Positions 1 to 64,000 of a stretch of DNA of 64,000 bases are shown here, in pieces; the first letter of the stretch is position 1, and every line of letters begins with the position of its first letter. The translations under genes were made by a program, and so were the position numbers. This stretch comes from Cellulomonas gilvus ATCC 13127. GTDB lineage: Bacteria; Actinomycetota; Actinomycetes; Actinomycetales; Cellulomonadaceae. Under the pieces are notes generated by a model. The model was not told the DNA's origin. It did no database searches and worked only from the letters and a program-made list of their open reading frames with translations. Location of the stretch: positions 3,162,001 through 3,226,000 of the forward strand of contig NC_015671.1 in NCBI RefSeq assembly GCF_000218545.1, given 5' to 3'.

Positions 1-1376
1 TCGGCCACGAACGGATGCCGCAAGTTCAGAACGAGCGCGAGTTTGTCGCCAGCCGGGAACCCGACGTGCACGAGCGGCTCGCTTGGGTGACTGTCATCGA
101 CGAGGCCCAGCGACATCGTCGGGAAGTTCGTATTACCGAAGGTAATGGGGATCAGGTCCCCACCGAGGCCATCGAGCAAGTCACTGACGAGCTCGCTCTC
201 GGCCTCGTCCGCGGCCGGAACGATGCCGGCTTCGACGATCGTTATCTCGGCGCCGAGTTCGTCGTTGTCCTCCAGCTCCTCACGTGTCTGTTCGACGACG
301 GATTCAGCGGCTGCGCGACTGAGCGCGGGCCTGACGTCCGATCGTCGGGACTCGCGCGCCTTGCTGATGTAGTCGGAACAGACATCCTTCAGCGCCTCGA
401 GGAGTTCGTGCTCGTCGGCGCCGGACCAGTCGATGGCGTCCTTGGTGTGGCTGACGCGCCATGCGTCAAAGTCGAGCTCACCGACCAGCCGCTGAGCCTG
501 GAACGAGTTGGGAGAGCCGAAGATCTCCCAAGGCTTCCATCCGTTCGGTGGCCCGCCCTGGATCAGCCGGTCGCGCCTGAAGAGGTGGAAGCCAGCGTCG
601 GCGGCCTTGCCTCGTGCGAGCAGGCCGATCCAGCCACCAACCGGCTTGCCGCCGATGGTGATGTCGATCTCGCGTCGCCACTCGATGGTCTCGTCACCAA
701 CCTGCTCGGTGAGCAACTCTGGCTCCACCCACTCCAGGCGTTCCCCATTGAACGTGATGACGACCCGACCGTCGAGCAGATCGCGTCGGTAGATCGACGC
801 GATCTCTCTCTTGATCTTGCCAAGAGTCCGGCCAACGAACACGCGGTCATACTCAAGGAGGCCCTCGACCTGCACACGCGTGTAGTGCTGCGCTGGATCG
901 CGGCCGTCGACAGTCCGGATCGCCAGCGAGGTCGGCTTGTCGGCCTTGAGCTGCGCTACGTCCACCACCGCCGAGTACTCGACCGTCTCGCCGAGTCGCT
1001 TACTAATGACACGCCAGCGCGGGCCCAGCCAGCATGCCGCCGTTTTAAGGCCCATCCCGAACTCCGACCGACCGCTGGTGTCTGCCGGTGGCTTCGCAAG
1101 CTGGAGAGCACGGCTGAACTCATCGAGGTTCATACCCATGGCGTTGTCCACGACGTCGAGCGTTCCCGCGTCACGATCGTAGAAGAGGTCGACGCACAGG
1201 ACCGTCGGCTGGCCGGCGGCCTCGTCGATCGCCGCGCGGTGTGCCGCAAAGTTCTGAGTCGCGTTATCCACGAACTCGGCGATGGCGAACCACGGCCGGT
1301 ACGACAGCCGACGGTACGTCCCATATATGTCGCTGTCCGGGCGGATGTCGACTGTGGGTGATGCGATGTCAGTCAT
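1..1376 (-). CDS. GHKL (Hsp90/MutL-like) ATPase, partial
   Basis: The gene is read leftwards from ATG at 1376 and runs off the window, so the C-terminus is missing. The N-terminal third has the Bergerat ATP-binding motifs: an N box (EFVDNATQNF, residues 34-43), a G1 box (DVVDNAMGM, 74-82) and a G2 box (SEFGMGLKTA, 104-113). This is the HATPase_c_3 type seen in MutL, Hsp90 and MORC proteins, which close like a clamp on ATP. Its start overlaps the stop of the upstream PD-(D/E)XK gene by ATGA, making it the last visible gene of an operon of Vsr, helicase, nuclease-like protein and ATPase. Prokaryotic MORC-type ATPases are known from restriction-modification clusters with helicases and Vsr-like nucleases, and the role in restriction is inferred from that. 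Base composition looks less GC-rich than the housekeeping genes. Confidence 0.85.
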   Translation of the reverse strand, partial: MTDIASPTVDIRPDSDIYGTYRRLSYRPWFAIAEFVDNATQNFAAHRAAIDEAAGQPTVLCVDLFYDRDAGTLDVVDNAMGMNLDEFSRALQLAKPPADTSGRSEFGMGLKTAACWLGPRWRVISKRLGETVEYSAVVDVAQLKADKPTSLAIRTVDGRDPAQHYTRVQVEGLLEYDRVFVGRTLGKIKREIASIYRRDLLDGRVVITFNGERLEWVEPELLTEQVGDETIEWRREIDITIGGKPVGGWIGLLARGKAADAGFHLFRRDRLIQGGPPNGWKPWEIFGSPNSFQAQRLVGELDFDAWRVSHTKDAIDWSGADEHELLEALKDVCSDYISKARESRRSDVRPALSRAAAESVVEQTREELEDNDELGAEITIVEAGIVPAADEAESELVSDLLDGLGGDLIPITFGNTNFPTMSLGLVDDSHPSEPLVHVGFPAGDKLALVLNLRHPFVA

Positions 1377-2170
1377 CCGAGCACCTCTCCATTCAGCAGT
1401 TCGTAAAGGGCTTGGGCGGGATCAATCGGGCGGATGACCAATGGCCTTCCTTGGACTTGGACGGCGCCTTTTGGCAGGTAGATCGCACGCGCCGTGGTGA
1501 GATCGAACACTCGTGTCGGATACATCGTCTGGCCAACACGCAGGCTGAAGTCCTTAATGTTCGGGAAACCGCGGGGCAATGTCCCACGCTGCCGACCGCC
1601 AAGGCGCTCAGGCGCGAGTCGGAGTAAGTACTCGACGCCAGAGGGTCCTCGCTTCTCCATCAGGCTGGAGGGCACGCGCCGCCACTCAATCGCGTATGAG
1701 CCGCTGCCCGATCTGTACGGGGTTCCGACCGCCAGTTCGAAGCCGAAGTCTCGGCACGCTATGCGGAGCGACTCGCTGAGGTCGTCTGCGACGCAGAGCA
1801 GGGTCGGGGGCTCCTCGCGGAGAAGGCGCTCGATGTCGGACGGCGCGAGCGAGGGAAACGCGGCACTCAGGCCCCGCAGAAGGTGTGTGTCGTAGTACGC
1901 GGCCTCCAGTGCTTCGAACTGGCCGCGAAAGTGCGACTCAGGGTGGCTTGCGAGTTCAACCTCGACCACGCACCACCGCGAGCAGTCCTTCGAGATGAGC
2001 GCAATGTCAGGCCTCACGCGTCCCGCCGGACCGTCAAGGAGTGGCTTCCAGTCGGCCCAGAGCCAGCGTTCCGACAGCCGCTGCACGAAGCGCGGCACGA
2101 GTGCCTCGAACTCCCCTTCTCGTAGGCGGATCGGATAGAAGGCTTCGGTCTCTGTCGCGAATGTGGTCAC
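1373..2170 (-). CDS. PD-(D/E)XK nuclease-like protein of R-M cluster
   Basis: This is a 265-residue protein starting with GTG at 2170, overlapping the helicase stop by GTGA. Near residues 52-74 it has RPDIALI followed by VVEVELA. The spacing matches a PD-(D/E)XK nuclease core (D55, E70), but the usual lysine is replaced by glutamate (E72). It is therefore either a variant active site or an inactive fold. The rest matches no domain I recognise. Its place between a helicase and a GHKL ATPase suggests a DNA-binding or cleaving subunit of the same restriction complex. The fold is inferred from motif spacing only. Confidence 0.6.
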   Translation of the reverse strand: MTTFATETEAFYPIRLREGEFEALVPRFVQRLSERWLWADWKPLLDGPAGRVRPDIALISKDCSRWCVVEVELASHPESHFRGQFEALEAAYYDTHLLRGLSAAFPSLAPSDIERLLREEPPTLLCVADDLSESLRIACRDFGFELAVGTPYRSGSGSYAIEWRRVPSSLMEKRGPSGVEYLLRLAPERLGGRQRGTLPRGFPNIKDFSLRVGQTMYPTRVFDLTTARAIYLPKGAVQVQGRPLVIRPIDPAQALYELLNGEVLG

Positions 2171-3342
2171 CTGAAACTCACCTCAAACCACGTCACGTCC
2201 GCTAGCCCTTCGAGTCGGCGCTCTTCCGCCGCAAGGCGGTCACGCTCGGTTTGGGTTGCGAAGATGGTGGCCACCTCGGCGACTGTCTTGCCAGGACTTG
2301 GGCGCAGGAGCCGGCCCAGTCGCTGGACTCGCTGGCGAGTGCTCGCAGAAGAGGCGCACACAAGCCCAAAAGTGGCGTTCGGGACGTCGAGCCCTTCGTC
2401 AAGCGCTCTGCACGATACGAGAACGTCGGCCTGTCCTGTCCGAAACAAGAGCAGGCTCCTCAGGGACTGCGCTGGCGACATCTGGGAGTGGTAGGTGGCG
2501 ACTCGATGCCCCGCGTCCATGAGGCGTCCAGCGATCTCCTCCGCCGCGGCGACCTTCTCGTGGAAGACCAATGAGCGCTCGCCCAGGTGTCGCGACATGA
2601 TCGCGACTGCCGCAGGTATGCGCGCGCGCGCGCCCTGAGTCACTCGCGATCGCGCGACAAGTCCTCGCCTAATCGCCTCGCTGTTCGCAATCTCGTCCGC
2701 GCTAAGGGCGGCGATCCGCTTCGTGAGCCGTGTGTACTGGTCTTCTTCGCTTGGAGTGAGCGGCACGGAGTAGTTCGTCAGCCGGAAGGGCGCCAGGACG
2801 CCGTCGGACGCCGCGTCGGCATAGCCGTACTCGTAGAAGACTGGTCCAATCGCCGGCTCAACGAACTCCTCGAACCACTGGTCGTACTCGCGGCTGGGCG
2901 TGGCTGAGAGCCCGAGGCTTGCGGACCACTCGGCGTCGATCGCCGTGCGGTTCGAAGGAGAGGCGTAGCGGTGGCACTCATCGGCGACGATCATCCATCG
3001 ACCGCTGGCTGTGAGCCTCTGGGTCGCTACCCGTGCGGTATTGACGGTCGCAACGTGGAATGTTGCCACGTGGTCCGAGACTCGCCCATCGCGATGAACC
3101 GCGAGGTCGCTGCGGCCGATGGTGCCGTCCGCCTGCATCACAGTCAGCCACTGGTCAACTAGCGCCAGCGTCGGGACCACGATCAGGACGCGGATTGCGG
3201 GGTCTGCCGTTCGGGCGACCGACATGCAGGCAAGCGCGAAGCGGGTCTTCCCCGCCCCCGTCACGACGCTCGCTACGCCTCGACGCCTTGTGAGCCACTT
3301 GGCCAGGGCGTCTTCCTGCCATCTGCGGAGCGGTGTCGCCAT
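2167..3342 (-). CDS. SF2 helicase (DECH box) of R-M cluster
   Basis: Superfamily 2 helicase of about 391 residues. It shows Walker A VVTGAGKT near residues 26-33, Walker B/motif II ADECH, motif III LSATPS, and a C-terminal RecA domain ending in the motif VI-like QRLGRLLR. I chose ATG 3342 because the core (LRRWQEDAL, a Q-motif-like start) follows at once; the open frame extends further upstream but without similarity to helicases. The overall length is close to XPB/RAD25-like bacterial helicases without added nuclease domains. It is followed with a 4-base overlap by the PD-(D/E)XK-like gene. The likely role is ATP-driven DNA translocation or remodelling in restriction. Confidence 0.85.
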   Translation of the reverse strand: MATPLRRWQEDALAKWLTRRRGVASVVTGAGKTRFALACMSVARTADPAIRVLIVVPTLALVDQWLTVMQADGTIGRSDLAVHRDGRVSDHVATFHVATVNTARVATQRLTASGRWMIVADECHRYASPSNRTAIDAEWSASLGLSATPSREYDQWFEEFVEPAIGPVFYEYGYADAASDGVLAPFRLTNYSVPLTPSEEDQYTRLTKRIAALSADEIANSEAIRRGLVARSRVTQGARARIPAAVAIMSRHLGERSLVFHEKVAAAEEIAGRLMDAGHRVATYHSQMSPAQSLRSLLLFRTGQADVLVSCRALDEGLDVPNATFGLVCASSASTRQRVQRLGRLLRPSPGKTVAEVATIFATQTERDRLAAEERRLEGLADVTWFEVSFR

Positions 3343-3471
3343 CGGTGATCGGACGCCCCTCCGTGTGTGGTCGCAGTTCAGGCTAGTCGTCGCCGACGCC
3401 GCGCGTGTCCAATACGGCGGCCGGACTGTGGGGCGAGGACCGTCCACGGACGCGCCGGCCTGAGTGATCGA

Positions 3472-3909
3472 CTACCGCCTGCCCCGGAGAACAGCGGCAA
3501 CCGAGCCGGCGGCACCCCGAGGGTCATCGTGCTCCCAGATGCGCACCACCAGCCAGCCATCCGCTTCCAGCCAGTGCGTGGTGTCCTCGTCGCGCGCCTG
3601 GTTCGCCGCCAGCTTGGCGACCCACCACGCCGCGTTGGACCTCGGTTGGGTTCCGTGCGCCGGGCACCCGTGCCAGAAGCAGCCGTCGATGAAGACAGCG
3701 ACCTTGGCGCGCGTGAAGGCGATGTCGATCGTTCGCCTCCTCTGCCCGGGCACCGGGTGGTGCACGCGATACCGGTACCCCGCAGCGTGGAGGACACGGC
3801 GAACCGCGAGCTCCGCCTCGTTGTCCTTGCGTCGCAGCCGGCTCATCCGTCGCGACACCGACGCATCCGCCGCACCAGGGTGGGCGGGGACGTGGAACGT
3901 CGGGGTCAC
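3472..3909 (-). CDS. vsr: Very-short-patch (Vsr) mismatch endonuclease
   Basis: Vsr-family nickase. It has the N-terminal signature SRRMSRLRRKDNEAEL, the catalytic aspartate in TIDIAF, the metal/zinc region IDGCFWHGCPAH, and the C-terminal WLVVRIWEHD helix. Vsr cleaves next to T:G mismatches made by deamination of 5-methylcytosine, so it commonly travels with a C5-methyltransferase, here the divergent gene at 4021. Two starts are possible. GTG 3909 (used) gives an N-terminus of typical length; ATG 3945 adds 12 residues. Neither has a clear Shine-Dalgarno sequence. About 110-130 bases separate it from the divergent methyltransferase and from the helicase downstream. Confidence 0.9.
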   Translation of the reverse strand: MTPTFHVPAHPGAADASVSRRMSRLRRKDNEAELAVRRVLHAAGYRYRVHHPVPGQRRRTIDIAFTRAKVAVFIDGCFWHGCPAHGTQPRSNAAWWVAKLAANQARDEDTTHWLEADGWLVVRIWEHDDPRGAAGSVAAVLRGRR

Positions 3910-4020
3910 CAGCCCATGCTGGCCCGCGTGCCTCAGCGCCCGCATCCGGGCGGTGACCGACACGCGCGGCGACACGCGGTGGAGCTTGTGCAGCTCGAAC
4001 GGGAGTTCTAAGCTTCGTGC

Positions 4021-5391
4021 ATGCCCACCGAGCCCGCGTTCCGCTTCGTCGATCTGTTCGCCGGAATCGGAGGGTTCGCGGCCGCCCTGACCGCGTTCGG
4101 CGGCAAGGGCGTGTACTCGGTCGAGATCGACCGGGCCGCCGCGAAGGTCTACGAGCTCAACTGGGGCCACAGCCCGCTCGGTGACATCACGCAGGACGCG
4201 ACCGACTCCGTCATGAACGTGCCTGCCCACGACGTGCTCGCCGCCGGGTTCCCGTGCCAGCCCTTCTCGAAGTCGGGCGCGCAGCGAGGGATGGACGAGA
4301 CGCGCGGCACGCTGTACTGGAACATCCTCAACATCGTCCAGGCGCACCATCCGTCGGTCGTGCTCCTCGAGAACGTGCGCAACCTCGCCGGGCCGCGCCA
4401 CCGGCACGAGTGGCAGGTCATCGTCGAGACGTTGCGCGACGAGGGGTACCGCCTCTCCGAGACTCCTGCCGTCTTCTCTCCGCACCAGATCCCGCCAGAG
4501 CACGGGGGCCGCCCTCAGGTTCGCGAGCGCGTCTTCATCACCGCGACCTACGACCCCGACGGCATCGGTTCCGCGATCGCGGCCGAGCCGGTCGTCTCGC
4601 CTCGTACCCGCGTCGGCGGCTTCGACCCGAGCACCGAGTGGTCGCTCGACGACTTCCTCGACGAGGACCATCACGTGCGAGGTTGCGACCTCTCGGTCGC
4701 GGAGAAGCTGTGGATCGACGCCTGGGACGACTTCGTCCAGCTGATGTGGGAGCAGCGCGAGGGCCGCCGCCTGCCGGGCTTCCCGCTGTGGGCGGACGCC
4801 TGGCCGACGACGGCGGCGAAGGCGGCCGAGCTGGCGGAACTGATCCGCGCCGAGGAGACCGCCTCGTGGAAGCGGGACTTCCTGGTCAAGAACGCCGCGT
4901 TCTACGACGCTCATCGAAGGGTCATCGACCAGTGGGCCGAGAAGTGGGGGGTGTTCACCGACGCCTTCCCGCCCTCCCGCCGCAAGCTGGAGTGGCAGGC
5001 GCAGGACACCCCGCGTCTGTGGGACACCGTGATGCACCTCCGACCCTCGGGCATCCGTGCCAAGCGGCCCACGTACCTCCCCGCGCTCGTCGCTATCACC
5101 CAGACCTCGATCATCGGACCGCGTGAGCGTCGCCTGAGCCCTCGCGAGGCCGCACGCCTCCAGGGACTGCCTGACGAGTTCACGTTCGGCACCCAGCCGG
5201 CGTCCGCGACCTACCGGCAGCTCGGGAACGGTGTCAACGTCGGGGCTGTCTGGAACGTGCTGAAGGCCCACGTGGCGCGCGACGAGGAGATCCTCAAGCG
5301 CACCGCCGCAGGGCAGCGGATCGTCCAGGCGGTCCTCGACGCCCCGAGCTCACCCGACCAGCGGCTCCGGGAGATCCTCGCCACCCGCTAG
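4021..5391 (+). CDS. DNA (cytosine-5)-methyltransferase
   Basis: C5-cytosine methyltransferase of 456 residues. It carries the ordered motifs: I FAGIGG (13-18), IV PCQPFS with the catalytic cysteine C79, VI ENVRNL near residue 117, VIII QVRERVF, and X QLGNGVNVG near the end. The variable target-recognition region lies between motifs VIII and IX, roughly residues 190-350. It transfers methyl groups from SAM to host DNA, and the endonuclease gene starts only 10 bases downstream. The recognition sequence cannot be read from the protein. No strong ribosome binding site precedes ATG 4021. Confidence 0.95.
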   Translation: MPTEPAFRFVDLFAGIGGFAAALTAFGGKGVYSVEIDRAAAKVYELNWGHSPLGDITQDATDSVMNVPAHDVLAAGFPCQPFSKSGAQRGMDETRGTLYWNILNIVQAHHPSVVLLENVRNLAGPRHRHEWQVIVETLRDEGYRLSETPAVFSPHQIPPEHGGRPQVRERVFITATYDPDGIGSAIAAEPVVSPRTRVGGFDPSTEWSLDDFLDEDHHVRGCDLSVAEKLWIDAWDDFVQLMWEQREGRRLPGFPLWADAWPTTAAKAAELAELIRAEETASWKRDFLVKNAAFYDAHRRVIDQWAEKWGVFTDAFPPSRRKLEWQAQDTPRLWDTVMHLRPSGIRAKRPTYLPALVAITQTSIIGPRERRLSPREAARLQGLPDEFTFGTQPASATYRQLGNGVNVGAVWNVLKAHVARDEEILKRTAAGQRIVQAVLDAPSSPDQRLREILATR

Positions 5392-5401
5392 CCTCCGGCT
5401 G

Positions 5402-6742
5402 ATGGTCCCGACCGAGCCGTTCCTGCCCGCCGCGTCCAAGGCGGAGGCCGTCGCGCGGATCTACGCTCTCGCGGGGGTCACACCGGAAGCGCTGGGCCCG
5501 GGCAGCACCGAGAAGAAATCGGTCCTGGTCGAGCTCGCGAGGCGGCTGGACCTGCCGGTTGACTCGCAAGCGGCCAAGCCGGCGCTCGGTGCCCAGGTCG
5601 CGGGCGCGCTCGGCGCCGACTGGCCGCCGGCTGCGTGGTCGAGCGGCTCGACCATCACCTTGTACGGCCTGAACACGCTGCTCGAGGCGGCGACGTTCGA
5701 GCTCCACCGGCGGGCGTTCTTGTCCACACCCGAGGACTTGCTCGCGGGGCAGCTCGAGTTCGGCGGCTTCCAGCACGCGCGGAGCAAGCTCGAGGCGGTC
5801 AACCGCATCTCCGCGCTCACGCGGAGCGGCCCACAGGTCCTCGGCCCGGGCAGCAAGGAGCGCAAGTCGGTCCTCGTCGATCTCGCAGCCGGGCTCGGGC
5901 TCGACGTGGACACCGCGCAGAACAAGGTCGCTCTCGGCGCCGCCATCGCCGCGCGGCTCGGCGCTCGATGGCACGATCGCCACTGGTCCACGGGCCACAC
6001 CATCACCCTCGACGGGCTCAACGCGCTCCTCGCGGCGGCCGAGAGACGCCTGGGGCTGCTGGGGCAGAGCGCCGCCGACGCGTTCTCCACACCGGCCGAC
6101 GAGGCCGCGGCGCTGCTGGTGGCGCTGGCCGATGCCATCGACACAGCGTGGGACGGCCGCACCTGTGTCGAGGCCATGCGCGACGCCGAGTTCCGCCACT
6201 GGCGACAGACCGAGTGGACGGGCTGGTACTTCGAGTACATCGGCATCGCCGCGCTGGTCAACGCCTACGGGGGCGGGCCACGACGGGTTCGCAACACCTC
6301 GTTCGACTACGCCCTGCACTCGACCTGGGATCTCAAGGCGCACAGCGTCCACCGCGACGACGCGGCGATCCTCAACGACCTCGACGCGATCGAGGCAGGG
6401 CTCGCCGAGCCTGGCGGGCTGGGGTTCATCGTGCTCAGCGGCGTCGCCGACTACTCGCACAGCGCAGCGTTCGACGCATGGCATCGTGAGCAGCGGGGGG
6501 CAGGGCCGGCGCACGACCGGTCGCGCGCGCTCAAGTCAGGATTCGTGCCGCAGCGCCTCGACGCGTTCCACCTGCCGACCATGGAGTCGCTCGAGTCCGC
6601 GAGGCTCCGGGGCGAGTTCACCGTGATGGCGCAGGGGCGTCAGCCGGACGGCAGCCCCCGCAAGCCGAAGCTCAAGATCCGGCTCGACGTCGCGCGTTCG
6701 TCAGGATCGCTCGTAGCCACGCGCACCCTCAGGACCGGTTGA
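5402..6742 (+). CDS. Putative type II restriction endonuclease with duplicated N-terminal module
   Basis: This 446-residue protein begins 10 bases after the methyltransferase. Two copies of one roughly 85-residue module form the N-terminal half (about 13-97 and 127-215). Each has a conserved core around LGPGS(T/K)E(K/R)KSVLV(E/D)L and ends in TITL(Y/D)GLN(T/A)LL. A candidate PD-(D/E)XK active site follows: F301-D302-Y, then W309-D310-L-K312. The organisation suggests DNA-recognition modules in front of a nuclease domain, and the methyltransferase neighbour supports an R-M enzyme. I do not recognise the exact family. The catalytic residues are proposed from spacing only. Confidence 0.7.
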   Translation: MVPTEPFLPAASKAEAVARIYALAGVTPEALGPGSTEKKSVLVELARRLDLPVDSQAAKPALGAQVAGALGADWPPAAWSSGSTITLYGLNTLLEAATFELHRRAFLSTPEDLLAGQLEFGGFQHARSKLEAVNRISALTRSGPQVLGPGSKERKSVLVDLAAGLGLDVDTAQNKVALGAAIAARLGARWHDRHWSTGHTITLDGLNALLAAAERRLGLLGQSAADAFSTPADEAAALLVALADAIDTAWDGRTCVEAMRDAEFRHWRQTEWTGWYFEYIGIAALVNAYGGGPRRVRNTSFDYALHSTWDLKAHSVHRDDAAILNDLDAIEAGLAEPGGLGFIVLSGVADYSHSAAFDAWHREQRGAGPAHDRSRALKSGFVPQRLDAFHLPTMESLESARLRGEFTVMAQGRQPDGSPRKPKLKIRLDVARSSGSLVATRTLRTG

Positions 6743-6785
6743 CCTCAGCTGCTCGTCCGCGCGCGAGCCGTGGGACGCTCGGCTT

Positions 6786-7133
6786 ATGAGCAACCCACCC
6801 GAGCCGCAGGGACCAGCCGCCGCGTTCCGGGAGGCGTTCGGGCAGGAGGTGCGGCGCGAGGCGCGCGCGCTCCCGCGGGACATGGCACGCAGCGTCCTGG
6901 AGGACCTCGCGCTCGGGCTGGGCACGCTCGTGGTGTTCGTGGTCCTCGTCGGCGGGGGCGCGTGGGTGGGTGCGGCGCTGGGCGGGGGCGGGGCCACGCT
7001 CGTCGGCGCGCTGGCGGGTGCGGTCGCGTTCGTGGGGGTCGGGGTCGCCGTGGTGGTGGCCGGCGGCGTCGAGGCGGTCCGGCGCCTCCGCGGCCGGGGC
7101 GGGGACCGAGCGGGTGTGGGCGGGGCGTCGTAG
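6786..7133 (+). CDS. Small membrane protein of unknown function
   Basis: 115 residues with a charged N-terminal third (PRDMARSVLEDLA) followed by two hydrophobic Val/Gly/Ala-rich spans at about residues 43-68 and 72-95, and a basic tail. It looks like a two-pass inner-membrane protein. There is no catalytic motif and I do not recognise the family. It begins 43 bases after the endonuclease gene, and GC-rich codon use marks the return to ordinary chromosome. Confidence 0.6.
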   Translation: MSNPPEPQGPAAAFREAFGQEVRREARALPRDMARSVLEDLALGLGTLVVFVVLVGGGAWVGAALGGGGATLVGALAGAVAFVGVGVAVVVAGGVEAVRRLRGRGGDRAGVGGAS

Positions 7134-7163
7134 CGTCGGGAGTCCCGACGTGAGGAGCGGCAC

Positions 7164-7667
7164 GTGCGCAGCAAGGACGTCCTGGCGGACGGCTTCGGCC
7201 GGATCGAGGGCCTGGTCCGGTCGGTGGTGGAGGGCGCCGACGAGGCGCTGCTGACCCGGCGGGTCGGGCGCGAGGCGAACACGGTGGCGTGGCTGGTGTG
7301 GCACATCGCGCGCGTGCAGGACGCGCAGGTCGCGCCGCTCGCGGGCACCGAGCAGGTGTGGACGGCTCGCGGGTGGGCGCAGCGGTTCGGGCTGCCGTTC
7401 GACGACGAGGCCAACGGTTACGGCCAGAGCCCCGACGAGGCGGCGCGCGTGGTCGCGAGCCCGGCGGACCTGCTGGGCTACCTGCACGACGCAACCGCGG
7501 CCACGCTCGCGTACGTGGCCACGCTGTCCGACGAGGACCTGGACGAGGTGGTCGACGAGGCGTGGGACCCGCCGGTGACGCGCGGCGTGCGGCTGGTCAG
7601 CATCCTGGCGGACGTGCTGGAGCACGCGGGGCAGGCGGCCTACGTGCGCGGCGTGCTCGAGTCATGA
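7164..7667 (+). CDS. DinB/DUF664-family protein
   Basis: A 167-residue protein with GTG start 7164 preceded by a good GAGGAG site. It has the four-helix DinB-like pattern, including the metal-binding style WHIARVQD and the C-terminal LEHAGQAAYVRG. The superfamily includes metal-dependent thiol transferases (mycothiol- or bacillithiol-linked) and many members of unknown function. A TAGCGT box near 7133 could be the -10 of its promoter. The exact substrate is unknown. Confidence 0.8.
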   Translation: MRSKDVLADGFGRIEGLVRSVVEGADEALLTRRVGREANTVAWLVWHIARVQDAQVAPLAGTEQVWTARGWAQRFGLPFDDEANGYGQSPDEAARVVASPADLLGYLHDATAATLAYVATLSDEDLDEVVDEAWDPPVTRGVRLVSILADVLEHAGQAAYVRGVLES

Positions 7668-7695
7668 CCCGCCTGACGAGGCACGGGACGGCGCG

Positions 7696-8355
7696 GTGAA
7701 GCTCCTGCTGACGTCCGGCGGCGTCACCAACGCCAGCATCCGTGCGGCGCTGGTGCAGATGCTCGGCAAGCCCGTCGAGGAGTCCGCGGCGCTCGTGGTG
7801 CCGACCGCGCAGTGGGGCCACCCGATGTGCGGGCCTGCGTCGGTGCGCCGCCTGGTGGCGGCGGGGGCCGGGTCCCCGCACCTCGCGGGGCTGGGGTGGG
7901 CGTCGCTCGGGGTGCTGGAGCTCACCGCGCTGCCGACGATCGGCGCCGAGCGGTGGGTGCCGTGGGTGCGCGAGGCCGACGTGCTCCTGGTGGACGGGGG
8001 CGATGCGACGTACCTGAGCCACTGGGTGCGCGAGTCGGGACTGGCGGCGCTGCTGCCGTCCTTGACGGACACGGTCTGGGTGGGCGTGAGCGCGGGGAGC
8101 ATGGTGATGACGCCGCGCATCGGGACGTCGTTCGTCGCGTGGCCCGCCGCACCGGACGACTCCGCACTGAGCGTGGTCGACTTCTCGATCTTCCCGCACC
8201 TGGACGCGTTCCCCTCCAACACGCTCGAGGCGGCACAGCGGTGGGCGGCGCAGATCGGCGGCCCGGCGTACGCGATCGACGAGCAGACCGCGATCACGGT
8301 GGTGGACGGGACGGTCGAGGTGGTCTCGGAGGGGCGCTGGACGCGGTTCGGCTGA
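7696..8355 (+). CDS. Peptidase S51-family protein (dipeptidase E-like)
   Basis: 219 residues starting at GTG 7696. It has the S51 nucleophile elbow GVSAGSMV, preceded by VDGGDATYL, which corresponds to the glycine-rich motif before the catalytic serine. Family members are cytoplasmic aspartyl dipeptidases or cyanophycinase-related hydrolases. The gene follows the DinB-like gene by 28 bases and is probably cotranscribed. The substrate is not evident. Confidence 0.85.
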   Translation: MKLLLTSGGVTNASIRAALVQMLGKPVEESAALVVPTAQWGHPMCGPASVRRLVAAGAGSPHLAGLGWASLGVLELTALPTIGAERWVPWVREADVLLVDGGDATYLSHWVRESGLAALLPSLTDTVWVGVSAGSMVMTPRIGTSFVAWPAAPDDSALSVVDFSIFPHLDAFPSNTLEAAQRWAAQIGGPAYAIDEQTAITVVDGTVEVVSEGRWTRFG

Positions 8356-8558
8356 GCGGGTGCGGCGTCCCACCAGGCAGACAATCTGTGGGTGAGGCCT
8401 CCACGGCGGGCGCTTCGCCCGGTACGGTGGCGCCGTAGTCGCAGTGCATCGCGTATCACCGCCCCGGCCTCCGGTCGGCGCGGCCCGGACGACGACCACC
8501 GTGATCACCGGTCCCGGCACCGCCGGGGTCGTCCCGCCGCAAGAAAGTGATCGGCCAC

Positions 8559-8762
8559 ATGGCAACTGGCACCGTGAAGTGGTTCAACGCCGAGAAGGGG
8601 TTCGGCTTCATCGCGCCCGACGACGGCGGACCGGACGTCTTCGCCCACTACTCAGCCATCCAGTCGAGCGGCTTCCGCTCGCTGGAGGAGAACCAGAAGG
8701 TCGAGTTCGAGATCACCGAGGGCCAGAAGGGCCCGCAGGCCTCGAACATCCACCCCCTCTGA
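8559..8762 (+). CDS. Cold-shock domain protein (CspA family)
   Basis: A 67-residue single cold-shock domain with RNP1 KGFGFIAPD and RNP2 VFAHYSAI; it binds single-stranded RNA and DNA. The start is ATG 8559, giving the classic [11 protein letters not shown]-terminus, with AAGAAAG 11 bases upstream. About 200 bases upstream are free of genes, leaving room for the long leader common in cold-shock mRNAs. A strong hairpin terminator follows 30 bases after the stop. Confidence 0.95.
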
Positions 8763-8791
8763 CCGTCCCGAGCCACGCTCGGACAGTCTCG

Positions 8792-8828
8792 ACGAACGGC
8801 GGGTCCCCTCGGGGGCCCGCCGTTCGTC
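8792..8828 (+). terminator. Hairpin terminator after cold-shock gene
   Basis: An inverted repeat of about 15 bases (arm CGAACGGCGGG, then the complementary CCCGCCGTTCG) with a short loop, followed by a weakly T-containing tail. It lies directly after the cold-shock gene. Confidence 0.7.
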
Positions 8829-8944
8829 GTTCCTGAGCCGCTCGTGCGCCTGGCCGGGCTCAACCCGCGGACCGGACCTGCCGAGTAGTCAGTGGACGCC
8901 GGCTCTGCGGGCGGACCCGACGAGCAGCGCGACGGAGAGGCCTC

Positions 8945-9511
8945 ATGAACGCCCCCACCCCCGGTTGGTACCCCGATCCGCAGCGCCCTGACCTGGTGCG
9001 CTGGTTCGACGGGACCGTCTGGACCGCACACGTGGCACCCGCGGCGCCCGGTGGCCCGGGTGCGGCGCTCGCGGCGGCACCGCGGCGCCGGTCGGCCGGC
9101 ATGACGGCACTGGTGATCACCCTGAGCGTCCTGGGGGTGCTGTTCGTCGTCGGGATCCTTGCGGCCATCGCCATCCCCGTGTTCCTCAACCAGCAGAAGG
9201 TCGACGCCTTCCGCGAGGCGGTCGACGCGCAGTCCTGCGAGCGGGTCGAGGACGACTGGACGCGCCTGAGCGTCGAGGACCCGGGACCCGGGGAGCGGCC
9301 GGTGGCGTCGATGGACCTGGCGCCGGTCGACGACGAGCGCGCCACGGTGCAGCGGCCGGGCGCGGGCATCAAGGTCCACGTGCTGACGTGCGAGGGGATC
9401 GTCGAGGACGACCGGGGCGATCGGAGCTTCGTCCGCATCGAGGTGCAGATGGACCGGGACGGGCAGGGATGGCTGACGCCGCTGGACCCGACGGGCTCGG
9501 GCACGCCGTGA
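8945..9511 (+). CDS. DUF2510 membrane protein with secreted tail
   Basis: 188 residues. The N-terminal DUF2510 motif PGWYPDP...RWFDGTVWT is cytoplasmic. A single transmembrane segment follows at about residues 55-80, ending AIAIPVFLNQQ, which resembles pilin-like N-termini. An extracellular domain of about 105 residues has cysteines in QSCERV and LTCEGI that could pair. A GGAGAGG site precedes ATG 8945. DUF2510 proteins are actinobacterial and mostly of unknown function. Confidence 0.75.
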   Translation: MNAPTPGWYPDPQRPDLVRWFDGTVWTAHVAPAAPGGPGAALAAAPRRRSAGMTALVITLSVLGVLFVVGILAAIAIPVFLNQQKVDAFREAVDAQSCERVEDDWTRLSVEDPGPGERPVASMDLAPVDDERATVQRPGAGIKVHVLTCEGIVEDDRGDRSFVRIEVQMDRDGQGWLTPLDPTGSGTP

Positions 9512-9577
9512 CGCGCGCGCGTCCATGCCCGGCGCGGCCCGGGAACGCACGGCGCGGCGCCCTCTAGAGTGGCCTCC

Positions 9578-9874
9578 GTGATCTTCAAGGCGGTGGGCGA
9601 GGGCAGGCCCTACCCGGACCACGGGCTCGAGACGACGAAGCAGTGGGCCGAGGTCCCGCCGCGCCAGGTCCGGCTCGACGAGCTGGTGACCACGAAGCGG
9701 ACGCTGGACCTGGGGAACCTGCTCGCGGAGGACTCGACGTTCTACGGCGACCTGTTCGCGCACGTGGTGCAGTACCGAGGCGTGATGTACCTCGAGGACG
9801 GCCTGCACCGCGCGGTGCGGGCCGCGCTGCACCAGCGGCCGGTGCTGCACGCACGTGTGCTGGTGATCGAGTGA
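9578..9874 (+). CDS. Conserved actinobacterial protein of unknown function
   Basis: 98 residues from GTG 9578; GTG 9569 is an in-frame alternative. TAGAGT ends 7 bases before GTG 9578, which fits a leaderless transcript starting at this codon and decides the start. The protein contains conserved-looking stretches PPRQVRLDELVTTKR and EDSTFYGDLFAHVV and ends in HARVLVIE. I recognise it as a family that accompanies LytR_C genes in actinobacteria. Its function is unknown. It overlaps the next gene by GTGA. Confidence 0.7.
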   Translation: MIFKAVGEGRPYPDHGLETTKQWAEVPPRQVRLDELVTTKRTLDLGNLLAEDSTFYGDLFAHVVQYRGVMYLEDGLHRAVRAALHQRPVLHARVLVIE

Positions 9875-10506
9875 GCGACGCGGACCGCGCCCGCGCGCTG
9901 CGCCGGCGCCACATGCACGAACGTCAGGCCGTGGTGTTCGGCGTCCTGCTGGCGACCCTTGCGGTGGTCGGCCTGGGCGCCGCGGCCGTCTACACCGGGA
10001 GCCTGAGCCTGCCGTTCGTCGAGGAGGAGTTCTCGGCCAGCCCGACCCCCACCCCCGTGGTCCGCTCGTACCCGTGCCCGCCGGAGGGTGCGCGCCCGGT
10101 CTCGTACGGCAAGATCACGGTCAACGTCTACAACTCCACCAAGACCGGCGGTCTGGCGGCGAAGACGCTCGCGTCGTTCACCGACCGCGGCTTCAAGGAG
10201 GGCAAGACCGCGAACCAGCCCGAGTTCGAGGGCACGGCGCTGGTCACGTTCGGCCGCAAGGGCATCGCGGCCGCGTACACGGTCGCGGCGCACATCCCGG
10301 GCGCCCAGCTCAAGCTCGACGCGCGCAAGGACGCCACGGTCGACGTGACGGTGGGCACCGAGTACACGGCGCTGATCCCGGTCGACGAGGTCAAGCTCGA
10401 CGCCAAGGAGCCGCTGGTCGCGCCCAAGGGGTGCACGCCGCTCGCTGACCTCAAGCCGACCGCGACGACCGCCCCGAAGCCGACGAAGTCCGCCTCGTCG
10501 GACTGA
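9871..10506 (+). CDS. LytR C-terminal domain membrane protein
   Basis: 211 residues with GTG start overlapping the preceding stop. A short basic cytoplasmic tail leads to one transmembrane helix (about residues 20-45). A Pro/Thr linker and a LytR_C domain (NVYNSTKTGGLAAKT..., about residues 85-180) follow outside the cell. LytR_C domains sit at the end of LCP cell-wall ligases or stand alone, as here, and are thought to act at the envelope. A bidirectional terminator overlaps the last codons. Confidence 0.8.
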   Translation: MSDADRARALRRRHMHERQAVVFGVLLATLAVVGLGAAAVYTGSLSLPFVEEEFSASPTPTPVVRSYPCPPEGARPVSYGKITVNVYNSTKTGGLAAKTLASFTDRGFKEGKTANQPEFEGTALVTFGRKGIAAAYTVAAHIPGAQLKLDARKDATVDVTVGTEYTALIPVDEVKLDAKEPLVAPKGCTPLADLKPTATTAPKPTKSASSD

Positions 10507-10526
10507 GCTCCCGTCCGACGAGGCGG
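10490..10526. terminator. Bidirectional terminator between convergent genes
   Basis: A perfect 14-base stem (arms 10490-10503 and 10513-10526, core GCCTCGTCGGAC) with a 9-base loop. It lies between the convergent LytR_C and permease genes and overlaps the end of the former. Confidence 0.75.
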
Positions 10527-10533
10527 CGCGTCG

Positions 10534-11913
10534 TCAGTGCGCGGCGCCCTCGACCACGGCGTGCTCGTCGCCACCCGGCGCGGAGGCCGGCGAGGCGGGC
10601 TCGTGCGTGGTGCCGCGCCACCGGGCCACCACCCGCATGAGGTGGTAGATCCCGATGGCGCACGCCGTGCCGAGCGCGATGCCCTTGAACGTCAGGTCAC
10701 CCGGGGTCCAGGTGAAGTCGGCGATGCCGACGACCAGGGCGACCGCGGCCGGCATGAGGTTCACGGGGTCGGAGAAGTCGATGCGGTTCTGGATCCAGAT
10801 GCGCGCGCCGAGCAGGCCGATCATGCCGTAGAGCAGCGTGGCCGCACCGCCGATCACCCCGGGCGGGACGGTGCCGACGGCAGCCCCGAACTTGGGCGAC
10901 ATGGACAGCACGAGCGCGGCGAGCCCGGCCACCCAGTACGCGGCCGTGGAGTAGACGCGCGTCGCGGCCATGACACCGATGTTCTCGGCGTACGTCGTGG
11001 TGCCCGAACCGCCGCCCAGGCCCGCCAGGGTGGTGGCGACGCCGTCGGCCAGCAGTGCGCGGCCGGTCATCGGGTCCAGACTCGTGCCGGTCATCGCGGC
11101 GACGGACTTGAGGTGGCCCACGTTCTCCGCGACGAGCACGAACACCACGGGCAGGAACAGCGCGAGCACGTTGAAGTCGATGCTCGGCGTGACGAACTCG
11201 GGCAGGCCCACCCACGCGGCCTTGTCGAGCTCCGCGAAGTCCACCTCGCCGCGGATGAGTGCGACGACGTAGCCGAACGCGACGCCCACCAGGATCGAGA
11301 GGCGGCCCAGCATGCCGCGGAACAGGACCGCGCTGAGCAGGATCGCGCCGAGCGTGCACATGGCCGTGACGGGTGCGGCGCGGAACCCGCTGGTCTCGTC
11401 CACGCCCCACGCGACCGGCGCCAGGTTCAGGCCGATGAGCGCGACGATCGCGCCCGTGACCACCGGCGGCATGACGGCGTCGATCCACCGCGTCCCGGCC
11501 AGGTGCACCACCAGGCCGACCACCGCGAGCAGCAGACCGGTCAGCAGGATGCCGCCGACGGCGACGGACTGACCGCCTGAGGCCTTCGCGGCGGCGATGG
11601 GGACGATGAACGCGAAGCTCGAGCCCAGGTAGCTGGGCACGCGGTTGCCGGTGATGAGCAGGAAGCCGAGCGTGCCGATCGCGGAGAAGAACAGCGTGGT
11701 CTGCGCCGAGAACCCGGTGATCAACGGCACCAGGAACGTGGCCCCGAACATCGCGACCACGTGCTGCAGGCCGATGCCGATGGTCCGCGGCCATGCGAGC
11801 CGCTCGCCGGGCGAGACCACCTGCCCGGGCGTGATCCGCCTGCCGTCGCCGTGCACCGTCCACCCGAACCGGCTGCCCTGGGTGGCGTCCTTCGTCGTGC
11901 TCGGCTGCGTCAC
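10534..11913 (-). CDS. uraA: Uracil/xanthine permease, NCS2 family
   Basis: 459 residues with about 12-14 membrane spans. NCS2 hallmarks are QHVVAMFGATFLVP in TM1, SSFAFIVP, and the substrate-site segment GGGSGTTTYAENIGVMA. It imports uracil or related bases by proton symport. The salvage enzyme upp lies in the window at 41.6 kb but is not linked. The start ATG 11913 has GGAGGAGC nearby upstream. A small palindrome lies in the divergent promoter region. Confidence 0.9.
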   Translation of the reverse strand: MTQPSTTKDATQGSRFGWTVHGDGRRITPGQVVSPGERLAWPRTIGIGLQHVVAMFGATFLVPLITGFSAQTTLFFSAIGTLGFLLITGNRVPSYLGSSFAFIVPIAAAKASGGQSVAVGGILLTGLLLAVVGLVVHLAGTRWIDAVMPPVVTGAIVALIGLNLAPVAWGVDETSGFRAAPVTAMCTLGAILLSAVLFRGMLGRLSILVGVAFGYVVALIRGEVDFAELDKAAWVGLPEFVTPSIDFNVLALFLPVVFVLVAENVGHLKSVAAMTGTSLDPMTGRALLADGVATTLAGLGGGSGTTTYAENIGVMAATRVYSTAAYWVAGLAALVLSMSPKFGAAVGTVPPGVIGGAATLLYGMIGLLGARIWIQNRIDFSDPVNLMPAAVALVVGIADFTWTPGDLTFKGIALGTACAIGIYHLMRVVARWRGTTHEPASPASAPGGDEHAVVEGAAH

Positions 11914-12025
11914 GTGCTCCTCCGTACCCCGGCCGTCGCCGGTCGCTCGCTGGGGGCTCGGGGGGGCGCTCGTCGGCCCCTCGCCCGTCCCGAGAACGGA
12001 CAGTAGCGGTCCCGCTCGGCGCGCA

Positions 12026-12039
12026 CGGGAGTTCTCCCG
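12026..12039. promoter_or_regulatory. Small palindrome in divergent promoter region
   Basis: CGGGAG-TT-CTCCCG sits between the divergent permease and 12087 genes. It could be an operator. There is no further evidence, and short GC-rich palindromes are common in such DNA. Confidence 0.25.
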
Positions 12040-12086
12040 GTGGCAAGGTCGTTCGGGTAACGTCCGACCCGACCTCGGAGGTCACG

Positions 12087-12311
12087 ATGTCCGATCACGA
12101 CGAGACCAACGTCCCGCCCACGGCCGCGGACGCGGTTCCGGGCGGCGTCCCGGACCCGGTGGTGGCGACAGCACCCACGGCGCCGCCGGCAACCGACGAG
12201 TCGAAGGACGACGAGATCGACGAGACGCTGGCGGCCGAGCGTCCGCCCGTGTACCCGGCGGCGGGTCCGCAGTCGGGCGTCGTCCTGCCGCCCGTCCCGC
12301 CGCGCACCTGA
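12087..12311 (+). CDS. Small acidic proline-rich protein
   Basis: 74 residues, rich in Pro, Ala, Asp and Glu with no hydrophobic span, so probably cytoplasmic and disordered. A strong GGAGGTCACG site precedes ATG 12087. It lies 54 bases before the membrane glycosyltransferase and may be cotranscribed. No known domain. Confidence 0.55.
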   Translation: MSDHDETNVPPTAADAVPGGVPDPVVATAPTAPPATDESKDDEIDETLAAERPPVYPAAGPQSGVVLPPVPPRT

Positions 12312-12365
12312 CCTGACCGCCGCCCCACCCCGGGGCCCGCCATCACGGAGGCCCCGCTGAACCGG

Positions 12366-13652
12366 TTGCTGCGATCGCCGCTGGCCCTGTGGTGCGCGTT
12401 CCTCCTGGTGCACGGCTGGATCCTGGTCGTGGGCGTGTGGTGGAAGCCCAGTGAGACGTTCTGGGACATCGACCTGTACCGGTGGTGGGTGTGGCAGGGC
12501 CTGCACCAGGGCGTGTGGCCCGTGCTGGACGGGCCGTGGGTGTACCCGGTCGGCGCGCTGGTGCCGATGCTCGCCGCGGGCGTCGGCGGCACCGGGTACG
12601 GACACGGCTACGCCCTCGCGTGGACGCTGTGGCTCACCGCCTTCAACGCGGCGGGCGTGCTCGCGCTGCTGCACGCGCCACGCGTGATCGGCCACCGGCA
12701 GGTGGCGCGGACGCAGGCGGGCGCCTGGTGGTGGATCGCGTTCATCGCGCTGCTGGGCCCCGTCGCGATCGGGCGGCTGGACGGCGCCGTCGCACCGATC
12801 GTGGTCGGCGCGCTCGTCCTCGCATTGCGGCACCCCGCCGTGGCCTCGGCGCTGCTGACGTTCGGCGCGTGGGTCAAGGTCGCGCCCGGCGCGCTGCTGC
12901 TCCCGCTGGTCCTCGTCGTGCGGCGCAAGGCCGAGGTGGTGGCGGCCGCGGCGACCGTCTCCGCGGTCGTCGTGCTGGGGGTCGCGGCCGGCGGCGGCGC
13001 CGCGCACCTCACGTCCTTCCTCGACCAGCAGGACGGCCGCGGGCTGCAGATCGAGGCGGTGGGTGCCACGCCGTGGGTGCTGGCGAGCACCTGGCGGCCC
13101 GACCTGCGGATCGAGCTCAACGCGGAGCTCGTGACGTGGGAGGTGCACGGCACCGGCACGCAGGCGGTCGCGGACGCGCTGGGCGCGCTGTTCTACCTGG
13201 GGCTGGCCGCCGCGGCCGCGCTGCTGTGGTGGTGCACGCGCCGCCTCGGTGACCGGTTGTGGACCGACGCGACCGTGCGCGCCCAGGTGCTGATGCGCGG
13301 CGCGCTCCTGGTCAGCCTGCTGCTGATCGTGCTCAACAAGGTGGGCTCGCCGCAGTACGTCGGGTGGATCGCGCCGCCGGTCGCGGTCGCGCTCGCGCTG
13401 CGCCTGCCCCGGTGGCGGACCACCGCATGCCTGGTGGCGGGCATCGCGGGCGTGACGCAGCTGGTGTTCCCGTGGGGCTACGCGGACATCACGGGCGGCG
13501 GCACCGGCATGGTGCTGGTGCTCGCCGCCCGCAACGTCGCGCTCGTGGTCCTCACCGTCCTGGTGGTCCGTGACCTGGTGCGGGACGTGCGCACCGCGGC
13601 GCCCGCGCGCGCGATCCCGGCCGAGCCCCGGCCGGAGGCTCAGGTCAGCTGA
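12366..13652 (+). CDS. Polytopic glycosyltransferase, GT87/DUF2029-like
   Basis: About 428 residues and about 10 membrane helices. An early WDIDLYRWW motif carries the acidic pair expected near the active site of GT-C enzymes, which use polyprenyl-phosphate sugars. Related actinobacterial proteins are mannosyltransferases of envelope glycolipids. The start is uncertain: TTG 12366 lies 14 bases after GGAGG, whereas an in-frame CTG at 12357 is only 5 bases after it. The 3' end overlaps the convergent LLM gene by 13 bases. Confidence 0.75.
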   Translation: MLRSPLALWCAFLLVHGWILVVGVWWKPSETFWDIDLYRWWVWQGLHQGVWPVLDGPWVYPVGALVPMLAAGVGGTGYGHGYALAWTLWLTAFNAAGVLALLHAPRVIGHRQVARTQAGAWWWIAFIALLGPVAIGRLDGAVAPIVVGALVLALRHPAVASALLTFGAWVKVAPGALLLPLVLVVRRKAEVVAAAATVSAVVVLGVAAGGGAAHLTSFLDQQDGRGLQIEAVGATPWVLASTWRPDLRIELNAELVTWEVHGTGTQAVADALGALFYLGLAAAAALLWWCTRRLGDRLWTDATVRAQVLMRGALLVSLLLIVLNKVGSPQYVGWIAPPVAVALALRLPRWRTTACLVAGIAGVTQLVFPWGYADITGGGTGMVLVLAARNVALVVLTVLVVRDLVRDVRTAAPARAIPAEPRPEAQVS

Positions 13653-14581
13653 GGGACGACCTCCTCGGCGACCAGCGCCAGGTGGTCCAGGTCCGCCAGG
13701 TCCAGCACCTGCAGGTACGTGCGCGTGGCGCCCTGCTCCCCCAGCCACCGCAGCCGCTCCGCCACCTCGCCGGGCGTGCCAGCCAGGCCGTGCTCGCGCA
13801 GCTCGTCGGGCTCGCGGCCGATCGCCTGCGCGCGGCGCCGGAACTCGGCCTCGTCGCGGCCCACGCACAGCACGAACGCGGCCGAGAGGACCAGCTCGTC
13901 GGCGGGCCGGTCGATCTGCTCGCACGCGCTGCGCACACCCGCGAACTTGTCCGCGACCGTGTCCAGCTCCGGGAACGCGAGGTTGAACTCGCTCGCGTAC
14001 CGGGCCGCGAGCGCGGGCGTCCTGCGGGGGCCGTTGCCGCCGACGATCACGGGCACACCCGCGCGGCCCCGCGCCTGCTGGACCGGCTTGGGCAGCGCCG
14101 GCGAGTCCGTGAGCGTGTAGTGCGCGCCGGTGTGCGAGTACGTCTCCCCCAGAGGCGTGCCCCACAGACCCGTGACGATCTCGAGCTGCTCCTCGAGCAG
14201 GTCGAACCGCTTGCGCGGGAACGGGATGCCGTACGCGGTGTGCTCGGCCTCGAACCAGCCCGTGCCCAGGCCCAGCTCCACGCGGCCGCCGGACATCTGG
14301 TCCACCTGTGCCACCTGGATCGCCAGGATGCCCGGGTAGCGGTAGGTGACCGACGAGACGAGCGTGCCGAGCCGGATGCGGGACGTCTCCCGGGCCAGGC
14401 CCGCGAGCGTGGTCCACGCGTCGGTGGGGCCGGGCAGCCCCGTGCCGCCCATGGCCAGGTAGTGGTCGGAGCGGAAGAAGGCGTCGAAGCCCAGCTCCTC
14501 GGTGGCCTGGGCGACCGCGAGCAGGTCGTCGTACGTGGCGCCCTGCTGGGGCTCGGTGAAGATGCGCAGCTGCATGGTCAT
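13640..14581 (-). CDS. LLM-class (F420-dependent type) oxidoreductase
   Basis: 313 residues in a TIM-barrel luciferase-like fold. Typical segments are FDAFFRSDHYLAMGG near the N-terminus, RIRLGTLVSSVTYR, GGRVELGLGTGW and VPVIVGGNGPRRT. Actinobacterial members usually use F420 or FMN; the substrate is unknown. Start ATG 14581 is preceded by GAGGAAG and overlaps the upstream glycosylase stop by ATGA, so the two are translationally coupled. Confidence 0.85.
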   Translation of the reverse strand: MTMQLRIFTEPQQGATYDDLLAVAQATEELGFDAFFRSDHYLAMGGTGLPGPTDAWTTLAGLARETSRIRLGTLVSSVTYRYPGILAIQVAQVDQMSGGRVELGLGTGWFEAEHTAYGIPFPRKRFDLLEEQLEIVTGLWGTPLGETYSHTGAHYTLTDSPALPKPVQQARGRAGVPVIVGGNGPRRTPALAARYASEFNLAFPELDTVADKFAGVRSACEQIDRPADELVLSAAFVLCVGRDEAEFRRRAQAIGREPDELREHGLAGTPGEVAERLRWLGEQGATRTYLQVLDLADLDHLALVAEEVVPQLT

Positions 14582-15546
14582 GTCTTCCTCGTGGTGGTGC
14601 GGGGTCGGCGCTGGCACGTCGGGCAGCGGTAGAGCTTGCGGGCGGCCATGTCCTCGACCAGCACGGGCGTGCCGCACACGCGGCAGGGCTCACCCGCGCG
14701 GTGGTACACCCAGTGCCGGAGCCTGGTGTCCGTGGCGGCGGCCCGGCGCTCGTCGGGCGTCAGGTCGTCGCGCGTGATGATCATGCCCTCGGCGATGCCC
14801 GTGGCCAGGAGCGTCGCCCAGTCCTCCCACAGCGCGGTCGCGGTCCGCACCGGGACCTGGCGGCCGGGCGTGCGCGGGTCCAGGCGCGCGCGGAACAGCA
14901 GCTCGGCGCGGTAGATGTTGCCGATCCCCGCGACCACGGCCTGGTCCATGAGCAGCTGACCCACGGCGACCGAGCGCGCGCGCAGACGCCGCACCATCTC
15001 GCGGCCCGCCGCGGCACGCTCGTCGTCGTCGGTGAGCGTCGCCGGGTCCGGCCCCAGCCGCTCGACCGCGGCGGCGGCACCCGCGGGGTCGAGCACCTCG
15101 CACGCCGACGGGCCGCGCAGGTCCGCGACCGTCTCCTGCGACGCGAGCCGCACACGCACCTGACCGACGGGGTCCGGCGGGAACTGCGCGACCAGCCCGC
15201 CCTCGTCGGCCGGGCCCTCGCGCTCGTCCTCGCCCATGCGCAGCACGCGGCGCAGACGTGGCGCACCCATCGAGCCCCAGGCGAGCTCACCCGTGGTCAC
15301 GGGCGTCAGCCGGCCGTGGAAGTCCCAGGCGCCGTACAGGCCCAGGTGCACGCGCAGCACGTCACCCGAGGCGAACGTGAGGAACAGGTGCTTGCCCACC
15401 GCGGTGGACTCGAGCAGCACCTGACCGTCCAGGCGTGCGGCTCCCGCCGCGAACCGGCCCTGGGGCGAGGTCACGCGCAGCGCCCGGCCGACGAGGTCGA
15501 GCTCCAGCTGGCGGGCGATGCGGTGGACGGTGTGACCTTCGGGCAC
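14578..15546 (-). CDS. Fpg/Nei-family DNA glycosylase (endonuclease VIII-like)
   Basis: 322 residues. The N-terminal PEGHT places the catalytic proline at position 2 and glutamate at 3. The H2TH helix region GQLLMDQAVVAGIGNIYRAE and the C-terminal zinc finger CRVCGTP...CPTC follow. The enzyme excises oxidised bases and nicks the abasic site. PEGHT rather than PELPE points to the Nei2 type of actinobacteria. GTG 15546 lies 7 bases after TAGCCT on the same strand, consistent with a leaderless mRNA. Confidence 0.9.
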   Translation of the reverse strand: MPEGHTVHRIARQLELDLVGRALRVTSPQGRFAAGAARLDGQVLLESTAVGKHLFLTFASGDVLRVHLGLYGAWDFHGRLTPVTTGELAWGSMGAPRLRRVLRMGEDEREGPADEGGLVAQFPPDPVGQVRVRLASQETVADLRGPSACEVLDPAGAAAAVERLGPDPATLTDDDERAAAGREMVRRLRARSVAVGQLLMDQAVVAGIGNIYRAELLFRARLDPRTPGRQVPVRTATALWEDWATLLATGIAEGMIITRDDLTPDERRAAATDTRLRHWVYHRAGEPCRVCGTPVLVEDMAARKLYRCPTCQRRPRTTTRKT

Positions 15547-15561
15547 GCGTCGCAGGCTACG

Positions 15562-15789
15562 TCACGGGCGGGTGAAGCGCGGCCCCAGCGGAGCGGGTCG
15601 GGTGGTGCCCCGGACGCGTCGCGCGCCGGTCACCACGGCGGCAGGCGGGCGCCGGACCAGGGGGCGGCACCGCACCGCTGAGGGCTCCGCGGGCGGGGGA
15701 CAGTCGCACGGCTCGGTGGGGCGCGGGTCGGCCTCGGCGCACGGGCACGCCGGGCCGGTCGGCACGTCCTGGGGCACGGTGGTGCTCAT
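15562..15789 (-). CDS. Small Cys/Pro/Arg-rich protein
   Basis: 75 residues whose ATG overlaps the stop of the AAA+ protease gene by ATGA. It contains four cysteines (ACPCAE, PCDC) that could bind metal, then an arginine-rich tail. No family recognised. Support is translational coupling only; GC-rich DNA easily yields such frames. Confidence 0.4.
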   Translation of the reverse strand: MSTTVPQDVPTGPACPCAEADPRPTEPCDCPPPAEPSAVRCRPLVRRPPAAVVTGARRVRGTTRPAPLGPRFTRP

Positions 15790-17675
15790 GCGGCGGGCTT
15801 CTCCCCCACGCGCGAGGCCACGGCGGACGCGAGCGCGGGCCGGGCCGCGCGGGCCTCGGCCAGCGCCGCGGCCCGCTCGAGCACGTCCGTGATCTCGGGG
15901 CCGATGAGTTCGTGCCGGTCCAGCAGCGCGTCGCGCAGCGCCTCGACCAGGTGCCGGTTGCGGGACAGCAGGCGGCGCACCGTGCTGCGCGCGTCGTCCA
16001 GCACCCCCTCGAGCTGTTCGCGCGCCGCGGAGTCCGCCAGCACGCAGCTCACCAGGTCACGGTCGGCCGCCAGGAACGAGACGAGCGAACCCGTCATGCC
16101 CGCCGCACCCACCATCTGCGCCGCCGTGCGCGTGGCCGCCGCGAGGTCGGAGGCGGGCCCGGTCGTCGTCTGCCCGAAGAACAGCTCCTCCGCCACCCAG
16201 CCGCCCATCGAGATCTGCACGAGCGCCTGCAGGTCGTACTGCGAGTGCGTCCACACCTCCTCGCAGTCGCCGTGCGCGAGCAGCCCGAGCGCGTCACCGC
16301 GGCGGATGATCGTCAGCACCTCGAGCGTGCGGTTGGGCGCCACGAGCCACGCGACCGTGGCGTGCCCGGCCTCGTGCGTCGCGATCAGGCGCTGCTCGGC
16401 CTCGGTGTAGCGCACGGGCTGGCCGATCCCCACCATCTCCGTGATGCGCGCCTGCTCCACGTCCTGGAAGGACATCGTGGTCGCACCCCGGCGCAGCGCG
16501 TTGACCAGCGCCTCGTCCAGCAGGTGCTCGATCATCACGGGCGTCCAGCCGTTGGTGGCGGCCGCGATCCGGTCCCGCAGCGCCGGGTCGTCCAGGCCCA
16601 CCTCGTGCGAGCGCCTCGTCAGGAAGTGGTCGACGAGCGCGCGGCGGCCGTGCGCGTCGGGCGTGGAGAACGTCAGGTGCCGGTCGAACCGGCCCGGGCG
16701 CAGCAGCGCCGGGTCGAGGGAGTCGGCGCGGTTGGTCGCCGCGATCAGCAGGATCGGTGCGCGGCCGGGACGGCGCTGCATGATCTGGCGGTGCGCCGGC
16801 AGCAGCAGGTTGATCGCGGCGACCACCCGGTTGTAGAGCTTGTCCACGCCCGTGGGCTCGTCGAACGACTGCATCTGCACCAGGAGCTCGTTGACCACGC
16901 CGCCCGTGCCCTCGGAGATCACCGCGTTCGTCGTCGTGCCCCGCAGGCCGGGCAGCCGCGCGGAGGACGACGACACGCATGCGCTGGCGGCCGACGGCCC
17001 GTACGCGGGTGCGCCCGCGAGCATCCCGCCACGGCGCAGCGCGATCGCGTCGATCTCCTCGATGAAGCCGATCGCGCCGCCCTCGCGGCGGGCCGTGGCG
17101 CGCAGCGCCTTGAAGTAGGAGCGGATCCGGCGCGCGGTCGCGCCGTAGTACATCGACTGGAACGACGTCGCCGAGACGAACAGGAACGGGACCCCCGCCT
17201 CGGCCGCCATGGCCTTGGCGGTCATGGTCTTGCCCGTGCCCGGCAGCCCCTCGAACAGCAGGCCGCGGCGCGGGGTCCCACCCATCTGGTCGGCGAACCG
17301 GCGGTGCGTCTGGAACAGGTCGATCGAGCGCCGCACGTCCTCCTTGACCGGGTCGATGCCGATCACGTCGTCGAGGCGCACGTCCACCTGCTCGGGCCGG
17401 TACGTCAGGTGCGGCGAGCGGGACGTGCCGAACGTGGTCAGCACCACGATCAGGAGCATCGCGACGAAGAACACGACGATCGTCAGCAGGAACGGGTCCA
17501 CGTGCGGCAGACGCGGGAACAGGGGCCACCCCGCGAGCGCCGCGGTGATCACCCACGCCTCGATCGCCAGGACGGCGCCCGCGAGCCGGTACACCCGCCG
17601 GCGCCGCACCCGCTCACGCTCGACCGCGATGTCGTGCGCGCCCTGCCGGATGGGGGACTGCAGCTCCTCGGCCAC
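15786..17675 (-). CDS. Divergent FtsH-like AAA+ membrane metalloprotease (M41)
   Basis: 629 residues from GTG 17675, preceded by GAGAGGAGCGG. Two transmembrane spans (about 31-49 and 61-82) are followed by the AAA+ domain with Walker A GLPGTGKT (143-150). The Walker B-like sequence is IGFIEEIDA (202-210), where FtsH normally has FIDEID. The zinc protease motif HEAGH lies at 434-438. An insertion of about 80 residues, rich in Ser and Ala, lies between Walker B and the second region of homology. The architecture is that of a membrane protein quality-control protease. The altered Walker B suggests a distinct subfamily rather than housekeeping FtsH. Confidence 0.85.
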   Translation of the reverse strand: MAEELQSPIRQGAHDIAVERERVRRRRVYRLAGAVLAIEAWVITAALAGWPLFPRLPHVDPFLLTIVVFFVAMLLIVVLTTFGTSRSPHLTYRPEQVDVRLDDVIGIDPVKEDVRRSIDLFQTHRRFADQMGGTPRRGLLFEGLPGTGKTMTAKAMAAEAGVPFLFVSATSFQSMYYGATARRIRSYFKALRATARREGGAIGFIEEIDAIALRRGGMLAGAPAYGPSAASACVSSSSARLPGLRGTTTNAVISEGTGGVVNELLVQMQSFDEPTGVDKLYNRVVAAINLLLPAHRQIMQRRPGRAPILLIAATNRADSLDPALLRPGRFDRHLTFSTPDAHGRRALVDHFLTRRSHEVGLDDPALRDRIAAATNGWTPVMIEHLLDEALVNALRRGATTMSFQDVEQARITEMVGIGQPVRYTEAEQRLIATHEAGHATVAWLVAPNRTLEVLTIIRRGDALGLLAHGDCEEVWTHSQYDLQALVQISMGGWVAEELFFGQTTTGPASDLAAATRTAAQMVGAAGMTGSLVSFLAADRDLVSCVLADSAAREQLEGVLDDARSTVRRLLSRNRHLVEALRDALLDRHELIGPEITDVLERAAALAEARAARPALASAVASRVGEKPAA

Positions 17676-17745
17676 GGGCCGCTCCTCTCGCCAGGCACGC
17701 GGGCGCGAGGCCGCACGGCGGTGTCCGCTCATCCTGGGACCGGGT

Positions 17746-17776
17746 GTCCGATTCGGCAATATCAGACATATCGGAC
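17746..17776. promoter_or_regulatory. Inverted repeat upstream of AAA+ protease gene
   Basis: GTCCGAT and ATCGGAC flank an AT-rich 17-base centre (ATATCAGACATAT) that is unusual in this GC-rich DNA. It lies about 70-100 bases upstream of the protease start, so a promoter or operator is plausible. Confidence 0.35.
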
Positions 17777-17838
17777 CACCCGTTCGGCGTAACCGCGGCG
17801 CCGCGGCGGCGTCGGGAGGCCTGGACGGCGGGACGCAG

Positions 17839-17879
17839 CAGGGCGCCCGCCGCCCCGGGGTCGGGTGGCGGGCGCCCTG
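17839..17879 (-). terminator. Terminator after the GH127 operon
   Basis: A perfect 13-base stem (arms 17839-17851 and 17867-17879, core GGGCGCCCGCC) lies just downstream of the stop at 17892. Confidence 0.7.
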
Positions 17880-17891
17880 GTGCGGGGCGGG

Positions 17892-20624
17892 TCAGCGGAT
17901 GCGGACGGCACCCGAGGTGCGGCTCGTCGTCGGGAAGCCGGTCTTGCTGCCCGTGACGGTGACCGTGACCTTGTCGCCACGATCGGCGCCGCGCACGGTG
18001 TACGTGCGCGACGTGGCGCCCGTGACCGCGACGCCGTTCACCTTCCACTGGTAGCGCAGCGTGACGGTGCCCGGACCCCACGTGCCGGGGTCCGCGCGCA
18101 GCGTCTTGCCGACCGCGGGCGTGCCGCTGATCGTCACCGCACCGGCCTGCAGCGACCACGTGCGCGCCACCGAGGTGACGGTCACGGTGGTGTAGCCCGC
18201 CCGGGTGCCGGTGACCGCGACGGCGATCTTCTTGCCGACGTGCTTGCTGGTCAGCCGAAGCGTGCTGCCGGTGGCGCCCGTGATGGTCGTGCCGTCCGCG
18301 AGCCACCGATACGTCACGCCCGTGGGTGCGGGCTGCCACGTGCCGAGCCGGGCCGTGAGGGTCGAGCCGACCTTCAGGGTTCCGGCCACGGTGGGCCGGG
18401 GCGCGACGAACGTCGCCCGGGCGACGCGCCCGACTGGTCCGGACATGAGCGAGGCCGTGACGAGCCCGTCGCCGAACCCGGTGGCGCGCACCGTGATCGT
18501 CGCGCCGGCGTGCGCGGGCGTCAGCACCAGGCTCGGTGCGTTGCCGCCGAGCACCGCCGTGCCGTCGGCGTACCACTGGTACGCCAGGCGCACGCCGTCC
18601 GGTCCCCAGCCGGCCGCGGTCGCGGTGAGCCGCCGGCCGACGGTCGGGGTGCCCGTGACGGTCACGGTGCCGGGCTCGACGTGCCGCGGTGCCGGCGTGC
18701 AGTCGGGCACGGCGGCGGTCACGACGAACGACACCACCTGCGCGTCCCCGACGAACGTGTACCCCGTGGCGGGCCGCGCCACGACGGTCACGGTCTGGCC
18801 CGCAGGCACGGCGACCGTGCCCGTGACCGTCGCGCCGCCGATGCGGTACACCACGCCGGTGGTGGCCGGGATCGCGAGCGACCCGTCGACCGCCTCGCCC
18901 TCCACGCACCGCGGGGCGGTGAGCACGGGTGCCGCGGGGGTCACCGCGAGCGGGCCCGTGGCGGCGAGCTCGACCGTGCGGGTCTCCTCCTGGTTGCCCG
19001 CCAGGTCCTGCGAGCGCACGTGCACGTAGACGGGCCGGTCCGCGTCCAGCGAGACGCCGAACGGCTCGTCGTACGTGGCCCACATGACGTTCTCGCTGGA
19101 CTCGGGGTCCGTGCTCGGGCCGTAGGAGAACAGCGTGCGGGACAGGCCCGCGCCGGGCTCGGGGTCCGTGGGCGTGAGCGTGAACGTCGCGGACGTCGCT
19201 CCCCGCACGTGGTCGATGCCGGTGACGGGTGCGCGCGTGTCGATCTTCAGCGCGCGCGTGCCCTCGCCCGTGCGGTCCTCGGTGTCGGTCGCGCGGGCCG
19301 CGACGGTCACCGCACCCTGGGCGTCGACGGTCACGGGCTCCGTGTACGGCTGCCAGTCGCCGTCGCCGATGCGCAGCTCCACGGATTCGACGGGCGCACC
19401 GCCCTCGACCACGCGCACGCTGACCTGCGGTGCCGTGGTGTACCAGCCCGACGAAGCGGGCGCGGAGTCCACGTCGACGACGACCCCGGGGGCCTCCTCG
19501 TCGACCACCGGTGCGATGACCCACACCGTGCACTCGACGGGCGGCGCGAAGCCGGCCACCTCACCCTCGACCACGAACAGCTGCTCGGGTTCCGCGTAGT
19601 CGGCCGGGTCGGCCGCGTCCCAGGTGACGGGCGTGGTCGAGTCGGCGCTGCCGTCCGTGTGCCATGCGGTCACGCTGCGCGCGCACACGGGTGCCACGCC
19701 GGGCGTGGTGATGGTCGTGGTGTGGTCCACCTCATCGACCGGGGACGCCAGGTCGGCGACCACGTGCACGGTCGCCGACAGGTCCACCGTGCCCGCGGTC
19801 CCGACGACCGCCGCGGTCCCGATCTCGCCGACGTCACCGGCGGGCACGGGGTCCCACGTCGCGTCGACGTACGTCAGCGGGCCGTTCTCGGGCAGCACCC
19901 ACACCTCGTCGGGAAGGCTGGGCGCCTGCCCGACGAGCGTGCGCACCGCGACGTCCTCGACCGCGATCGGCGCGTCGGGGTCGACGGGCTCCTCGGGCTC
20001 GGTGCCACCGGTCCCCCACGCCTGCCACTCGGTGGCGGCCACCGCGTAGTACGGGTCGGGCGTGCCGCGCTCCTGCGCGTCCAGGACGATGCGCAGCGCC
20101 GTGGTGGTCACGGGCGTGAACGTCACGGTGTTGGGGCCGAGCACCTGCGCGGTGCCGGTCGCGATCGGGTACGTGGCCACGTCCACGGGCTGGAAGTCGC
20201 CCGCTGCGTCCTTGTACTCCAGGTGCCACGCCGCGGGGCTCAGCACGTTCGCGGAACCGTTGGCGTCGTTCCAGAACCACACCGCGGACCGGCTGACCGT
20301 GACGGGCCACTGCCAGTCGTACTGCGCCCAGTGCTGCGGCTCGAACTGGCCGTACGTGCCCCACACGGAGCCGTGGCCGTCGGGCGTGGCCTCGGTGCCG
20401 TCGTTGAGCGCGGACGCCTTGTTCCAGCCGGGCACGTAGCTCACGGTCGGCTCGGCGATCAGCGCGACGTTGGTCTCGACCACCTCGTCGGCAGCCGCGA
20501 GCGCGGCCGCGGGCACCCCGGTGGCCGCACTCGCCGCCGTCCCGGCCGCGACTCCCGCACCCAGCAGCGTCCCGACGAGCGTGAGGGCGGACAGGCCGGC
20601 GACCAGCCGGCGCCGCGCGCTCAT
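17892..20624 (-). CDS. Large secreted protein with discoidin-like and Ig-like repeats
   Basis: 910 residues with a signal peptide (about 1-34). An F5/8 or CBM32-like N-terminal domain (about 40-200) is followed by a Big_4-like Ig domain (VAVRTLVGQAPSLPDEV...) and further beta domains. Three C-terminal repeats of about 85 residues carry the pattern Y(Q/R)W.(A/V).G....G. No sortase motif is visible. Its ATG overlaps the GH127 stop (ATGA), so the two are co-translated. The layout suggests a carbohydrate-binding partner of the arabinofuranosidase, possibly binding plant or cell-wall arabinan; this is inference. Confidence 0.8.
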   Translation of the reverse strand: MSARRRLVAGLSALTLVGTLLGAGVAAGTAASAATGVPAAALAAADEVVETNVALIAEPTVSYVPGWNKASALNDGTEATPDGHGSVWGTYGQFEPQHWAQYDWQWPVTVSRSAVWFWNDANGSANVLSPAAWHLEYKDAAGDFQPVDVATYPIATGTAQVLGPNTVTFTPVTTTALRIVLDAQERGTPDPYYAVAATEWQAWGTGGTEPEEPVDPDAPIAVEDVAVRTLVGQAPSLPDEVWVLPENGPLTYVDATWDPVPAGDVGEIGTAAVVGTAGTVDLSATVHVVADLASPVDEVDHTTTITTPGVAPVCARSVTAWHTDGSADSTTPVTWDAADPADYAEPEQLFVVEGEVAGFAPPVECTVWVIAPVVDEEAPGVVVDVDSAPASSGWYTTAPQVSVRVVEGGAPVESVELRIGDGDWQPYTEPVTVDAQGAVTVAARATDTEDRTGEGTRALKIDTRAPVTGIDHVRGATSATFTLTPTDPEPGAGLSRTLFSYGPSTDPESSENVMWATYDEPFGVSLDADRPVYVHVRSQDLAGNQEETRTVELAATGPLAVTPAAPVLTAPRCVEGEAVDGSLAIPATTGVVYRIGGATVTGTVAVPAGQTVTVVARPATGYTFVGDAQVVSFVVTAAVPDCTPAPRHVEPGTVTVTGTPTVGRRLTATAAGWGPDGVRLAYQWYADGTAVLGGNAPSLVLTPAHAGATITVRATGFGDGLVTASLMSGPVGRVARATFVAPRPTVAGTLKVGSTLTARLGTWQPAPTGVTYRWLADGTTITGATGSTLRLTSKHVGKKIAVAVTGTRAGYTTVTVTSVARTWSLQAGAVTISGTPAVGKTLRADPGTWGPGTVTLRYQWKVNGVAVTGATSRTYTVRGADRGDKVTVTVTGSKTGFPTTSRTSGAVRIR

Positions 20625-22966
20625 CGGGTCACCGCCGGCCGCGTGAAGGGCGCGCGGGCGACGGCCACGAGCACCTTCTGCCGGTCCCGTGCGCTCATCA
20701 GGCGTTCGGCGACCCAGGCCGCGGACGTCGTCTGCACGCGCTCGAGCAGCTCCTGGCGGTCCGCGAACGGCGCGGCCGACCACACCTCGTCGAGGAAGGA
20801 CGTGCCGTCCGGGCGTGTCGGGTTGGCGGCGCCCGAGTCGACGCCCGCGAACGTGATGCGCTTCTCGGAGCGTTGCACGTACATGTGGTACGCCACGTCC
20901 TGCCCGGAGAACGCAGGCTCGAACCGCTGCGTGCCGATGGTCACGTAGCCCTGCTCGTCGACGTCGACGCCGCGGGACAGCGAGCCGTCCAGGCCCATCC
21001 GGTCGTACAGCGAGACCTGCAGGTACTTGGTCGAGGAGCTCAGCGCGCTGAGCACCACCGGGCCGCGCTGCAGGGACTGGATGTCGGGCCGGTCGATCGT
21101 CGGCTCGGCGCGCAGCGGGAGCGCCAGCGTGATGGTCACCTGGTCACCGGCGGCCCATGTGCGGTCCACCGAGAGGTACGTGCCGGGCGTCGCGGTGCCC
21201 GCGGCGGTGCTCGCCACCGTGGCGCCGTTGACGGCGACGACGAACGACGTCGCCCACGCCGGCACGCGCAGCCGCAGGTCCAGCTCGCCCGCCCCCTCCG
21301 CGATGCGCAGCGTGACCGTCTCGTCGTTCGGGTAGTCGCCCTCCTGCACGATCCGCAGGCCGCGGCTGGTCCAGCGCAGCTCGGACGGGACGTACAGGTT
21401 GACCCACAGCGCCGAGTCGTCGGCGGAGCGGAACCAGATGGAGTCCTGGTACTTGACCGGGCTCTCCAGGCCCGTGCCGCCGCAGCACGTGCCGATGTTC
21501 CCGTTCCCGTACTCCTTCCGGGCCCCGGGCCCCACCGGGAACATGTACAGGTTCTGCGGGCTGGTGGTCGAGGCCTGGTCGCGCTTGCCACCCAGGATGT
21601 GGTTGAGCACCGTGCGCTCGTAGTAGTCCATGTACGCGGGGTCCTGCTGCTCGAAGAACAGCGTCCGCGCGACCTTGAGCATGTTGTAGGCGGCGCACGA
21701 CTCGGCGTTGCGCGGGCCGATGTCCCCGGCCACCGTGTTGGCCGGGCCCCACATCTCGCCCTCGCCCGTGCCACCGTGCGCGTACATCCGGCCGGGCACG
21801 ATCATCCCGAAGAAGTTGCGCGTGGCGGCCGTGTACGTGGCGTCGCCCGTCCAGGCACCCAGCTTGGCGTAGCCGACGAACGTGGGGATGTGCATGTTGG
21901 CGTGCTTGCCGTTGAGCGTGTCGCGGTCCTGCGCGCACGCGGTCACCAGCGAGCGCAGGTCGAACAGCGCGGCCGCGGCCAGGAAGTCGTCACGGTCCGC
22001 CGCGGCGGACAGCGTGTAGAGGTCCACCAGGGCGTCGTTCATGCCGCCGGCCTCACCGCCGATGTAGATGCCCCACATGCGCTCGAGCTGCTCGGGCGTG
22101 CACGCGGACAGCCGTGCGTGCGTCCAGCGCCCGAGCCCCTCGGCCAGCTGCAGCGCGAGCGCGCTTCCGGTGTACCGGTAGGCGTCGATCAGCCCCGCCA
22201 GGATCTTGTGGCACGTGTACCACGGCGCCCAGATCTCGCCGTAGGGCGCGTACGCCTCGAGCGCGCTGAACTGCCACTCGCCGTAGGCCGCCAGGAAACC
22301 CGGGTGGGAGTACTTTCCCGTGGCCGCGAGCGCGGCGCGGCACTCCTCGAGCCCGTCGACGAAGTCGTCGACCTTGTCCAGGATCGCCTGGTCGCCCGTG
22401 GTCGCGTACGCCATGGCGAGCATGGACAGGAAGTGCCCGCCGTAGTGGCCGCGCAGCAGACCGCCGGCCCCGCGCGTGTTCTGCCCCCGCACGTACTCCG
22501 CGGGGCCCCAGCGCTGCTCGTCGGGCGCCGGACCCAGCTCCTCCCAGCCGCCCGGTGCGCTGGCACCCCTCACGTCCAGGTTCGCGTTGCGGCGGAACAC
22601 GACGAGCACGCGGTCCACCGGGTACGCGCGTGCCAGGTCCACCATCTGCTGCTGAGCGCGCGTGAAGACCGACTCGCCCAGCGAGACCTCGGTGAGGTTG
22701 AAGGGCCGGACGGTCCACGACGCGGGGTAGGCCGGGACGTGCTCGGCGGCGGTCGCGGCGTCGCGGGACAGCCGCGGGAGCGCGGCGGCCGCTGCGGGGC
22801 GCGCGCCACCGAACGCCCCGGGGACCGCGCCCGCGAGGCCGACGGCCGCGGTGGCGAGCGCTCCCGCGCGCAGGACCGTGCGACGGCTGAACGGTCGCTG
22901 CGCGAGCGCGGCGCCGGGTGGGCGCGTCTCGCTGCTCGGTGCGGACGGGTGGTGGTGCTGCTCCAT
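20621..22966 (-). CDS. GH127 beta-L-arabinofuranosidase family protein, Tat-exported
   Basis: 781 residues from ATG 22966, preceded by GGGAGAGGG. A Tat signal with SRRTVLRAG ends near residue 60. The GH127 fold is recognised by ESCAAYNMLK (acid residue and zinc cysteine) and by GTCCGGTG, whose paired cysteines act as nucleophile and zinc ligand in characterised enzymes. It is expected to release L-arabinofuranose outside the cell. The next gene, a large Ig-like secreted protein, overlaps by 4 bases. The divergent neighbour at 23203 encodes a cell-wall enzyme. Confidence 0.85.
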   Translation of the reverse strand: MEQHHHPSAPSSETRPPGAALAQRPFSRRTVLRAGALATAAVGLAGAVPGAFGGARPAAAAALPRLSRDAATAAEHVPAYPASWTVRPFNLTEVSLGESVFTRAQQQMVDLARAYPVDRVLVVFRRNANLDVRGASAPGGWEELGPAPDEQRWGPAEYVRGQNTRGAGGLLRGHYGGHFLSMLAMAYATTGDQAILDKVDDFVDGLEECRAALAATGKYSHPGFLAAYGEWQFSALEAYAPYGEIWAPWYTCHKILAGLIDAYRYTGSALALQLAEGLGRWTHARLSACTPEQLERMWGIYIGGEAGGMNDALVDLYTLSAAADRDDFLAAAALFDLRSLVTACAQDRDTLNGKHANMHIPTFVGYAKLGAWTGDATYTAATRNFFGMIVPGRMYAHGGTGEGEMWGPANTVAGDIGPRNAESCAAYNMLKVARTLFFEQQDPAYMDYYERTVLNHILGGKRDQASTTSPQNLYMFPVGPGARKEYGNGNIGTCCGGTGLESPVKYQDSIWFRSADDSALWVNLYVPSELRWTSRGLRIVQEGDYPNDETVTLRIAEGAGELDLRLRVPAWATSFVVAVNGATVASTAAGTATPGTYLSVDRTWAAGDQVTITLALPLRAEPTIDRPDIQSLQRGPVVLSALSSSTKYLQVSLYDRMGLDGSLSRGVDVDEQGYVTIGTQRFEPAFSGQDVAYHMYVQRSEKRITFAGVDSGAANPTRPDGTSFLDEVWSAAPFADRQELLERVQTTSAAWVAERLMSARDRQKVLVAVARAPFTRPAVTR

Positions 22967-23202
22967 GTGCCCTCTCCCTGGTCGACGTTGACCTCGCCGG
23001 GCGGTCGGTGGCAGCCGCCGGCCCAGCACCGCGCCCGGGCATCGGTGCTCGGGAACGGGGTGCGCTGCGAGTCTTCCCCGATGGTCGCGGGCTCGCAATG
23101 GGTTTCGGTCTTTTCGGCGAGGCAATGTGCCCGAGGCACCCGATCGGGGGCGCGCGTGTCCGTGGACCTGCCCCGGGGCACCATGAAGTCAGGAGGAAAG
23201 CC

Positions 23203-24093
23203 ATGAGCCCGCACCGCCTCGTCCGCCACGCCGTGCTCGTCGCTGCGCTCCTGGTCCCGTCGCTGGGCGCGTGCGCCGCGCCGCGACCGGACACGCCGCC
23301 CCCGCCCGTCGTCGTCCGCGCGCCCGTGGCCGTCTCCAAGACGAGCGCGCCGCCGCCCGACGTCCGCGTGGACCTCACCGGACTGGTGACCATCGACCCG
23401 ACGCACGTGGTGCCCGGGCTGCCGGGCCTCGACGGGCTCACCCAGCTCGCCTCCGACGATCCCGCGCTCGGCCGGTGGCGCACCGTCGTCGTGGTGCGGG
23501 ACACCGCCGCCTACGCCACCCCCGGCGGCGGGTCGGCGACGCCCGTGGGCGTGCTGCCCGCGCGCACGTTCCAGGCCCGGACGGTCGTGCCGGTGGTCGA
23601 CGAGCGTCCGGGCTGGCTGCGCGTCATGGTCGCGGCACGCGGCGCGCTGCCGAGCCGGGACGCGACCCGCACCAACGAGCGCACCGCGTGGATCCGCACC
23701 GGTGACACCCAGCCCGCGGGCACCGACTGGCGGATCACCGTCTCCACGGCGCGGCAGACCATGACCGTGGACGACGGCACGGCCGTCACCACCTACCCCG
23801 TGCTCGCCACCGGCAGCCCGTCACGTCCCACACCGCCGCGGCCGCAGTTCGTCGTCGGCACGTTCTGGACCGACCCCGGCTCGACCACGCCGCGGATCAT
23901 CCTGCTGTCCAGCCAGAGCGAGACGATGGACGACTACGACCGCGCGACGGGCACGTCCGCGACCGCGTTCCACACCACCACGCTCGCGTCCCGTGGCGAG
24001 GTCTCCAACGGGTGCATCCGCGTGTCCGACGACGTGCTCGACGTCCTGTGGCGTGCGGTGCCCGCGGGCACGCTCGTGCTGGTGACGCCGTGA
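23203..24093 (+). CDS. L,D-transpeptidase (YkuD) lipoprotein
   Basis: 296 residues from ATG 23203, preceded by AGGAGGAAAG. The signal peptide ends in lipobox LGAC. A Pro-rich linker and an SH3-like middle region come before the C-terminal YkuD domain with HTTT...GEVSNGCIRV, giving the catalytic H, S and C. It forms 3-3 cross-links in peptidoglycan outside the membrane. A perfect hairpin separates it from the convergent thioredoxin gene. Confidence 0.9.
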   Translation: MSPHRLVRHAVLVAALLVPSLGACAAPRPDTPPPPVVVRAPVAVSKTSAPPPDVRVDLTGLVTIDPTHVVPGLPGLDGLTQLASDDPALGRWRTVVVVRDTAAYATPGGGSATPVGVLPARTFQARTVVPVVDERPGWLRVMVAARGALPSRDATRTNERTAWIRTGDTQPAGTDWRITVSTARQTMTVDDGTAVTTYPVLATGSPSRPTPPRPQFVVGTFWTDPGSTTPRIILLSSQSETMDDYDRATGTSATAFHTTTLASRGEVSNGCIRVSDDVLDVLWRAVPAGTLVLVTP

Positions 24094-24095
24094 GC

Positions 24096-24128
24096 CCGCG
24101 CCGGCCGCCCGAGCGACGGCCGGCGCGG
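24096..24128. terminator. Bidirectional terminator
   Basis: A perfect 12-base stem CCGCGCCGGCCG with a 9-base loop lies between the convergent L,D-transpeptidase and DsbA-like genes. Confidence 0.75.
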
Positions 24129-24132
24129 CCCG

Positions 24133-24990
24133 TCAGCCTCGCGCCGCCTCGACGGCCGCCCGCAGAGCACCCGGGACGGTGAAGTTCTCGGTCCAGCGCA
24201 CCCCGTCGATCGTGACGGTGGGCGTCCCGACCTTGCCCTCCTCGTTCGGCGGGATCTGCGACATGCCGGCCGCCGCCCAGCCCGCGAACGTCCGGCCCTG
24301 GTCACCCTGCTCGGTGAACCGGGCCACCACGTCGTCGTCGACACCCACCGACCGCGCCACGTCCGCGATCTCGTCGTCGCTCAGGCCCGGCGTGTTCTCC
24401 TGCGGCTGCGTGCCCTCCGCGAACAGCGCCGAGAGGAACGCGGTGAAGTGCTCGGGGTCCTGATCGGCGATCAGCCCCGCCGCGTTCGCAGCACGCGTCG
24501 AGTACGCCGTCCCGCGGGACAGCTCGTCCAGCGCCGCCACCGGGTGGTAGACGACCGTCACGCCCTCCTGCTGCGCAAGCTCCTCCAGGTCGGCACCGTT
24601 GACCCGGTCGAAGATCCCGCAGTACGGGCACATCGCGTCCAGGTAGACGTGCACGGTCACGCCGTCCTCGGCCGCGACGCCCGCGCCGGCCGCACTCACG
24701 GGCACGCCGCCGTGCACCGGGTCGGCGGCGCGCGGCAGCACCACTCCCCCGACCGTCGGGCGGGCCTCGGGGAACTTCGCCGCGTCCCCCTCCCGCTGCT
24801 GGAGGAACGTCACGACGAGCGCCGTGAGGAGCCCGGTGAGCGCGAGGGCGAGGATCGTCACCGCGGCCACGCGCTGCGACCGGCGCTTGCGCTGCGCGGC
24901 GATGCGGTTCTGCTGGGCCTGCAGCCGCGCCTGCTCGCGGCGTTCGGCGTTGGTCAGGGGCGCGCCGGGGCGCGCGTCGTTCGTGGTCAT
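24133..24990 (-). CDS. DsbA-like membrane-anchored thioredoxin
   Basis: 285 residues. A charged cytoplasmic N-terminus (ERREQARLQAQQNRIAAQRKRR) leads to one transmembrane helix at about 42-63. The periplasmic DsbA-type thioredoxin domain has the redox motif CPYC near residue 122 and the cis-proline region VGTPTVTIDG. It probably acts in extracytoplasmic disulfide exchange, consistent with several Cys-containing exported proteins nearby. Confidence 0.85.
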   Translation of the reverse strand: MTTNDARPGAPLTNAERREQARLQAQQNRIAAQRKRRSQRVAAVTILALALTGLLTALVVTFLQQREGDAAKFPEARPTVGGVVLPRAADPVHGGVPVSAAGAGVAAEDGVTVHVYLDAMCPYCGIFDRVNGADLEELAQQEGVTVVYHPVAALDELSRGTAYSTRAANAAGLIADQDPEHFTAFLSALFAEGTQPQENTPGLSDDEIADVARSVGVDDDVVARFTEQGDQGRTFAGWAAAGMSQIPPNEEGKVGTPTVTIDGVRWTENFTVPGALRAAVEAARG

Positions 24991-25032
24991 GGTCGGTTGC
25001 TCCGTCGGTCGTCGGTGGGGATGGGTCGCGGC

Positions 25033-25488
25033 TCACACGAGCCGCGGCGGCCCCCTGTACGACCACGCGCTCGCATGCCCCGCACCCCGCGCCGACGACG
25101 CGCGGAACGTCGCGGGCACCCGCGTGCCCACGCGCGGCGTCCACGCCGCACCCGTCCCGACGACGAGCCGCGCCAGCAGTCCCCGCACCGCCGCGACCAG
25201 CGGCGAGACGGCGCGCGCCACGGCCGGGACCGCCGGCGCCAGCAGGAAGGGCACGCCCAGCAGCGGCAGCACCGCGACCGCGATGAGCACCGCCGCCCGC
25301 GCACCCGTGGAACCGCCGCCACGCTCGTCGACGCAGCCCGTGACCTGCGCCGCGGTGCTCAGGTGCAGCTCGAGCGCCGTGCGCCAGCCGACCGGCACGC
25401 AGGTCTCGGCCACCGCACGCCCCTGTGCGAGCACCGTCGCCCACACCAGGGCGACGGTGACCACCAGGGCCCGGCCGCGTCCCGCCAC
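25033..25488 (-). CDS. Exported or membrane protein of unknown function
   Basis: About 151 residues from GTG 25488. A signal peptide ending near AVAETC, two cysteines (ETC and TGC) and a hydrophobic segment at about 65-95 (VLIAVAVLPLLGVPFLLAPAV) are visible. It lies 42 bases upstream of the DsbA-like gene on the same strand, so it may be a substrate or partner; the function is unknown. The start is tentative, since the frame stays open far upstream. Confidence 0.5.
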   Translation of the reverse strand: MAGRGRALVVTVALVWATVLAQGRAVAETCVPVGWRTALELHLSTAAQVTGCVDERGGGSTGARAAVLIAVAVLPLLGVPFLLAPAVPAVARAVSPLVAAVRGLLARLVVGTGAAWTPRVGTRVPATFRASSARGAGHASAWSYRGPPRLV

Positions 25489-25605
25489 GTCGGCGAGCCT
25501 AGACCTCCGGGATGTCACCCGTCCGGGACGGGTCGGCCACCCCCTGAGCGCCGAACGCTGCGCCGCGTCCCCGACGCAGGCGGATGTCACGACACGGATG
25601 TGCGG

Positions 25606-26223
25606 CGCGTCACGCCGGACTTCTCGTCGGCGCGCCGGTGAGCGCAAGACCGTCGTCGGGCGCCCAGGGGCGCACCAGAACGGGGGGCACGTGAACAGAA
25701 GACTGCGCATCGGAGCGCTGGGGGCCGCTCTCGCCGCGGTGGCGGCGTGACTCAGCTCAACGTGTCCTCGACCGTCTTCTGCCGCGATGTGGTGACGGCG
25801 CGGGATGCCTGGCTGCTGTCGGGCACACGGCCTCAGACCCCTGCGGTCGCGCGCCCCGATCATCCCGAGGACGGGTTCGACGAGTTCATGGACGGCTGGG
25901 TCTCGATGGTCGACGACGCGGTGGACTCGGGTGACCCCGACGGCCTCCGGGACTGGCTCCTGGGCGACGGCGGGTGCCGTGATGTTGTGGCTGACCCGCA
26001 GGACCCGCAGCGGACGATCGTCGATGTCCTGGCGGGCTAGCGCGGCGGGTCTCGTCGTGCTGGTCGCGCTGTGCGGCTGCACCGACGACGCACGTCCCGA
26101 GACTCCCGCGGCGGCACCGTCCGCCACCGCCGCGGACGAGAAGCCTCGCGCGACGGTGCTGCAGCGAGACTTCGCGCTCGACTACCACCTGGACGCGACG
26201 ACCGCCGACGGCGTGCCGATCAC
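25606..26223 (+). repeat. Direct repeat copy 1 (degenerate), partner at 34178-34939
   Basis: This stretch matches the first part of ABC module A, including its upstream region. The 293 bases 25748-26040 look identical to 34464-34756. The flanking parts differ by scattered bases, and copy 1 lacks 142 bases near its start. Homology ends abruptly at about 26224. Confidence 0.9.
25691..26040 (+). pseudogene. Broken copy of module A lipoprotein gene
   Basis: Compared with the intact gene at 34265, a 142-base deletion joins codon 19 to the second base of codon 67. The frame hits TGA (25748-25750) after only 19 codons (VNRRLRIGALGAALAAVAA). The rest of the coding sequence follows unchanged but without the signal peptide or lipobox cysteine. 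An internal methionine-like restart is not present, so no functional lipoprotein is expected. Confidence 0.85.
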
Positions 26224-26496
26224 GGTCGCCTCGCACCGGCCGACGAGATCACCGGCAGCATCGCCGCCGCCACCGCGATCCTGCGCAAGCACGGCTTCGA
26301 GGTCGTCGAACCCGCGGCCGCGACGCGCGTCGCACCACGGCCCGCCACCCGGGCCTCGTCGCCCCGGACGTCCACCCGCGCCGCCACCACGACGACCGCA
26401 CGCCGCTCCACCGCCGCACCCGAGCGCGTGGCCCCCGTCTGCCCCACCTGCTCGATGACCCTGCCGGGCACCGGCGTCTGCGACTACTGCGACTGA
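26024..26496 (+). pseudogene. Chimeric pseudogene: adaptor lipoprotein head joined to ScoMcrA-head/zinc-ribbon tail
   Basis: Positions 26024-26223 reproduce the first 66 codons of the module A adaptor lipoprotein (signal peptide with LCGC lipobox). At about 26224 the sequence switches to the 3' part of a gene like 49972: ILRKHGFEV, a Thr/Ala-rich linker, then a CPTC...CDYC zinc ribbon ending at 26496. The two parts are in different frames, so the tail is not translated from the adaptor start. It is a fusion of two broken genes made by illegitimate recombination. Confidence 0.8.
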
Positions 26497-26509
26497 GCTC
26501 GCACCGCCG

Positions 26510-27688
26510 TCACGGCACGCGCAGGATGCGCACCGGGTCCGCCCGGGCCGCCGCGACGGCCGGCGGCACCGACCCGACGAGCGTCACCAGCACCGCCAGG
26601 ACGAGCACGCCGCCGACGAACGAGGCGGACGGCCACGCCACACCGTCGATCCGGAGCGCGACCAGCCCTCCGATCCCGCCCAAGACCGCGCCCACCAGCC
26701 CAGCGCACGCCGACTGCACGAGCACCAGAGCGACGACCGCAGACCTCGTCGCCCCGAGCGCACGCCGGCGACCGAAGTCCCGACGCCGGCCCGCCACGGC
26801 CCCGAGCATCGTGACGGTCACGAGCACGAGGCCCACTCCGAGGACGCCGGCCATCGTCTGCCGCGACGCGGCCCCCAGGCGGCCGGCGACCACGTCGCGC
26901 AACTCCAGGGCGCCGTCCGAGACCGAGACGTCGACCGCGGCCGGCACCTCGGCGACCAGCAGAGCGCGCAACGCGTCGGCGACCTCCTGCGCGCCGGTCG
27001 CCGACCCGGCGAGCACGTACACGTAGCGCAGCGGAACGTCCTCGTCCGCCCCCGCCGGTCGCAGAGCACCCTGGTCGATGAAGCTCAGCGGCCCGGACCC
27101 GTGGATCTGACCCACCACCGCAAGCCCGCGCGTCCCGTCGCTCACGGCGCCGGCGACGTCCGGCATCCGCAGGGCGCTCGACGCCGCACGCCCGACCACC
27201 ACCTCGCCGGGGCTCGTCGGAAGGCGTCCGACGGTCAGCGCGACGTCCGCCGGGAGGTCGCCGACGAACGCGCGCAGAGGAACCGGACCCGCACGCCCAG
27301 CGCCGACGTTCTCGACGTCGACCGCAGGACCCAGCCCGAACGCCCAGCTCACAGAGCCGAGAGCGGCGACGGAACGGACGGTCGCCGGGTCGATCCCGGC
27401 CTCACCCGTGGTGTCCGTCGCGACGACCAGACGTGTGCCGACGGCGTCGATCGACGCGACGACCGCCGCTTCGGTCGCAGCCGCACGGCCTGTCGTCAGC
27501 AAGGTCACCAGAGTGACGAGGGCGACGACGACCGCGGCCGTCGCGGTCGCGACGGGCTGGGCGCGTGCGGTGAGGACCGCATCGCGGCCCAGTGCGCGCA
27601 TCCGCGGAGCACCGGCGAGCTGCGGCCGCGACCTCGCGGCCCCGTCTCGGGTCGCCGCGACCGGTGGTGCCACGCGCTCGACCGTCAC
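26510..27688 (-). CDS. ABC module B permease (FtsX/MacB type)
   Basis: 392 residues from GTG 27688, overlapping the ATPase stop (GTGA). One N-terminal transmembrane helix (about 45-65) is followed by an extracellular domain of about 190 residues. Three C-terminal helices with the FtsX-like RRDFGRRRALGATR loop complete the protein. MacB-type permeases do not transport through the bilayer core but couple ATP hydrolysis to work on periplasmic substrates. It is the last gene of leftward module B. Confidence 0.85.
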   Translation of the reverse strand: MTVERVAPPVAATRDGAARSRPQLAGAPRMRALGRDAVLTARAQPVATATAAVVVALVTLVTLLTTGRAAATEAAVVASIDAVGTRLVVATDTTGEAGIDPATVRSVAALGSVSWAFGLGPAVDVENVGAGRAGPVPLRAFVGDLPADVALTVGRLPTSPGEVVVGRAASSALRMPDVAGAVSDGTRGLAVVGQIHGSGPLSFIDQGALRPAGADEDVPLRYVYVLAGSATGAQEVADALRALLVAEVPAAVDVSVSDGALELRDVVAGRLGAASRQTMAGVLGVGLVLVTVTMLGAVAGRRRDFGRRRALGATRSAVVALVLVQSACAGLVGAVLGGIGGLVALRIDGVAWPSASFVGGVLVLAVLVTLVGSVPPAVAAARADPVRILRVP

Positions 27689-28329
27689 AGGGTGACCCGC
27701 TCGTCCGCACGCGCGGCGAGGCGCGCGTCGTGCGTCGCGACGACGACCGTCGCGCCGGCCGCCGCGGACTCCGTGAGGACCTCCCACACGACCTGCGCGG
27801 AGTCGTCGTCCAGGTTGCCGGTCGGCTCGTCGCAGAACAGCACGGGTGGGTCGGTGACCAGCGCGCGGCACATGGCGACACGCTGCGCCTGGCCTCCAGA
27901 GATCTCACCGGGCCGGTGATCGGCCCGGTGCCCGACCCCGACGCGCCGCAGCAGGTCACCCGCCCGGTCACGCGCGGTCGCCGCGGCCATACCGGCGAAC
28001 AGCGCGGGTTCGCAGACGTTGTCCATCACGGTGCGCGCGGGGTCGAGCATCGCATCCTGGAAGACGAAGCCCGACGTCGTCGCACGCCATCGTGCGCGGC
28101 GCCCGTCCGGCTGGGTGTCGAGGACCTCGTCGTCCCACAGGACGTGCCCCGCCGCGGGTCGCAGCAGGCCCGCGACCAGGTACAGCAGGGTGGACTTCCC
28201 GCGGCCCGAGGCGCCCGTGATCGTCGTGACCGCCGCCTGCGCGAAGTCGAGGTCGAGGTTGCTGATCACCAGCGGCGCGCCACGCCGGTACCGGAAGCCG
28301 AGCTCCCGGACCGTGAGCCGCGCGCTCAT
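27685..28329 (-). CDS. ABC module B ATP-binding protein (MacB/LolD type)
   Basis: 214 residues with Walker A GASGRGKS, Q-loop FVFQDA, signature ISGGQAQR and Walker B VLFCDEPTGNLDD with the D-loop. The GNLD sequence is typical of the MacB/LolD family. Start ATG 28329 overlaps the adaptor stop (ATGA). It powers the neighbouring permease. Confidence 0.9.
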   Translation of the reverse strand: MSARLTVRELGFRYRRGAPLVISNLDLDFAQAAVTTITGASGRGKSTLLYLVAGLLRPAAGHVLWDDEVLDTQPDGRRARWRATTSGFVFQDAMLDPARTVMDNVCEPALFAGMAAATARDRAGDLLRRVGVGHRADHRPGEISGGQAQRVAMCRALVTDPPVLFCDEPTGNLDDDSAQVVWEVLTESAAAGATVVVATHDARLAARADERVTL

Positions 28330-29468
28330 CCGGCGGCAGCCGTGGCGTCGGTGTCCGGCTGATCGCCCGGATCGCCAGCCGGATCGCCGCCCGGCTGGTC
28401 CGGCTGGGCTTCGGGTGAGCCGGCGAACAGCAGGACCCGAGTCCCGGCCGCGATCCCGGTCACGACCGCCCGCGTCCCGTCCTGCGCCTCGATGGTGACC
28501 GGTACCCGGTCTCCGTCCCGTCCGACGAGGAACGACGAACCGTCCGCCGCGGTCGCGAGCGCCGCCAGCGGGACCACGGGTCCGGTGACCTCCGGTGCGG
28601 TGACGATCGTTGCGGTGGAGGTGAGCTGGTCGTCGGTGAACGGGAGGTCTGGGCACTGCTTCGCGCACAGCGGGTCACCGTCGGCGGTGAGCACCTGCCA
28701 CGTCGTCGCGCCCGACTCGGCCGAGACGGCGGACTCCCCGACGACGCCCTCGACCTGCGTCCCGTCGAGGTCGACACGCACGGCCTGCCCCGTCGTCGGG
28801 GTCTGCGTCCGCCGGTCCGCGTCGAGCCGGATCGTGACCTCGGGCACCGACTGCACAGGCACCAGGAGGTCCGCTCCGCCGGCGACGGTCCGGCCGACCG
28901 TCACCTCGGCCGCAGGCGTCATCCGGGTCGGCAGCTTCGGGACGAACACCACCGAGCCCGCGGCGACCGTGCCGGTCGACGGCTGTCCGGACGCCTTCTG
29001 CCAGGCACGAACAGCTGTCTGCGTGCTCGACCCGTAGACACCGTCCGGTTCGGTCTCCAGGTACCCGAGGTCGGCGAGCATGCGCTGCAGCTGGTCGACG
29101 TCGGCGCCCTCGTCCCCGGGGGCCAGCTCACGGAACGACGGCACGCTTCCCTGCGCCACGACGACCGGGTGCAGGTCGAGCGTGAGCAGCACGTCGCCCT
29201 GGTCGACAGGCTCTCCGGGTGTCAGGTCGATCGAGGTGACCATCCCGCCCTGCGGGCTGGTCAGTGCGGGGAGCCGCGGCCACGAGACCGTCACGGGTGC
29301 CTCGATCGTCGACCCGATCACTCCCTGCTCGACACTCACCAAAGCCGGAGCGCTGGACTCCGCCTGCGGCGACGGCGGGACGAACGTCGCCCGGCCCGCC
29401 CAGAACCCGAGGCCACCGGCGACCACCGCGACCGCGGTCCACGCCACCGCCGCCCGCGCGCGTCCCAT
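28326..29468 (-). CDS. ABC module B adaptor (MacA-like) with peptidoglycan-binding domain
   Basis: 380 residues with an N-terminal membrane anchor (about 8-27). The lipoyl-like half-motif GMVTSIDLTPGEPVDQGDVLLTL is interrupted by a PG_binding_1 domain (DVDQLQRMLADLGYLE...AVRAWQKASG, about 115-170). Beta-barrel regions and an acidic Pro/Asp-rich tail follow. Adaptors of this build accompany MacB-type systems in Gram-positive bacteria and probably link the permease to the cell wall. The start is ATG 29468, sharing one base with the previous stop (TGATG). Confidence 0.85.
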   Translation of the reverse strand: MGRARAAVAWTAVAVVAGGLGFWAGRATFVPPSPQAESSAPALVSVEQGVIGSTIEAPVTVSWPRLPALTSPQGGMVTSIDLTPGEPVDQGDVLLTLDLHPVVVAQGSVPSFRELAPGDEGADVDQLQRMLADLGYLETEPDGVYGSSTQTAVRAWQKASGQPSTGTVAAGSVVFVPKLPTRMTPAAEVTVGRTVAGGADLLVPVQSVPEVTIRLDADRRTQTPTTGQAVRVDLDGTQVEGVVGESAVSAESGATTWQVLTADGDPLCAKQCPDLPFTDDQLTSTATIVTAPEVTGPVVPLAALATAADGSSFLVGRDGDRVPVTIEAQDGTRAVVTGIAAGTRVLLFAGSPEAQPDQPGGDPAGDPGDQPDTDATAAAG

Positions 29469-30100
29469 CACAGCGCCGAGTACTGCGGGCACTGCACCTC
29501 GGCACGTTCGATTCGGCCCGCGAGCTCGGCGTTTCCCGGATCGTCCTCGACCATCCGTGCGAGTTCCCCGTACGGGCTCCACACCTCAGCACTGGCCCCG
29601 TCTTCGCGACCACTGATCAATGCCTCGACCCACGCCTCACGGGACGGCGGCTCGGGAATGTCGAACCCGAGGTGCTCCAAGCATGCCGCGACATCTTGCT
29701 CTGCGTCGTACTGGACGCCGAGCTCGTCCGCAGTGGGTTCGTGCGGCGCCGGATAGCCGAGTTCGATGCGGCATTCCTCCACATCCGCGTCGAACCTCTC
29801 CAGCTCTGAGCGGTCCTCGTCCTTGCCGAACACGAAGGGCTCTTCGGACCCACCGCCGGCCATCATCGTGCGGTCCCAGCCCTTGTCGTCCATGCACCGC
29901 TGATACCCGAGCCGGGACTCCTCCGACTCGCGCGCCTGCTCCGCGAACCACGCCGGCGGAGACCACTGCGCCTGAGCCTGCGGCGTCTCGCCCGTGCACG
30001 CCGACAGACCGTGAACAGCCCCAACAACAAGCACCCCGCCCAGCATCCATCGCCGAGCAACCAGTCGAGCTTGGCGCGTCCGATTGTCCATCACTGCCAT
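29468..30100 (-). CDS. Module B lipoprotein with CMxxxGW motif
   Basis: 210 residues from ATG 30100, placed 7 bases after GGGGGA; ATG 30106 is too close to that site. The signal peptide ends in lipobox LSAC. The mature part has four cysteines in QRCMDDKGW, EECRIELG, AACLEHLGFDIPE and VQCPQ. Repeated Cys-x3-4-Gly-aromatic motifs also occur in the module A lipoprotein at 37693, which suggests one family. It lies at the head of the transporter genes and may be a substrate-binding or self-protection factor; this is inference. Confidence 0.75.
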   Translation of the reverse strand: MAVMDNRTRQARLVARRWMLGGVLVVGAVHGLSACTGETPQAQAQWSPPAWFAEQARESEESRLGYQRCMDDKGWDRTMMAGGGSEEPFVFGKDEDRSELERFDADVEECRIELGYPAPHEPTADELGVQYDAEQDVAACLEHLGFDIPEPPSREAWVEALISGREDGASAEVWSPYGELARMVEDDPGNAELAGRIERAEVQCPQYSAL

Positions 30101-30225
30101 CGTCATTCCCCCTGCTATCCCTTTGGCCGGACGCACTCTCGCACATCCGCCTCAGAGCCGCACCCAAAGCCAGCCACCTGGTACGGCACCATCTCACGCA
30201 CGATGTCTACTCCGTGTCGCACGAA

Positions 30226-30263
30226 GGCGTGGGTCGCACGGCGGCACCGGTGCGACCCACGCC
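30226..30263 (-). terminator. Terminator/attenuator between peptide gene and module B
   Basis: A perfect 14-base stem (arms 30226-30239 and 30250-30263, core GCGTGGGTCGCAC) with a 10-base loop, 15 bases after the peptide stop. It would uncouple strong peptide transcription from the transporter genes. Confidence 0.7.
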
Positions 30264-30277
30264 GAATCCTTCGGCGC

Positions 30278-30610
30278 CTAGATCGTGCCGCAGTAGCGGC
30301 TGGCGCTCGCCAGATCGTCAGCGATCACCGTGACCGAGGTTGCCATCTGCTTGGCCGTCTTGGTTGTCCGCGTCTTGTAGGCCAATCCGTTGGCGTAACG
30401 CCACCCGTACCGCGCCCCCTCCGGGGTCACCAACTCGTGATACGTGTCACCCCAGCTGTAGGTCTTGATGTGAACCTGCCAGCCGGTGGAGGACGTGCAC
30501 GTGATGTCCGCACTGTTCGTCCACGCCGACGCTCCGACAGCACTGCCGACGATCAGCGCTGCGCTGGCGATAAGTGCCAGAGCGGCGCGCTTGGTCTGCT
30601 TCAAACGCAT
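30278..30610 (-). CDS. Small secreted peptide gene, bacteriocin-like position
   Basis: 110 residues preceded by AGGGGGAG. A clear signal peptide (KRAALALIASAALIVGSAVGASA) gives a mature peptide of about 80 residues starting WTNSADITC. It has two cysteines (C38 and C107) that could form one disulfide, several Trp/Tyr residues and a basic YKTRTTKTAKQ patch. It lies directly upstream of lipoprotein-adaptor-ABC module B and has its own terminator. Small exported peptides next to such modules are often bacteriocins or signals, for example the lactococcin 972 type, but I cannot match this sequence to one. An IS end lies about 30 bases upstream of the start. Confidence 0.7.
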   Translation of the reverse strand: MRLKQTKRAALALIASAALIVGSAVGASAWTNSADITCTSSTGWQVHIKTYSWGDTYHELVTPEGARYGWRYANGLAYKTRTTKTAKQMATSVTVIADDLASASRYCGTI

Positions 30611-30640
30611 TGACTCCCCCTAGAGTCTTGAAGTGAGAGG

Positions 30641-31021
30641 GAGCCTGGCCCGCTTCTCCGGACACCTGGTCTGAGGCGATGATCGTCTCGGAGAGGAGTC
30701 CTGGATGCCTGCAGCCAAGCCGCCTGAGTTCCGGCGCCGAGCAGTGGATCTGGCCCGATCGGGTCAGCAGTCGGTCGCGAAGGTCGCCTCCGATCTGGGG
30801 ATCAGCGAGTCGTGCCTGCGCCGGTGGGTGGCCCAGGACGACGTCGACGCCGGTCGCCGTGAGGGCGTGAGCAGCGACGAGCGGCGTGAACTGGTCGAAC
30901 TGAGGCGCCGCAACCGAGTCCTGGAGATGGAGGTCGAGATCCTCAAGCGGGCCTCGGCCTACTTCGCCCGGGAGAACGTGCTCCCAAAATGAGCGCCCGG
31001 CTGGTCCAGGAACTGGCGGCA
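30641..31021 (+). mobile_element. IS3-family element, 3'-truncated
   Basis: The left terminal repeat (TGGCCCGCTTCTCCGGACA region) is followed by complete orfA and only the first few codons of orfB (RLVQELAA). The sequence then changes at about 31021 into a truncated DUF6966 gene on the other strand. The right end and the orfB catalytic domain are gone, so it cannot move on its own. A near-identical terminal repeat lies at 55340-55363. Confidence 0.8.
30705..30992 (+). CDS. IS3-family transposase OrfA
   Basis: 95 residues. An N-terminal helix-turn-helix (VAKVASDLGISESCLRRWV) is followed by a leucine-zipper coiled coil (ELVELRRRNRVLEMEVEILKRA) and the ending YFARENVLPK. OrfA binds the IS ends and is normally joined to OrfB by a -1 frameshift at an A-rich slip site, and CCCAAAATG lies at the right place. 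Here OrfB is missing, so OrfA can act only as a regulator. Confidence 0.85.
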   Translation: MPAAKPPEFRRRAVDLARSGQQSVAKVASDLGISESCLRRWVAQDDVDAGRREGVSSDERRELVELRRRNRVLEMEVEILKRASAYFARENVLPK

Positions 31022-31233
31022 GGCTCGATCGTGTGGCCGTTGAAGGGATCGAGGAGCAGGTCGTTCAAGCTGCCCATCCCCCCGAACGCGCGACGGACTT
31101 CACGGGGATCGAGGGCTCCCGAGTCGAGGGCGACCAGGCGATCTCGAGCCCACCCGGCCCAGAACTGCTCGTCCGCATCGTCGAGGAGGTCGCGCAACTC
31201 GACGAGGACCTGGCGCAGCTCTCCTTCCGGCAC
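31022..31233 (-). pseudogene. DUF6966-like gene, 3'-truncated by IS
   Basis: Reading leftwards from GTG 31233, about 70 codons give a helical start (LRQVLVELRDLLDDADEQFWAGW), then RRAFGGMGSLNDLLLDPFNG. The GGMGS-x-NDL pattern is that of DUF6966, a small family of unknown function. After NGHTIEP the frame enters IS DNA and reads antisense to the transposase. The gene follows the module C permease by 30 bases on the same strand and probably belonged to that operon. Confidence 0.7.
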
Positions 31234-31263
31234 ACCGACATCGTGTCCGCTCGGCCACCCGCG

Positions 31264-33336
31264 TCAGCGCCGCGCGCGCCGACGCTGCACAGCCGCCAGC
31301 GCGGCGAGCAGCACTGCAGCGAAGCCAACCACGATCGCGCACTCGAGCAGGATCACCGTGGTCGCGGTGGCAGCGAGGTCGGCAGCGCTCGCCGCCCAGG
31401 TGAACAGGACCGCGGCCGCGCCTGCCGCCGGGACGGCGACAGCCATGGGCCACGCGACGCTCCAGCGCTGCACCGAGCGGACCGTCCGCGGCTCGGCGCC
31501 GAGCGCCAGCAGCACCGCGTCCTCGCCCGACACCGCCAGGACACGGTTGCCGAACGCGAGAGCGGCCCCCGCGCTGAGCAGGGCGGCTGCCGCCACGAGT
31601 GCCGCCGCGCACCAGCGGGCGATGTACGGAGCCGCCATGGCCACCTCACCCCGCGGTGCGACGTCGGCCGCGGGCAGGTGGCTCGCCGCGGCCTCGACCT
31701 CGTCCAGGCTCACCGCGCCTGTTCGCGCCAGCACCACAGCGCCGCCCGCCACGACGTCGGGGCTAACCTCCTCGACGACGTGCGCGACCTCGACCGGGGC
31801 GCCCAGCGCGATGCGCGCCCGCCTGACCAGCGCGTCGGGCTCGCCGCACCCCTCGTCGGCGAGCCCACGGGCCAGGTCCTCGCACGAGTCGAAGACCGCG
31901 GTGCCGCTCGACGTCCGGTAGCCCACCGCCACGCCGGGCAGCGCGTCGCGCAAGGACGCGACGTCGCCGGGGCGCGGCTCACGCCATCCCACCTCGTACA
32001 CGCCGGAGCTCTCGGGCGCATCGGCCGCTGTCATCTGCAGGTACACACCGGAGCCTGCTCCCAGCACGAAGACGAGCAGCGCGAGCGTCGCGGCCGGGCG
32101 GGCAAGACCCCGCGCATCCGCTGCGAGGCGACGCCCGGCGAGCCACGGTCCGACACCGCGCAGCCGGGCCAACGGCACGGCCGCCCGCCGCACCAACCAG
32201 GGCAGCGCCAACGGCAACGCGAGCGTCGTCACCACGAGCGTGGCGAGAAGGATCAGCACGCTCGTCGGCCGCGTGAACAGGCGGGCAGCGACGATGCCGG
32301 ACACCGCGAGCCAGAGCGGCACGGCACTGAACCAGCGAACCCGCCGGACCGAGCGGCCGCGCACCGACGGGTCGCCGGGCCGGAGCCGAAGCGCGCCGAC
32401 CGCGCCGGCGACGACGACGGCCGCGAGCGCGATCGCCGCGGACTGCCCGGCGGGGATCGAGAGGTCCCCGGCCCGCAGGTCGATCCCGGCGACCGGGACA
32501 TGGCCGACGTGCGGGGCCGCTGCGGCGCACGTCAGTGCCGCGACGAGCGCGGCGGGTGCGACGAGCGCTGACGTCTCGAGTGCGCCGAGCGCCATGAGAT
32601 CGACGGGGCGCGACCCGAGCAGGAACAGCACGCGTGCGCGGCGGGCGCGGACGTCCGAGCCGGCCGACGCGGCCGGGACCAGGGCGACCAGTGCGGGGAT
32701 CGTCAGCAGCCACAGCGAACCGAACAGCGCTGCGAGCGGTGACGGCATGATCGGGTCCGTCTCCACGCTCAGCTGGGGTGACGTCGCGTCGGCGACGCCG
32801 AAGCCGGCGACCGGTGCGAGCGCCCCACCCGCGCCGAGCGAACGCCCGTCGGCCGGCCGCGCGTACGCGTACCACTCCGACGGCGAGGCGAGTCCGTCGT
32901 CCCCGATGGTGCCGCGCACACCGGATCCGGCCGCGGAGGTCCGCCACCCCAGGGCGTCCGCGACACCCGCCTCGGCGAGCGCCGGTGACACGACGTAAGT
33001 CCCCGGGTCCGGCAGCCGGCTCAGGCCCGGCGGCACCGGAGCGTCGCCGGCCCGCGGGTCCAGCCACAGCACCGGGAACTGCCGGACGTCGAGGAACCCG
33101 CCGCGCACGACCGCGTGCAGCGGTGCGTCGGGCGATGCGAAGTCGACTGCGGGCGTCCGGTCGAGGATGCGCTGCGCGGCCTGCTGCGACGCCGAGACGA
33201 TCCCCGCCCCCAACGCCATCGCCGTCACACTCATCAGCGCCGCGAGCACGAGCGTCACCTGACGCCAGCGTTGCGAGCGATCGGTGCTCCACGCGACACG
33301 CACCGCCAGGGAGACGATCAGGCTGGCGCGGCTCAC
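31264..33336 (-). CDS. ABC module C permease (two-unit FtsX type)
   Basis: 690 residues from GTG 33336, overlapping the ATPase stop (GTGA). About eight transmembrane helices are visible: one near the N-terminus, a central group, and a C-terminal group around TVILLECAIVVGFAAVLLAAL. Two extracellular domains interrupt them. This is a duplicated FtsX arrangement, larger than the module A and B permeases. No adaptor gene accompanies it. The substrate is unknown. Confidence 0.8.
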   Translation of the reverse strand: MSRASLIVSLAVRVAWSTDRSQRWRQVTLVLAALMSVTAMALGAGIVSASQQAAQRILDRTPAVDFASPDAPLHAVVRGGFLDVRQFPVLWLDPRAGDAPVPPGLSRLPDPGTYVVSPALAEAGVADALGWRTSAAGSGVRGTIGDDGLASPSEWYAYARPADGRSLGAGGALAPVAGFGVADATSPQLSVETDPIMPSPLAALFGSLWLLTIPALVALVPAASAGSDVRARRARVLFLLGSRPVDLMALGALETSALVAPAALVAALTCAAAAPHVGHVPVAGIDLRAGDLSIPAGQSAAIALAAVVVAGAVGALRLRPGDPSVRGRSVRRVRWFSAVPLWLAVSGIVAARLFTRPTSVLILLATLVVTTLALPLALPWLVRRAAVPLARLRGVGPWLAGRRLAADARGLARPAATLALLVFVLGAGSGVYLQMTAADAPESSGVYEVGWREPRPGDVASLRDALPGVAVGYRTSSGTAVFDSCEDLARGLADEGCGEPDALVRRARIALGAPVEVAHVVEEVSPDVVAGGAVVLARTGAVSLDEVEAAASHLPAADVAPRGEVAMAAPYIARWCAAALVAAAALLSAGAALAFGNRVLAVSGEDAVLLALGAEPRTVRSVQRWSVAWPMAVAVPAAGAAAVLFTWAASAADLAATATTVILLECAIVVGFAAVLLAALAAVQRRRARR

Positions 33337-33992
33337 ACGTGTGCCACGTGCGCGTCGGCGCGCAGGTCCACGACGCGGTCGCACAGCGCCACGACGTCGG
33401 GGTCATGGGTGGCGAGGACGGTGGCGACACCCGCTGCACGCGCGTTCGCCGTCAACAGCCGGGCGACGGCGAGCGCGTTCGTCCGGTCCAGCGAGGCCGT
33501 CGGCTCGTCGGCGATCACCGCGTCCGGACGCGACACGAGCGCTCGCGCCACCGCTGCGCGCATCGCCTCGCCGCGGGACAACGTCCCGGGGGACGCCTCG
33601 GCCTTGTCGCCCAGCCCCATCGACCTCAGCTGCTCCTGCGCCCGTGCCACGGCCGCACGCCGCGCTAGCCCGGCCAGGACCAGCGGCAGCGCGACGTTCT
33701 CGACGACGCTCAGCTCCTCCAAGAGCTCAGGGTCCTGGAACACCACTCCCAGGTGCTCGCGGCGGAACGTCGCGCGCGCCCCCGTCGGTAGCGCGGTCAC
33801 GACGACCCCGGCGATGGTGACGGACCCGGAGCTGGGCACCTGGACTCCGGTCAGCGCACGCAGCAGCGTGCTCTTGCCCGAACCCGACGGCCCCACGACC
33901 GCGACCGCCTCGCCCGGTGCGGCACTCAGGTCCGTGGCCTCCAGCGCCTGCACGCCGCCGACGCTGACCGCCACCGCAACCGCGTCGATCAC
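33333..33992 (-). CDS. ABC module C ATP-binding protein
   Basis: 219 residues with Walker A GPSGSGKS, Q-loop VVFQDP and Walker B AVIADEPTASLD. The signature region reads LSRGEAMR instead of LSGGQ(Q/E)R, with arginine replacing the first glycine, which may weaken ATP-dependent dimerisation. It is the first gene of leftward module C. About 270 bases of gene-free DNA separate it from divergent module A. Confidence 0.85.
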   Translation of the reverse strand: MIDAVAVAVSVGGVQALEATDLSAAPGEAVAVVGPSGSGKSTLLRALTGVQVPSSGSVTIAGVVVTALPTGARATFRREHLGVVFQDPELLEELSVVENVALPLVLAGLARRAAVARAQEQLRSMGLGDKAEASPGTLSRGEAMRAAVARALVSRPDAVIADEPTASLDRTNALAVARLLTANARAAGVATVLATHDPDVVALCDRVVDLRADAHVAHV

Positions 33993-34177
33993 GGCCGGTC
34001 CCGAGGCGCGCGCTCGCCCGGCTCGACCGGGGTCACGTCAGCGCCCCGCTGCGGCGTCGGCCCGACGCGGACGCCGTCGTCCCCCTGCACGAACCCACCA
34101 TGGCCGGAAACTAGCAGCCGCCCCGCGTCGGCACGCCTCGTTCCCTTCGGGTACCGACCGGTCGGCGCTGGTGTGAC

Positions 34178-34939
34178 GCGCGTCACGCCCGGCCCTTCGT
34201 CGGCGCGCCGAGGACCGGCAATACCGTCGTCGGGCGCCCGGGGGCGCACCAGGACGGGGGGCACGTGAACAGAAGTCTGCGGATCGGAGCGCTCGGGGCA
34301 GCGCTCGTCACGATGGCGGCGTGCGGCGCGGGCACGCCGGACCGCCTCGAGCCGGACTCGCCGGCGCTGGCCGGGCTGCCTCCGGACGTGGTGCAGGAGC
34401 GGCTCGCCGACCCTGAGCTCCTGGAGACGGTCGACTCCGCCCCCGAGGGCGAACGCGTCCTCATGACTCAGCTCAACGTGTCCTCGACCGTCTTCTGCCG
34501 CGATGTGGTGACGGCGCGGGATGCCTGGCTGCTGTCGGGCACACGGCCTCAGACCCCTGCGGTCGCGCGCCCCGATCATCCCGAGGACGGGTTCGACGAG
34601 TTCATGGACGGCTGGGTCTCGATGGTCGACGACGCGGTGGACTCGGGTGACCCCGACGGCCTCCGGGACTGGCTCCTGGGCGACGGCGGGTGCCGTGATG
34701 TTGTGGCTGACCCGCAGGACCCGCAGCGGACGATCGTCGATGTCCTGGCGGGCTAGCGCGGCGGGTCTCGTCGTGCTGCTCGCGCTGTGCGGCTGCACCG
34801 ACGACGCACGTCCCGAGACTCCCGCGGCGGCGCCGTCCGCCACCGCCGCGGACGAGAAGCCTCGCGCGACGGTGCTGCAGCGCGACTTCGCGCTCGACTA
34901 CCGCCTGGACGCGACGACCGCCGACGGCGTGCCGATCAC
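34178..34939 (+). repeat. Direct repeat copy 2 (intact), partner at 25606-26223
   Basis: The upstream region, complete first gene and start of the second gene of module A. It is the intact source-like copy of the degenerate repeat 8.6 kb to the left, in the same orientation. Confidence 0.9.
34265..34756 (+). CDS. Module A lipoprotein of unknown function
   Basis: 163 residues from GTG 34265. The signal peptide ends in MAAC, a short lipobox. The mature protein is acidic, with three further cysteine/tryptophan-bearing stretches (VFCRDVV, FMDGWVSM, GGCRDVV). No family recognised. Its 3' end overlaps the adaptor start by 17 bases. The gene-free region before it (33993-34264) should hold the promoters of modules A and C; TACCGT near 34220 is a candidate -10. 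Confidence 0.75.
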   Translation: MNRSLRIGALGAALVTMAACGAGTPDRLEPDSPALAGLPPDVVQERLADPELLETVDSAPEGERVLMTQLNVSSTVFCRDVVTARDAWLLSGTRPQTPAVARPDHPEDGFDEFMDGWVSMVDDAVDSGDPDGLRDWLLGDGGCRDVVADPQDPQRTIVDVLAG

Positions 34940-35621
34940 GCTGGACGGGCCGCGTGGCACGCGCGTCGTGCCGACGGTGAAGGACGGGACGCCCGTCGAG
35001 GCCGGTGACCAGGTGGCACGCGTCGAGGTGGACCGCGCATACCGCGCCGAGCTCGCGGCGGCGGCCGGGACGAGCCGCATCGACGCGGCGGCACTGGACG
35101 CCCTCGAGGAGGCTGCGGGCGTGCTGCGAGCACCGGTCGCTGGCGTGGTGGACCACGCCGGCGGTCACCTGACGCTCGCGGCGACCGGCACGGACGTGGT
35201 GACACCGCTGTCCGGGCTGCAGGACCTCCGCCTGCGTGCGCTGGACATCCGCGCGGTCGCCACCGTCGAGACAGTCGTCGGGCAGCGCGACGTCGCGTGC
35301 GCGCACGTCTGGGTGGTCCCGGACCTGGACGGCGACGACGAGTCCACCGCAACCCTCCGGTGCCGCCTGCCGCGCACGGCCGAGACCGCCCCCGGTCTGC
35401 GCGCCGGCCTCGCGGTCACGTCCGAGGTCATCGCGGACGCGACGCTGGTGCCGAACGCCTATGTGGGCTCCGACCACTCGGGCTACGTCGTCACCGTCGT
35501 CGACGGCGGGACGGAGCGCGAGATCCCGGTGGACGTCGGCCCGAGCGACGGCGTCGTGCGGGTCATCCGGACCCCGCTGCCTGTGGGCGCGGAGCTCGTC
35601 CTGCCCGCCACCGCCCCGTGA
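34740..35621 (+). CDS. Module A adaptor lipoprotein (MacA/HlyD-like)
   Basis: 293 residues from ATG 34740. Lipobox LCGC anchors the protein. A lipoyl-like motif (DGTPVEAGDQVARVEVD, about 85-101) and a returning half (RAPVAGVVDHAGG) form the barrel-sandwich hybrid, followed by beta-barrel sequence. Unlike the module B adaptor it has no peptidoglycan-binding insert. It joins a MacB-type permease to the outside of the membrane. Overlaps on both sides show a tight operon. Confidence 0.8.
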   Translation: MSWRASAAGLVVLLALCGCTDDARPETPAAAPSATAADEKPRATVLQRDFALDYRLDATTADGVPITLDGPRGTRVVPTVKDGTPVEAGDQVARVEVDRAYRAELAAAAGTSRIDAAALDALEEAAGVLRAPVAGVVDHAGGHLTLAATGTDVVTPLSGLQDLRLRALDIRAVATVETVVGQRDVACAHVWVVPDLDGDDESTATLRCRLPRTAETAPGLRAGLAVTSEVIADATLVPNAYVGSDHSGYVVTVVDGGTEREIPVDVGPSDGVVRVIRTPLPVGAELVLPATAP

Positions 35622-36316
35622 GCGCGCCCCCGGTGGTCGAGCTCGAAGCCGTCGTGGTCGAGTACCCGACCGGTGCCGAGCCCGTCCGGGCCGTCGACGG
35701 TGTGACTCTCGCGGTGCAGCCGGGGTCCTCGACCGCCGTCGTCGGCCGGTCCGGCAGCGGGAAGTCCTCACTGGTCGCGGTCATGGGCCTCATGCGGTCC
35801 CCGACGTCGGGGCACGTGCGCGTCGAGGGCCGGGCCGTGGACTCCGCCCGTGTCCGGCACGCGGTGCGGGCCGGCACGATCGCCATGGTCTTCCAGTCCT
35901 TCCACCTCGAGACGCATCTCAGCGTGACCGAGAACGTCATGCTCCAGTGGTTCGTCACCCGCAGCGACGAGTCGCGCCGGTCAGCGCGGCAGCGCGCGGC
36001 GGACGCCGCTGACCTCGTCGGACTGGGTCATGCCGCGGCGCGGCGGGTGAGCGACCTGTCCGGCGGCGAGCGCCAACGAGTCGCGATCGCGCGGGCCCTG
36101 TTCGCCCGCCCGCGTCTCCTGATCGCCGACGAGCCGACGGGCAACCTCGACGAGACCAACGCCGAGCTGGTGTGCTCGCTGCTGTACGCCGCGCCCGCGC
36201 AGACGGGCGCGGCGGTCGTCGTCGTGACGCACGACCCCGTCGTCGCCGCCGGCGCCGACCGCACCGTCCGCATCGTGCGCGGCCGGCTCGCCGCGTCCCC
36301 GCAGGACGTCGGGTGA
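35618..36316 (+). CDS. Module A ABC ATP-binding protein
   Basis: 232 residues from GTG 35618 (GTGA overlap). Walker A GRSGSGKS, Q-loop MVFQSFHLE, signature LSGGERQR and Walker B LLIADEPTGNLDE are all intact, as is the H-loop VVTHD. It belongs to the MacB/LolD group. Confidence 0.92.
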   Translation: MSAPPVVELEAVVVEYPTGAEPVRAVDGVTLAVQPGSSTAVVGRSGSGKSSLVAVMGLMRSPTSGHVRVEGRAVDSARVRHAVRAGTIAMVFQSFHLETHLSVTENVMLQWFVTRSDESRRSARQRAADAADLVGLGHAAARRVSDLSGGERQRVAIARALFARPRLLIADEPTGNLDETNAELVCSLLYAAPAQTGAAVVVVTHDPVVAAGADRTVRIVRGRLAASPQDVG

Positions 36317-37452
36317 GCCGCTCCCTCCGGCTCGCCGTGGTCCTCGCGCGCCGGTCGCCGTTCCGCATCGTCATGCTCACCGTGCTGACCACGGTCGCGA
36401 TCGTCATCTTCGCTCTCGTGTCCGAGCTCGCGCGCGTCTCCCAGGAAGGCCTCGACTCCGCGATCGTCCAGGACTCCGGCCTGCACGGCTCCTACGAGGT
36501 CTCGCTGGACGGCTCGCTCCAGGCGAGCGACGCCACAGTCGACGAGGCGGCACGGCACACCGCGGCCGGCCTCGGCGCGAGCGTGTGGGGCCAGTGGGTC
36601 GACCTCCCCGAGACCCGTTCCGAGTGCCCGCCGTTCGAGCAGGTGGGCGAGCAGTCCCTGCGCGTGCTGTGGCGCGCACCGGGGGTCCCGTTCGACCTGC
36701 CGTTCGGCGACACCGGCGGGATCGACACCGTGTGGTGCATCGACGGCCAGCAGATCCCGCCCGACGCGCTCTACCTCCCGGACGCCGACCACCAGGCCGT
36801 CTACGGCACGCGCCTCTACCTGCGCGGCGACTACCAGGACCTCGTCCTGCTCAGCACCACAGGTCCTCTGCGGCGGGGATTCATCGTGGTCACCGGCCAG
36901 GACCAGGACCTGTCCGACGAGGTGCACTCGCTCGCCCTGGAGACGATCGCCCCGCTGGCCGCGTCCACCGAGATCGACCCCGGGCCCCGCGTGACCGTGC
37001 AACGCATCGATCAGGAGAACGCCTCGGTCCGTGACGCCTCCCGCGGGGTCGGCCTCACGTACGGCGTCATCGGCTGGGGCGTGCTCGTGCTCGCCGGCAT
37101 CGCGCTCGTCGCCGTGCAGGCCATCGTCACCCGTCAGCGTTCGTGGTTCTACGCCCTCGCCCGGTCGATGGGCGCGGGCACGTGGCGCATCGCCGCCATG
37201 CTCTCCGCCGACACGGCGCTGGTGCTGGTGGCCTCCTCGGCCGCGTCGCTCGCCGTCCTGACCACCGCGCAGCCCGCCGTCCGGGACTTCGCGGACCGCG
37301 CCTTCGGCGTCGACGCCCACGTGCTCGACCTCGACGTCGCCGTGACGCTGGCCGCCGGGCTCGGTCTCATCTTCGGCGCCACGGTCCTCACGTCACTCGT
37401 CGGCACCGTGCGCCGTGACCCCATCGCCGTCCTGGAGTCCCCACGCGACTGA
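36313..37452 (+). CDS. Module A permease (FtsX/MacB type)
   Basis: 379 residues from GTG 36313 (GTGA overlap). One N-terminal helix (about 15-37), an extracellular domain of about 200 residues with a cysteine pair candidate (SECPPF and VWCIDG), and three C-terminal helices. The C-terminus ends DPIAVLESPRD, typical of FtsX-like permeases. It completes the core of module A. Confidence 0.88.
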   Translation: MSRSLRLAVVLARRSPFRIVMLTVLTTVAIVIFALVSELARVSQEGLDSAIVQDSGLHGSYEVSLDGSLQASDATVDEAARHTAAGLGASVWGQWVDLPETRSECPPFEQVGEQSLRVLWRAPGVPFDLPFGDTGGIDTVWCIDGQQIPPDALYLPDADHQAVYGTRLYLRGDYQDLVLLSTTGPLRRGFIVVTGQDQDLSDEVHSLALETIAPLAASTEIDPGPRVTVQRIDQENASVRDASRGVGLTYGVIGWGVLVLAGIALVAVQAIVTRQRSWFYALARSMGAGTWRIAAMLSADTALVLVASSAASLAVLTTAQPAVRDFADRAFGVDAHVLDLDVAVTLAAGLGLIFGATVLTSLVGTVRRDPIAVLESPRD

Positions 37453-37692
37453 GGAGTTGCTGCACGGTGCACGCCGCGCGAACGGTCGACAGGGCGTCAT
37501 CGGGCGGTCGTCGTCACGCGCGCTCAGACCCAGCGTCGCGGACCGCCTCCGAAGACCTCCGCGGCCTTCCGCAGACGGTCGGATGGTGCCACGGTGTCCT
37601 TGACCGCGTGGAGCGGGCTGATCGGATCGGGCCGTGACACCGGTGGGCGGCCGATCGGCCCGCTCGAGCCCCGGACGCAGGCAGGGGGACGG

Positions 37693-38580
37693 ATGCACAC
37701 GAACTCCGCATGGGTGAGCGCCGCGGTGCTGGTGCTGGTGACGGGCTGCGCGAGCGTGACCTCCCCGTCGGCGTCGCGTGTGGCGGACGCTGAGGACGTC
37801 GTCTACCGGGCCTACGACGCCGCGTACGGCTCACTGGAGCAGAGGCAGGCGTTCGCGAGGGGCCTGTGGGACAGGTCCCAGGACGCGGCGCAGGCCTGCA
37901 TGGCCCGCAAGGGCTTCGAGTACCTCCGGCCTCCGGACCCCGACCCGGGGCTCCGTCCCACGAGGCTGACCGGCGGTACGGGGTCCAACGAGGTCCACCC
38001 GGTCAGCGCGGCCGGGTGGCGACTCGCCGAGGAGTGGGTCGCGATGCACCCGCCGGAAGAGCCGGCACCGTCCGCCGCCGCCGGCGACGACTACACGGAC
38101 GCGCTCAGCGTCTGCTCGAGCGGTCCGGACTTCTCTCCGCCCTGGGACGTCCCTGCCTCGGAGCCCCTGCAGGTTGCCATCAGTGACGCCGTCGCCGAGG
38201 TCGTCGCGCTCCCTGCGGTCCGCGACGCCTGGTCCCGCTACCCCGCCTGCATGTCGGACCACGGCTACCCGACGATCACGACCTCGAAGGAGCTCTACCT
38301 CGCCATCCAGAAGGAGTTCTCCCGGCTCATGCCCCTGGGCGGGAGCTCCCCGAGCCCCGAGCTCGACCAGGCCAGGAAGTACGAGCTCGCGGCCGCGCAG
38401 GCCGACGCCGACTGCCGCACCACGACCTACGAGCTCGCGATCGTCGCGCTCGCCGCGCGGCTCGGGCCCTGGCTCGAGGAGCACCCCGACCTGGTCGCCC
38501 AGTCGATCGCAGGCTGGGACTGCGCCGGGGACTGCCCGGCGGTGGGTACGACGGGCCGACATCAACGACGGCGTCGTTGA
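37693..38580 (+). CDS. Module A-associated lipoprotein with CMxxxG(F/Y) motifs
   Basis: 295 residues from ATG 37693, preceded by GGGGGACGG. Signal peptide with lipobox VTGC. The mature part has QACMARKGFEYLRPP and PACMSDHGYPTI, plus other cysteines; the same Cys-Met-x3-Gly-aromatic pattern occurs in the module B lipoprotein. It stands 240 bases after the permease, so it may have its own promoter. The last roughly 15 codons run into decayed IS3 sequence and may not be native. Confidence 0.75.
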   Translation: MHTNSAWVSAAVLVLVTGCASVTSPSASRVADAEDVVYRAYDAAYGSLEQRQAFARGLWDRSQDAAQACMARKGFEYLRPPDPDPGLRPTRLTGGTGSNEVHPVSAAGWRLAEEWVAMHPPEEPAPSAAAGDDYTDALSVCSSGPDFSPPWDVPASEPLQVAISDAVAEVVALPAVRDAWSRYPACMSDHGYPTITTSKELYLAIQKEFSRLMPLGGSSPSPELDQARKYELAAAQADADCRTTTYELAIVALAARLGPWLEEHPDLVAQSIAGWDCAGDCPAVGTTGRHQRRRR

Positions 38581-38835
38581 CGGCCAGACGTCCAGTGAGC
38601 AGAACGAGCTGTCCCAGCTGCGCCATGGGACGCTCCGGTTGCACCAGGAGGACGACGAGATCCTGCGCCGCGCGGCGGACTACCCCGCTGCCCGCTCGCT
38701 CCCGCAATGCTCCCCGCTGGTCCGTGATGTGGCCGCAGTGAGCATCCCGGTGCGGTCTGCCTGCGGGGTGCTCGAAGCGGGCGTACTACGCCTGCTTCCG
38801 CATCCGGCGCGTGGCGCCCGATGCACGGCGCTCGA
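38550..38835 (+). pseudogene. Decayed IS3-family transposase remnant
   Basis: Translations in two frames recall the end of OrfA (EQNELSQLRHGTLRL...ILRRAADY) and the beginning of OrfB (SPLVRDVAAVSIPVR, then KRAYYACFRIRRVAPDA after a frameshift). The element differs from the one at 30641. It overlaps the 3' end of the upstream lipoprotein gene. Confidence 0.65.
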
Positions 38836-38951
38836 AACCTGAGCCGCCCCGACCAGCCATGAGCGCTCGAACGAGCGTACGATGGCAGGAGTTCCGGGAT
38901 GACCTGCTGTCAGTCGACGGCTCACCTCCTGGCACGGTGAAGGAGGGCGTC

Positions 38952-39341
38952 ATGCCCGTCCAGCGCAACACCAGGTCTCACTCATCGTCCTCGCCTCTCG
39001 ACGTGCCCCTGCGCCCGCTGCCTGACGGCTACCGGCCGTCGAAGGTCGCCAACGGGTCTCCCACGGACAGGCCGGTGCGCTCGCGGACCGGCGCCGCCTG
39101 GGTCGGCGTGTGCGTCGGCGTCCTCGTCCTGATCGCCCTCGTGGTGTTCATGATGCAGAACACGACGCCGGTCGAGGTCACGTTCCTCGGGATGTCCGGC
39201 TCGGCCCCGCTGGCGCTCGTGCTCCTGATCGCGGGCATCGGCGTCGGCCTGATCGCCCTGGTCATCGGGAGTCTGCGGATCGGGCAGCTCCGTCGCCGCA
39301 TCCGCTCGGACCGGCACGCCGCCTCGGTGTCGACCCTGTGA
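38952..39341 (+). CDS. LapA/DUF1049-family membrane protein
   Basis: 129 residues from ATG 38952, preceded by AAGGAGGG. Two transmembrane helices lie at about 49-68 and 82-106. The motif FMMQNTTPVEVTFLGM between them is diagnostic of LapA_dom, as is the basic RIGQLRRRIR end. In proteobacteria LapA acts in envelope assembly; in actinobacteria its role is unknown. Confidence 0.8.
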   Translation: MPVQRNTRSHSSSSPLDVPLRPLPDGYRPSKVANGSPTDRPVRSRTGAAWVGVCVGVLVLIALVVFMMQNTTPVEVTFLGMSGSAPLALVLLIAGIGVGLIALVIGSLRIGQLRRRIRSDRHAASVSTL

Positions 39342-39397
39342 CAGCCAGTCGCCGCGCACCAGCGTCGACTTCTTCCACCTGAACAGGGGCCACCGCC

Positions 39398-39886
39398 ATG
39401 ACGACCACCGGTAACACCGCCCACTCCCCTGCGACGCCCGCCACCGACGGCCCCGGTTCCGTGACGAGGGACCTCCGCCTGCTCTCGGTCCTCGAGTCCG
39501 GGCTCCCCACTCAGCTCGGTACGCCCGACGAGCCCGCCGCCTACACGGTCCCGGCCGTGTTCTCCCGGCAGGTCAGCCACGACGAGCGGGCCCGCATCGA
39601 GGCCCCCGCGACCGCCCAAGCCCTCGCGGCGCAGATCGGCGCCCCGGCGGACGGGCCCACCCTGCGGCTCGTCGTCTCCGACCGTCGCCTCCTGATCGAG
39701 AACACGACCCTCGCACAGCTCCACGACGGCCTCGCCGCCGCCCTGGCTGCCATGCTCCGCGACCTCGGGCGCGACCTGCGGGCGCAGACCTCGGAGCGGG
39801 CGGTCGAGGCCGAGGCCCTGGCGGTCGGCGAGCGTCGGCGTGCCGCCGCGACACACACGGTGGCCGAGTCGATCCGCTTCGTGTGA
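39398..39886 (+). CDS. Hypothetical protein
   Basis: 162 residues, alpha-helical in the second half (LAQLHDGLAAALAAMLRDLGRDLRAQ) with no signal peptide or membrane span. An AGGGGC site precedes ATG 39398. No family recognised. It lies 56 bases after the LapA-like gene and may be cotranscribed. Confidence 0.5.
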   Translation: MTTTGNTAHSPATPATDGPGSVTRDLRLLSVLESGLPTQLGTPDEPAAYTVPAVFSRQVSHDERARIEAPATAQALAAQIGAPADGPTLRLVVSDRRLLIENTTLAQLHDGLAAALAAMLRDLGRDLRAQTSERAVEAEALAVGERRRAAATHTVAESIRFV

Positions 39887-40001
39887 GGCCGTCGTGCACG
39901 CCCAGCCAGCGGTGCGTCCTCGACGAGGTCCGGGGCGGCCCCCAGCTGGAGACCACCCCGGACTTCGTGAGCTATCGAGGTCCACCTCGGTGAACTCGAC
40001 A

Positions 40002-40091
40002 TGGCGGTAGCGGTGGGATTTGAACCCACGGTGGACTTTCACCCACACACGCTTTCGAGGCGTGCTCCTTAGGCCGCTCGGACACGCTACC
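40002..40091 (-). tRNA. tRNA-Ser (anticodon CGA)
   Basis: A 90-base class II tRNA on the minus strand. The acceptor arms GGTAGCG and CGCTACC pair perfectly. The anticodon loop CTCGAAA gives anticodon CGA (reads UCG) on a 5-base CACGC/GCGTG stem. A long variable arm, the T-loop GTTCAAATC and an encoded CCA end are present. Confidence 0.95.
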
Positions 40092-40178
40092 TCGGTGCAG
40101 AAGGGTACCCGCTCGGAGCCCGTGCACCGAATCCAGGCCGCCGAGCACCCCGCGGCCGGTGCGACGTAGCGTGGGCGG

Positions 40179-41036
40179 GTGAGCTCCGACGACGCCCGCC
40201 CCGTCACGCCCGGCTCGCTCGCGGACGTGATCGAGGTGCTCGCGGGCCGCCGCCTGGCGGTGCTCACGGGTGCGGGCGTGTCCACGGACTCGGGCATCCC
40301 GGACTACCGCGGCCCGGACTCACCGCCGCGCACGCCGATGACGTTCCAGCAGTTCATGGGCGACGAGGCGTTCCGGCGGCACTACTGGGCGCGCAACCAC
40401 GTGGGCTGGCGGCACGTGGGCCGGACTCTGCCGAACGCGGGCCACCGCGCGCTCGCGGAGCTGGAGCGCCGAGGTGTGGTCGGCGGGCTGATCACGCAGA
40501 ACGTGGACCTGCTGCACCAGGCGGCGGGGTCGCGGCACGTGATCGACCTGCACGGCCGGTACGACCGTGTGGTGTGCCTGGACTGCGGCACCGTCATCTC
40601 CAGGGCCGAGCTCGCGGACCGGCTGGACGCGCTGAACCCCGGGTTCGTGGAGTCGGTCGGCGCGGTCGGGGACGTGGAGATCGCGCCGGACGCGGATGCG
40701 GTGATCGAGCAGACCAGCCACTTCGTCGTCGCGGCGTGCGCGGTGTGCGGCGGGGTGCTCAAGCCGGACATCGTGTACTTCGGGGAGCTGGTCCCGCGTG
40801 AGCGGGTGGAGCGCGCGTACGCGATGGTCGACGCGGCCGACGCGCTCCTGGTGGCGGGCTCGTCGTTGACGGTGCAGTCCGGGCTGCGGTTCGTGCGGCA
40901 CGCGGCACGGACGGGCAAGCCGGTCGTCGTCGTCAACCGCGGGGCCACGCGCGGGGACCGGTACGCGGCGGTGGCGCTGGACGGCGGCACGTCGGAGACG
41001 CTCACGGAGCTGGCGCAGGAGCTGCCGGCTCCTTAG
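40179..41036 (+). CDS. Sir2-family NAD-dependent deacylase
   Basis: 285 residues from GTG 40179. NAD-binding GAGVSTDSGIPDYRG, catalytic region TQNVDLLH...LHG, and a zinc site of CLDC and CAVC separated by an insertion of about 55 residues. GSSLTVQSG completes the Rossmann site. The sequence resembles the SIRT4-like class. TAGCGT ends 6 bases before the start, consistent with a leaderless mRNA. The 3' end overlaps convergent tadA by 4 bases. Confidence 0.92.
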   Translation: MSSDDARPVTPGSLADVIEVLAGRRLAVLTGAGVSTDSGIPDYRGPDSPPRTPMTFQQFMGDEAFRRHYWARNHVGWRHVGRTLPNAGHRALAELERRGVVGGLITQNVDLLHQAAGSRHVIDLHGRYDRVVCLDCGTVISRAELADRLDALNPGFVESVGAVGDVEIAPDADAVIEQTSHFVVAACAVCGGVLKPDIVYFGELVPRERVERAYAMVDAADALLVAGSSLTVQSGLRFVRHAARTGKPVVVVNRGATRGDRYAAVALDGGTSETLTELAQELPAP

Positions 41037-41515
41037 TCCTCGCGCTGCGCCTCGAAGAAGTGCCGCAGCAGCGTGGCGCACTCGTCCTCGCGGACGCCGC
41101 CCACCACCTCGACGCGGTGGTTGACGCGCCGGTCGCGGACCACGTCCCACTGGGACCCGCACGCGCCGGCCTTGGGGTCCCACGCGCCGAGCACCAGACG
41201 CGGGATGCGCGCGAGGACCGTGGCCCCCGCGCACATGAGGCACGGCTCGAGCGTCACGACGAGCGTGCAGTCGTCCAGCCGCCACCGGCCGAGCGCCTCC
41301 GCGGCCGCGCGCAGCGCCTGCACCTCGGCGTGGCCGGTGGGGTCGCCGTCCGCCTCGCGCACGTTGCGCCCGCGTCCGACGACGGCACCGTGCTGGTCGA
41401 CGACGACGGCCCCCACCGGGACGTCCCCGGTGGCCACGGCGTGCCGGGCCTCGTCGAGCGCGAGGCCCATCGCCCACGCGTCCTGGGGCGCGGGCGGGCG
41501 CGCGGGGCCGGTCAT
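41033..41515 (-). CDS. tadA: tRNA adenosine(34) deaminase
   Basis: 160 residues from ATG 41515. The deaminase motifs GHAEV (zinc histidine and catalytic glutamate) and PCLMCAGA (zinc cysteines) are present. It converts A34 to inosine in tRNA-Arg(ACG), an essential step. The upstream frame adds 16 residues without support, so the internal ATG was chosen. Confidence 0.9.
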   Translation of the reverse strand: MTGPARPPAPQDAWAMGLALDEARHAVATGDVPVGAVVVDQHGAVVGRGRNVREADGDPTGHAEVQALRAAAEALGRWRLDDCTLVVTLEPCLMCAGATVLARIPRLVLGAWDPKAGACGSQWDVVRDRRVNHRVEVVGGVREDECATLLRHFFEAQRED

Positions 41516-41565
41516 GCGGCCATGATGGCGCACGGCAGCCTCGTCGGGACGAGTAGCCTGCACGC

Positions 41566-42201
41566 ATGCGCCTGCACGTCGCGGACCACCCGCTCGTCGC
41601 CCACAAGCTCACGGTCCTGCGGGACGTCACCACGCCGTCGGCCACGTTCCGACTCCTCGTCGACGAGCTCGTCACGCTCCTCGCGTACGAGGCGACGCGG
41701 GACGTCCGCACGCGGGAGGTGGAGATCACCACCCCGGTCGCGACGACGACGGGCACCAAGCTCGCGCAGCCGCGCCCGCTCGTGGTGCCGATCCTGCGCG
41801 CGGGCCTGGGGATGCTCGACGGCATGACGCGCCTGCTGCCGTCTGCCGAGGTCGGGTTCCTGGGCATGCAGCGCGACGAGGAGACGCTCGAGGCGATCAC
41901 GTACGCCAACCGCCTGCCCGAGGACCTGTCGGGCCGGCAGTGCTTCCTGCTGGACCCGATGCTCGCCACGGGCGGCACGCTGGTCGCCGCGATCGACTAC
42001 CTGCTGCAGCGCGGTGCGCGTGACGTCACCGCGGTGTGCCTGCTCGCGGCGCCCGAGGGCATCAAGGTGGTCGAGGACTTCGTCGGGGACCGCGCGGACG
42101 TGCAGGTCGTGGTCGCGGCCGTCGACGAGCGCCTCAACGAGAAGGCGTACATCGTGCCGGGCCTGGGCGACGCGGGCGACCGCCTGTACGGCGTGGTCTG
42201 A
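41566..42201 (+). CDS. upp: Uracil phosphoribosyltransferase
   Basis: 211 residues of normal length. Typical segments are [23 protein letters not shown], the PRPP loop [11 protein letters not shown], and the C-terminal uracil-binding [14 protein letters not shown]. It makes UMP from uracil and PRPP. TAGCCT ends 6 bases before ATG 41566, fitting a leaderless transcript divergent from tadA. Confidence 0.95.
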
Positions 42202-42302
42202 CCCCGCCCCGACGACGCCCGCGGCCGCTCGGGCGCGACGTCACCCGTCCGGGCGAACCCTCCCGGTCGCCGGACCCACGGCGCCTGCTTAGCGTGGGCG
42301 CC

Positions 42303-42968
42303 ATGCGGATCGCGGTCGCGGGTGGGCACGGGAAGGTCGCGCGCCACCTGGCCCGCGCGATGGCGGCCAACGGTGACGTGCCCGTGGCGCTCATCCGCTC
42401 GCTGGACCAGGTGGACGACGTGACGGCCGACGGCGCGGAGGCCGTGATCCTCGACCTCGAGCGGTGCAACGCGCTCGACGTCGCGGGTGTGGTCTCGGGT
42501 GCCGACGCCGTGGTGTTCGCGGCGGGCGCCGGGCCGGGCAGCGGTGCGAGTCGCAAGGACTCGGTGGACCGCGGCGCAGCCGCGATGCTCGCCGAGGGCG
42601 CGCACGCGGCCGGGGTGCGGCGCTACGTGCTGATCTCCTCGATGGGGGCGGACGCCGCTCCCCCGCCGGGCACGGACGACGTGTTCGCGGCGTACCTGCA
42701 GGCCAAGACGGCCTCCGAGCTGGACCTGCGTGGACGGGACCTGGACTGGACCATCCTGCGGCCGGGCATGCTGACCGACGACGAGCCGACGGGCCTGGTC
42801 CGGCTCGAGGAGTCCGTGCCGCGCGGCGCGGTGCCGCGCGCGGACGTCGCCGCGGTGCTGCTGGCGCTGCTGCACGAGCCCGCGAGCGCGGGCCTGGTCC
42901 TCGAGCTGACGTCGGGCGTCGTGCCCGTGGCCGCGGCCGTCGCCGCGGTGGTCGACCCCGCGGACTGA
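42303..42968 (+). CDS. NAD(P)-binding (NmrA/SDR-like) protein
   Basis: 221 residues. Rossmann motif AVAGGHGKVARHLA at the N-terminus, then VVFAAGAGPG and YVLISSMGAD, as in atypical short-chain dehydrogenases. The YxxxK catalytic pair is represented by YLQAK. ATG 42303 lies 7 bases after TAGCGT, a leaderless arrangement. Confidence 0.85.
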   Translation: MRIAVAGGHGKVARHLARAMAANGDVPVALIRSLDQVDDVTADGAEAVILDLERCNALDVAGVVSGADAVVFAAGAGPGSGASRKDSVDRGAAAMLAEGAHAAGVRRYVLISSMGADAAPPPGTDDVFAAYLQAKTASELDLRGRDLDWTILRPGMLTDDEPTGLVRLEESVPRGAVPRADVAAVLLALLHEPASAGLVLELTSGVVPVAAAVAAVVDPAD

Positions 42969-42974
42969 ACGGGG

Positions 42975-45900
42975 TCAGCCGGCGGGCTGCGTCCGCAGGG
43001 TGATCGCCCCGACCAGGTACTGGTCACCGGTGGTCACGGGCGTCAACGACGAGACGTCGCACCCGATCGTCGTCGGCGCGAAGCCCTTGGCGTCGATGCC
43101 GAGCGACGACGACGTGCGCCAGCCGACGGCGGACGAGTCGAACGCGTTCCCGGCGGACCCGCGGGTGCCGTCGGACCGCAACGGCACCAGGTCGGTCGTC
43201 GCGTCCGTGCACAGCCCGCCCAGGCGCAGCCGGTCCCCGCTCAGCCCGCGGTCGCCCTCCCAGCCGACCACACCGATGCGCGCGGTCGAGCCGGCGGGCG
43301 TCGAGAACCGGAACGCGGGCGGCGGCGTCGCGGTGCCGACCCACAGCCCCCCGTCGTACACGGTCACGCGCGCGTCACCGGGCGCGGCGTAGACCACCAC
43401 GAGCGACCAGCCGCCGTAGTAGGTGGGGTCGTTGTCGTTCCGCGTGGCGCTCACGGCGGAGTCGGCCAGCGACCATGCCCCCGCACCGCGCTCGCGCACC
43501 TGGGCGGTGACGTCCGCGAACGACGTGTAGTAGCGCCGACCGCTCGCGTCCGAGCGTTCGGCCGTCTCCCCGCGCACCGGCACGTAGGCGCCGCCGGGTC
43601 CGCGCAGGAGCGCCTGGTCGAGCGGGCCGCTCCAGGTGTCCGTGCCGCCGCGCACGGCGGACCAGTACAGCCCCGCGAACGCGATCTCCCGGCCCTGCGG
43701 CACCGTCAGCGTGGTGGTGGAGGACACCGGGACCTTCGCGCGGAGGGTGCCCGCCGCGGGCGGGGCCTCGTCGAGCGGGAGCATCTTCTGGCTGTTGTTG
43801 TCCGCCAGACCTGCCTGGGCGCGCACGCACGCCGCGAGCTTCGCATCGCACGTCAGCACCGGGGCACCCGCCTCGGTCACGTCCCAGCCACCGGTGTGCG
43901 TGGTGAACCGCTCCGCGAGCACGCCGGACCGGCTCGGCACGTCCGCGTGGCCGACCGCGTCCTGTGCCCCCGCCGCGCGCGCGGTGACCGTCACGGTGGT
44001 GGGCGAGCTCCACGTGGAGCGCACGGGGAGCAGCACCTCGACGACCTCACCCGCCGCGACGTGCGGCCACCGGCACGTGACGTCCGCGTACCGCACCTCG
44101 CACGCGGCAGGCACGGGAGCGTCGGGCCGCGCCGTGACCAGGAGGTTGCCCGGCAGGTCCACCGTGGCCACCACGTCGGCCGCGTCTGCCGCATCGGCGC
44201 CGCCCTGCACGCGGACCGCGAACACCACCTCGCCGGCGTCGTCGGCCCGCAGCCCGACGGCCGCATCGGTGACCGTCAGCACGGGTGCGGTGCCCCGGAC
44301 GGCCGCGGTCCACGTGCCCAGGTCGGCGTCGTGCGCGCTCGCGGCGGCCACCAGCGACCCCGCGTCCCCGACCGCGCCCGCGCGCGCCTGCACCGCGAGC
44401 GTGAGCGACGCCGCGGCCCCGGCCGCGAGCCGCGGACCGTCGCAACGGACCGTCTGCGGCGACGTCGGCTGCGGCCGCAGGTCCGCGGCGCACCGCCAGT
44501 CGCCGGTACCCGAGTCCGGCACCCAGTCCAGACCCGTGGGCAGCTGCACCACGAGCGCCGCGGCCTCGGCGTCCAGGTCCCCGGTGTTCGCCACCGTGAG
44601 TCCGAACGACGACGTGCGTCCGCCCGCCACCGTCACCGTGGCCGGACCGTCCACCGCGAGCGTCGCCGGCTGACGCACCCCGACGGCCACCCGCGCGGAC
44701 GACGAGTACGGGCTGCGCACCGGCGCGAGCTCGAGGCGCACGTCCGCTGCGTCGTCGCTCGTCGCCGTCAGGCCCACCGTGAGGGGGACGGCCTGGCGCC
44801 CGCCCATGCCGTCACGTTCGCAGGCCAGCACGTCGGGCCCCTCGGCGCGGCACGTCCAGGGCGCGACCACGTCGCCCGTCCACGTGACACCGGCCGGGAG
44901 CGTCAGACGAGCCTGCGGGCGCTCGGCCTGCGCGCGGCCCGCGTTGTGCAGCAGGAACGTGGCGGTGCGCTCGCGGCGCGCCACCAGCGCGACCGGCTCC
45001 TGCGCGGGGTCCAGCGCCAGGCGCGCGGGCGACGGCGTCACGTCGATGCCGATGGGCGGGGGCCGGTACTCGATGCCGAGGCCCGTCACGGCGAGCCCCA
45101 CCTGGGCGGCGTCCGCGTCGAACGTCTCGTCGATGCTCACCTGCACCGTCAGGCGCGCGGCGTCGCGCGCGGGCAGCGACGCGAGCGTGCAGCGGGCCAG
45201 CTGCGGGCTGGGCACCACGCAGGTCCAGTCGTCCGCGGCGGCGAACATCCGGGGGGCCACCAGCGCGGTCGCTGCGAACGGGCCCGACCAGGACGGGCCG
45301 GCGAGCACCGTCGTGGGGGCCGTGCCCTGCGCGGAGTCGACGACGACGCCCTCGGGCAGCGTGACCTCGGCGACCAGCTGGACCGCGGCCTGCCCGCCGT
45401 CGTTGCGGACCGTGAGCGACAGGTCCTGACCGGCGGCGCCGCCCGCGAGGACCAGGCCGTCCGGGGGCAGGTCGATGGTCAGCGTCGGGTCGTCGGGCGG
45501 GTCCGTCGGCTCGGTGGTCGGCTCGCCCGTGGGCTCGGTGGTCGGCTCGCCGGTGGGCTCAGCCGTCGGCTCGGTGGTCGGCTCCCCGGTCGGCGGCGGG
45601 GTCGTCGGGTCCGAGGTCGGCACGCTCGTCGGGGCGTCGGTGGGGTCGCTCGTCGGGTCCGGGTCCGTCGCACCGGGGACGTCGGACGGGGCGGTCGACG
45701 GGTCCGACGAGGGTGCCGTGCTGCTCGGCGCGCTCGGCCCGCCGGGCGTGACGACCGGCACCGGGGTCGCCGTGCCGGTGGGGAGCACGCCCGGACCGGC
45801 CTCCGGGTCCCGGCCCCCGCCGTTCATCCCGATCGCCATCGAGACCGCGACGGCCGCGACGATCACGGCACCCGCGACTGCGGCGACGACGACCGCGGGA

Positions 45901-46904
45901 ACACCGGAGAGCAGGCCCGCGATGGCACCGCCACCCGCGGCGGCACCACCCGCGCCGCCCGCGGCACCCGCCGCGCCCGAGCCGGCAGCGCCCGCACCGC
46001 CCTCCCTGGCGGCACCCCCGGTGGCGGCGCCCGACCCGGCCGTACCACCGGTCACGGCGCCCGACCCGGCAGCGACGGCTGCGGCGGCACCCACGGCCAC
46101 CCCGCCGGCGGGAAGCAGGCCCGCGAACGCGCCCAGACCCGCGAGCCCGAGCACCAGCGGCGCGATCACGGCACGCATGCCGTGGTTGACGTCCCCGAGC
46201 TCGAGCAGCAGCGCACGGCACTCGCCGCAGCCCTCCAGGTGGGCCTCGACCTTGCCCGTCTCGCGCGTGCCCAGCCCACCGCGCACGTACGCACCCAGCG
46301 ACCCGGCGACACCCTGGCACCCGGGCTCGAGCGGGTCACGCAGGTGCTGCTGGAGGTACGCCTGACGCAGACCCTCGCGCGCGCGATAGGCGAGCGCCGC
46401 GACGCCATTCGCGGTCAGCCCCAGGATCGGGGCGATCTCGGCGGGCGTGAGCTCCTCGACCTCGGTGTGCCAGAGCACGGCCTGCCACCGCTCGGGCAGC
46501 GAGTGGAACGCGCGCGCGACCACACCGCGCTCGAACCCCGCGAGCGTGGGCTCCTCGGCCGTGCCCGCGAGCGCCGTGCCCGCCTCGAGCGTGGCCAGGT
46601 CGTCCGTCGGCGTGACCTTGCGGGCCCCCTCACGCCGCACGGCGGCCGTGCGCCGGACCACCGTGAACAGGTAGGCGCGGAAGGCCTCGTCGGGACCGTT
46701 GCCTCGCTGCAGCGCGCCGTACACGGCCGCGAAGGCGTCCGAGACGACGTCGTCGGCGTCCGCGGGGTCGTTCGTGTACTGCCGCGCGACCGTGGTCGCG
46801 GCGGATGCGTGCCGCTCGTACAGCGCGGCGAATCCGGTGGGGTCGCCGGCGCGCACGGCTGCGATCAGCTCGGCGTCGCTGCGCGCGACGGTCGCCGCAT
46901 CCAC
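42975..46904 (-). CDS. ECF sigma factor fused to zinc finger, membrane anchor and surface adhesin
   Basis: 1309 residues in one uninterrupted frame from GTG 46904, 8 bases after AGCGAGG. Residues about 15-190 are an ECF sigma factor with sigma-2 (ADDVVSDAFAAVYGAL) and sigma-4 (LPERWQAVLWHTEVEELTPAEIA...). A zf-HC2-like HLEGCGECRALL follows near residue 220, as in anti-sigma factors. Two hydrophobic regions (about 242-280 and 325-360) surround a Gly/Ala-rich stretch. A Pro/Thr/Ser/Glu-rich linker then leads to roughly 800 residues of beta-rich DUF11-like and surface domains, ending in a segment like those of adhesins (GGWSLVVVYAAPG). The sigma part would be tethered to the membrane by its own sensor. 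The start codon is well supported, the regulatory model is inference. Confidence 0.85.
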   Translation of the reverse strand: MDAATVARSDAELIAAVRAGDPTGFAALYERHASAATTVARQYTNDPADADDVVSDAFAAVYGALQRGNGPDEAFRAYLFTVVRRTAAVRREGARKVTPTDDLATLEAGTALAGTAEEPTLAGFERGVVARAFHSLPERWQAVLWHTEVEELTPAEIAPILGLTANGVAALAYRAREGLRQAYLQQHLRDPLEPGCQGVAGSLGAYVRGGLGTRETGKVEAHLEGCGECRALLLELGDVNHGMRAVIAPLVLGLAGLGAFAGLLPAGGVAVGAAAAVAAGSGAVTGGTAGSGAATGGAAREGGAGAAGSGAAGAAGGAGGAAAGGGAIAGLLSGVPAVVVAAVAGAVIVAAVAVSMAIGMNGGGRDPEAGPGVLPTGTATPVPVVTPGGPSAPSSTAPSSDPSTAPSDVPGATDPDPTSDPTDAPTSVPTSDPTTPPPTGEPTTEPTAEPTGEPTTEPTGEPTTEPTDPPDDPTLTIDLPPDGLVLAGGAAGQDLSLTVRNDGGQAAVQLVAEVTLPEGVVVDSAQGTAPTTVLAGPSWSGPFAATALVAPRMFAAADDWTCVVPSPQLARCTLASLPARDAARLTVQVSIDETFDADAAQVGLAVTGLGIEYRPPPIGIDVTPSPARLALDPAQEPVALVARRERTATFLLHNAGRAQAERPQARLTLPAGVTWTGDVVAPWTCRAEGPDVLACERDGMGGRQAVPLTVGLTATSDDAADVRLELAPVRSPYSSSARVAVGVRQPATLAVDGPATVTVAGGRTSSFGLTVANTGDLDAEAAALVVQLPTGLDWVPDSGTGDWRCAADLRPQPTSPQTVRCDGPRLAAGAAASLTLAVQARAGAVGDAGSLVAAASAHDADLGTWTAAVRGTAPVLTVTDAAVGLRADDAGEVVFAVRVQGGADAADAADVVATVDLPGNLLVTARPDAPVPAACEVRYADVTCRWPHVAAGEVVEVLLPVRSTWSSPTTVTVTARAAGAQDAVGHADVPSRSGVLAERFTTHTGGWDVTEAGAPVLTCDAKLAACVRAQAGLADNNSQKMLPLDEAPPAAGTLRAKVPVSSTTTLTVPQGREIAFAGLYWSAVRGGTDTWSGPLDQALLRGPGGAYVPVRGETAERSDASGRRYYTSFADVTAQVRERGAGAWSLADSAVSATRNDNDPTYYGGWSLVVVYAAPGDARVTVYDGGLWVGTATPPPAFRFSTPAGSTARIGVVGWEGDRGLSGDRLRLGGLCTDATTDLVPLRSDGTRGSAGNAFDSSAVGWRTSSSLGIDAKGFAPTTIGCDVSSLTPVTTGDQYLVGAITLRTQPAG
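45500..45600. repeat. Tandem repeat coding the Pro/Thr/Glu linker
   Basis: Imperfect repeats of about 24-30 bases around GTCGGCTCGCCGGTGGGCTC encode TEPTGEPT-type units inside the sigma-adhesin gene. Copy number could vary between strains by slippage. Confidence 0.7.
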
Positions 46905-47069
46905 CTGGTTGACCTCGCTGGGGACAGGCGTGCAGGAAGCACGCGAACCCGTCCAGGGTCGCATACCGGACGGACGCGGCGTAATCACCAGGAACCGCCG
47001 CGGTTGGGCCGACCGGGTGAATGTGCCGGACCGGCGTCATAGCCTGCGGGAACGCCCCTCTCATCGCAC

Positions 47070-47825
47070 GTGACAGCCGAGAACCTGCCCGTCCTTCCGA
47101 CGCAGTCGTCGCACCTGCTCGCGCGGTGGCGCGACGAGAGCGTCGCGTCCGTGTGGCGCCGCCCGTCCGACTGGTACCACCCCGCGGTCGACGAGCTCGC
47201 GCTCGCGCTGCTGCTCCGGGACGACCCGGTGCCCGCGGCGGCACGGCTCGGCCAGGCGCGCGGGGACATGGGCGTGGGCATCGCCGAGGCGATCGACGAC
47301 CTCGCGTGCCTGTACCGGACGACGACGAGCGCCGAGCCCCCGCTGTCCGTGGTGCGTGCGCTGTGCACGGGCTGGGCGGACGCGTCGGCGGCGCCCGTGC
47401 ACCTGCCCGTGGCGCAGGACGCGGAGTCGGGCCTGCCGACGGGCGACTACCTGCGGCTGCGCGTGGCGGAGTGCTACCCGGACGGCTCCCCGGAGGGCGA
47501 CCTGCTCGTGGTCGACGTGGCCGCGGGCGTACCGGACCCGTTCAGCCGGATGGCACGCCAGGCGGCGGTCGGTGCGGTGCTCCGCGAGCTGTTCGGCGCG
47601 GCCCAGCCGATGGCGAGCCTCGGCGGCGGCACGTTCGTCGTGCTGCTGCGTCCGGGGCAGGACGTGACCGACGCGGTGGACTCGCTGCCCACGCGCATCG
47701 CGGCGCAGGCCGCCGCGGGCGGCCTCGAGGACGTCACGCGCTCCCCCCTGCGCACGTGGACCGAGCCGCTGCCGCCCACGGCCGACGAGGCCGCCGTCCG
47801 GCTGCGTCGCCTCGCGCGCACCTGA
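47070..47825 (+). CDS. Protein with degenerate GGDEF-like domain
   Basis: 251 residues from GTG 47070. The second half follows the GGDEF layout (LLVVDVAAGVPDPFSRMARQAAVGAVLRELF...ASLGGGTFVVLL), but the signature reads GGGTF instead of GGDEF, so diguanylate cyclase activity is not expected. The helical N-terminal half is not recognised. It is divergent from the sigma-adhesin gene, with about 165 bases between the starts. Confidence 0.65.
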   Translation: MTAENLPVLPTQSSHLLARWRDESVASVWRRPSDWYHPAVDELALALLLRDDPVPAAARLGQARGDMGVGIAEAIDDLACLYRTTTSAEPPLSVVRALCTGWADASAAPVHLPVAQDAESGLPTGDYLRLRVAECYPDGSPEGDLLVVDVAAGVPDPFSRMARQAAVGAVLRELFGAAQPMASLGGGTFVVLLRPGQDVTDAVDSLPTRIAAQAAAGGLEDVTRSPLRTWTEPLPPTADEAAVRLRRLART

Positions 47826-47874
47826 CGCGCCCCCGGCCGGTTGCGCCCCGGAGCAGCGGGGTTACCGTCGTGGG

Positions 47875-48651
47875 ATGAGCCCCGCCGGACTCGCCCCGCA
47901 TGATCCGGTGCGTTCGCCCGACGCCGGGCCGACGCGTCCCGTCGGGGGTGCGCTCCCGGCACCCGACGCGGACGTGGTCGCGGAGCCCGGTCCCCTGCTG
48001 ACGACGGGGCACCGCGCGGACGTCTTCGTGCTCGACGACCACACGGTGCTGCGGCGCTACCGCTCCGGCGAGGACGCGAGCGCCGAGGTCGAGGTGCTGC
48101 GCCACGTCAGCGGCCACGGCTTCCCGGCACCCGCGGTGTTCGCGGCCCAGGGCCCGGACCTGGTGATGGAGCGCCTGCACGGCCCCACGCTCCTGCAGGC
48201 GCTGGCCGCGGGCGAGGTCTCGCTGCCGGACGGGGCCGCGATCCTCCTGGACCTGCACGAGCGCCTGCACGCCGTGCCGGCTCCGGGCGCCGCGCGCGCG
48301 GGCGACGTCGTGGTGCACCTCGACATCCACCCCGGCAACGTCGTGCTGTCCGAGGCGCGCGGGCCGTCGCTCGTCGACTGGGCCAGCGCCCGCGCGGGCA
48401 CCGCCGCGCTCGACGTCGCCGTCACGTCGCTCCTGCTGGGCGAGGTCGCGGTGGACGCGGACGGCGACTACTCCAAGGGCGCCCGCGCACTGCTCGCGGC
48501 GTTCGCCACGCGCAGCCCGGTCTCGCCGCTGGAGACGTTGGAGGAGGCGGTCGCCGCCCGCAGCGCGTGCCCGTCCCGCCTGCCGGAGGAGATCGCGCTG
48601 ATCGGCCAGGCGGCCGCGCTGGTCCGCGAGCTCATGCGCGTCAGCCACTGA
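47875..48651 (+). CDS. Aminoglycoside phosphotransferase-family kinase
   Basis: 258 residues. The APH/choline-kinase fold is shown by the Brenner motif VVHLDIHPGNVVL and the metal-binding VDWASA; the usual HGD is HLD here. The N-terminal lobe is short. The substrate is unknown, and resistance should not be assumed. TACCGT ends 6 bases before ATG 47875 (leaderless). A hairpin terminator follows. Confidence 0.8.
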   Translation: MSPAGLAPHDPVRSPDAGPTRPVGGALPAPDADVVAEPGPLLTTGHRADVFVLDDHTVLRRYRSGEDASAEVEVLRHVSGHGFPAPAVFAAQGPDLVMERLHGPTLLQALAAGEVSLPDGAAILLDLHERLHAVPAPGAARAGDVVVHLDIHPGNVVLSEARGPSLVDWASARAGTAALDVAVTSLLLGEVAVDADGDYSKGARALLAAFATRSPVSPLETLEEAVAARSACPSRLPEEIALIGQAAALVRELMRVSH

Positions 48652-48662
48652 CCCCGGGTGCG

Positions 48663-48697
48663 CCGGCGCCCGCCGCGGTGTCCGCAGCGGGCGCCGG
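48663..48697. terminator. Bidirectional terminator
   Basis: A perfect 11-base stem CCGGCGCCCGC (arms 48663-48673 and 48687-48697) between convergent genes. Confidence 0.75.
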
Positions 48698-48712
48698 GGC
48701 TTGCGGGTGGCG

Positions 48713-49015
48713 TCAGGCCACGGGGGCGAATGTCAGGCAGTCGGCGGTGTCCTGGCCGGCGCCGACGCGGATCGAGTCCGCGGTGCACTCGAGGTGCGAG
48801 TTGTGCGAGCACTCGGCCCGCTGGCACGCACCGACGTGGCTGAGCACCTTGTCGAGGCCGCCCTTGACGGTGAGCGGGATGAAGGTGGCGCACTGCGCGT
48901 CACCCGAGGTGCCGCCGATCGTGATCGCCGCGGCGTGGCAGTGCGAGTGGTCGTTGTACGAGCAGCCGGCCACCGAACACTCGGCGATGGCGGGCAGGTC
49001 CATGAGGTCGGTCAC
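48713..49015 (-). CDS. DUF1540 cysteine-rich protein
   Basis: 100 residues from GTG 49015, preceded by CGGAGGCG. Two copies of a Cys/His cluster (AECSVAGCSYNDHSHCHA...C and ACQRAECSHNSHLECTA...C) are each typical of DUF1540, which probably binds metal. No signal peptide. Function unknown. Confidence 0.85.
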   Translation of the reverse strand: MTDLMDLPAIAECSVAGCSYNDHSHCHAAAITIGGTSGDAQCATFIPLTVKGGLDKVLSHVGACQRAECSHNSHLECTADSIRVGAGQDTADCLTFAPVA

Positions 49016-49184
49016 GGTGCGCCTCCGGGGGTTCGTCACGTGCATCGGGCCGAGCCGGGGGGCTCAGCTCCACCCACGCTAGACCCGCTGCGCGCCCGGC
49101 GCCAGGGTGGCGCACCGGACATCTGCGCAGGTCAGGGGCTGTTTTTCGGCAACAGGTGCGTGACGTAAAGGCCGTCCGCGCAGG

Positions 49185-49817
49185 TCAGCCGACCTCGGCA
49201 AGCGTGCGCGGTGCGCGCCACATCGCCACCGGCTCGGCGTGCGGCACGCCGTCGATGACGCCCTGCGGCTCGAACCCGTGCCGCCGGTACAGGCCCCGGT
49301 TCCGCTCGGTGGACGACTCGAGGTAGGCGCCCACGCCCGCGGCGTCGATGAACCGCAGCCGGTGCTCGAGCAGCCGCGAGCCCACGCCCGCCCCGCGCGC
49401 GGCCGCGGTCACGCCGATCTGACCGAGGTACCAGTGGTCCTCGGCCGGGCGGCGGCGCGCGAACGCGCTCCGGCCCGTCAGCGCGCGGCGGACCCCGCCC
49501 AGCCCGAGCGCCCGCAGGAAGCCGGGCGTCTGCCCGAGGAGCGCGGGGAGCGTGGCCCCGTCCGTGCCCGGCAGCTCCCACACGGCCGCGCCGAGCAGCG
49601 CACCGTCGTGGCCGCGGATCACGTCGACGACGGCCGCGTCACCCTCCGCGGCGAGCAGCGCCCCGAACAGGTGGGTCGCACGCTCCCGGCGGCCGTCGCG
49701 CGGTCCGACGAAGCCGACGATCACCGGGTCGTCCTCGAAGGCCTCCCCCAGCACTGCCGCGACGGCGGGCAGGTCGGCGGGCGTCGCGGGCACGACGAGC
49801 ACGGGGTCTCCTGACAC
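49185..49817 (-). CDS. GNAT-family N-acetyltransferase
   Basis: 210 residues from GTG 49817. The acetyl-CoA site is LGQIGVTAAARGAGVGSRLLEHRL, followed by YLESSTERNRGLYRRHGFE, the usual motif B. The substrate is unknown. Confidence 0.85.
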   Translation of the reverse strand: MSGDPVLVVPATPADLPAVAAVLGEAFEDDPVIVGFVGPRDGRRERATHLFGALLAAEGDAAVVDVIRGHDGALLGAAVWELPGTDGATLPALLGQTPGFLRALGLGGVRRALTGRSAFARRRPAEDHWYLGQIGVTAAARGAGVGSRLLEHRLRFIDAAGVGAYLESSTERNRGLYRRHGFEPQGVIDGVPHAEPVAMWRAPRTLAEVG

Positions 49818-49971
49818 GGGCGAACTGGACAACTGTCCACATTGTGCCACCCCGCGCCGCGGAGCGGGAGCGGGCCCCCGCGTGACGTGCGTCGCTCCCG
49901 CACGGACGCACGCGGGGCGACGGGCGCAGGTCCCGACGGGACCCCCGCCGGGGCGCCGTAGGCTCGGTGTC

Positions 49972-50415
49972 GTGGCCACCTTCTCCGCAGTGACGCGTCA
50001 GCACATCCTCCAGGCGATCGCGGAGTACGACACCCGCGGGCCCGAGGACTTCCTGGGCGTCTACGGGTTCGAGCCGTCGCCCGAGTACGCACTGGTCCAC
50101 GAGGGCCGCCGGTACGACTCGAAGGCCGTGCTCGGGGTGGCGCACCGGTACGCGACCGGCCGGATCGCGCTGTCCGACGAGTTCCACGGTGGCATGCACG
50201 CGGCCGCCACGGTGCTGCGCAAGCGCGGGTTCGAGGTCGACGAGCCGCGGTCCACGCCCGGTGCGGCGCCCCGGCCCGCCGCGGGTACCGCCCGCCGCGC
50301 CGCGACCGCGACCCGCGCGGTCCGCAAGCCCGCGGTGCCCGAGCGCGTCGCACCCATCTGCCCCACCTGCTCCACCACGTTGCCCGGCACGGGGATCTGC
50401 GACTACTGCGGCTGA
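49972..50415 (+). CDS. ScoMcrA-head-like protein with C-terminal zinc ribbon
   Basis: 147 residues from GTG 49972, with TAGGCT 7 bases upstream. Residues 1-85 (ILQAIAEYDTRGPEDFLGVYGF...LVHEGRRYDSKAVLGVAH) match what I know as the N-terminal head domain of ScoMcrA, a type IV restriction enzyme acting on modified DNA. The SRA, sulfur-binding and HNH domains of ScoMcrA are absent. A basic Ala/Arg linker leads to a zinc ribbon CPTC...CDYC. It may bind DNA, but a restriction role is not shown. A broken relative of its 3' half lies at 26224-26496. Confidence 0.7.
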   Translation: MATFSAVTRQHILQAIAEYDTRGPEDFLGVYGFEPSPEYALVHEGRRYDSKAVLGVAHRYATGRIALSDEFHGGMHAAATVLRKRGFEVDEPRSTPGAAPRPAAGTARRAATATRAVRKPAVPERVAPICPTCSTTLPGTGICDYCG

Positions 50416-50479
50416 CCGCACGGCGGCGCCGGGCAATGCGCTCGTCGCGCCACGCCGCGGCGCGTACGGTGCGGGGCTT

Positions 50480-51043
50480 GTGAACCTGACCACCGAGCGG
50501 CTGCTGCTGCGCCCGTTCCGCGCCGACGACGGCGAGGCGCTGCACGCGTACCTCAGCCACCCGGACGCGGTGCGCTACGAGCCGTACGGCCCGCACACCC
50601 GGCAGGAGAGCGCACGGGCGGCCGCGGACCGCGCGCACGACGAGCGGTTCGTCGCCGTGTGCCTGGCGGACGGCACGCTCGTCGGGAACCTGTACGTCGC
50701 ACCCGAGGGCCCGCCGCAGTGGCGCACCTGGACCGTCGGCTACGTGATGAACCCCGGCCACTGGGGCCACGGGTACGCGACCGAGGCGGTGCGCGCCCTG
50801 CTCACCGAGCTGTTCGTCGTTCGTGGGGCGCACCGCGTGGTGGCCCGCTGCGACCCCCGTAACACCGCGTCGTGGCGCCTGCTGGTGCGCGTCGGGATGC
50901 GCCGCGAGGCCCACGTGCTTCAGGGCGCGAGCTTCACCACGGCCCCCGACGGGACGCCCGTGTGGCACGACACGTACCAGTACGCCGTGCTCGCGAGCGA
51001 GTGGGGTGGCGAGGCGCTCGAGCCCGGGAGGATGGACGGATGA
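50480..51043 (+). CDS. GNAT acetyltransferase (RimJ/RimL type)
   Basis: 187 residues from GTG 50480. N-terminal LTTERLLLRPF and the acetyl-CoA site VMNPGHWGHGYATEAVRALL are typical of the RimJ-like group that acetylates protein N-termini or small molecules. The stop overlaps the ABC-F start (ATGA). Confidence 0.88.
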   Translation: MNLTTERLLLRPFRADDGEALHAYLSHPDAVRYEPYGPHTRQESARAAADRAHDERFVAVCLADGTLVGNLYVAPEGPPQWRTWTVGYVMNPGHWGHGYATEAVRALLTELFVVRGAHRVVARCDPRNTASWRLLVRVGMRREAHVLQGASFTTAPDGTPVWHDTYQYAVLASEWGGEALEPGRMDG

Positions 51044-52686
51044 GCGCAACCCTCCAGGCCCGCCAGGTGGCCGCCGCGTTCGGCGACCGCGAGCTGTTCT
51101 CCGGGCTGGACCTGGTGGTGGCACCCGGCGACGTCGTCGGGCTCGTCGGGCCGAACGGTGCGGGCAAGACGACGCTGCTGCGGATACTCGCGGGCCTGCG
51201 TGCGCCCGAGTCCGGCGCGGTCGCGCTGTCCCCCGCGTCCGCGCAGGTCGGCTACCTGCGGCAGGAGGTGGAGCGCCGGTCCGACGAGAGCGTGCGTGCG
51301 TTCCTGGAGCGGCGCACCGGCGTGCACGACGCGCAGCGGGCGATGGACGCCACCGCGGACGCGCTCGCGAACGACGAGCCCGACGCCGCGGATGCGTTCA
51401 CGCATGCGCTCGAGCGCTGGATGGCGCTGGGCGGCGCGGACCTCGACGCGCGGCTCGGCGTCGTCGCCGACGACCTGGGCCTGGCCGTGGACCTCGGCCT
51501 GTCGATGACCGCGCTGTCCGGTGGGCAGGCCGCGCGCGTCGGGCTCGCGGCGCTGCTGCTGTCCCGGTTCGACCTGTACCTGCTCGACGAGCCGACCAAC
51601 GACCTGGACGCGGACGGGCTGTCCCGGCTCGAGGAGTTCGTCGCGCAGACGCAGGCGCCCGTCGTCGTGGTCTCGCACGACCGGGAGTTCCTGGCGCGGA
51701 CCGTCACCACGGTCGTCGAGATCGACCGGAGCCTGCAGCGCGTGGCCACGTACGGCGGCTCGTACGACGCCTACCTCGAGGAGCGCTCGACCGCGCGCCG
51801 CCAGGCACGCGAGGCCTACGAGGACTACGCGGGGCGCCGCGACGCGCTCGCCGCCCGCGCACGTATGCAGCGCGCCTGGATGGAGAAGGGCGTGCGCAAC
51901 GCGCGGCGCAAGGCCACCGACGGCGACAAGCACACCAAGCACCACCGGGGTGAGACCTCCGAGAAGCAGGCCGCCAAGGCCCGCCAGACCGACCGCGCGA
52001 TCGAGCGACTGGAGGTGGTGGCCGAGCCGCGCAAGGAGTGGCGCCTGCAGATGAGCATCGCCACGGCGCCGCGCTCGGGCGCGGTGGTCGCCACCGCGCG
52101 GGCCGCCGTGGTGCGGCGCGGCGACTTCACGCTGGGCCCCGTGGACCTCCAGCTCGACTGGCAGGACCGCGTGGCCGTCACCGGCCCCAACGGCGCCGGC
52201 AAGTCCACCCTCCTGGCGCTCCTGCTGGGCCGCGTCCGGCCGACCTCCGGCGCCGCGACGCTCGGCTCCGGCGTGCAGGTGGGCGAGGTGGACCAGGCGC
52301 GCGCCGCATTCGAGGGCGACCAGCCCGTGGGCGAGGCGTTCGCGCGCGAGGTCCCCGACTGGACCACCGCGGACGTACGGACGCTCCTGGCCTAGTTCGG
52401 GCTCGCGGGCCATCAGGTGGGCCGGCCCGCGGCGTCGCTGTCCCCCGGCGAGCGGACGCGGGCCGCGCTCGCGCTGCTGCAGGCCCGCGGCGTCAACCTG
52501 CTGGTGCTCGACGAGCCCACCAACCACCTGGACCTGCCCGCGATCGAGCAGCTCGAGCAGGCCATGGACTCGTTCGAGGGGACCGTCCTGCTGGTCACCC
52601 ACGACCGCCGCATGCTCGACACCGTCCGCCTCACGCGCCGCTGGCACGTCGAGGACGGACGCGTCACCGAGGTCACGCCCGACTGA
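51040..52686 (+). pseudogene. ABC-F ATPase gene interrupted by in-frame TAG
   Basis: Without the stop this would be a 548-residue ABC-F protein with two ATPase domains: Walker A GPNGAGKTT and GPNGAGKST, signatures LSGGQAAR and LSPGERTR, and Walker B LLDEPTNDLD and VLDEPTNHLD. A TAG at 52393-52395 after codon 451 cuts off the second signature and Walker B, in a stretch where relatives read about LLAKFGL; one change (AAG to TAG) would explain it. All other codons are intact in the same frame. ABC-F proteins act on ribosomes, some giving antibiotic resistance. Recent nonsense mutation, sequencing error or readthrough are the options. Confidence 0.85.
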
Positions 52687-52707
52687 GACCGCTCGAGGGA
52701 CCACGAT

Positions 52708-52746
52708 CCCGACGCGGTGTCGATATGATGCCGACACCGCGTCGGG
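52708..52746. promoter_or_regulatory. Perfect 15-bp dyad over a TATGAT -10 box: likely TetR operator
   Basis: CCCGACGCGGTGTCG (52708-52722) and its exact complement (52732-52746) flank a 9-base centre that contains TATGAT, a near-consensus -10. No good -35 is visible. It lies 38 bases upstream of the permease start, in front of a cassette with a TetR gene at its end, so repressor binding would cover the promoter. Confidence 0.75.
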
Positions 52747-52783
52747 AAATGCTCGGCGCGCGGCTACGAGAGGCCCGTGCCCC

Positions 52784-53914
52784 GTGTTCCTCGCCCGACG
52801 TGAACTCGCCTTCGCGCGCACCCGCTTCGGCCTCATGGGCGCGGTCGTCGCGCTCATCGCCGTGCTCATGGTCCTGTTGTCCGGCCTGTCCTCCGGCCTC
52901 GTCGTCGACGGCGTCTCCGGGCTGCTCCGCAGCCCGATCCAGGCCGTCGCGTTCGCCGAGGGCACGCGCACCGACTCCGCGTTCACGCGGTCCGAGGTGA
53001 CGAGCGAGCAGCGCGACGCCTGGGCCGCGCAGCCGGACGTCGCGGAGGCCGAGCTGCTGGGGACGTCGATCGTCAACGCCAAGAACGAGGACGGGACGCC
53101 GGTGGACCTGACGCTGTTCGGCGTCGAGCCCGGCGGCTTCGTCTCCCCCGCCGCCGCGGACGGGCGTGCGGTGACCGACGACGGCGAGGTGGTGCTCAGC
53201 ACCTCCGCGCGCGACCTGGGCATCGAGCTGGGCGACGTCATCACGCTGGACCGCCTGGGCACGACGCTCGAGGTGGTGGGCTTCACCGCCGACCAGCGCA
53301 CTTTCGGGCACGTGGACATCGCGTTCCTGTCCCTGCGCACGTGGCAGGAAGTGCATGCGGGCGCCGGACCGGGCGACCAGCTCACACCCGAGGCGTACCA
53401 GGTGGCCAGCGCCGTCGCGCTGCGCGGCCCCGGCGGGGCCACGCCGGACCTGGCCGCCGGCGACGCCGCCGCCGGGACGTCCGCGCGGACCATCGAGGAC
53501 GCCTTCGACTCCTCGCCCGGGTACAGCGCCGAGCTCATGACCATGCAGCTCATCCAGGCGTTCCTGTTCGCCATCTCCGCGCTCGTCGTCGGCGCGTTCT
53601 TCACCCTGTGGACGGTGCAGCGGACTCGTGAGCTCGCGGTGATGCGCGCGATCGGCGCCTCCACCCGCTACCTGCTGACTGACGGCCTCATGCAGGCGGC
53701 GATCCTGCTGGTCACCGCGGTCGGTGTCGGCGTCGCGATCGGGCTCGGCGCGGGGGCCGCGCTCGACGGCACCGGCATGCCGTTCGCGCTCGAGGCCGGA
53801 CCCGTCACGACCGGCGCCGCGCTGCTCCTGGGCCTCGGCCTCGTCGGCGCGGCCGTGGCCACCGCGCGCATCGCGACCGTCGACCCCGTCACCGCACTCG
53901 GAGAGAACCGATGA
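52784..53914 (+). CDS. ABC permease (FtsX family) of TetR-linked cassette
   Basis: 376 residues from GTG 52784, 9 bases after GAGAGG. An N-terminal helix (about 17-40), an extracellular region, and three C-terminal helices with VQRTRELAVMRAIGAS, the FtsX loop. Its stop overlaps the ATPase start (ATGA). It is probably part of a MacB-like exporter controlled by the dyad operator. Confidence 0.88.
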   Translation: MFLARRELAFARTRFGLMGAVVALIAVLMVLLSGLSSGLVVDGVSGLLRSPIQAVAFAEGTRTDSAFTRSEVTSEQRDAWAAQPDVAEAELLGTSIVNAKNEDGTPVDLTLFGVEPGGFVSPAAADGRAVTDDGEVVLSTSARDLGIELGDVITLDRLGTTLEVVGFTADQRTFGHVDIAFLSLRTWQEVHAGAGPGDQLTPEAYQVASAVALRGPGGATPDLAAGDAAAGTSARTIEDAFDSSPGYSAELMTMQLIQAFLFAISALVVGAFFTLWTVQRTRELAVMRAIGASTRYLLTDGLMQAAILLVTAVGVGVAIGLGAGAALDGTGMPFALEAGPVTTGAALLLGLGLVGAAVATARIATVDPVTALGENR

Positions 53915-54615
53915 CCACCACCTCCCCGCACCAGCCGGCCACTGCGACCCGGACCGGGCTGCGCCTGTCCGACGTCACCCTGACCTTCGGCGACGGAGAC
54001 CAGCAGGTCGCCGCGCTCGACCACGTGGACCTGGAGGTGGCACCCGGCGAGCTCGTCGCCGTCGTCGGACCCTCCGGGGCGGGCAAGTCGAGCCTGCTCG
54101 CCGTCGCCGGCGGGCTCGCCCACCCGACGTCCGGCGCGGTCGTCGTCGACGGGATCGACCTGACCGGGCTGCGCTCGCGTGCGCTCGCCGCGTTCCGCCG
54201 CGACCAGGTCGGCTTCGTCTTCCAGTCGGGAAACCTGGTGCCGGCCCTCACGGCCCTGGACCAACTGCGCCTGGTGGAGCGCATCACCGGCCGCCGCGCA
54301 CAGACCTCACCGGAAGCCCTGCTCGACGCGGTCGGCATGACCGACCGCGCGCACCGCCGGCCCGGCAAGCTGTCCGGCGGGGAACGTCAGCGCGTCGGGA
54401 TCGCGCGGGCCCTGGTCGCCTCGCCGTCCGTGCTCCTCGTCGACGAGCCCACCGCCGCGCTGGACCGGCGGCGCAGCCACGAGATCGTCGAGCTGCTGGC
54501 CCGCGAGACGCACGACGTGGGCGTCGCGACGGTCATGGTCACGCACGACCACGACGTGCTCGTCCACTGCGACCGCGTGCTCGAGATGGTGGACGGGCGC
54601 CTCTCGCCCGTGTGA
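53911..54615 (+). CDS. ABC ATP-binding protein of TetR-linked cassette
   Basis: 234 residues. Walker A GPSGAGKSS, Q-loop FVFQSGNL, signature LSGGERQR, Walker B VLLVDEPTAALD and H-loop MVTHDHD are intact. It is translationally coupled to the permease. Confidence 0.92.
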   Translation: MTTTSPHQPATATRTGLRLSDVTLTFGDGDQQVAALDHVDLEVAPGELVAVVGPSGAGKSSLLAVAGGLAHPTSGAVVVDGIDLTGLRSRALAAFRRDQVGFVFQSGNLVPALTALDQLRLVERITGRRAQTSPEALLDAVGMTDRAHRRPGKLSGGERQRVGIARALVASPSVLLVDEPTAALDRRRSHEIVELLARETHDVGVATVMVTHDHDVLVHCDRVLEMVDGRLSPV

Positions 54616-54617
54616 CC

Positions 54618-54658
54618 GCGACGGCGGCCGCGGATCAGGCGGTCCCGGCCGCCGTCGC
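54618..54658. terminator. Bidirectional terminator
   Basis: A 13-base perfect stem GCGACGGCGGCCG (arms 54618-54630 and 54646-54658) between the convergent ATPase and TetR genes, overlapping the TetR 3' end. Confidence 0.7.
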
Positions 54659-55234
54659 CAGATCGCGCAGGTACGGCTCGACCACCGCGGCCGCCGACGC
54701 GTACGCCCGCTCCAGGTCGCCCGTCTCCTCGACGTGCCGGGACGCCGCGTGCACCACCGCGTTGATCAGCTCCGTGGTCAGCGCCACGTCGGCCGCGCCC
54801 AGCTCCTGCAGCGCCGCCCGCACCGGGACCAGCAACTCCTCGTGGAACGCGCGCGACCGCCGCGCCAGGTCCTCCGACGCCGCGACCGACGCGAGCGTCC
54901 GCGCGAGCGCGTGCTCGCCGTCGGCCACCAGCTCGAGGTTGACCCGCACGTAGGCCAGCACGCGCTCCGCGGGCCGCTCGGCCGCCGCGAGCCCCACCGC
55001 CAGCCGCTCCTGCCAGCGCGGGAACGAGTCCGCCACCACCGCGCGCAGCAGGTCCTCACGCGACGTGTAGTACTGGTAGACGCTCGACCGCGAGAGCCCC
55101 GCCACCTGACCCACCGCCGCGAGCGTGGGGACCCGGTCCGGCGCCGCCGTCAGCAGCTCCCGCGCCGCGTCCAGCAACGCCCGCTCACGAACCGCGCGAT
55201 GCTCCGCCACCGTGGGGGCGTCGATGCGTGGCAT
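54635..55234 (-). CDS. TetR-family repressor
   Basis: 199 residues. The N-terminal helix-turn-helix reads PTLAAVGQVAGLSRSSVYQYYTSREDLLRAV; the C-terminal ligand domain is helical. A GGGAGGG site precedes ATG 55234. It is convergent with the FtsX/ATPase cassette and is the natural candidate to bind the dyad at 52708. No matching dyad was seen upstream of its own gene. Confidence 0.9.
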   Translation of the reverse strand: MPRIDAPTVAEHRAVRERALLDAARELLTAAPDRVPTLAAVGQVAGLSRSSVYQYYTSREDLLRAVVADSFPRWQERLAVGLAAAERPAERVLAYVRVNLELVADGEHALARTLASVAASEDLARRSRAFHEELLVPVRAALQELGAADVALTTELINAVVHAASRHVEETGDLERAYASAAAVVEPYLRDLATAAGTA

Positions 55235-55339
55235 GCCGTCCCTCCCTGATCACGGTCCCGCGGCCCTCCGCCGAGCCGCAGGCCAGGATCCCACGCTCCC
55301 TACGTGGACGTGCACGCCCGAGCAGGTCGTAGATCAAGA

Positions 55340-55363
55340 TGTCCGGAGAAGCGGGTCAAGCTC
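55340..55363 (-). mobile_element. Solitary IS3 terminal repeat
   Basis: TGTCCGGAGAAGCGGG and flanking bases match the reverse complement of the IS end at 30641-30664 in 22 of 24 positions. No transposase frame adjoins it, so it is the scar of a lost or deleted element. Confidence 0.65.
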
Positions 55364-55416
55364 CGCCCTCGTCACCAAGACCAAACTCCGCGCCCTGACC
55401 ACCGACGCCAGCTGAC

Positions 55417-55884
55417 TCAGGACGTCTTTCCGGTCTCGAACATCAACTGCCCAAGGCCGGCTCGCATCTGAAGAAAGTCGGCGATCTGCTGAGCGTGGTC
55501 AAGGTCGAGCGCGTCGATCGCGAGCAGCGTCGCCGAGGACCACTCGACCACGGCACCGAGCTCGGTGAGTCGCTCGACGATCTCCTCCCGCGGATGCGCC
55601 GAGCGCCCGAAGTAGGCGCGGAACACATAGTGACCCGACGGCTGGACAACCGTGTCCAGCACGTACCTGCGGCCGTGAGCCTCCCGCGTCTGCACGACGT
55701 CACCCAGCGCGACGTCGTAGAGGAAGAACGGGATGCAGCACAGCTCGAAAGTGTCCTCGGAGACCTGGCGTGCCCAGAGCTGCTCGAAGCGACCCTCCTC
55801 GGGAAGCTTGGCGTTGATGACGAAGTTGGCCTTCTCGCGCCACGCCGGCCCTGAGTGCGTCGAGAACTTCTCCGCGGCCGTCAC
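55417..55884 (-). CDS. DUF4265-family protein, possible immunity protein
   Basis: 155 residues from GTG 55884, overlapping the HNH gene stop (GTGA). The pattern LWARQV...FELCCIPFFLYDVALGDVV...PSGHYVFRAYF is that of DUF4265. There is no signal peptide, so it is cytoplasmic. DUF4265 genes often stand next to toxin-like genes, and here one follows directly after a nuclease gene. The immunity role is inferred from position. Confidence 0.75.
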   Translation of the reverse strand: MTAAEKFSTHSGPAWREKANFVINAKLPEEGRFEQLWARQVSEDTFELCCIPFFLYDVALGDVVQTREAHGRRYVLDTVVQPSGHYVFRAYFGRSAHPREEIVERLTELGAVVEWSSATLLAIDALDLDHAQQIADFLQMRAGLGQLMFETGKTS

Positions 55885-56432
55885 GAGCCCAGATCCCACC
55901 ACGACGGCGGCCAGGGCCCCTCGTACCCAGCGGGTGGGTTCACGGGGAAGTCCCGGCTGTTCTTGGAGTTATTGCACCAGGGGCAGGTGGTCTGGCCGTT
56001 CTCCACGGTGGCGTTGCCACCACGAGACCTCGGAATCACATGATCGACCTGCGGGCTATCCGTCTCCATGCGGCAGTAGACACACGTGCTCGGATTGTCC
56101 TGGAGCACCTCTTCGCGTACCGACCCGGGGAACCTCTGGCCCGCAGTAGGACCACCAGAGGAACCAGGCTTGATCGCAGGGATCGCGTCGCCTGCGGTGT
56201 TTGCGGCAACTACGTCGTCGCGGGCGAAGGCAGGGCTTGCCCACGACCCGACTGCCGGCCCCGCAGGCGACCCGCGCACGTACGTCGTCGTTGCGCTCTG
56301 CGACGACGGCAGCGCGGGTGCGTCGTAGGCGTAGGCGACCGCGTCGTAGGCGTAGGCGGGCGTCGCAGCGGAGTCGGGCCCGACGACCAGGACACCGAGC
56401 ATGGCGACCAGCGATGCGAGGAGCCACTTCAT
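55881..56432 (-). CDS. Secreted HNH nuclease, polymorphic-toxin-like
   Basis: 183 residues from ATG 56432. A signal peptide (MKWLLASLVAMLGVLVV) is followed by a low-complexity region with AYAYDA repeats and then GSSGGPTAGQRFPGSV, a junction typical of toxin C-termini. The HNH domain has zinc pairs CVYC and CPWC, catalytic DHVIPRSRGG, and N in VENGQTTCPWCNNSKNSRDF. It would cut DNA outside or in a target cell. It overlaps both neighbours by 4 bases, in an operon with two putative immunity genes. Confidence 0.8.
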   Translation of the reverse strand: MKWLLASLVAMLGVLVVGPDSAATPAYAYDAVAYAYDAPALPSSQSATTTYVRGSPAGPAVGSWASPAFARDDVVAANTAGDAIPAIKPGSSGGPTAGQRFPGSVREEVLQDNPSTCVYCRMETDSPQVDHVIPRSRGGNATVENGQTTCPWCNNSKNSRDFPVNPPAGYEGPWPPSWWDLGS

Positions 56433-56800
56433 TCGAGCGACTCTCTCGCCAACACAGCTCGGCCGATCTCGTCGCCAGCGGACGTGTTGGCAAGCCACAC
56501 CACAGAACCGGGCGTCGGAACGTCCTCGCCCCACTCGTCGAGCCAATCGCGCCGGATGCGGTCGGCGGCTTCCTCGGCGCTGCCAGGCCAGGGGATGTGC
56601 TCACCAGCTATGACATCACCGGCAACCATCAACCCCTCGTCCAGGACTTCGGCGATCAGCCCGAGCGTGTAGTCCCTGAGCGCCACGGGGTCTTCTGCAC
56701 CGCCCAACCGTGCCGACATCAGCGCCCAGCCCGCGTCAGCCCAGTCGTCGAGGCCGCCGACGAGGAGATCCTCCTTGGGGGTCCTTCGCATGCTTGTCAC
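56429..56800 (-). CDS. Conserved small protein, possible immunity protein
   Basis: 123 residues from GTG 56800 (GTGA overlap with the upstream stop); ATG 56791 is an alternative. An acidic helical protein with the pattern LDDWADAGWALM...LGLIAEVLDEGLMVAGDV...VWLANTSAGDEI. I recall this type as a common actinobacterial family of unknown function near toxin genes. It directly precedes the HNH gene. Its acidity and size fit a nuclease inhibitor; this is inference. Confidence 0.65.
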   Translation of the reverse strand: MTSMRRTPKEDLLVGGLDDWADAGWALMSARLGGAEDPVALRDYTLGLIAEVLDEGLMVAGDVIAGEHIPWPGSAEEAADRIRRDWLDEWGEDVPTPGSVVWLANTSAGDEIGRAVLARESLE

Positions 56801-57090
56801 TCGTCCACGTGGATTCGATAACGGGAACCGTCCGGCATCCGAACGTCGATCGTCGGGCCGCCGCTCTTCGATGAGCTTCGGAGTCCGACCTGAGCACCGT
56901 TGTTTCGGGGCGCCACGGTCACCTGCGGTGTGGCAGTCCAGCCGGACGGAGCAGGATCCGCGCTGTACGGCGCCGGCGCACCTACCGACGCAGCGACGGC
57001 CTCTCCGGGAGGCACGACCGCTACAACACCCAGCACCACGCCCATAGCGGCAACCAACCCGATCCAAGCCCGCAGACCCCCTGCACGCAC
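56797..57090 (-). CDS. Small secreted protein heading the HNH operon
   Basis: 97 residues from GTG 57090, preceded by GTGGGGAG. A signal peptide (WIGLVAAMGVVLGVVAVVPP...AVA) leads to a beta-rich mature part of about 60 residues with PQVTVAPRNNGAQVGLRSSS and ending SRYRIHVDE. No family recognised. The frame is open further upstream, but those codons carry no start with a good site. Confidence 0.5.
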   Translation of the reverse strand: MRAGGLRAWIGLVAAMGVVLGVVAVVPPGEAVAASVGAPAPYSADPAPSGWTATPQVTVAPRNNGAQVGLRSSSKSGGPTIDVRMPDGSRYRIHVDE

Positions 57091-57601
57091 GCTCCACTCC
57101 CCACGGTCGGTCGGCTGGCCGTTCCAGCCGGTTACGCTCGCGCCGCCGGGGAAGTCACGTCGCCCCTCGATCGCTCTGGCGGGCCGATTGGGCTCGGCCG
57201 AGCGCCCGGCGACTCCATTCGTACCACCTTGAGATCGTCGGGAACCCGGCCTGGCCCAGGTAGGCGCGTCCAGCGCTCGATCGCCCCCATAGATCACCCA
57301 GATGGCCCAGATGCGCACCGCCTGCCGCCAAGGTCGGCCCGCGCGGCAGGCCGGCCGCATCGGTGCGGAACAAGCGGGGACGCACGGACCGACTGCGCGC
57401 TGGCCCGAGGCGGCTACACGAAGCGGAGGAGCATGGTGTTGTGGTTCACGACATCGTTCGTAGGTGCCGGGGGAGCCTGGTCAGGCCCTCGACTCCACCG
57501 CGCCTTGGACCGAGCCACCCCCGCACACCGCCTACCACACCCGCCCCAAGGTGCCCGGCGAAGCAGGTCCGGCTCGCTCCGCCAGGCGGGGAGAAATCGG
57601 A
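57091..57601. other. Gene-free stretch between HNH operon and nrdF
   Basis: About 510 bases with no convincing gene. It should contain the HNH operon promoter on the minus strand and the end of the nrd transcript. The open frames here have poor composition and no recognisable domains. Confidence 0.5.
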
Positions 57602-59379
<1,778 letters not shown>

Positions 59380-59397
59380 CACGCGTTCGGCTCCGAG

Positions 59398-61545
59398 TCA
59401 CAACATGCAGGAGACGCAATTTTCAACTTCCGTCCCCTCGAGGGCGAGCTGGCGGAGGCGGATGTAGTAGATCGTCTTGATGCCCTTGCGCCAGGCGTAG
59501 ATCTGCGCCTTGTTCAGGTCACGCGTGGTGGCGGTGTCCTTGAAGAACAGCGTCAGCGACAGGCCCTGGTCCACGTGCTGCGTGGCCTCGGCGTAGGTGT
59601 CGATGATCTTCTCGTAGCCGATCTCGTACGCGTCCTGGTAGTACTCCAGGTTGTCGTTCGTCATGAACGGCGCCGGGTAGTAGACGCGGCCGATCTTGCC
59701 TTCCTTGCGGATCTCGATCTTCGACGCGATCGGGTGGATCGAGCTCGTCGAGTGGTTGATGTAGGAGATCGAGCCCGTCGGCGGGACGGCCTGCAGGTTC
59801 TGGTTGTAGATCCCGTGCTCCTTGACCAGCGCCGCGAGCTCGCGCCAGTCGTCCTGCGTCGGGATGTGGATGCCGGCCTGGGCGAACAGGTCGCGCACGC
59901 GCTCGGTGCGGGGCGCCCACTCACGCTCGACGTACTTCTCGAAGTACTCGCCGCTCGCGTACTTCGACTTCTCGAAGCCGTAGAACGCGGTGCCGCGCTC
60001 CTGCGCCAGGAGGTTCGAGGCGCGGATGGCGTGGTAGGCCACCGTGTAGAAGTAGATGTTCGTGAAGTCGAGGCCCTCGTCGGAGCCGTAGAAGATCCGC
60101 TCACGCGCCAGGTAGCCGTGCAGGTTCATCTGGCCCAGGCCGATCGCGTGCCCGCCGCGGTTGGCGCGCTTGATCGACGGGACGGACTCGATGTCCGTCT
60201 GGTCGGAGACGGCGGTGAGCGCGCGGATCGCGGTCTCCACCGACTTGCCGAAGTCGGGCGAGTCCATCGCCAGGGCGATGTTCATCGAGCCGAGGTTGCA
60301 GGAGATGTCCCGGCCGACGTGGTCGTAGGACAGGTCCTCGTTGAACGTCGACGGCGTCGAGACCTGCAGGATCTCCGAGCACAGGTTCGAGTGCGTGATC
60401 TTGCCCTCGATGGGGTTGGCCCGGTTCACCGTGTCCTCGAACATGACGTACGGGTAGCCGGACTCGAACTGGATCTCCGCGAGCGTCTGGAAGAACTCGC
60501 GCGCGCTGATCTTGGTCTTGCGGATCCGTGCGTCGTCGACCATCTCGTAGTACTTCTCGGTCACGTCGATGTCCGCGAACGGCTTGCCGTACACGCGCTC
60601 GACGTCGTACGGCGAGAACAGGTACATCGGCTCGTTCTTCTTGGCGAGCTCGAACGTGATGTCCGGGATCACGACGCCCAGCGAGAGCGTCTTGATGCGG
60701 ATCTTCTCGTCCGCGTTCTCGCGCTTGGTGTCCAGGAACCGGTAGATGTCCGGGTGGTGCGCGTGCAGGTACACCGCGCCGGCACCCTGGCGCGCACCCA
60801 GCTGGTTGGCGTAGGAGAACGAGTCCTCGAGGAGCTTCATGACGGGGATCACGCCCGAGCTCTGGTTCTCGATGTGCTTGATCGGCGCGCCGTGCTCACG
60901 CACGTTCGACAGCAGGAGGGCCACGCCGCCGCCGCGCTTGGACAGCTGCAGCGCGGAGTTGATGCCGCGCGCGATGGACTCCATGTTGTCCTCGATGCGC
61001 AGCAGGAAGCAGGAGACGGGCTCGCCGCGCTGCGCCTTGCCGAGGTTGAGGAACGTGGGCGTGGCGGGCTGGAACCGGCCGGACACGATCTCGTCGACCA
61101 GCGAGATCGCGTAGTCCTGGTCGCCCTCGGCGAGCGCGAGCGCCACCATGCAGACGCGGTCCTCGAACCGCTCCAGGTAGCGCTTCCCGTCGAACGTCTT
61201 CAGCGTGTACGACGTGTAGTACTTGAACGCCCCGAGGAACGTCTGGAAGCGGAACTTCTTCGAGTACGCGTACTGGAACAGCGTCTTGATGAACGCGCGG
61301 TCGTACTGCGCGAGCACCGCCGGGTCGTAGTACTTGTTCTCGACGAGGTAGTCGAGCTTCTCCTCCAGGTCGTGGAAGAACACCGTGTTCTGGTTCACGT
61401 GCTGGAGGAAGTACGCGCGGGCCGCCTCGCGGTCCTTGTCGAACTGGATCTTCCCGTCAGCGCCGTACAGGTTCAGCATGGCGTTGAGGGCGTGGTAGTC
61501 CAGGCCCGACGCCTCTACGCGGAGATCAGTGACTGTCGCTGCCAC
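59398..61545 (-). CDS. nrdE: Class Ib ribonucleotide reductase large subunit
   Basis: 715 residues from GTG 61545, overlapping nrdI by 31 bases. Active-site segments include [25 protein letters not shown] and the C-terminal redox pair CVSC. The short N-terminus without an ATP cone fits class Ib. It reduces ribonucleotides with electrons from NrdH. Codon reading is intact throughout, without intein motifs. Confidence 0.97.
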
Positions 61546-61931
61546 AACCGTTCCAATCCGTCTCGGACGCGGAGCACGTCCTCGTTCGTTCCCATGAGCT
61601 CGAAGCCGTACAGGTAGGGGACGCGGCACTTGGCCGCGACGATCTCCCCCGCGATGCAGTACGCCTCGCCGAAGTTCGTGTTGCCCGCGGCGATGACGCC
61701 GCGGATGAGTGCCCGGTTGGCCGCGTCGTTGAGGAACTTCACGACCTGCCGCGGCACCGCACCACCCTCGTTGCCGCCTCCGTACGTGGGCACCACCAGC
61801 ACGTACGGCTCTGTGACGTGCAGGAAGGGCTCCGTCGGACGCAACGGGATCCGCTGGGCCGGCAGGCCCAGCTTCTCCACGAAGCGGTGCGTGTTGTTCG
61901 ACGCCGAGGAGAAGTAGACGAGCGAGCTCAT
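61515..61931 (-). CDS. nrdI: Flavodoxin-like ribonucleotide reductase maturation protein
   Basis: 138 residues from ATG 61931. The FMN loop [15 protein letters not shown] and the segments [13 protein letters not shown] and [11 protein letters not shown] are typical. NrdI supplies the oxidant that activates the Mn2-tyrosyl cofactor of NrdF. Confidence 0.95.
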
Positions 61932-62001
61932 CGGTGCCCCCACGGGGTCGGACGGACGTCGATCCGGTGCGCCGGGACGCTGCCCGGCGAGTGCCGTCGC
62001 C

Positions 62002-62250
62002 TCAGGCGACGGTGACGGCCTCGAGACGCTCCGCGAGCGCCTTGATGCGGTCGGGGCGGTAGCCCGACCAGTGGTCGCCGTCGACGATGACCACGGGAGC
62101 CTGCAGGTGGCCGAGCGACATCACGTAGTCGCGGGCGTCCGCGTCCTCGCTGATGTCGACCACCGTGTAGTCCGCACCGAGCTTGTCGAGCGCACGGTAC
62201 GTCGCGTTGCACTGCACGCACGCGGGCTTGCTGTAGACCGTGATCGTCAT
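62002..62250 (-). CDS. nrdH: Glutaredoxin-like electron donor of class Ib RNR
   Basis: 82 residues from ATG 62250, preceded by GGGGAGAG. Redox motif CVQC and the NrdH C-terminal [12 protein letters not shown] are present. It is the first gene of the operon, 70 bases before nrdI, and delivers electrons from thioredoxin reductase to NrdE. Confidence 0.95.
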
Positions 62251-62383
62251 CGTGCTCTCCCCGGAGACTTGAGGTGGAACTGAAGCTGCGCGGCGACCCT
62301 GAAGACCTTCTGCGAGCGCCCGCGGCGACCCTCTACGGGGCTTCCGACGACCACTCGGCACCCCGGCCGATCGCGTGAGGAAG

Positions 62384-62431
62384 ACACTACACCTTGTGTC
62401 TGACACCGCAACGAACCACTAGGTGTTGTGT
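62384..62431 (-). promoter_or_regulatory. Two NrdR boxes overlapping the nrdHIEF promoter
   Basis: Box 1 ACACTACACCTTGTGT (62384-62399) and box 2 CCACTAGGTGTTGTGT (62416-62431) start 32 bases apart, about three helical turns, the usual NrdR spacing. On the minus strand TTGCGG (62406-62411) and TAGTGT (62384-62389) are separated by 16 bases and could be the -35 and -10, so box 1 covers the -10. The leader to nrdH is then about 125 bases. Confidence 0.8.
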
Positions 62432-62465
62432 TACACGGCTGTGGTTTTTCACCCTGGTGGACGAC

Positions 62466-62616
62466 TCGTCCACAGGCTTCGAGGGTACGGCGGACCTCTG
62501 ACAGAGCCCCTGACCTGCATGTTCCTGCGGGTCGAACGACACGGGCGTGATTCGACCCACAGGGGCCCACAGCGGCGTCCACACCGCGACGCGTGTTGTC
62601 CCCCGTGTCGTCCACA
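62466..62616. promoter_or_regulatory. Cluster of three DnaA-box-like sites
   Basis: TCGTCCACA (62466-62474), GCGTCCACA (62575-62583) and TCGTCCACA (62608-62616) differ by one or two bases from the actinobacterial DnaA box TTGTCCACA. The interval 62432-62716 holds no gene. A role in linking nrd expression to replication is possible but untested. Confidence 0.35.
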
Positions 62617-62716
62617 ACCGGTATGCCCGATTCACCCCGAAAACGGGCGTCGCCCCGCCGCCGCACCCGGTTCCACCGGAGGCTCGGCGACGGGGCGGGG
62701 TCCACCGTCTGGACGG

Positions 62717-63589
62717 TCAGGAGGCCGTGGTGGCCGTCCAGGCCGCGCGCAGGCCGTCGACGAGCGGGGTCGTCGGGCGGCCGATCAGGGTGCGCAGGGT
62801 GTCGGTCACGTCCGCGAGCGTGCCCGCCGCGATGTTCTGGTCGAGCGCGACCAGGAAGCCCGCGGTGCCCTCGTGGAGGCCCGCGGCCAACAGACCCGCG
62901 CGCTGCTCGTCGGGCGTCGCGCGCACGTAGGTCACGGGCCGGCCCAGCACCTCACCGACCGCGGCGGCCAGCTCGTCGTGCGTCCACGCCACGTCGCCCG
63001 TCAGCTCGTAGGTGCGGCCGTCGTGCTCCGCGCTCGTCAGCACCGCCACCGCACCCGCGGCGAAGTCGGCGCGGGACGCCGAGGCGACGCGGCCGTCGCC
63101 GGCGGACGCGACCACCTGGCCGGTCGCGGCGGCCTGCTGCAGCGTGGGCACGTAGTTCTCCGTGTACCAGTTGTTGCGCAGCACGGTCACGACGAGGCCC
63201 GACGCGGTCAGGAGCTCCTCGGTCGCCCGGTGCTCGGGTGCGAGCACGAGCTCGGTGGCGTCCGCGTGCGGCGCGCTCGTGTAGACGATGCGGCGCACAC
63301 CGGCCGCGCGCGCGGCGTCGATCGCCGCGCCGTGCTGCGCGACGCGCTGCCCCACCTCGGAGCCCGAGACGAGCATGAGCGTGTCGGCGCCCGCGAGCGC
63401 GGCCGCGAGCGTCTCGGGGCGCGCGTAGTCGATCTCGACCACGCGCACGCCGCGCCCGGCCAGGTCCGCCAGGCGCTTGGTGCGCCGGCCTCCCGCGACC
63501 ACCTGGTCCGGGGCGACGCCGGCCTCCAGCAGACCCTCGACGATCAGACGGCCCAGGTGGCCGGTGGCCCCGGTGACGACGACAGACAT
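62717..63589 (-). CDS. NmrA-like NAD(P)H-binding oxidoreductase (QOR2 type)
   Basis: 290 residues from ATG 63589, preceded by GAGGAG. N-terminal VVTGATGHLGRLIVEGLL binds NAD(P). RIVYTSAPHAD and LRNNWYTENY are typical of quinone oxidoreductase 2-like proteins. It is divergent from an HxlR regulator, a frequent pairing in which quinone or electrophile stress controls expression. Confidence 0.9.
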   Translation of the reverse strand: MSVVVTGATGHLGRLIVEGLLEAGVAPDQVVAGGRRTKRLADLAGRGVRVVEIDYARPETLAAALAGADTLMLVSGSEVGQRVAQHGAAIDAARAAGVRRIVYTSAPHADATELVLAPEHRATEELLTASGLVVTVLRNNWYTENYVPTLQQAAATGQVVASAGDGRVASASRADFAAGAVAVLTSAEHDGRTYELTGDVAWTHDELAAAVGEVLGRPVTYVRATPDEQRAGLLAAGLHEGTAGFLVALDQNIAAGTLADVTDTLRTLIGRPTTPLVDGLRAAWTATTAS

Positions 63590-63690
63590 GTGCTTCTCCT
63601 CGATCAGGTGTTCCGTGCGGTGCCGGACGGCCGGTGCGCGGCCTCCGGACGGTCCAACGGCGCGGGCCGCGTACACTTTCCCGATCGACC

Positions 63691-63713
63691 GTACCCACTT
63701 CGTCGTCGGGTAC
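63691..63713. promoter_or_regulatory. GTACCC/GGGTAC inverted repeat, likely HxlR operator
   Basis: GTACCC (63691-63696) and GGGTAC (63708-63713) form a dyad in the divergent promoter region of the oxidoreductase and the HxlR gene. HxlR-type regulators commonly bind GTAC-containing dyads. Confidence 0.5.
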
Positions 63714-63729
63714 CTACCTGGGGGTAAGC

Positions 63730-64000
63730 ATGCAGACCACGACGCTGAGCGGCGCTCCGGACGTGACCCAGGTCACGGGCTTCGCCGCGATGCTCGCGGC
63801 CGGTCGGCTGCCCGCCGCGTGCCCTAGCCGCATCGTGCTGGACCACGTGACCAGCCGGTGGGGCGTCCTGGTGCTGGTCGCGCTGTCCCAGGGCAGCCTG
63901 CGCTGGGGCGAGCTGCGCCGGACCGTGGAGGGCGTGAGCGAGAAGATGCTGGCCCAGACGCTCCGCACGCTCGAGGCGGACGGGTTGGTCGAGCGCACCG
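63730..64000 (+). CDS. HxlR-family transcriptional regulator, partial
   Basis: The first 90 residues before the window ends. The winged-helix core RWGVLVLVALSQGSLRWGELRRTVEGVSEKMLAQTLRTLEADGLVER is complete, and C31 in PAACPSRIV may be the redox-sensing cysteine known in this family. A TGGGGGTAAGC site precedes ATG 63730. It probably represses the divergent oxidoreductase gene. Confidence 0.9.
   Translation, partial: MQTTTLSGAPDVTQVTGFAAMLAAGRLPAACPSRIVLDHVTSRWGVLVLVALSQGSLRWGELRRTVEGVSEKMLAQTLRTLEADGLVERT

Follow-up and report, generated by a model that had tools for sequence, protein, structure and literature searches.

It appears rather probable that the left end of the window, the whole 64,000-nucleotide stretch of Cellulomonas gilvus ATCC 13127 analyzed here, joins a type II restriction-modification (R-M) pair (the cytosine methylase Dcm and a restriction endonuclease, REase, with the mismatch endonuclease Vsr) to a mobile ATP-dependent restriction engine of helicase, nuclease, and MORC-type ATPase. 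The pairing of this engine with different methylases in related genomes makes the job of bacterial MORC proteins testable. The six adjacent genes named in the sequence-only reading were all found in their places by open reading frame (ORF) lists and family profile matches (Table 1).

Table 1. Genes at the left end of the window, with positions in the window unless a locus is named.
Product	Position	Strand	Basis
MORC-type GHKL ATPase, 511 aa	1..1376; whole gene L003:5841-7376	-	HATPase_c_3
Predicted PD-(D/E)XK-fold protein, 265 aa, E-D-ExE pattern plus H and Q	1373..2170	-	Invariant residues, AlphaFold model
XPB/RAD25-like SF2 helicase core, 391 aa from ATG 3342	2167..3342	-	ResIII, Helicase_C
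Vsr mismatch endonuclease, about 145 aa	3472..3909 (probable start)	-	TIGR00632, Vsr of L148
C5-cytosine DNA methyltransferase (Dcm), 456 aa	4021..5391	+	PF00145, DruM2 model, motifs
Predicted type II REase, 446 aa	5402..6742	+	Homologues, weak PADLOC match

The leftward genes lie in the order Vsr, helicase, nuclease-like protein, and ATPase, and the rightward ones in the order C5-methylase and predicted REase. The ATPase gene ends 160 bases left of the window, which holds 458 of its 511 amino acids. Of the tight leftward operon with 4-base overlaps that had been proposed, the helicase-nuclease and nuclease-ATPase junctions stood, these being the only ones with such overlaps. The Vsr-helicase junction did not, since the gap there is 24 bases to the helicase ORF opening at GTG 3447, or about 130 to ATG 3342, the likelier start. 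The G+C content is 64-65% in the engine and 69-72% in Dcm-REase; rightward of that pair, as far as 20 kb, it is 71-78%.

The ATPase matches HATPase_c_3 (53.5 bits against a cut-off of 25) with intact GHKL ATP-binding motifs; residues E34, D37, N38, D77, G81, G107, and G109, counted with the initial Met, are invariant among 24 homologues. According to excerpts of Iyer, Abhiman and Aravind (2008; PMC2292703), the motif GhXhhpXXRhl unites MORCs. This S5 motif, found in 0.33% of shuffled sequences, is present here as GFHLFRRDRLI at residue 262 and in 83 of 84 ATPases, the exception being a 224-aa piece of a broken gene. The family match and both sets of motifs agree with the identification as a MORC/MutL-like GHKL ATPase. 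A profile search of the PDB returned Hsp90-type chains only, and the MzaB model of the mza system scored 15.2 bits against a cut-off of 850.

The helicase, of SF2 type as in the sequence-only reading, is a bare core with ResIII and Helicase_C above cut-off and the motifs GAGKT, DECH, SATP, and QRVQRLGRL. Its closest solved chains are of RAD25/XPB (E 1.8e-31), presumably archaeal. An SF2 helicase in the operon agrees with most prokaryotic MORC cases (about 70% in the excerpts of PMC2292703). The biochemistry of bacterial MORC proteins is called poorly understood in part of PMC8011034, while eukaryotic MORCs act, according to published abstracts, in transposon silencing and chromatin condensation.

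The middle gene encodes a protein with no family above cut-off in Pfam, PADLOC, or NCBIfam. Its AlphaFold model (pLDDT 88.8, pTM 0.64) has the helix-strand-strand-strand-helix-strand order of PD-(D/E)XK nucleases, and E18, D55, W66, E70, E72, H80, and Q84 are invariant among 21 homologues. Glu takes the place of the usual Lys in the active-site pattern (ExE), as it does in BamHI. Among the best 50 of 649 Foldseek matches, AF1548, SfsA, R2 protein, Card1, and a Pyrococcus repair endonuclease, all of which we take to be PD-(D/E)XK-fold proteins, had a probability of at least 0.9. The matches of that probability are weak (best E 0.006, none below 0.001; TM-scores 0.2-0.4), and the lower ranks of the 50 include unrelated proteins. 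The model and the invariant residues point to a nuclease-like protein of predicted PD-(D/E)XK fold, consistent with the earlier call.

On the other strand, the methylase matches its family at 228.4 bits against a cut-off of 22 (PF00145, E 1.9e-67), keeps its catalytic motifs, including GFPCQPFS and ENV, and groups with type II methylases; its naming as a cytosine-5 methyltransferase holds. The neighboring 446-aa protein matched no curated family and gave a weak match to REase_II in PADLOC (E 0.0098). It is a predicted type II REase recognized through its homologues, most of which adjoin Dcm; in an alignment of eight of them FDY...WDxK in the C-terminal region is invariant, which agrees with the separate putative endonuclease proposed beside the methylase. 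A methylase with catalytic motifs adjoining a predicted REase is the arrangement of a type II R-M system. The Vsr gene was likewise recovered, with 108.9 bits against a cut-off of 97.85 for TIGR00632 on the piece 3472-3870; comparison with the Vsr of L148 places its start probably at GTG 3909.

The N-terminal part of the REase consists of two repeats of about 95 aa, a domain for which no Pfam family was found. The domain (window 5402-6100) is also N-terminal in long proteins encoded close to related Dcm genes (L149, L152, L193-L202), and GmrSD_N was confirmed in the long protein of L149. It may recognize a methylation site shared with the methylase. In a virus assigned to Methanobacteriales (L153:2245-4606, BK063679.1), a DNA methyltransferase gene is followed by a gene for a protein like the C-terminal half of the REase.

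How far are these arrangements kept in other genomes? The three engine genes are inherited together: helicase, nuclease, and ATPase occur in this order in 18 of the 80 fetched relatives of the ATPase, which is beyond chance and answers the proposed check of neighborhood conservation (the count includes L054, where the nuclease shows by tblastn only). A methylase adjoins every assessable engine, though its kind varies. It is of N4/N6 type in 12 of 17 assessable relatives, in contrast to the mostly cytosine and rarely adenine methylases in the excerpts of PMC2292703. No Vsr match was found in those 12 loci, and Vsr lies near the engine in the window, L010, L013, and L086. Between L013 and L014 the engine proteins are 65-76% identical and the C5-methylases 29% over the aligning part.

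Several of these loci have features of their own. Vsr and Dcm matches lie within one 588-aa open frame in L086:3617-5383, a possible Vsr-Dcm fusion. In two flavobacterial loci (L079:4111-9940 and L080:5689-11518), where no helicase was found, a 751-aa protein that by eye resembles a GHKL ATPase is encoded upstream of an N4/N6-type methylase, the nuclease, and MORC. MTaX1-HNH endonuclease genes between methylase and helicase (L041:6969-7961, L054:6887-7951) are another optional extra nuclease.

If the locus works as one restriction machine, Dcm would methylate host sites as a self mark that spares the host. Where incoming DNA has an unmethylated site, the MORC dimer would close as an ATP-driven clamp and load the helicase; the XPB-like helicase would then open the DNA, and the nuclease would cut or nick what was opened. 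The REase would cut unmethylated sites independently of the engine, and Vsr would repair T:G mismatches arising from deaminated 5-methylcytosine. Such an engine has parallels in MutL and its partners MutH, Vsr, and UvrD (Iyer 2008, PMC2292703, in excerpt) and in XPB-Bax1, where the nuclease domain relies on E275, D305, and E318 (PMC7293015, in excerpt). The small set of methylase, XPB-like helicase, nuclease, and MORC offers a direct test of whether MORC, as a DNA clamp, converts the reading of methylation into cleavage driven by a motor.

A bolder proposal, which we put forward tentatively, is that the engine is a plug-in motor without its own target recognition. The docked methylase, C5 or N4/N6, would read the target and trigger clamp loading at an unmethylated site, so that exchange of the methylase would re-aim the machine. 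L013 and L014 would then be a natural swap, and in the window the engine would have docked anew beside a type II pair already in place, so that a single methylation mark would govern two layers of restriction. In BREX the methylase BrxX must bind its site for defence and for methylation (PMC11842806, in excerpt), a precedent for targeting through a methylase subunit. The different methylases beside much the same engine allow a test of whether the methylase has this role.

The distribution of the two halves bears on a rather unlikely alternative, in which the neighbors in a variable island are two defence systems with no relation to each other. One would be the type II pair with Vsr; the other, an engine whose own methylase has been lost, would be inactive or respond to a different cue. 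The ATPase is present in one of 58 relatives (the source genome only), in 3 of 396 genomes of the phylum sample, source genome included, and in 3 of 297 of the order sample (E at most 1e-20). REase-like matches occur in 4/58, 1/396, and 16/297 genomes, the last (E at most 1e-6) comprising 7 with the full protein or its catalytic part and 9 with only the N-terminal domain. Both were found together only in the source genome (Fisher P 1.0 in the order sample, a value that with only two other ATPase genomes cannot show avoidance). Related Dcm genes are present in 8 of 58 relatives, source genome included. No engine genes were found in the 15-20 kb fetched around eight other Dcm loci (two of them in G416) or in 16 REase-like regions of the order sample; Dcm is present in 15 of these, L192 ending at a contig edge. 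These regions were chosen by REase matches and are therefore no random sample of Dcm genes. The type II half stands alone in these related genomes. The alternative is also favored by the grouping of Dcm with type II methylases, by the difference in G+C between the halves, and by L010, whose 78%-identical engine has a Vsr fragment on its opposite flank. The earlier proposal that a type II system gained an ATP-driven clamp/translocase as a second restriction layer is partly supported.

A role of the module in repair or DNA maintenance directed by methylation, in a MutL-Vsr-like partnership, is improbable as an alternative to restriction. The four loci with Vsr near the engine favor it, and Iyer et al. 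draw a parallel to MutL and Vsr and allow repair roles (PMC2292703, in excerpt). However, 7 of the 8 other Dcm loci, in which no engine genes were found, also have a Vsr, a companion to be expected for any C5-methylase, and the 12 Vsr-free N4/N6-methylase loci and the sparse distribution of the ATPase also argue against it. Modification-sensing restriction related to phosphorothioate (Dnd/Pbe) restriction, attacking modified and not unmodified DNA, is very improbable: the top helicase matches are a Dnd restriction enzyme in NCBIfam (179 bits) and PbeA in PADLOC (237 bits), but the former falls far short of its 600-bit cut-off, no DndC match was found in the source genome (a weak control, with matches in 5 of 14 control genomes and none over cut-off), and attack on methylated DNA would presumably be suicidal for an engine that travels with a methylase.

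Returning to the engine joined to a type II pair, the cassette is a variant of the prokaryotic MORC-helicase operons already described in PMC2292703. With their first type, as excerpted, it shares the MORC ATPase with S5 motif, the RAD25/XPB-like SF2 helicase, C5-methylase and Vsr neighbors, and sporadic distribution. In those operons a nuclease commonly forms one protein with the helicase, whereas in the window the helicase is a bare core and the nuclease-fold protein has its own gene between helicase and ATPase. Archaeal XPB-Bax1 likewise combines an XPB-like helicase with a restriction-fold nuclease with E-D-E residues, but it is a repair machine, and the excerpts of PMC7293015 mention no MORC or methylase partners. 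The profile of the 265-aa nuclease gave no sequence match to Bax1 chains, and the fold match of its model was weak (rank 41 among the best 50 of 649, E 0.51). Type II R-M systems with a V gene are alike in Dcm, REase, and Vsr, which occur together in several related genomes; the window differs by the attached ATP-dependent engine, with Vsr heading the engine operon. Druantia type II (DruM, DruE) is similar in that the best PADLOC match of Dcm is the DruM2 model (E 7.4e-206); the ORF lists at the locus show no DruE-sized gene beside Dcm. L148 (1811-7108 and 9353-11456) has a DruE gene (1765 aa, 1809 bits) at a distance of 2.2 kb from a related Dcm (55%), with a related Vsr (72%) nearby.

Left of the window, L003:3276-5281 (G000:C1:3159276-3161281) contains tRNA-Ser(gga) and then a gene directed towards the ATPase gene, which codes a 628-aa OLD-like protein with AAA and OLD-like TOPRIM and probably belongs to the same island as the engine. 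A remnant on the minus strand at L003:5254-5343 is similar to the C-terminal end of a tyrosine integrase (53% over 43 aa, E 2e-7). In L010, next to the closely related engine, its relative is an open frame of 406 aa, and the remnant hints at how the engine arrived. In another genome of the same genus (G419, L142:8823-12847), a 70%-identical Dcm, a 329-aa gene, and Vsr adjoin a DinB-like gene. The same DinB-like gene flanks the island of the window, and this shared flank suggests that the site is an exchange hotspot.
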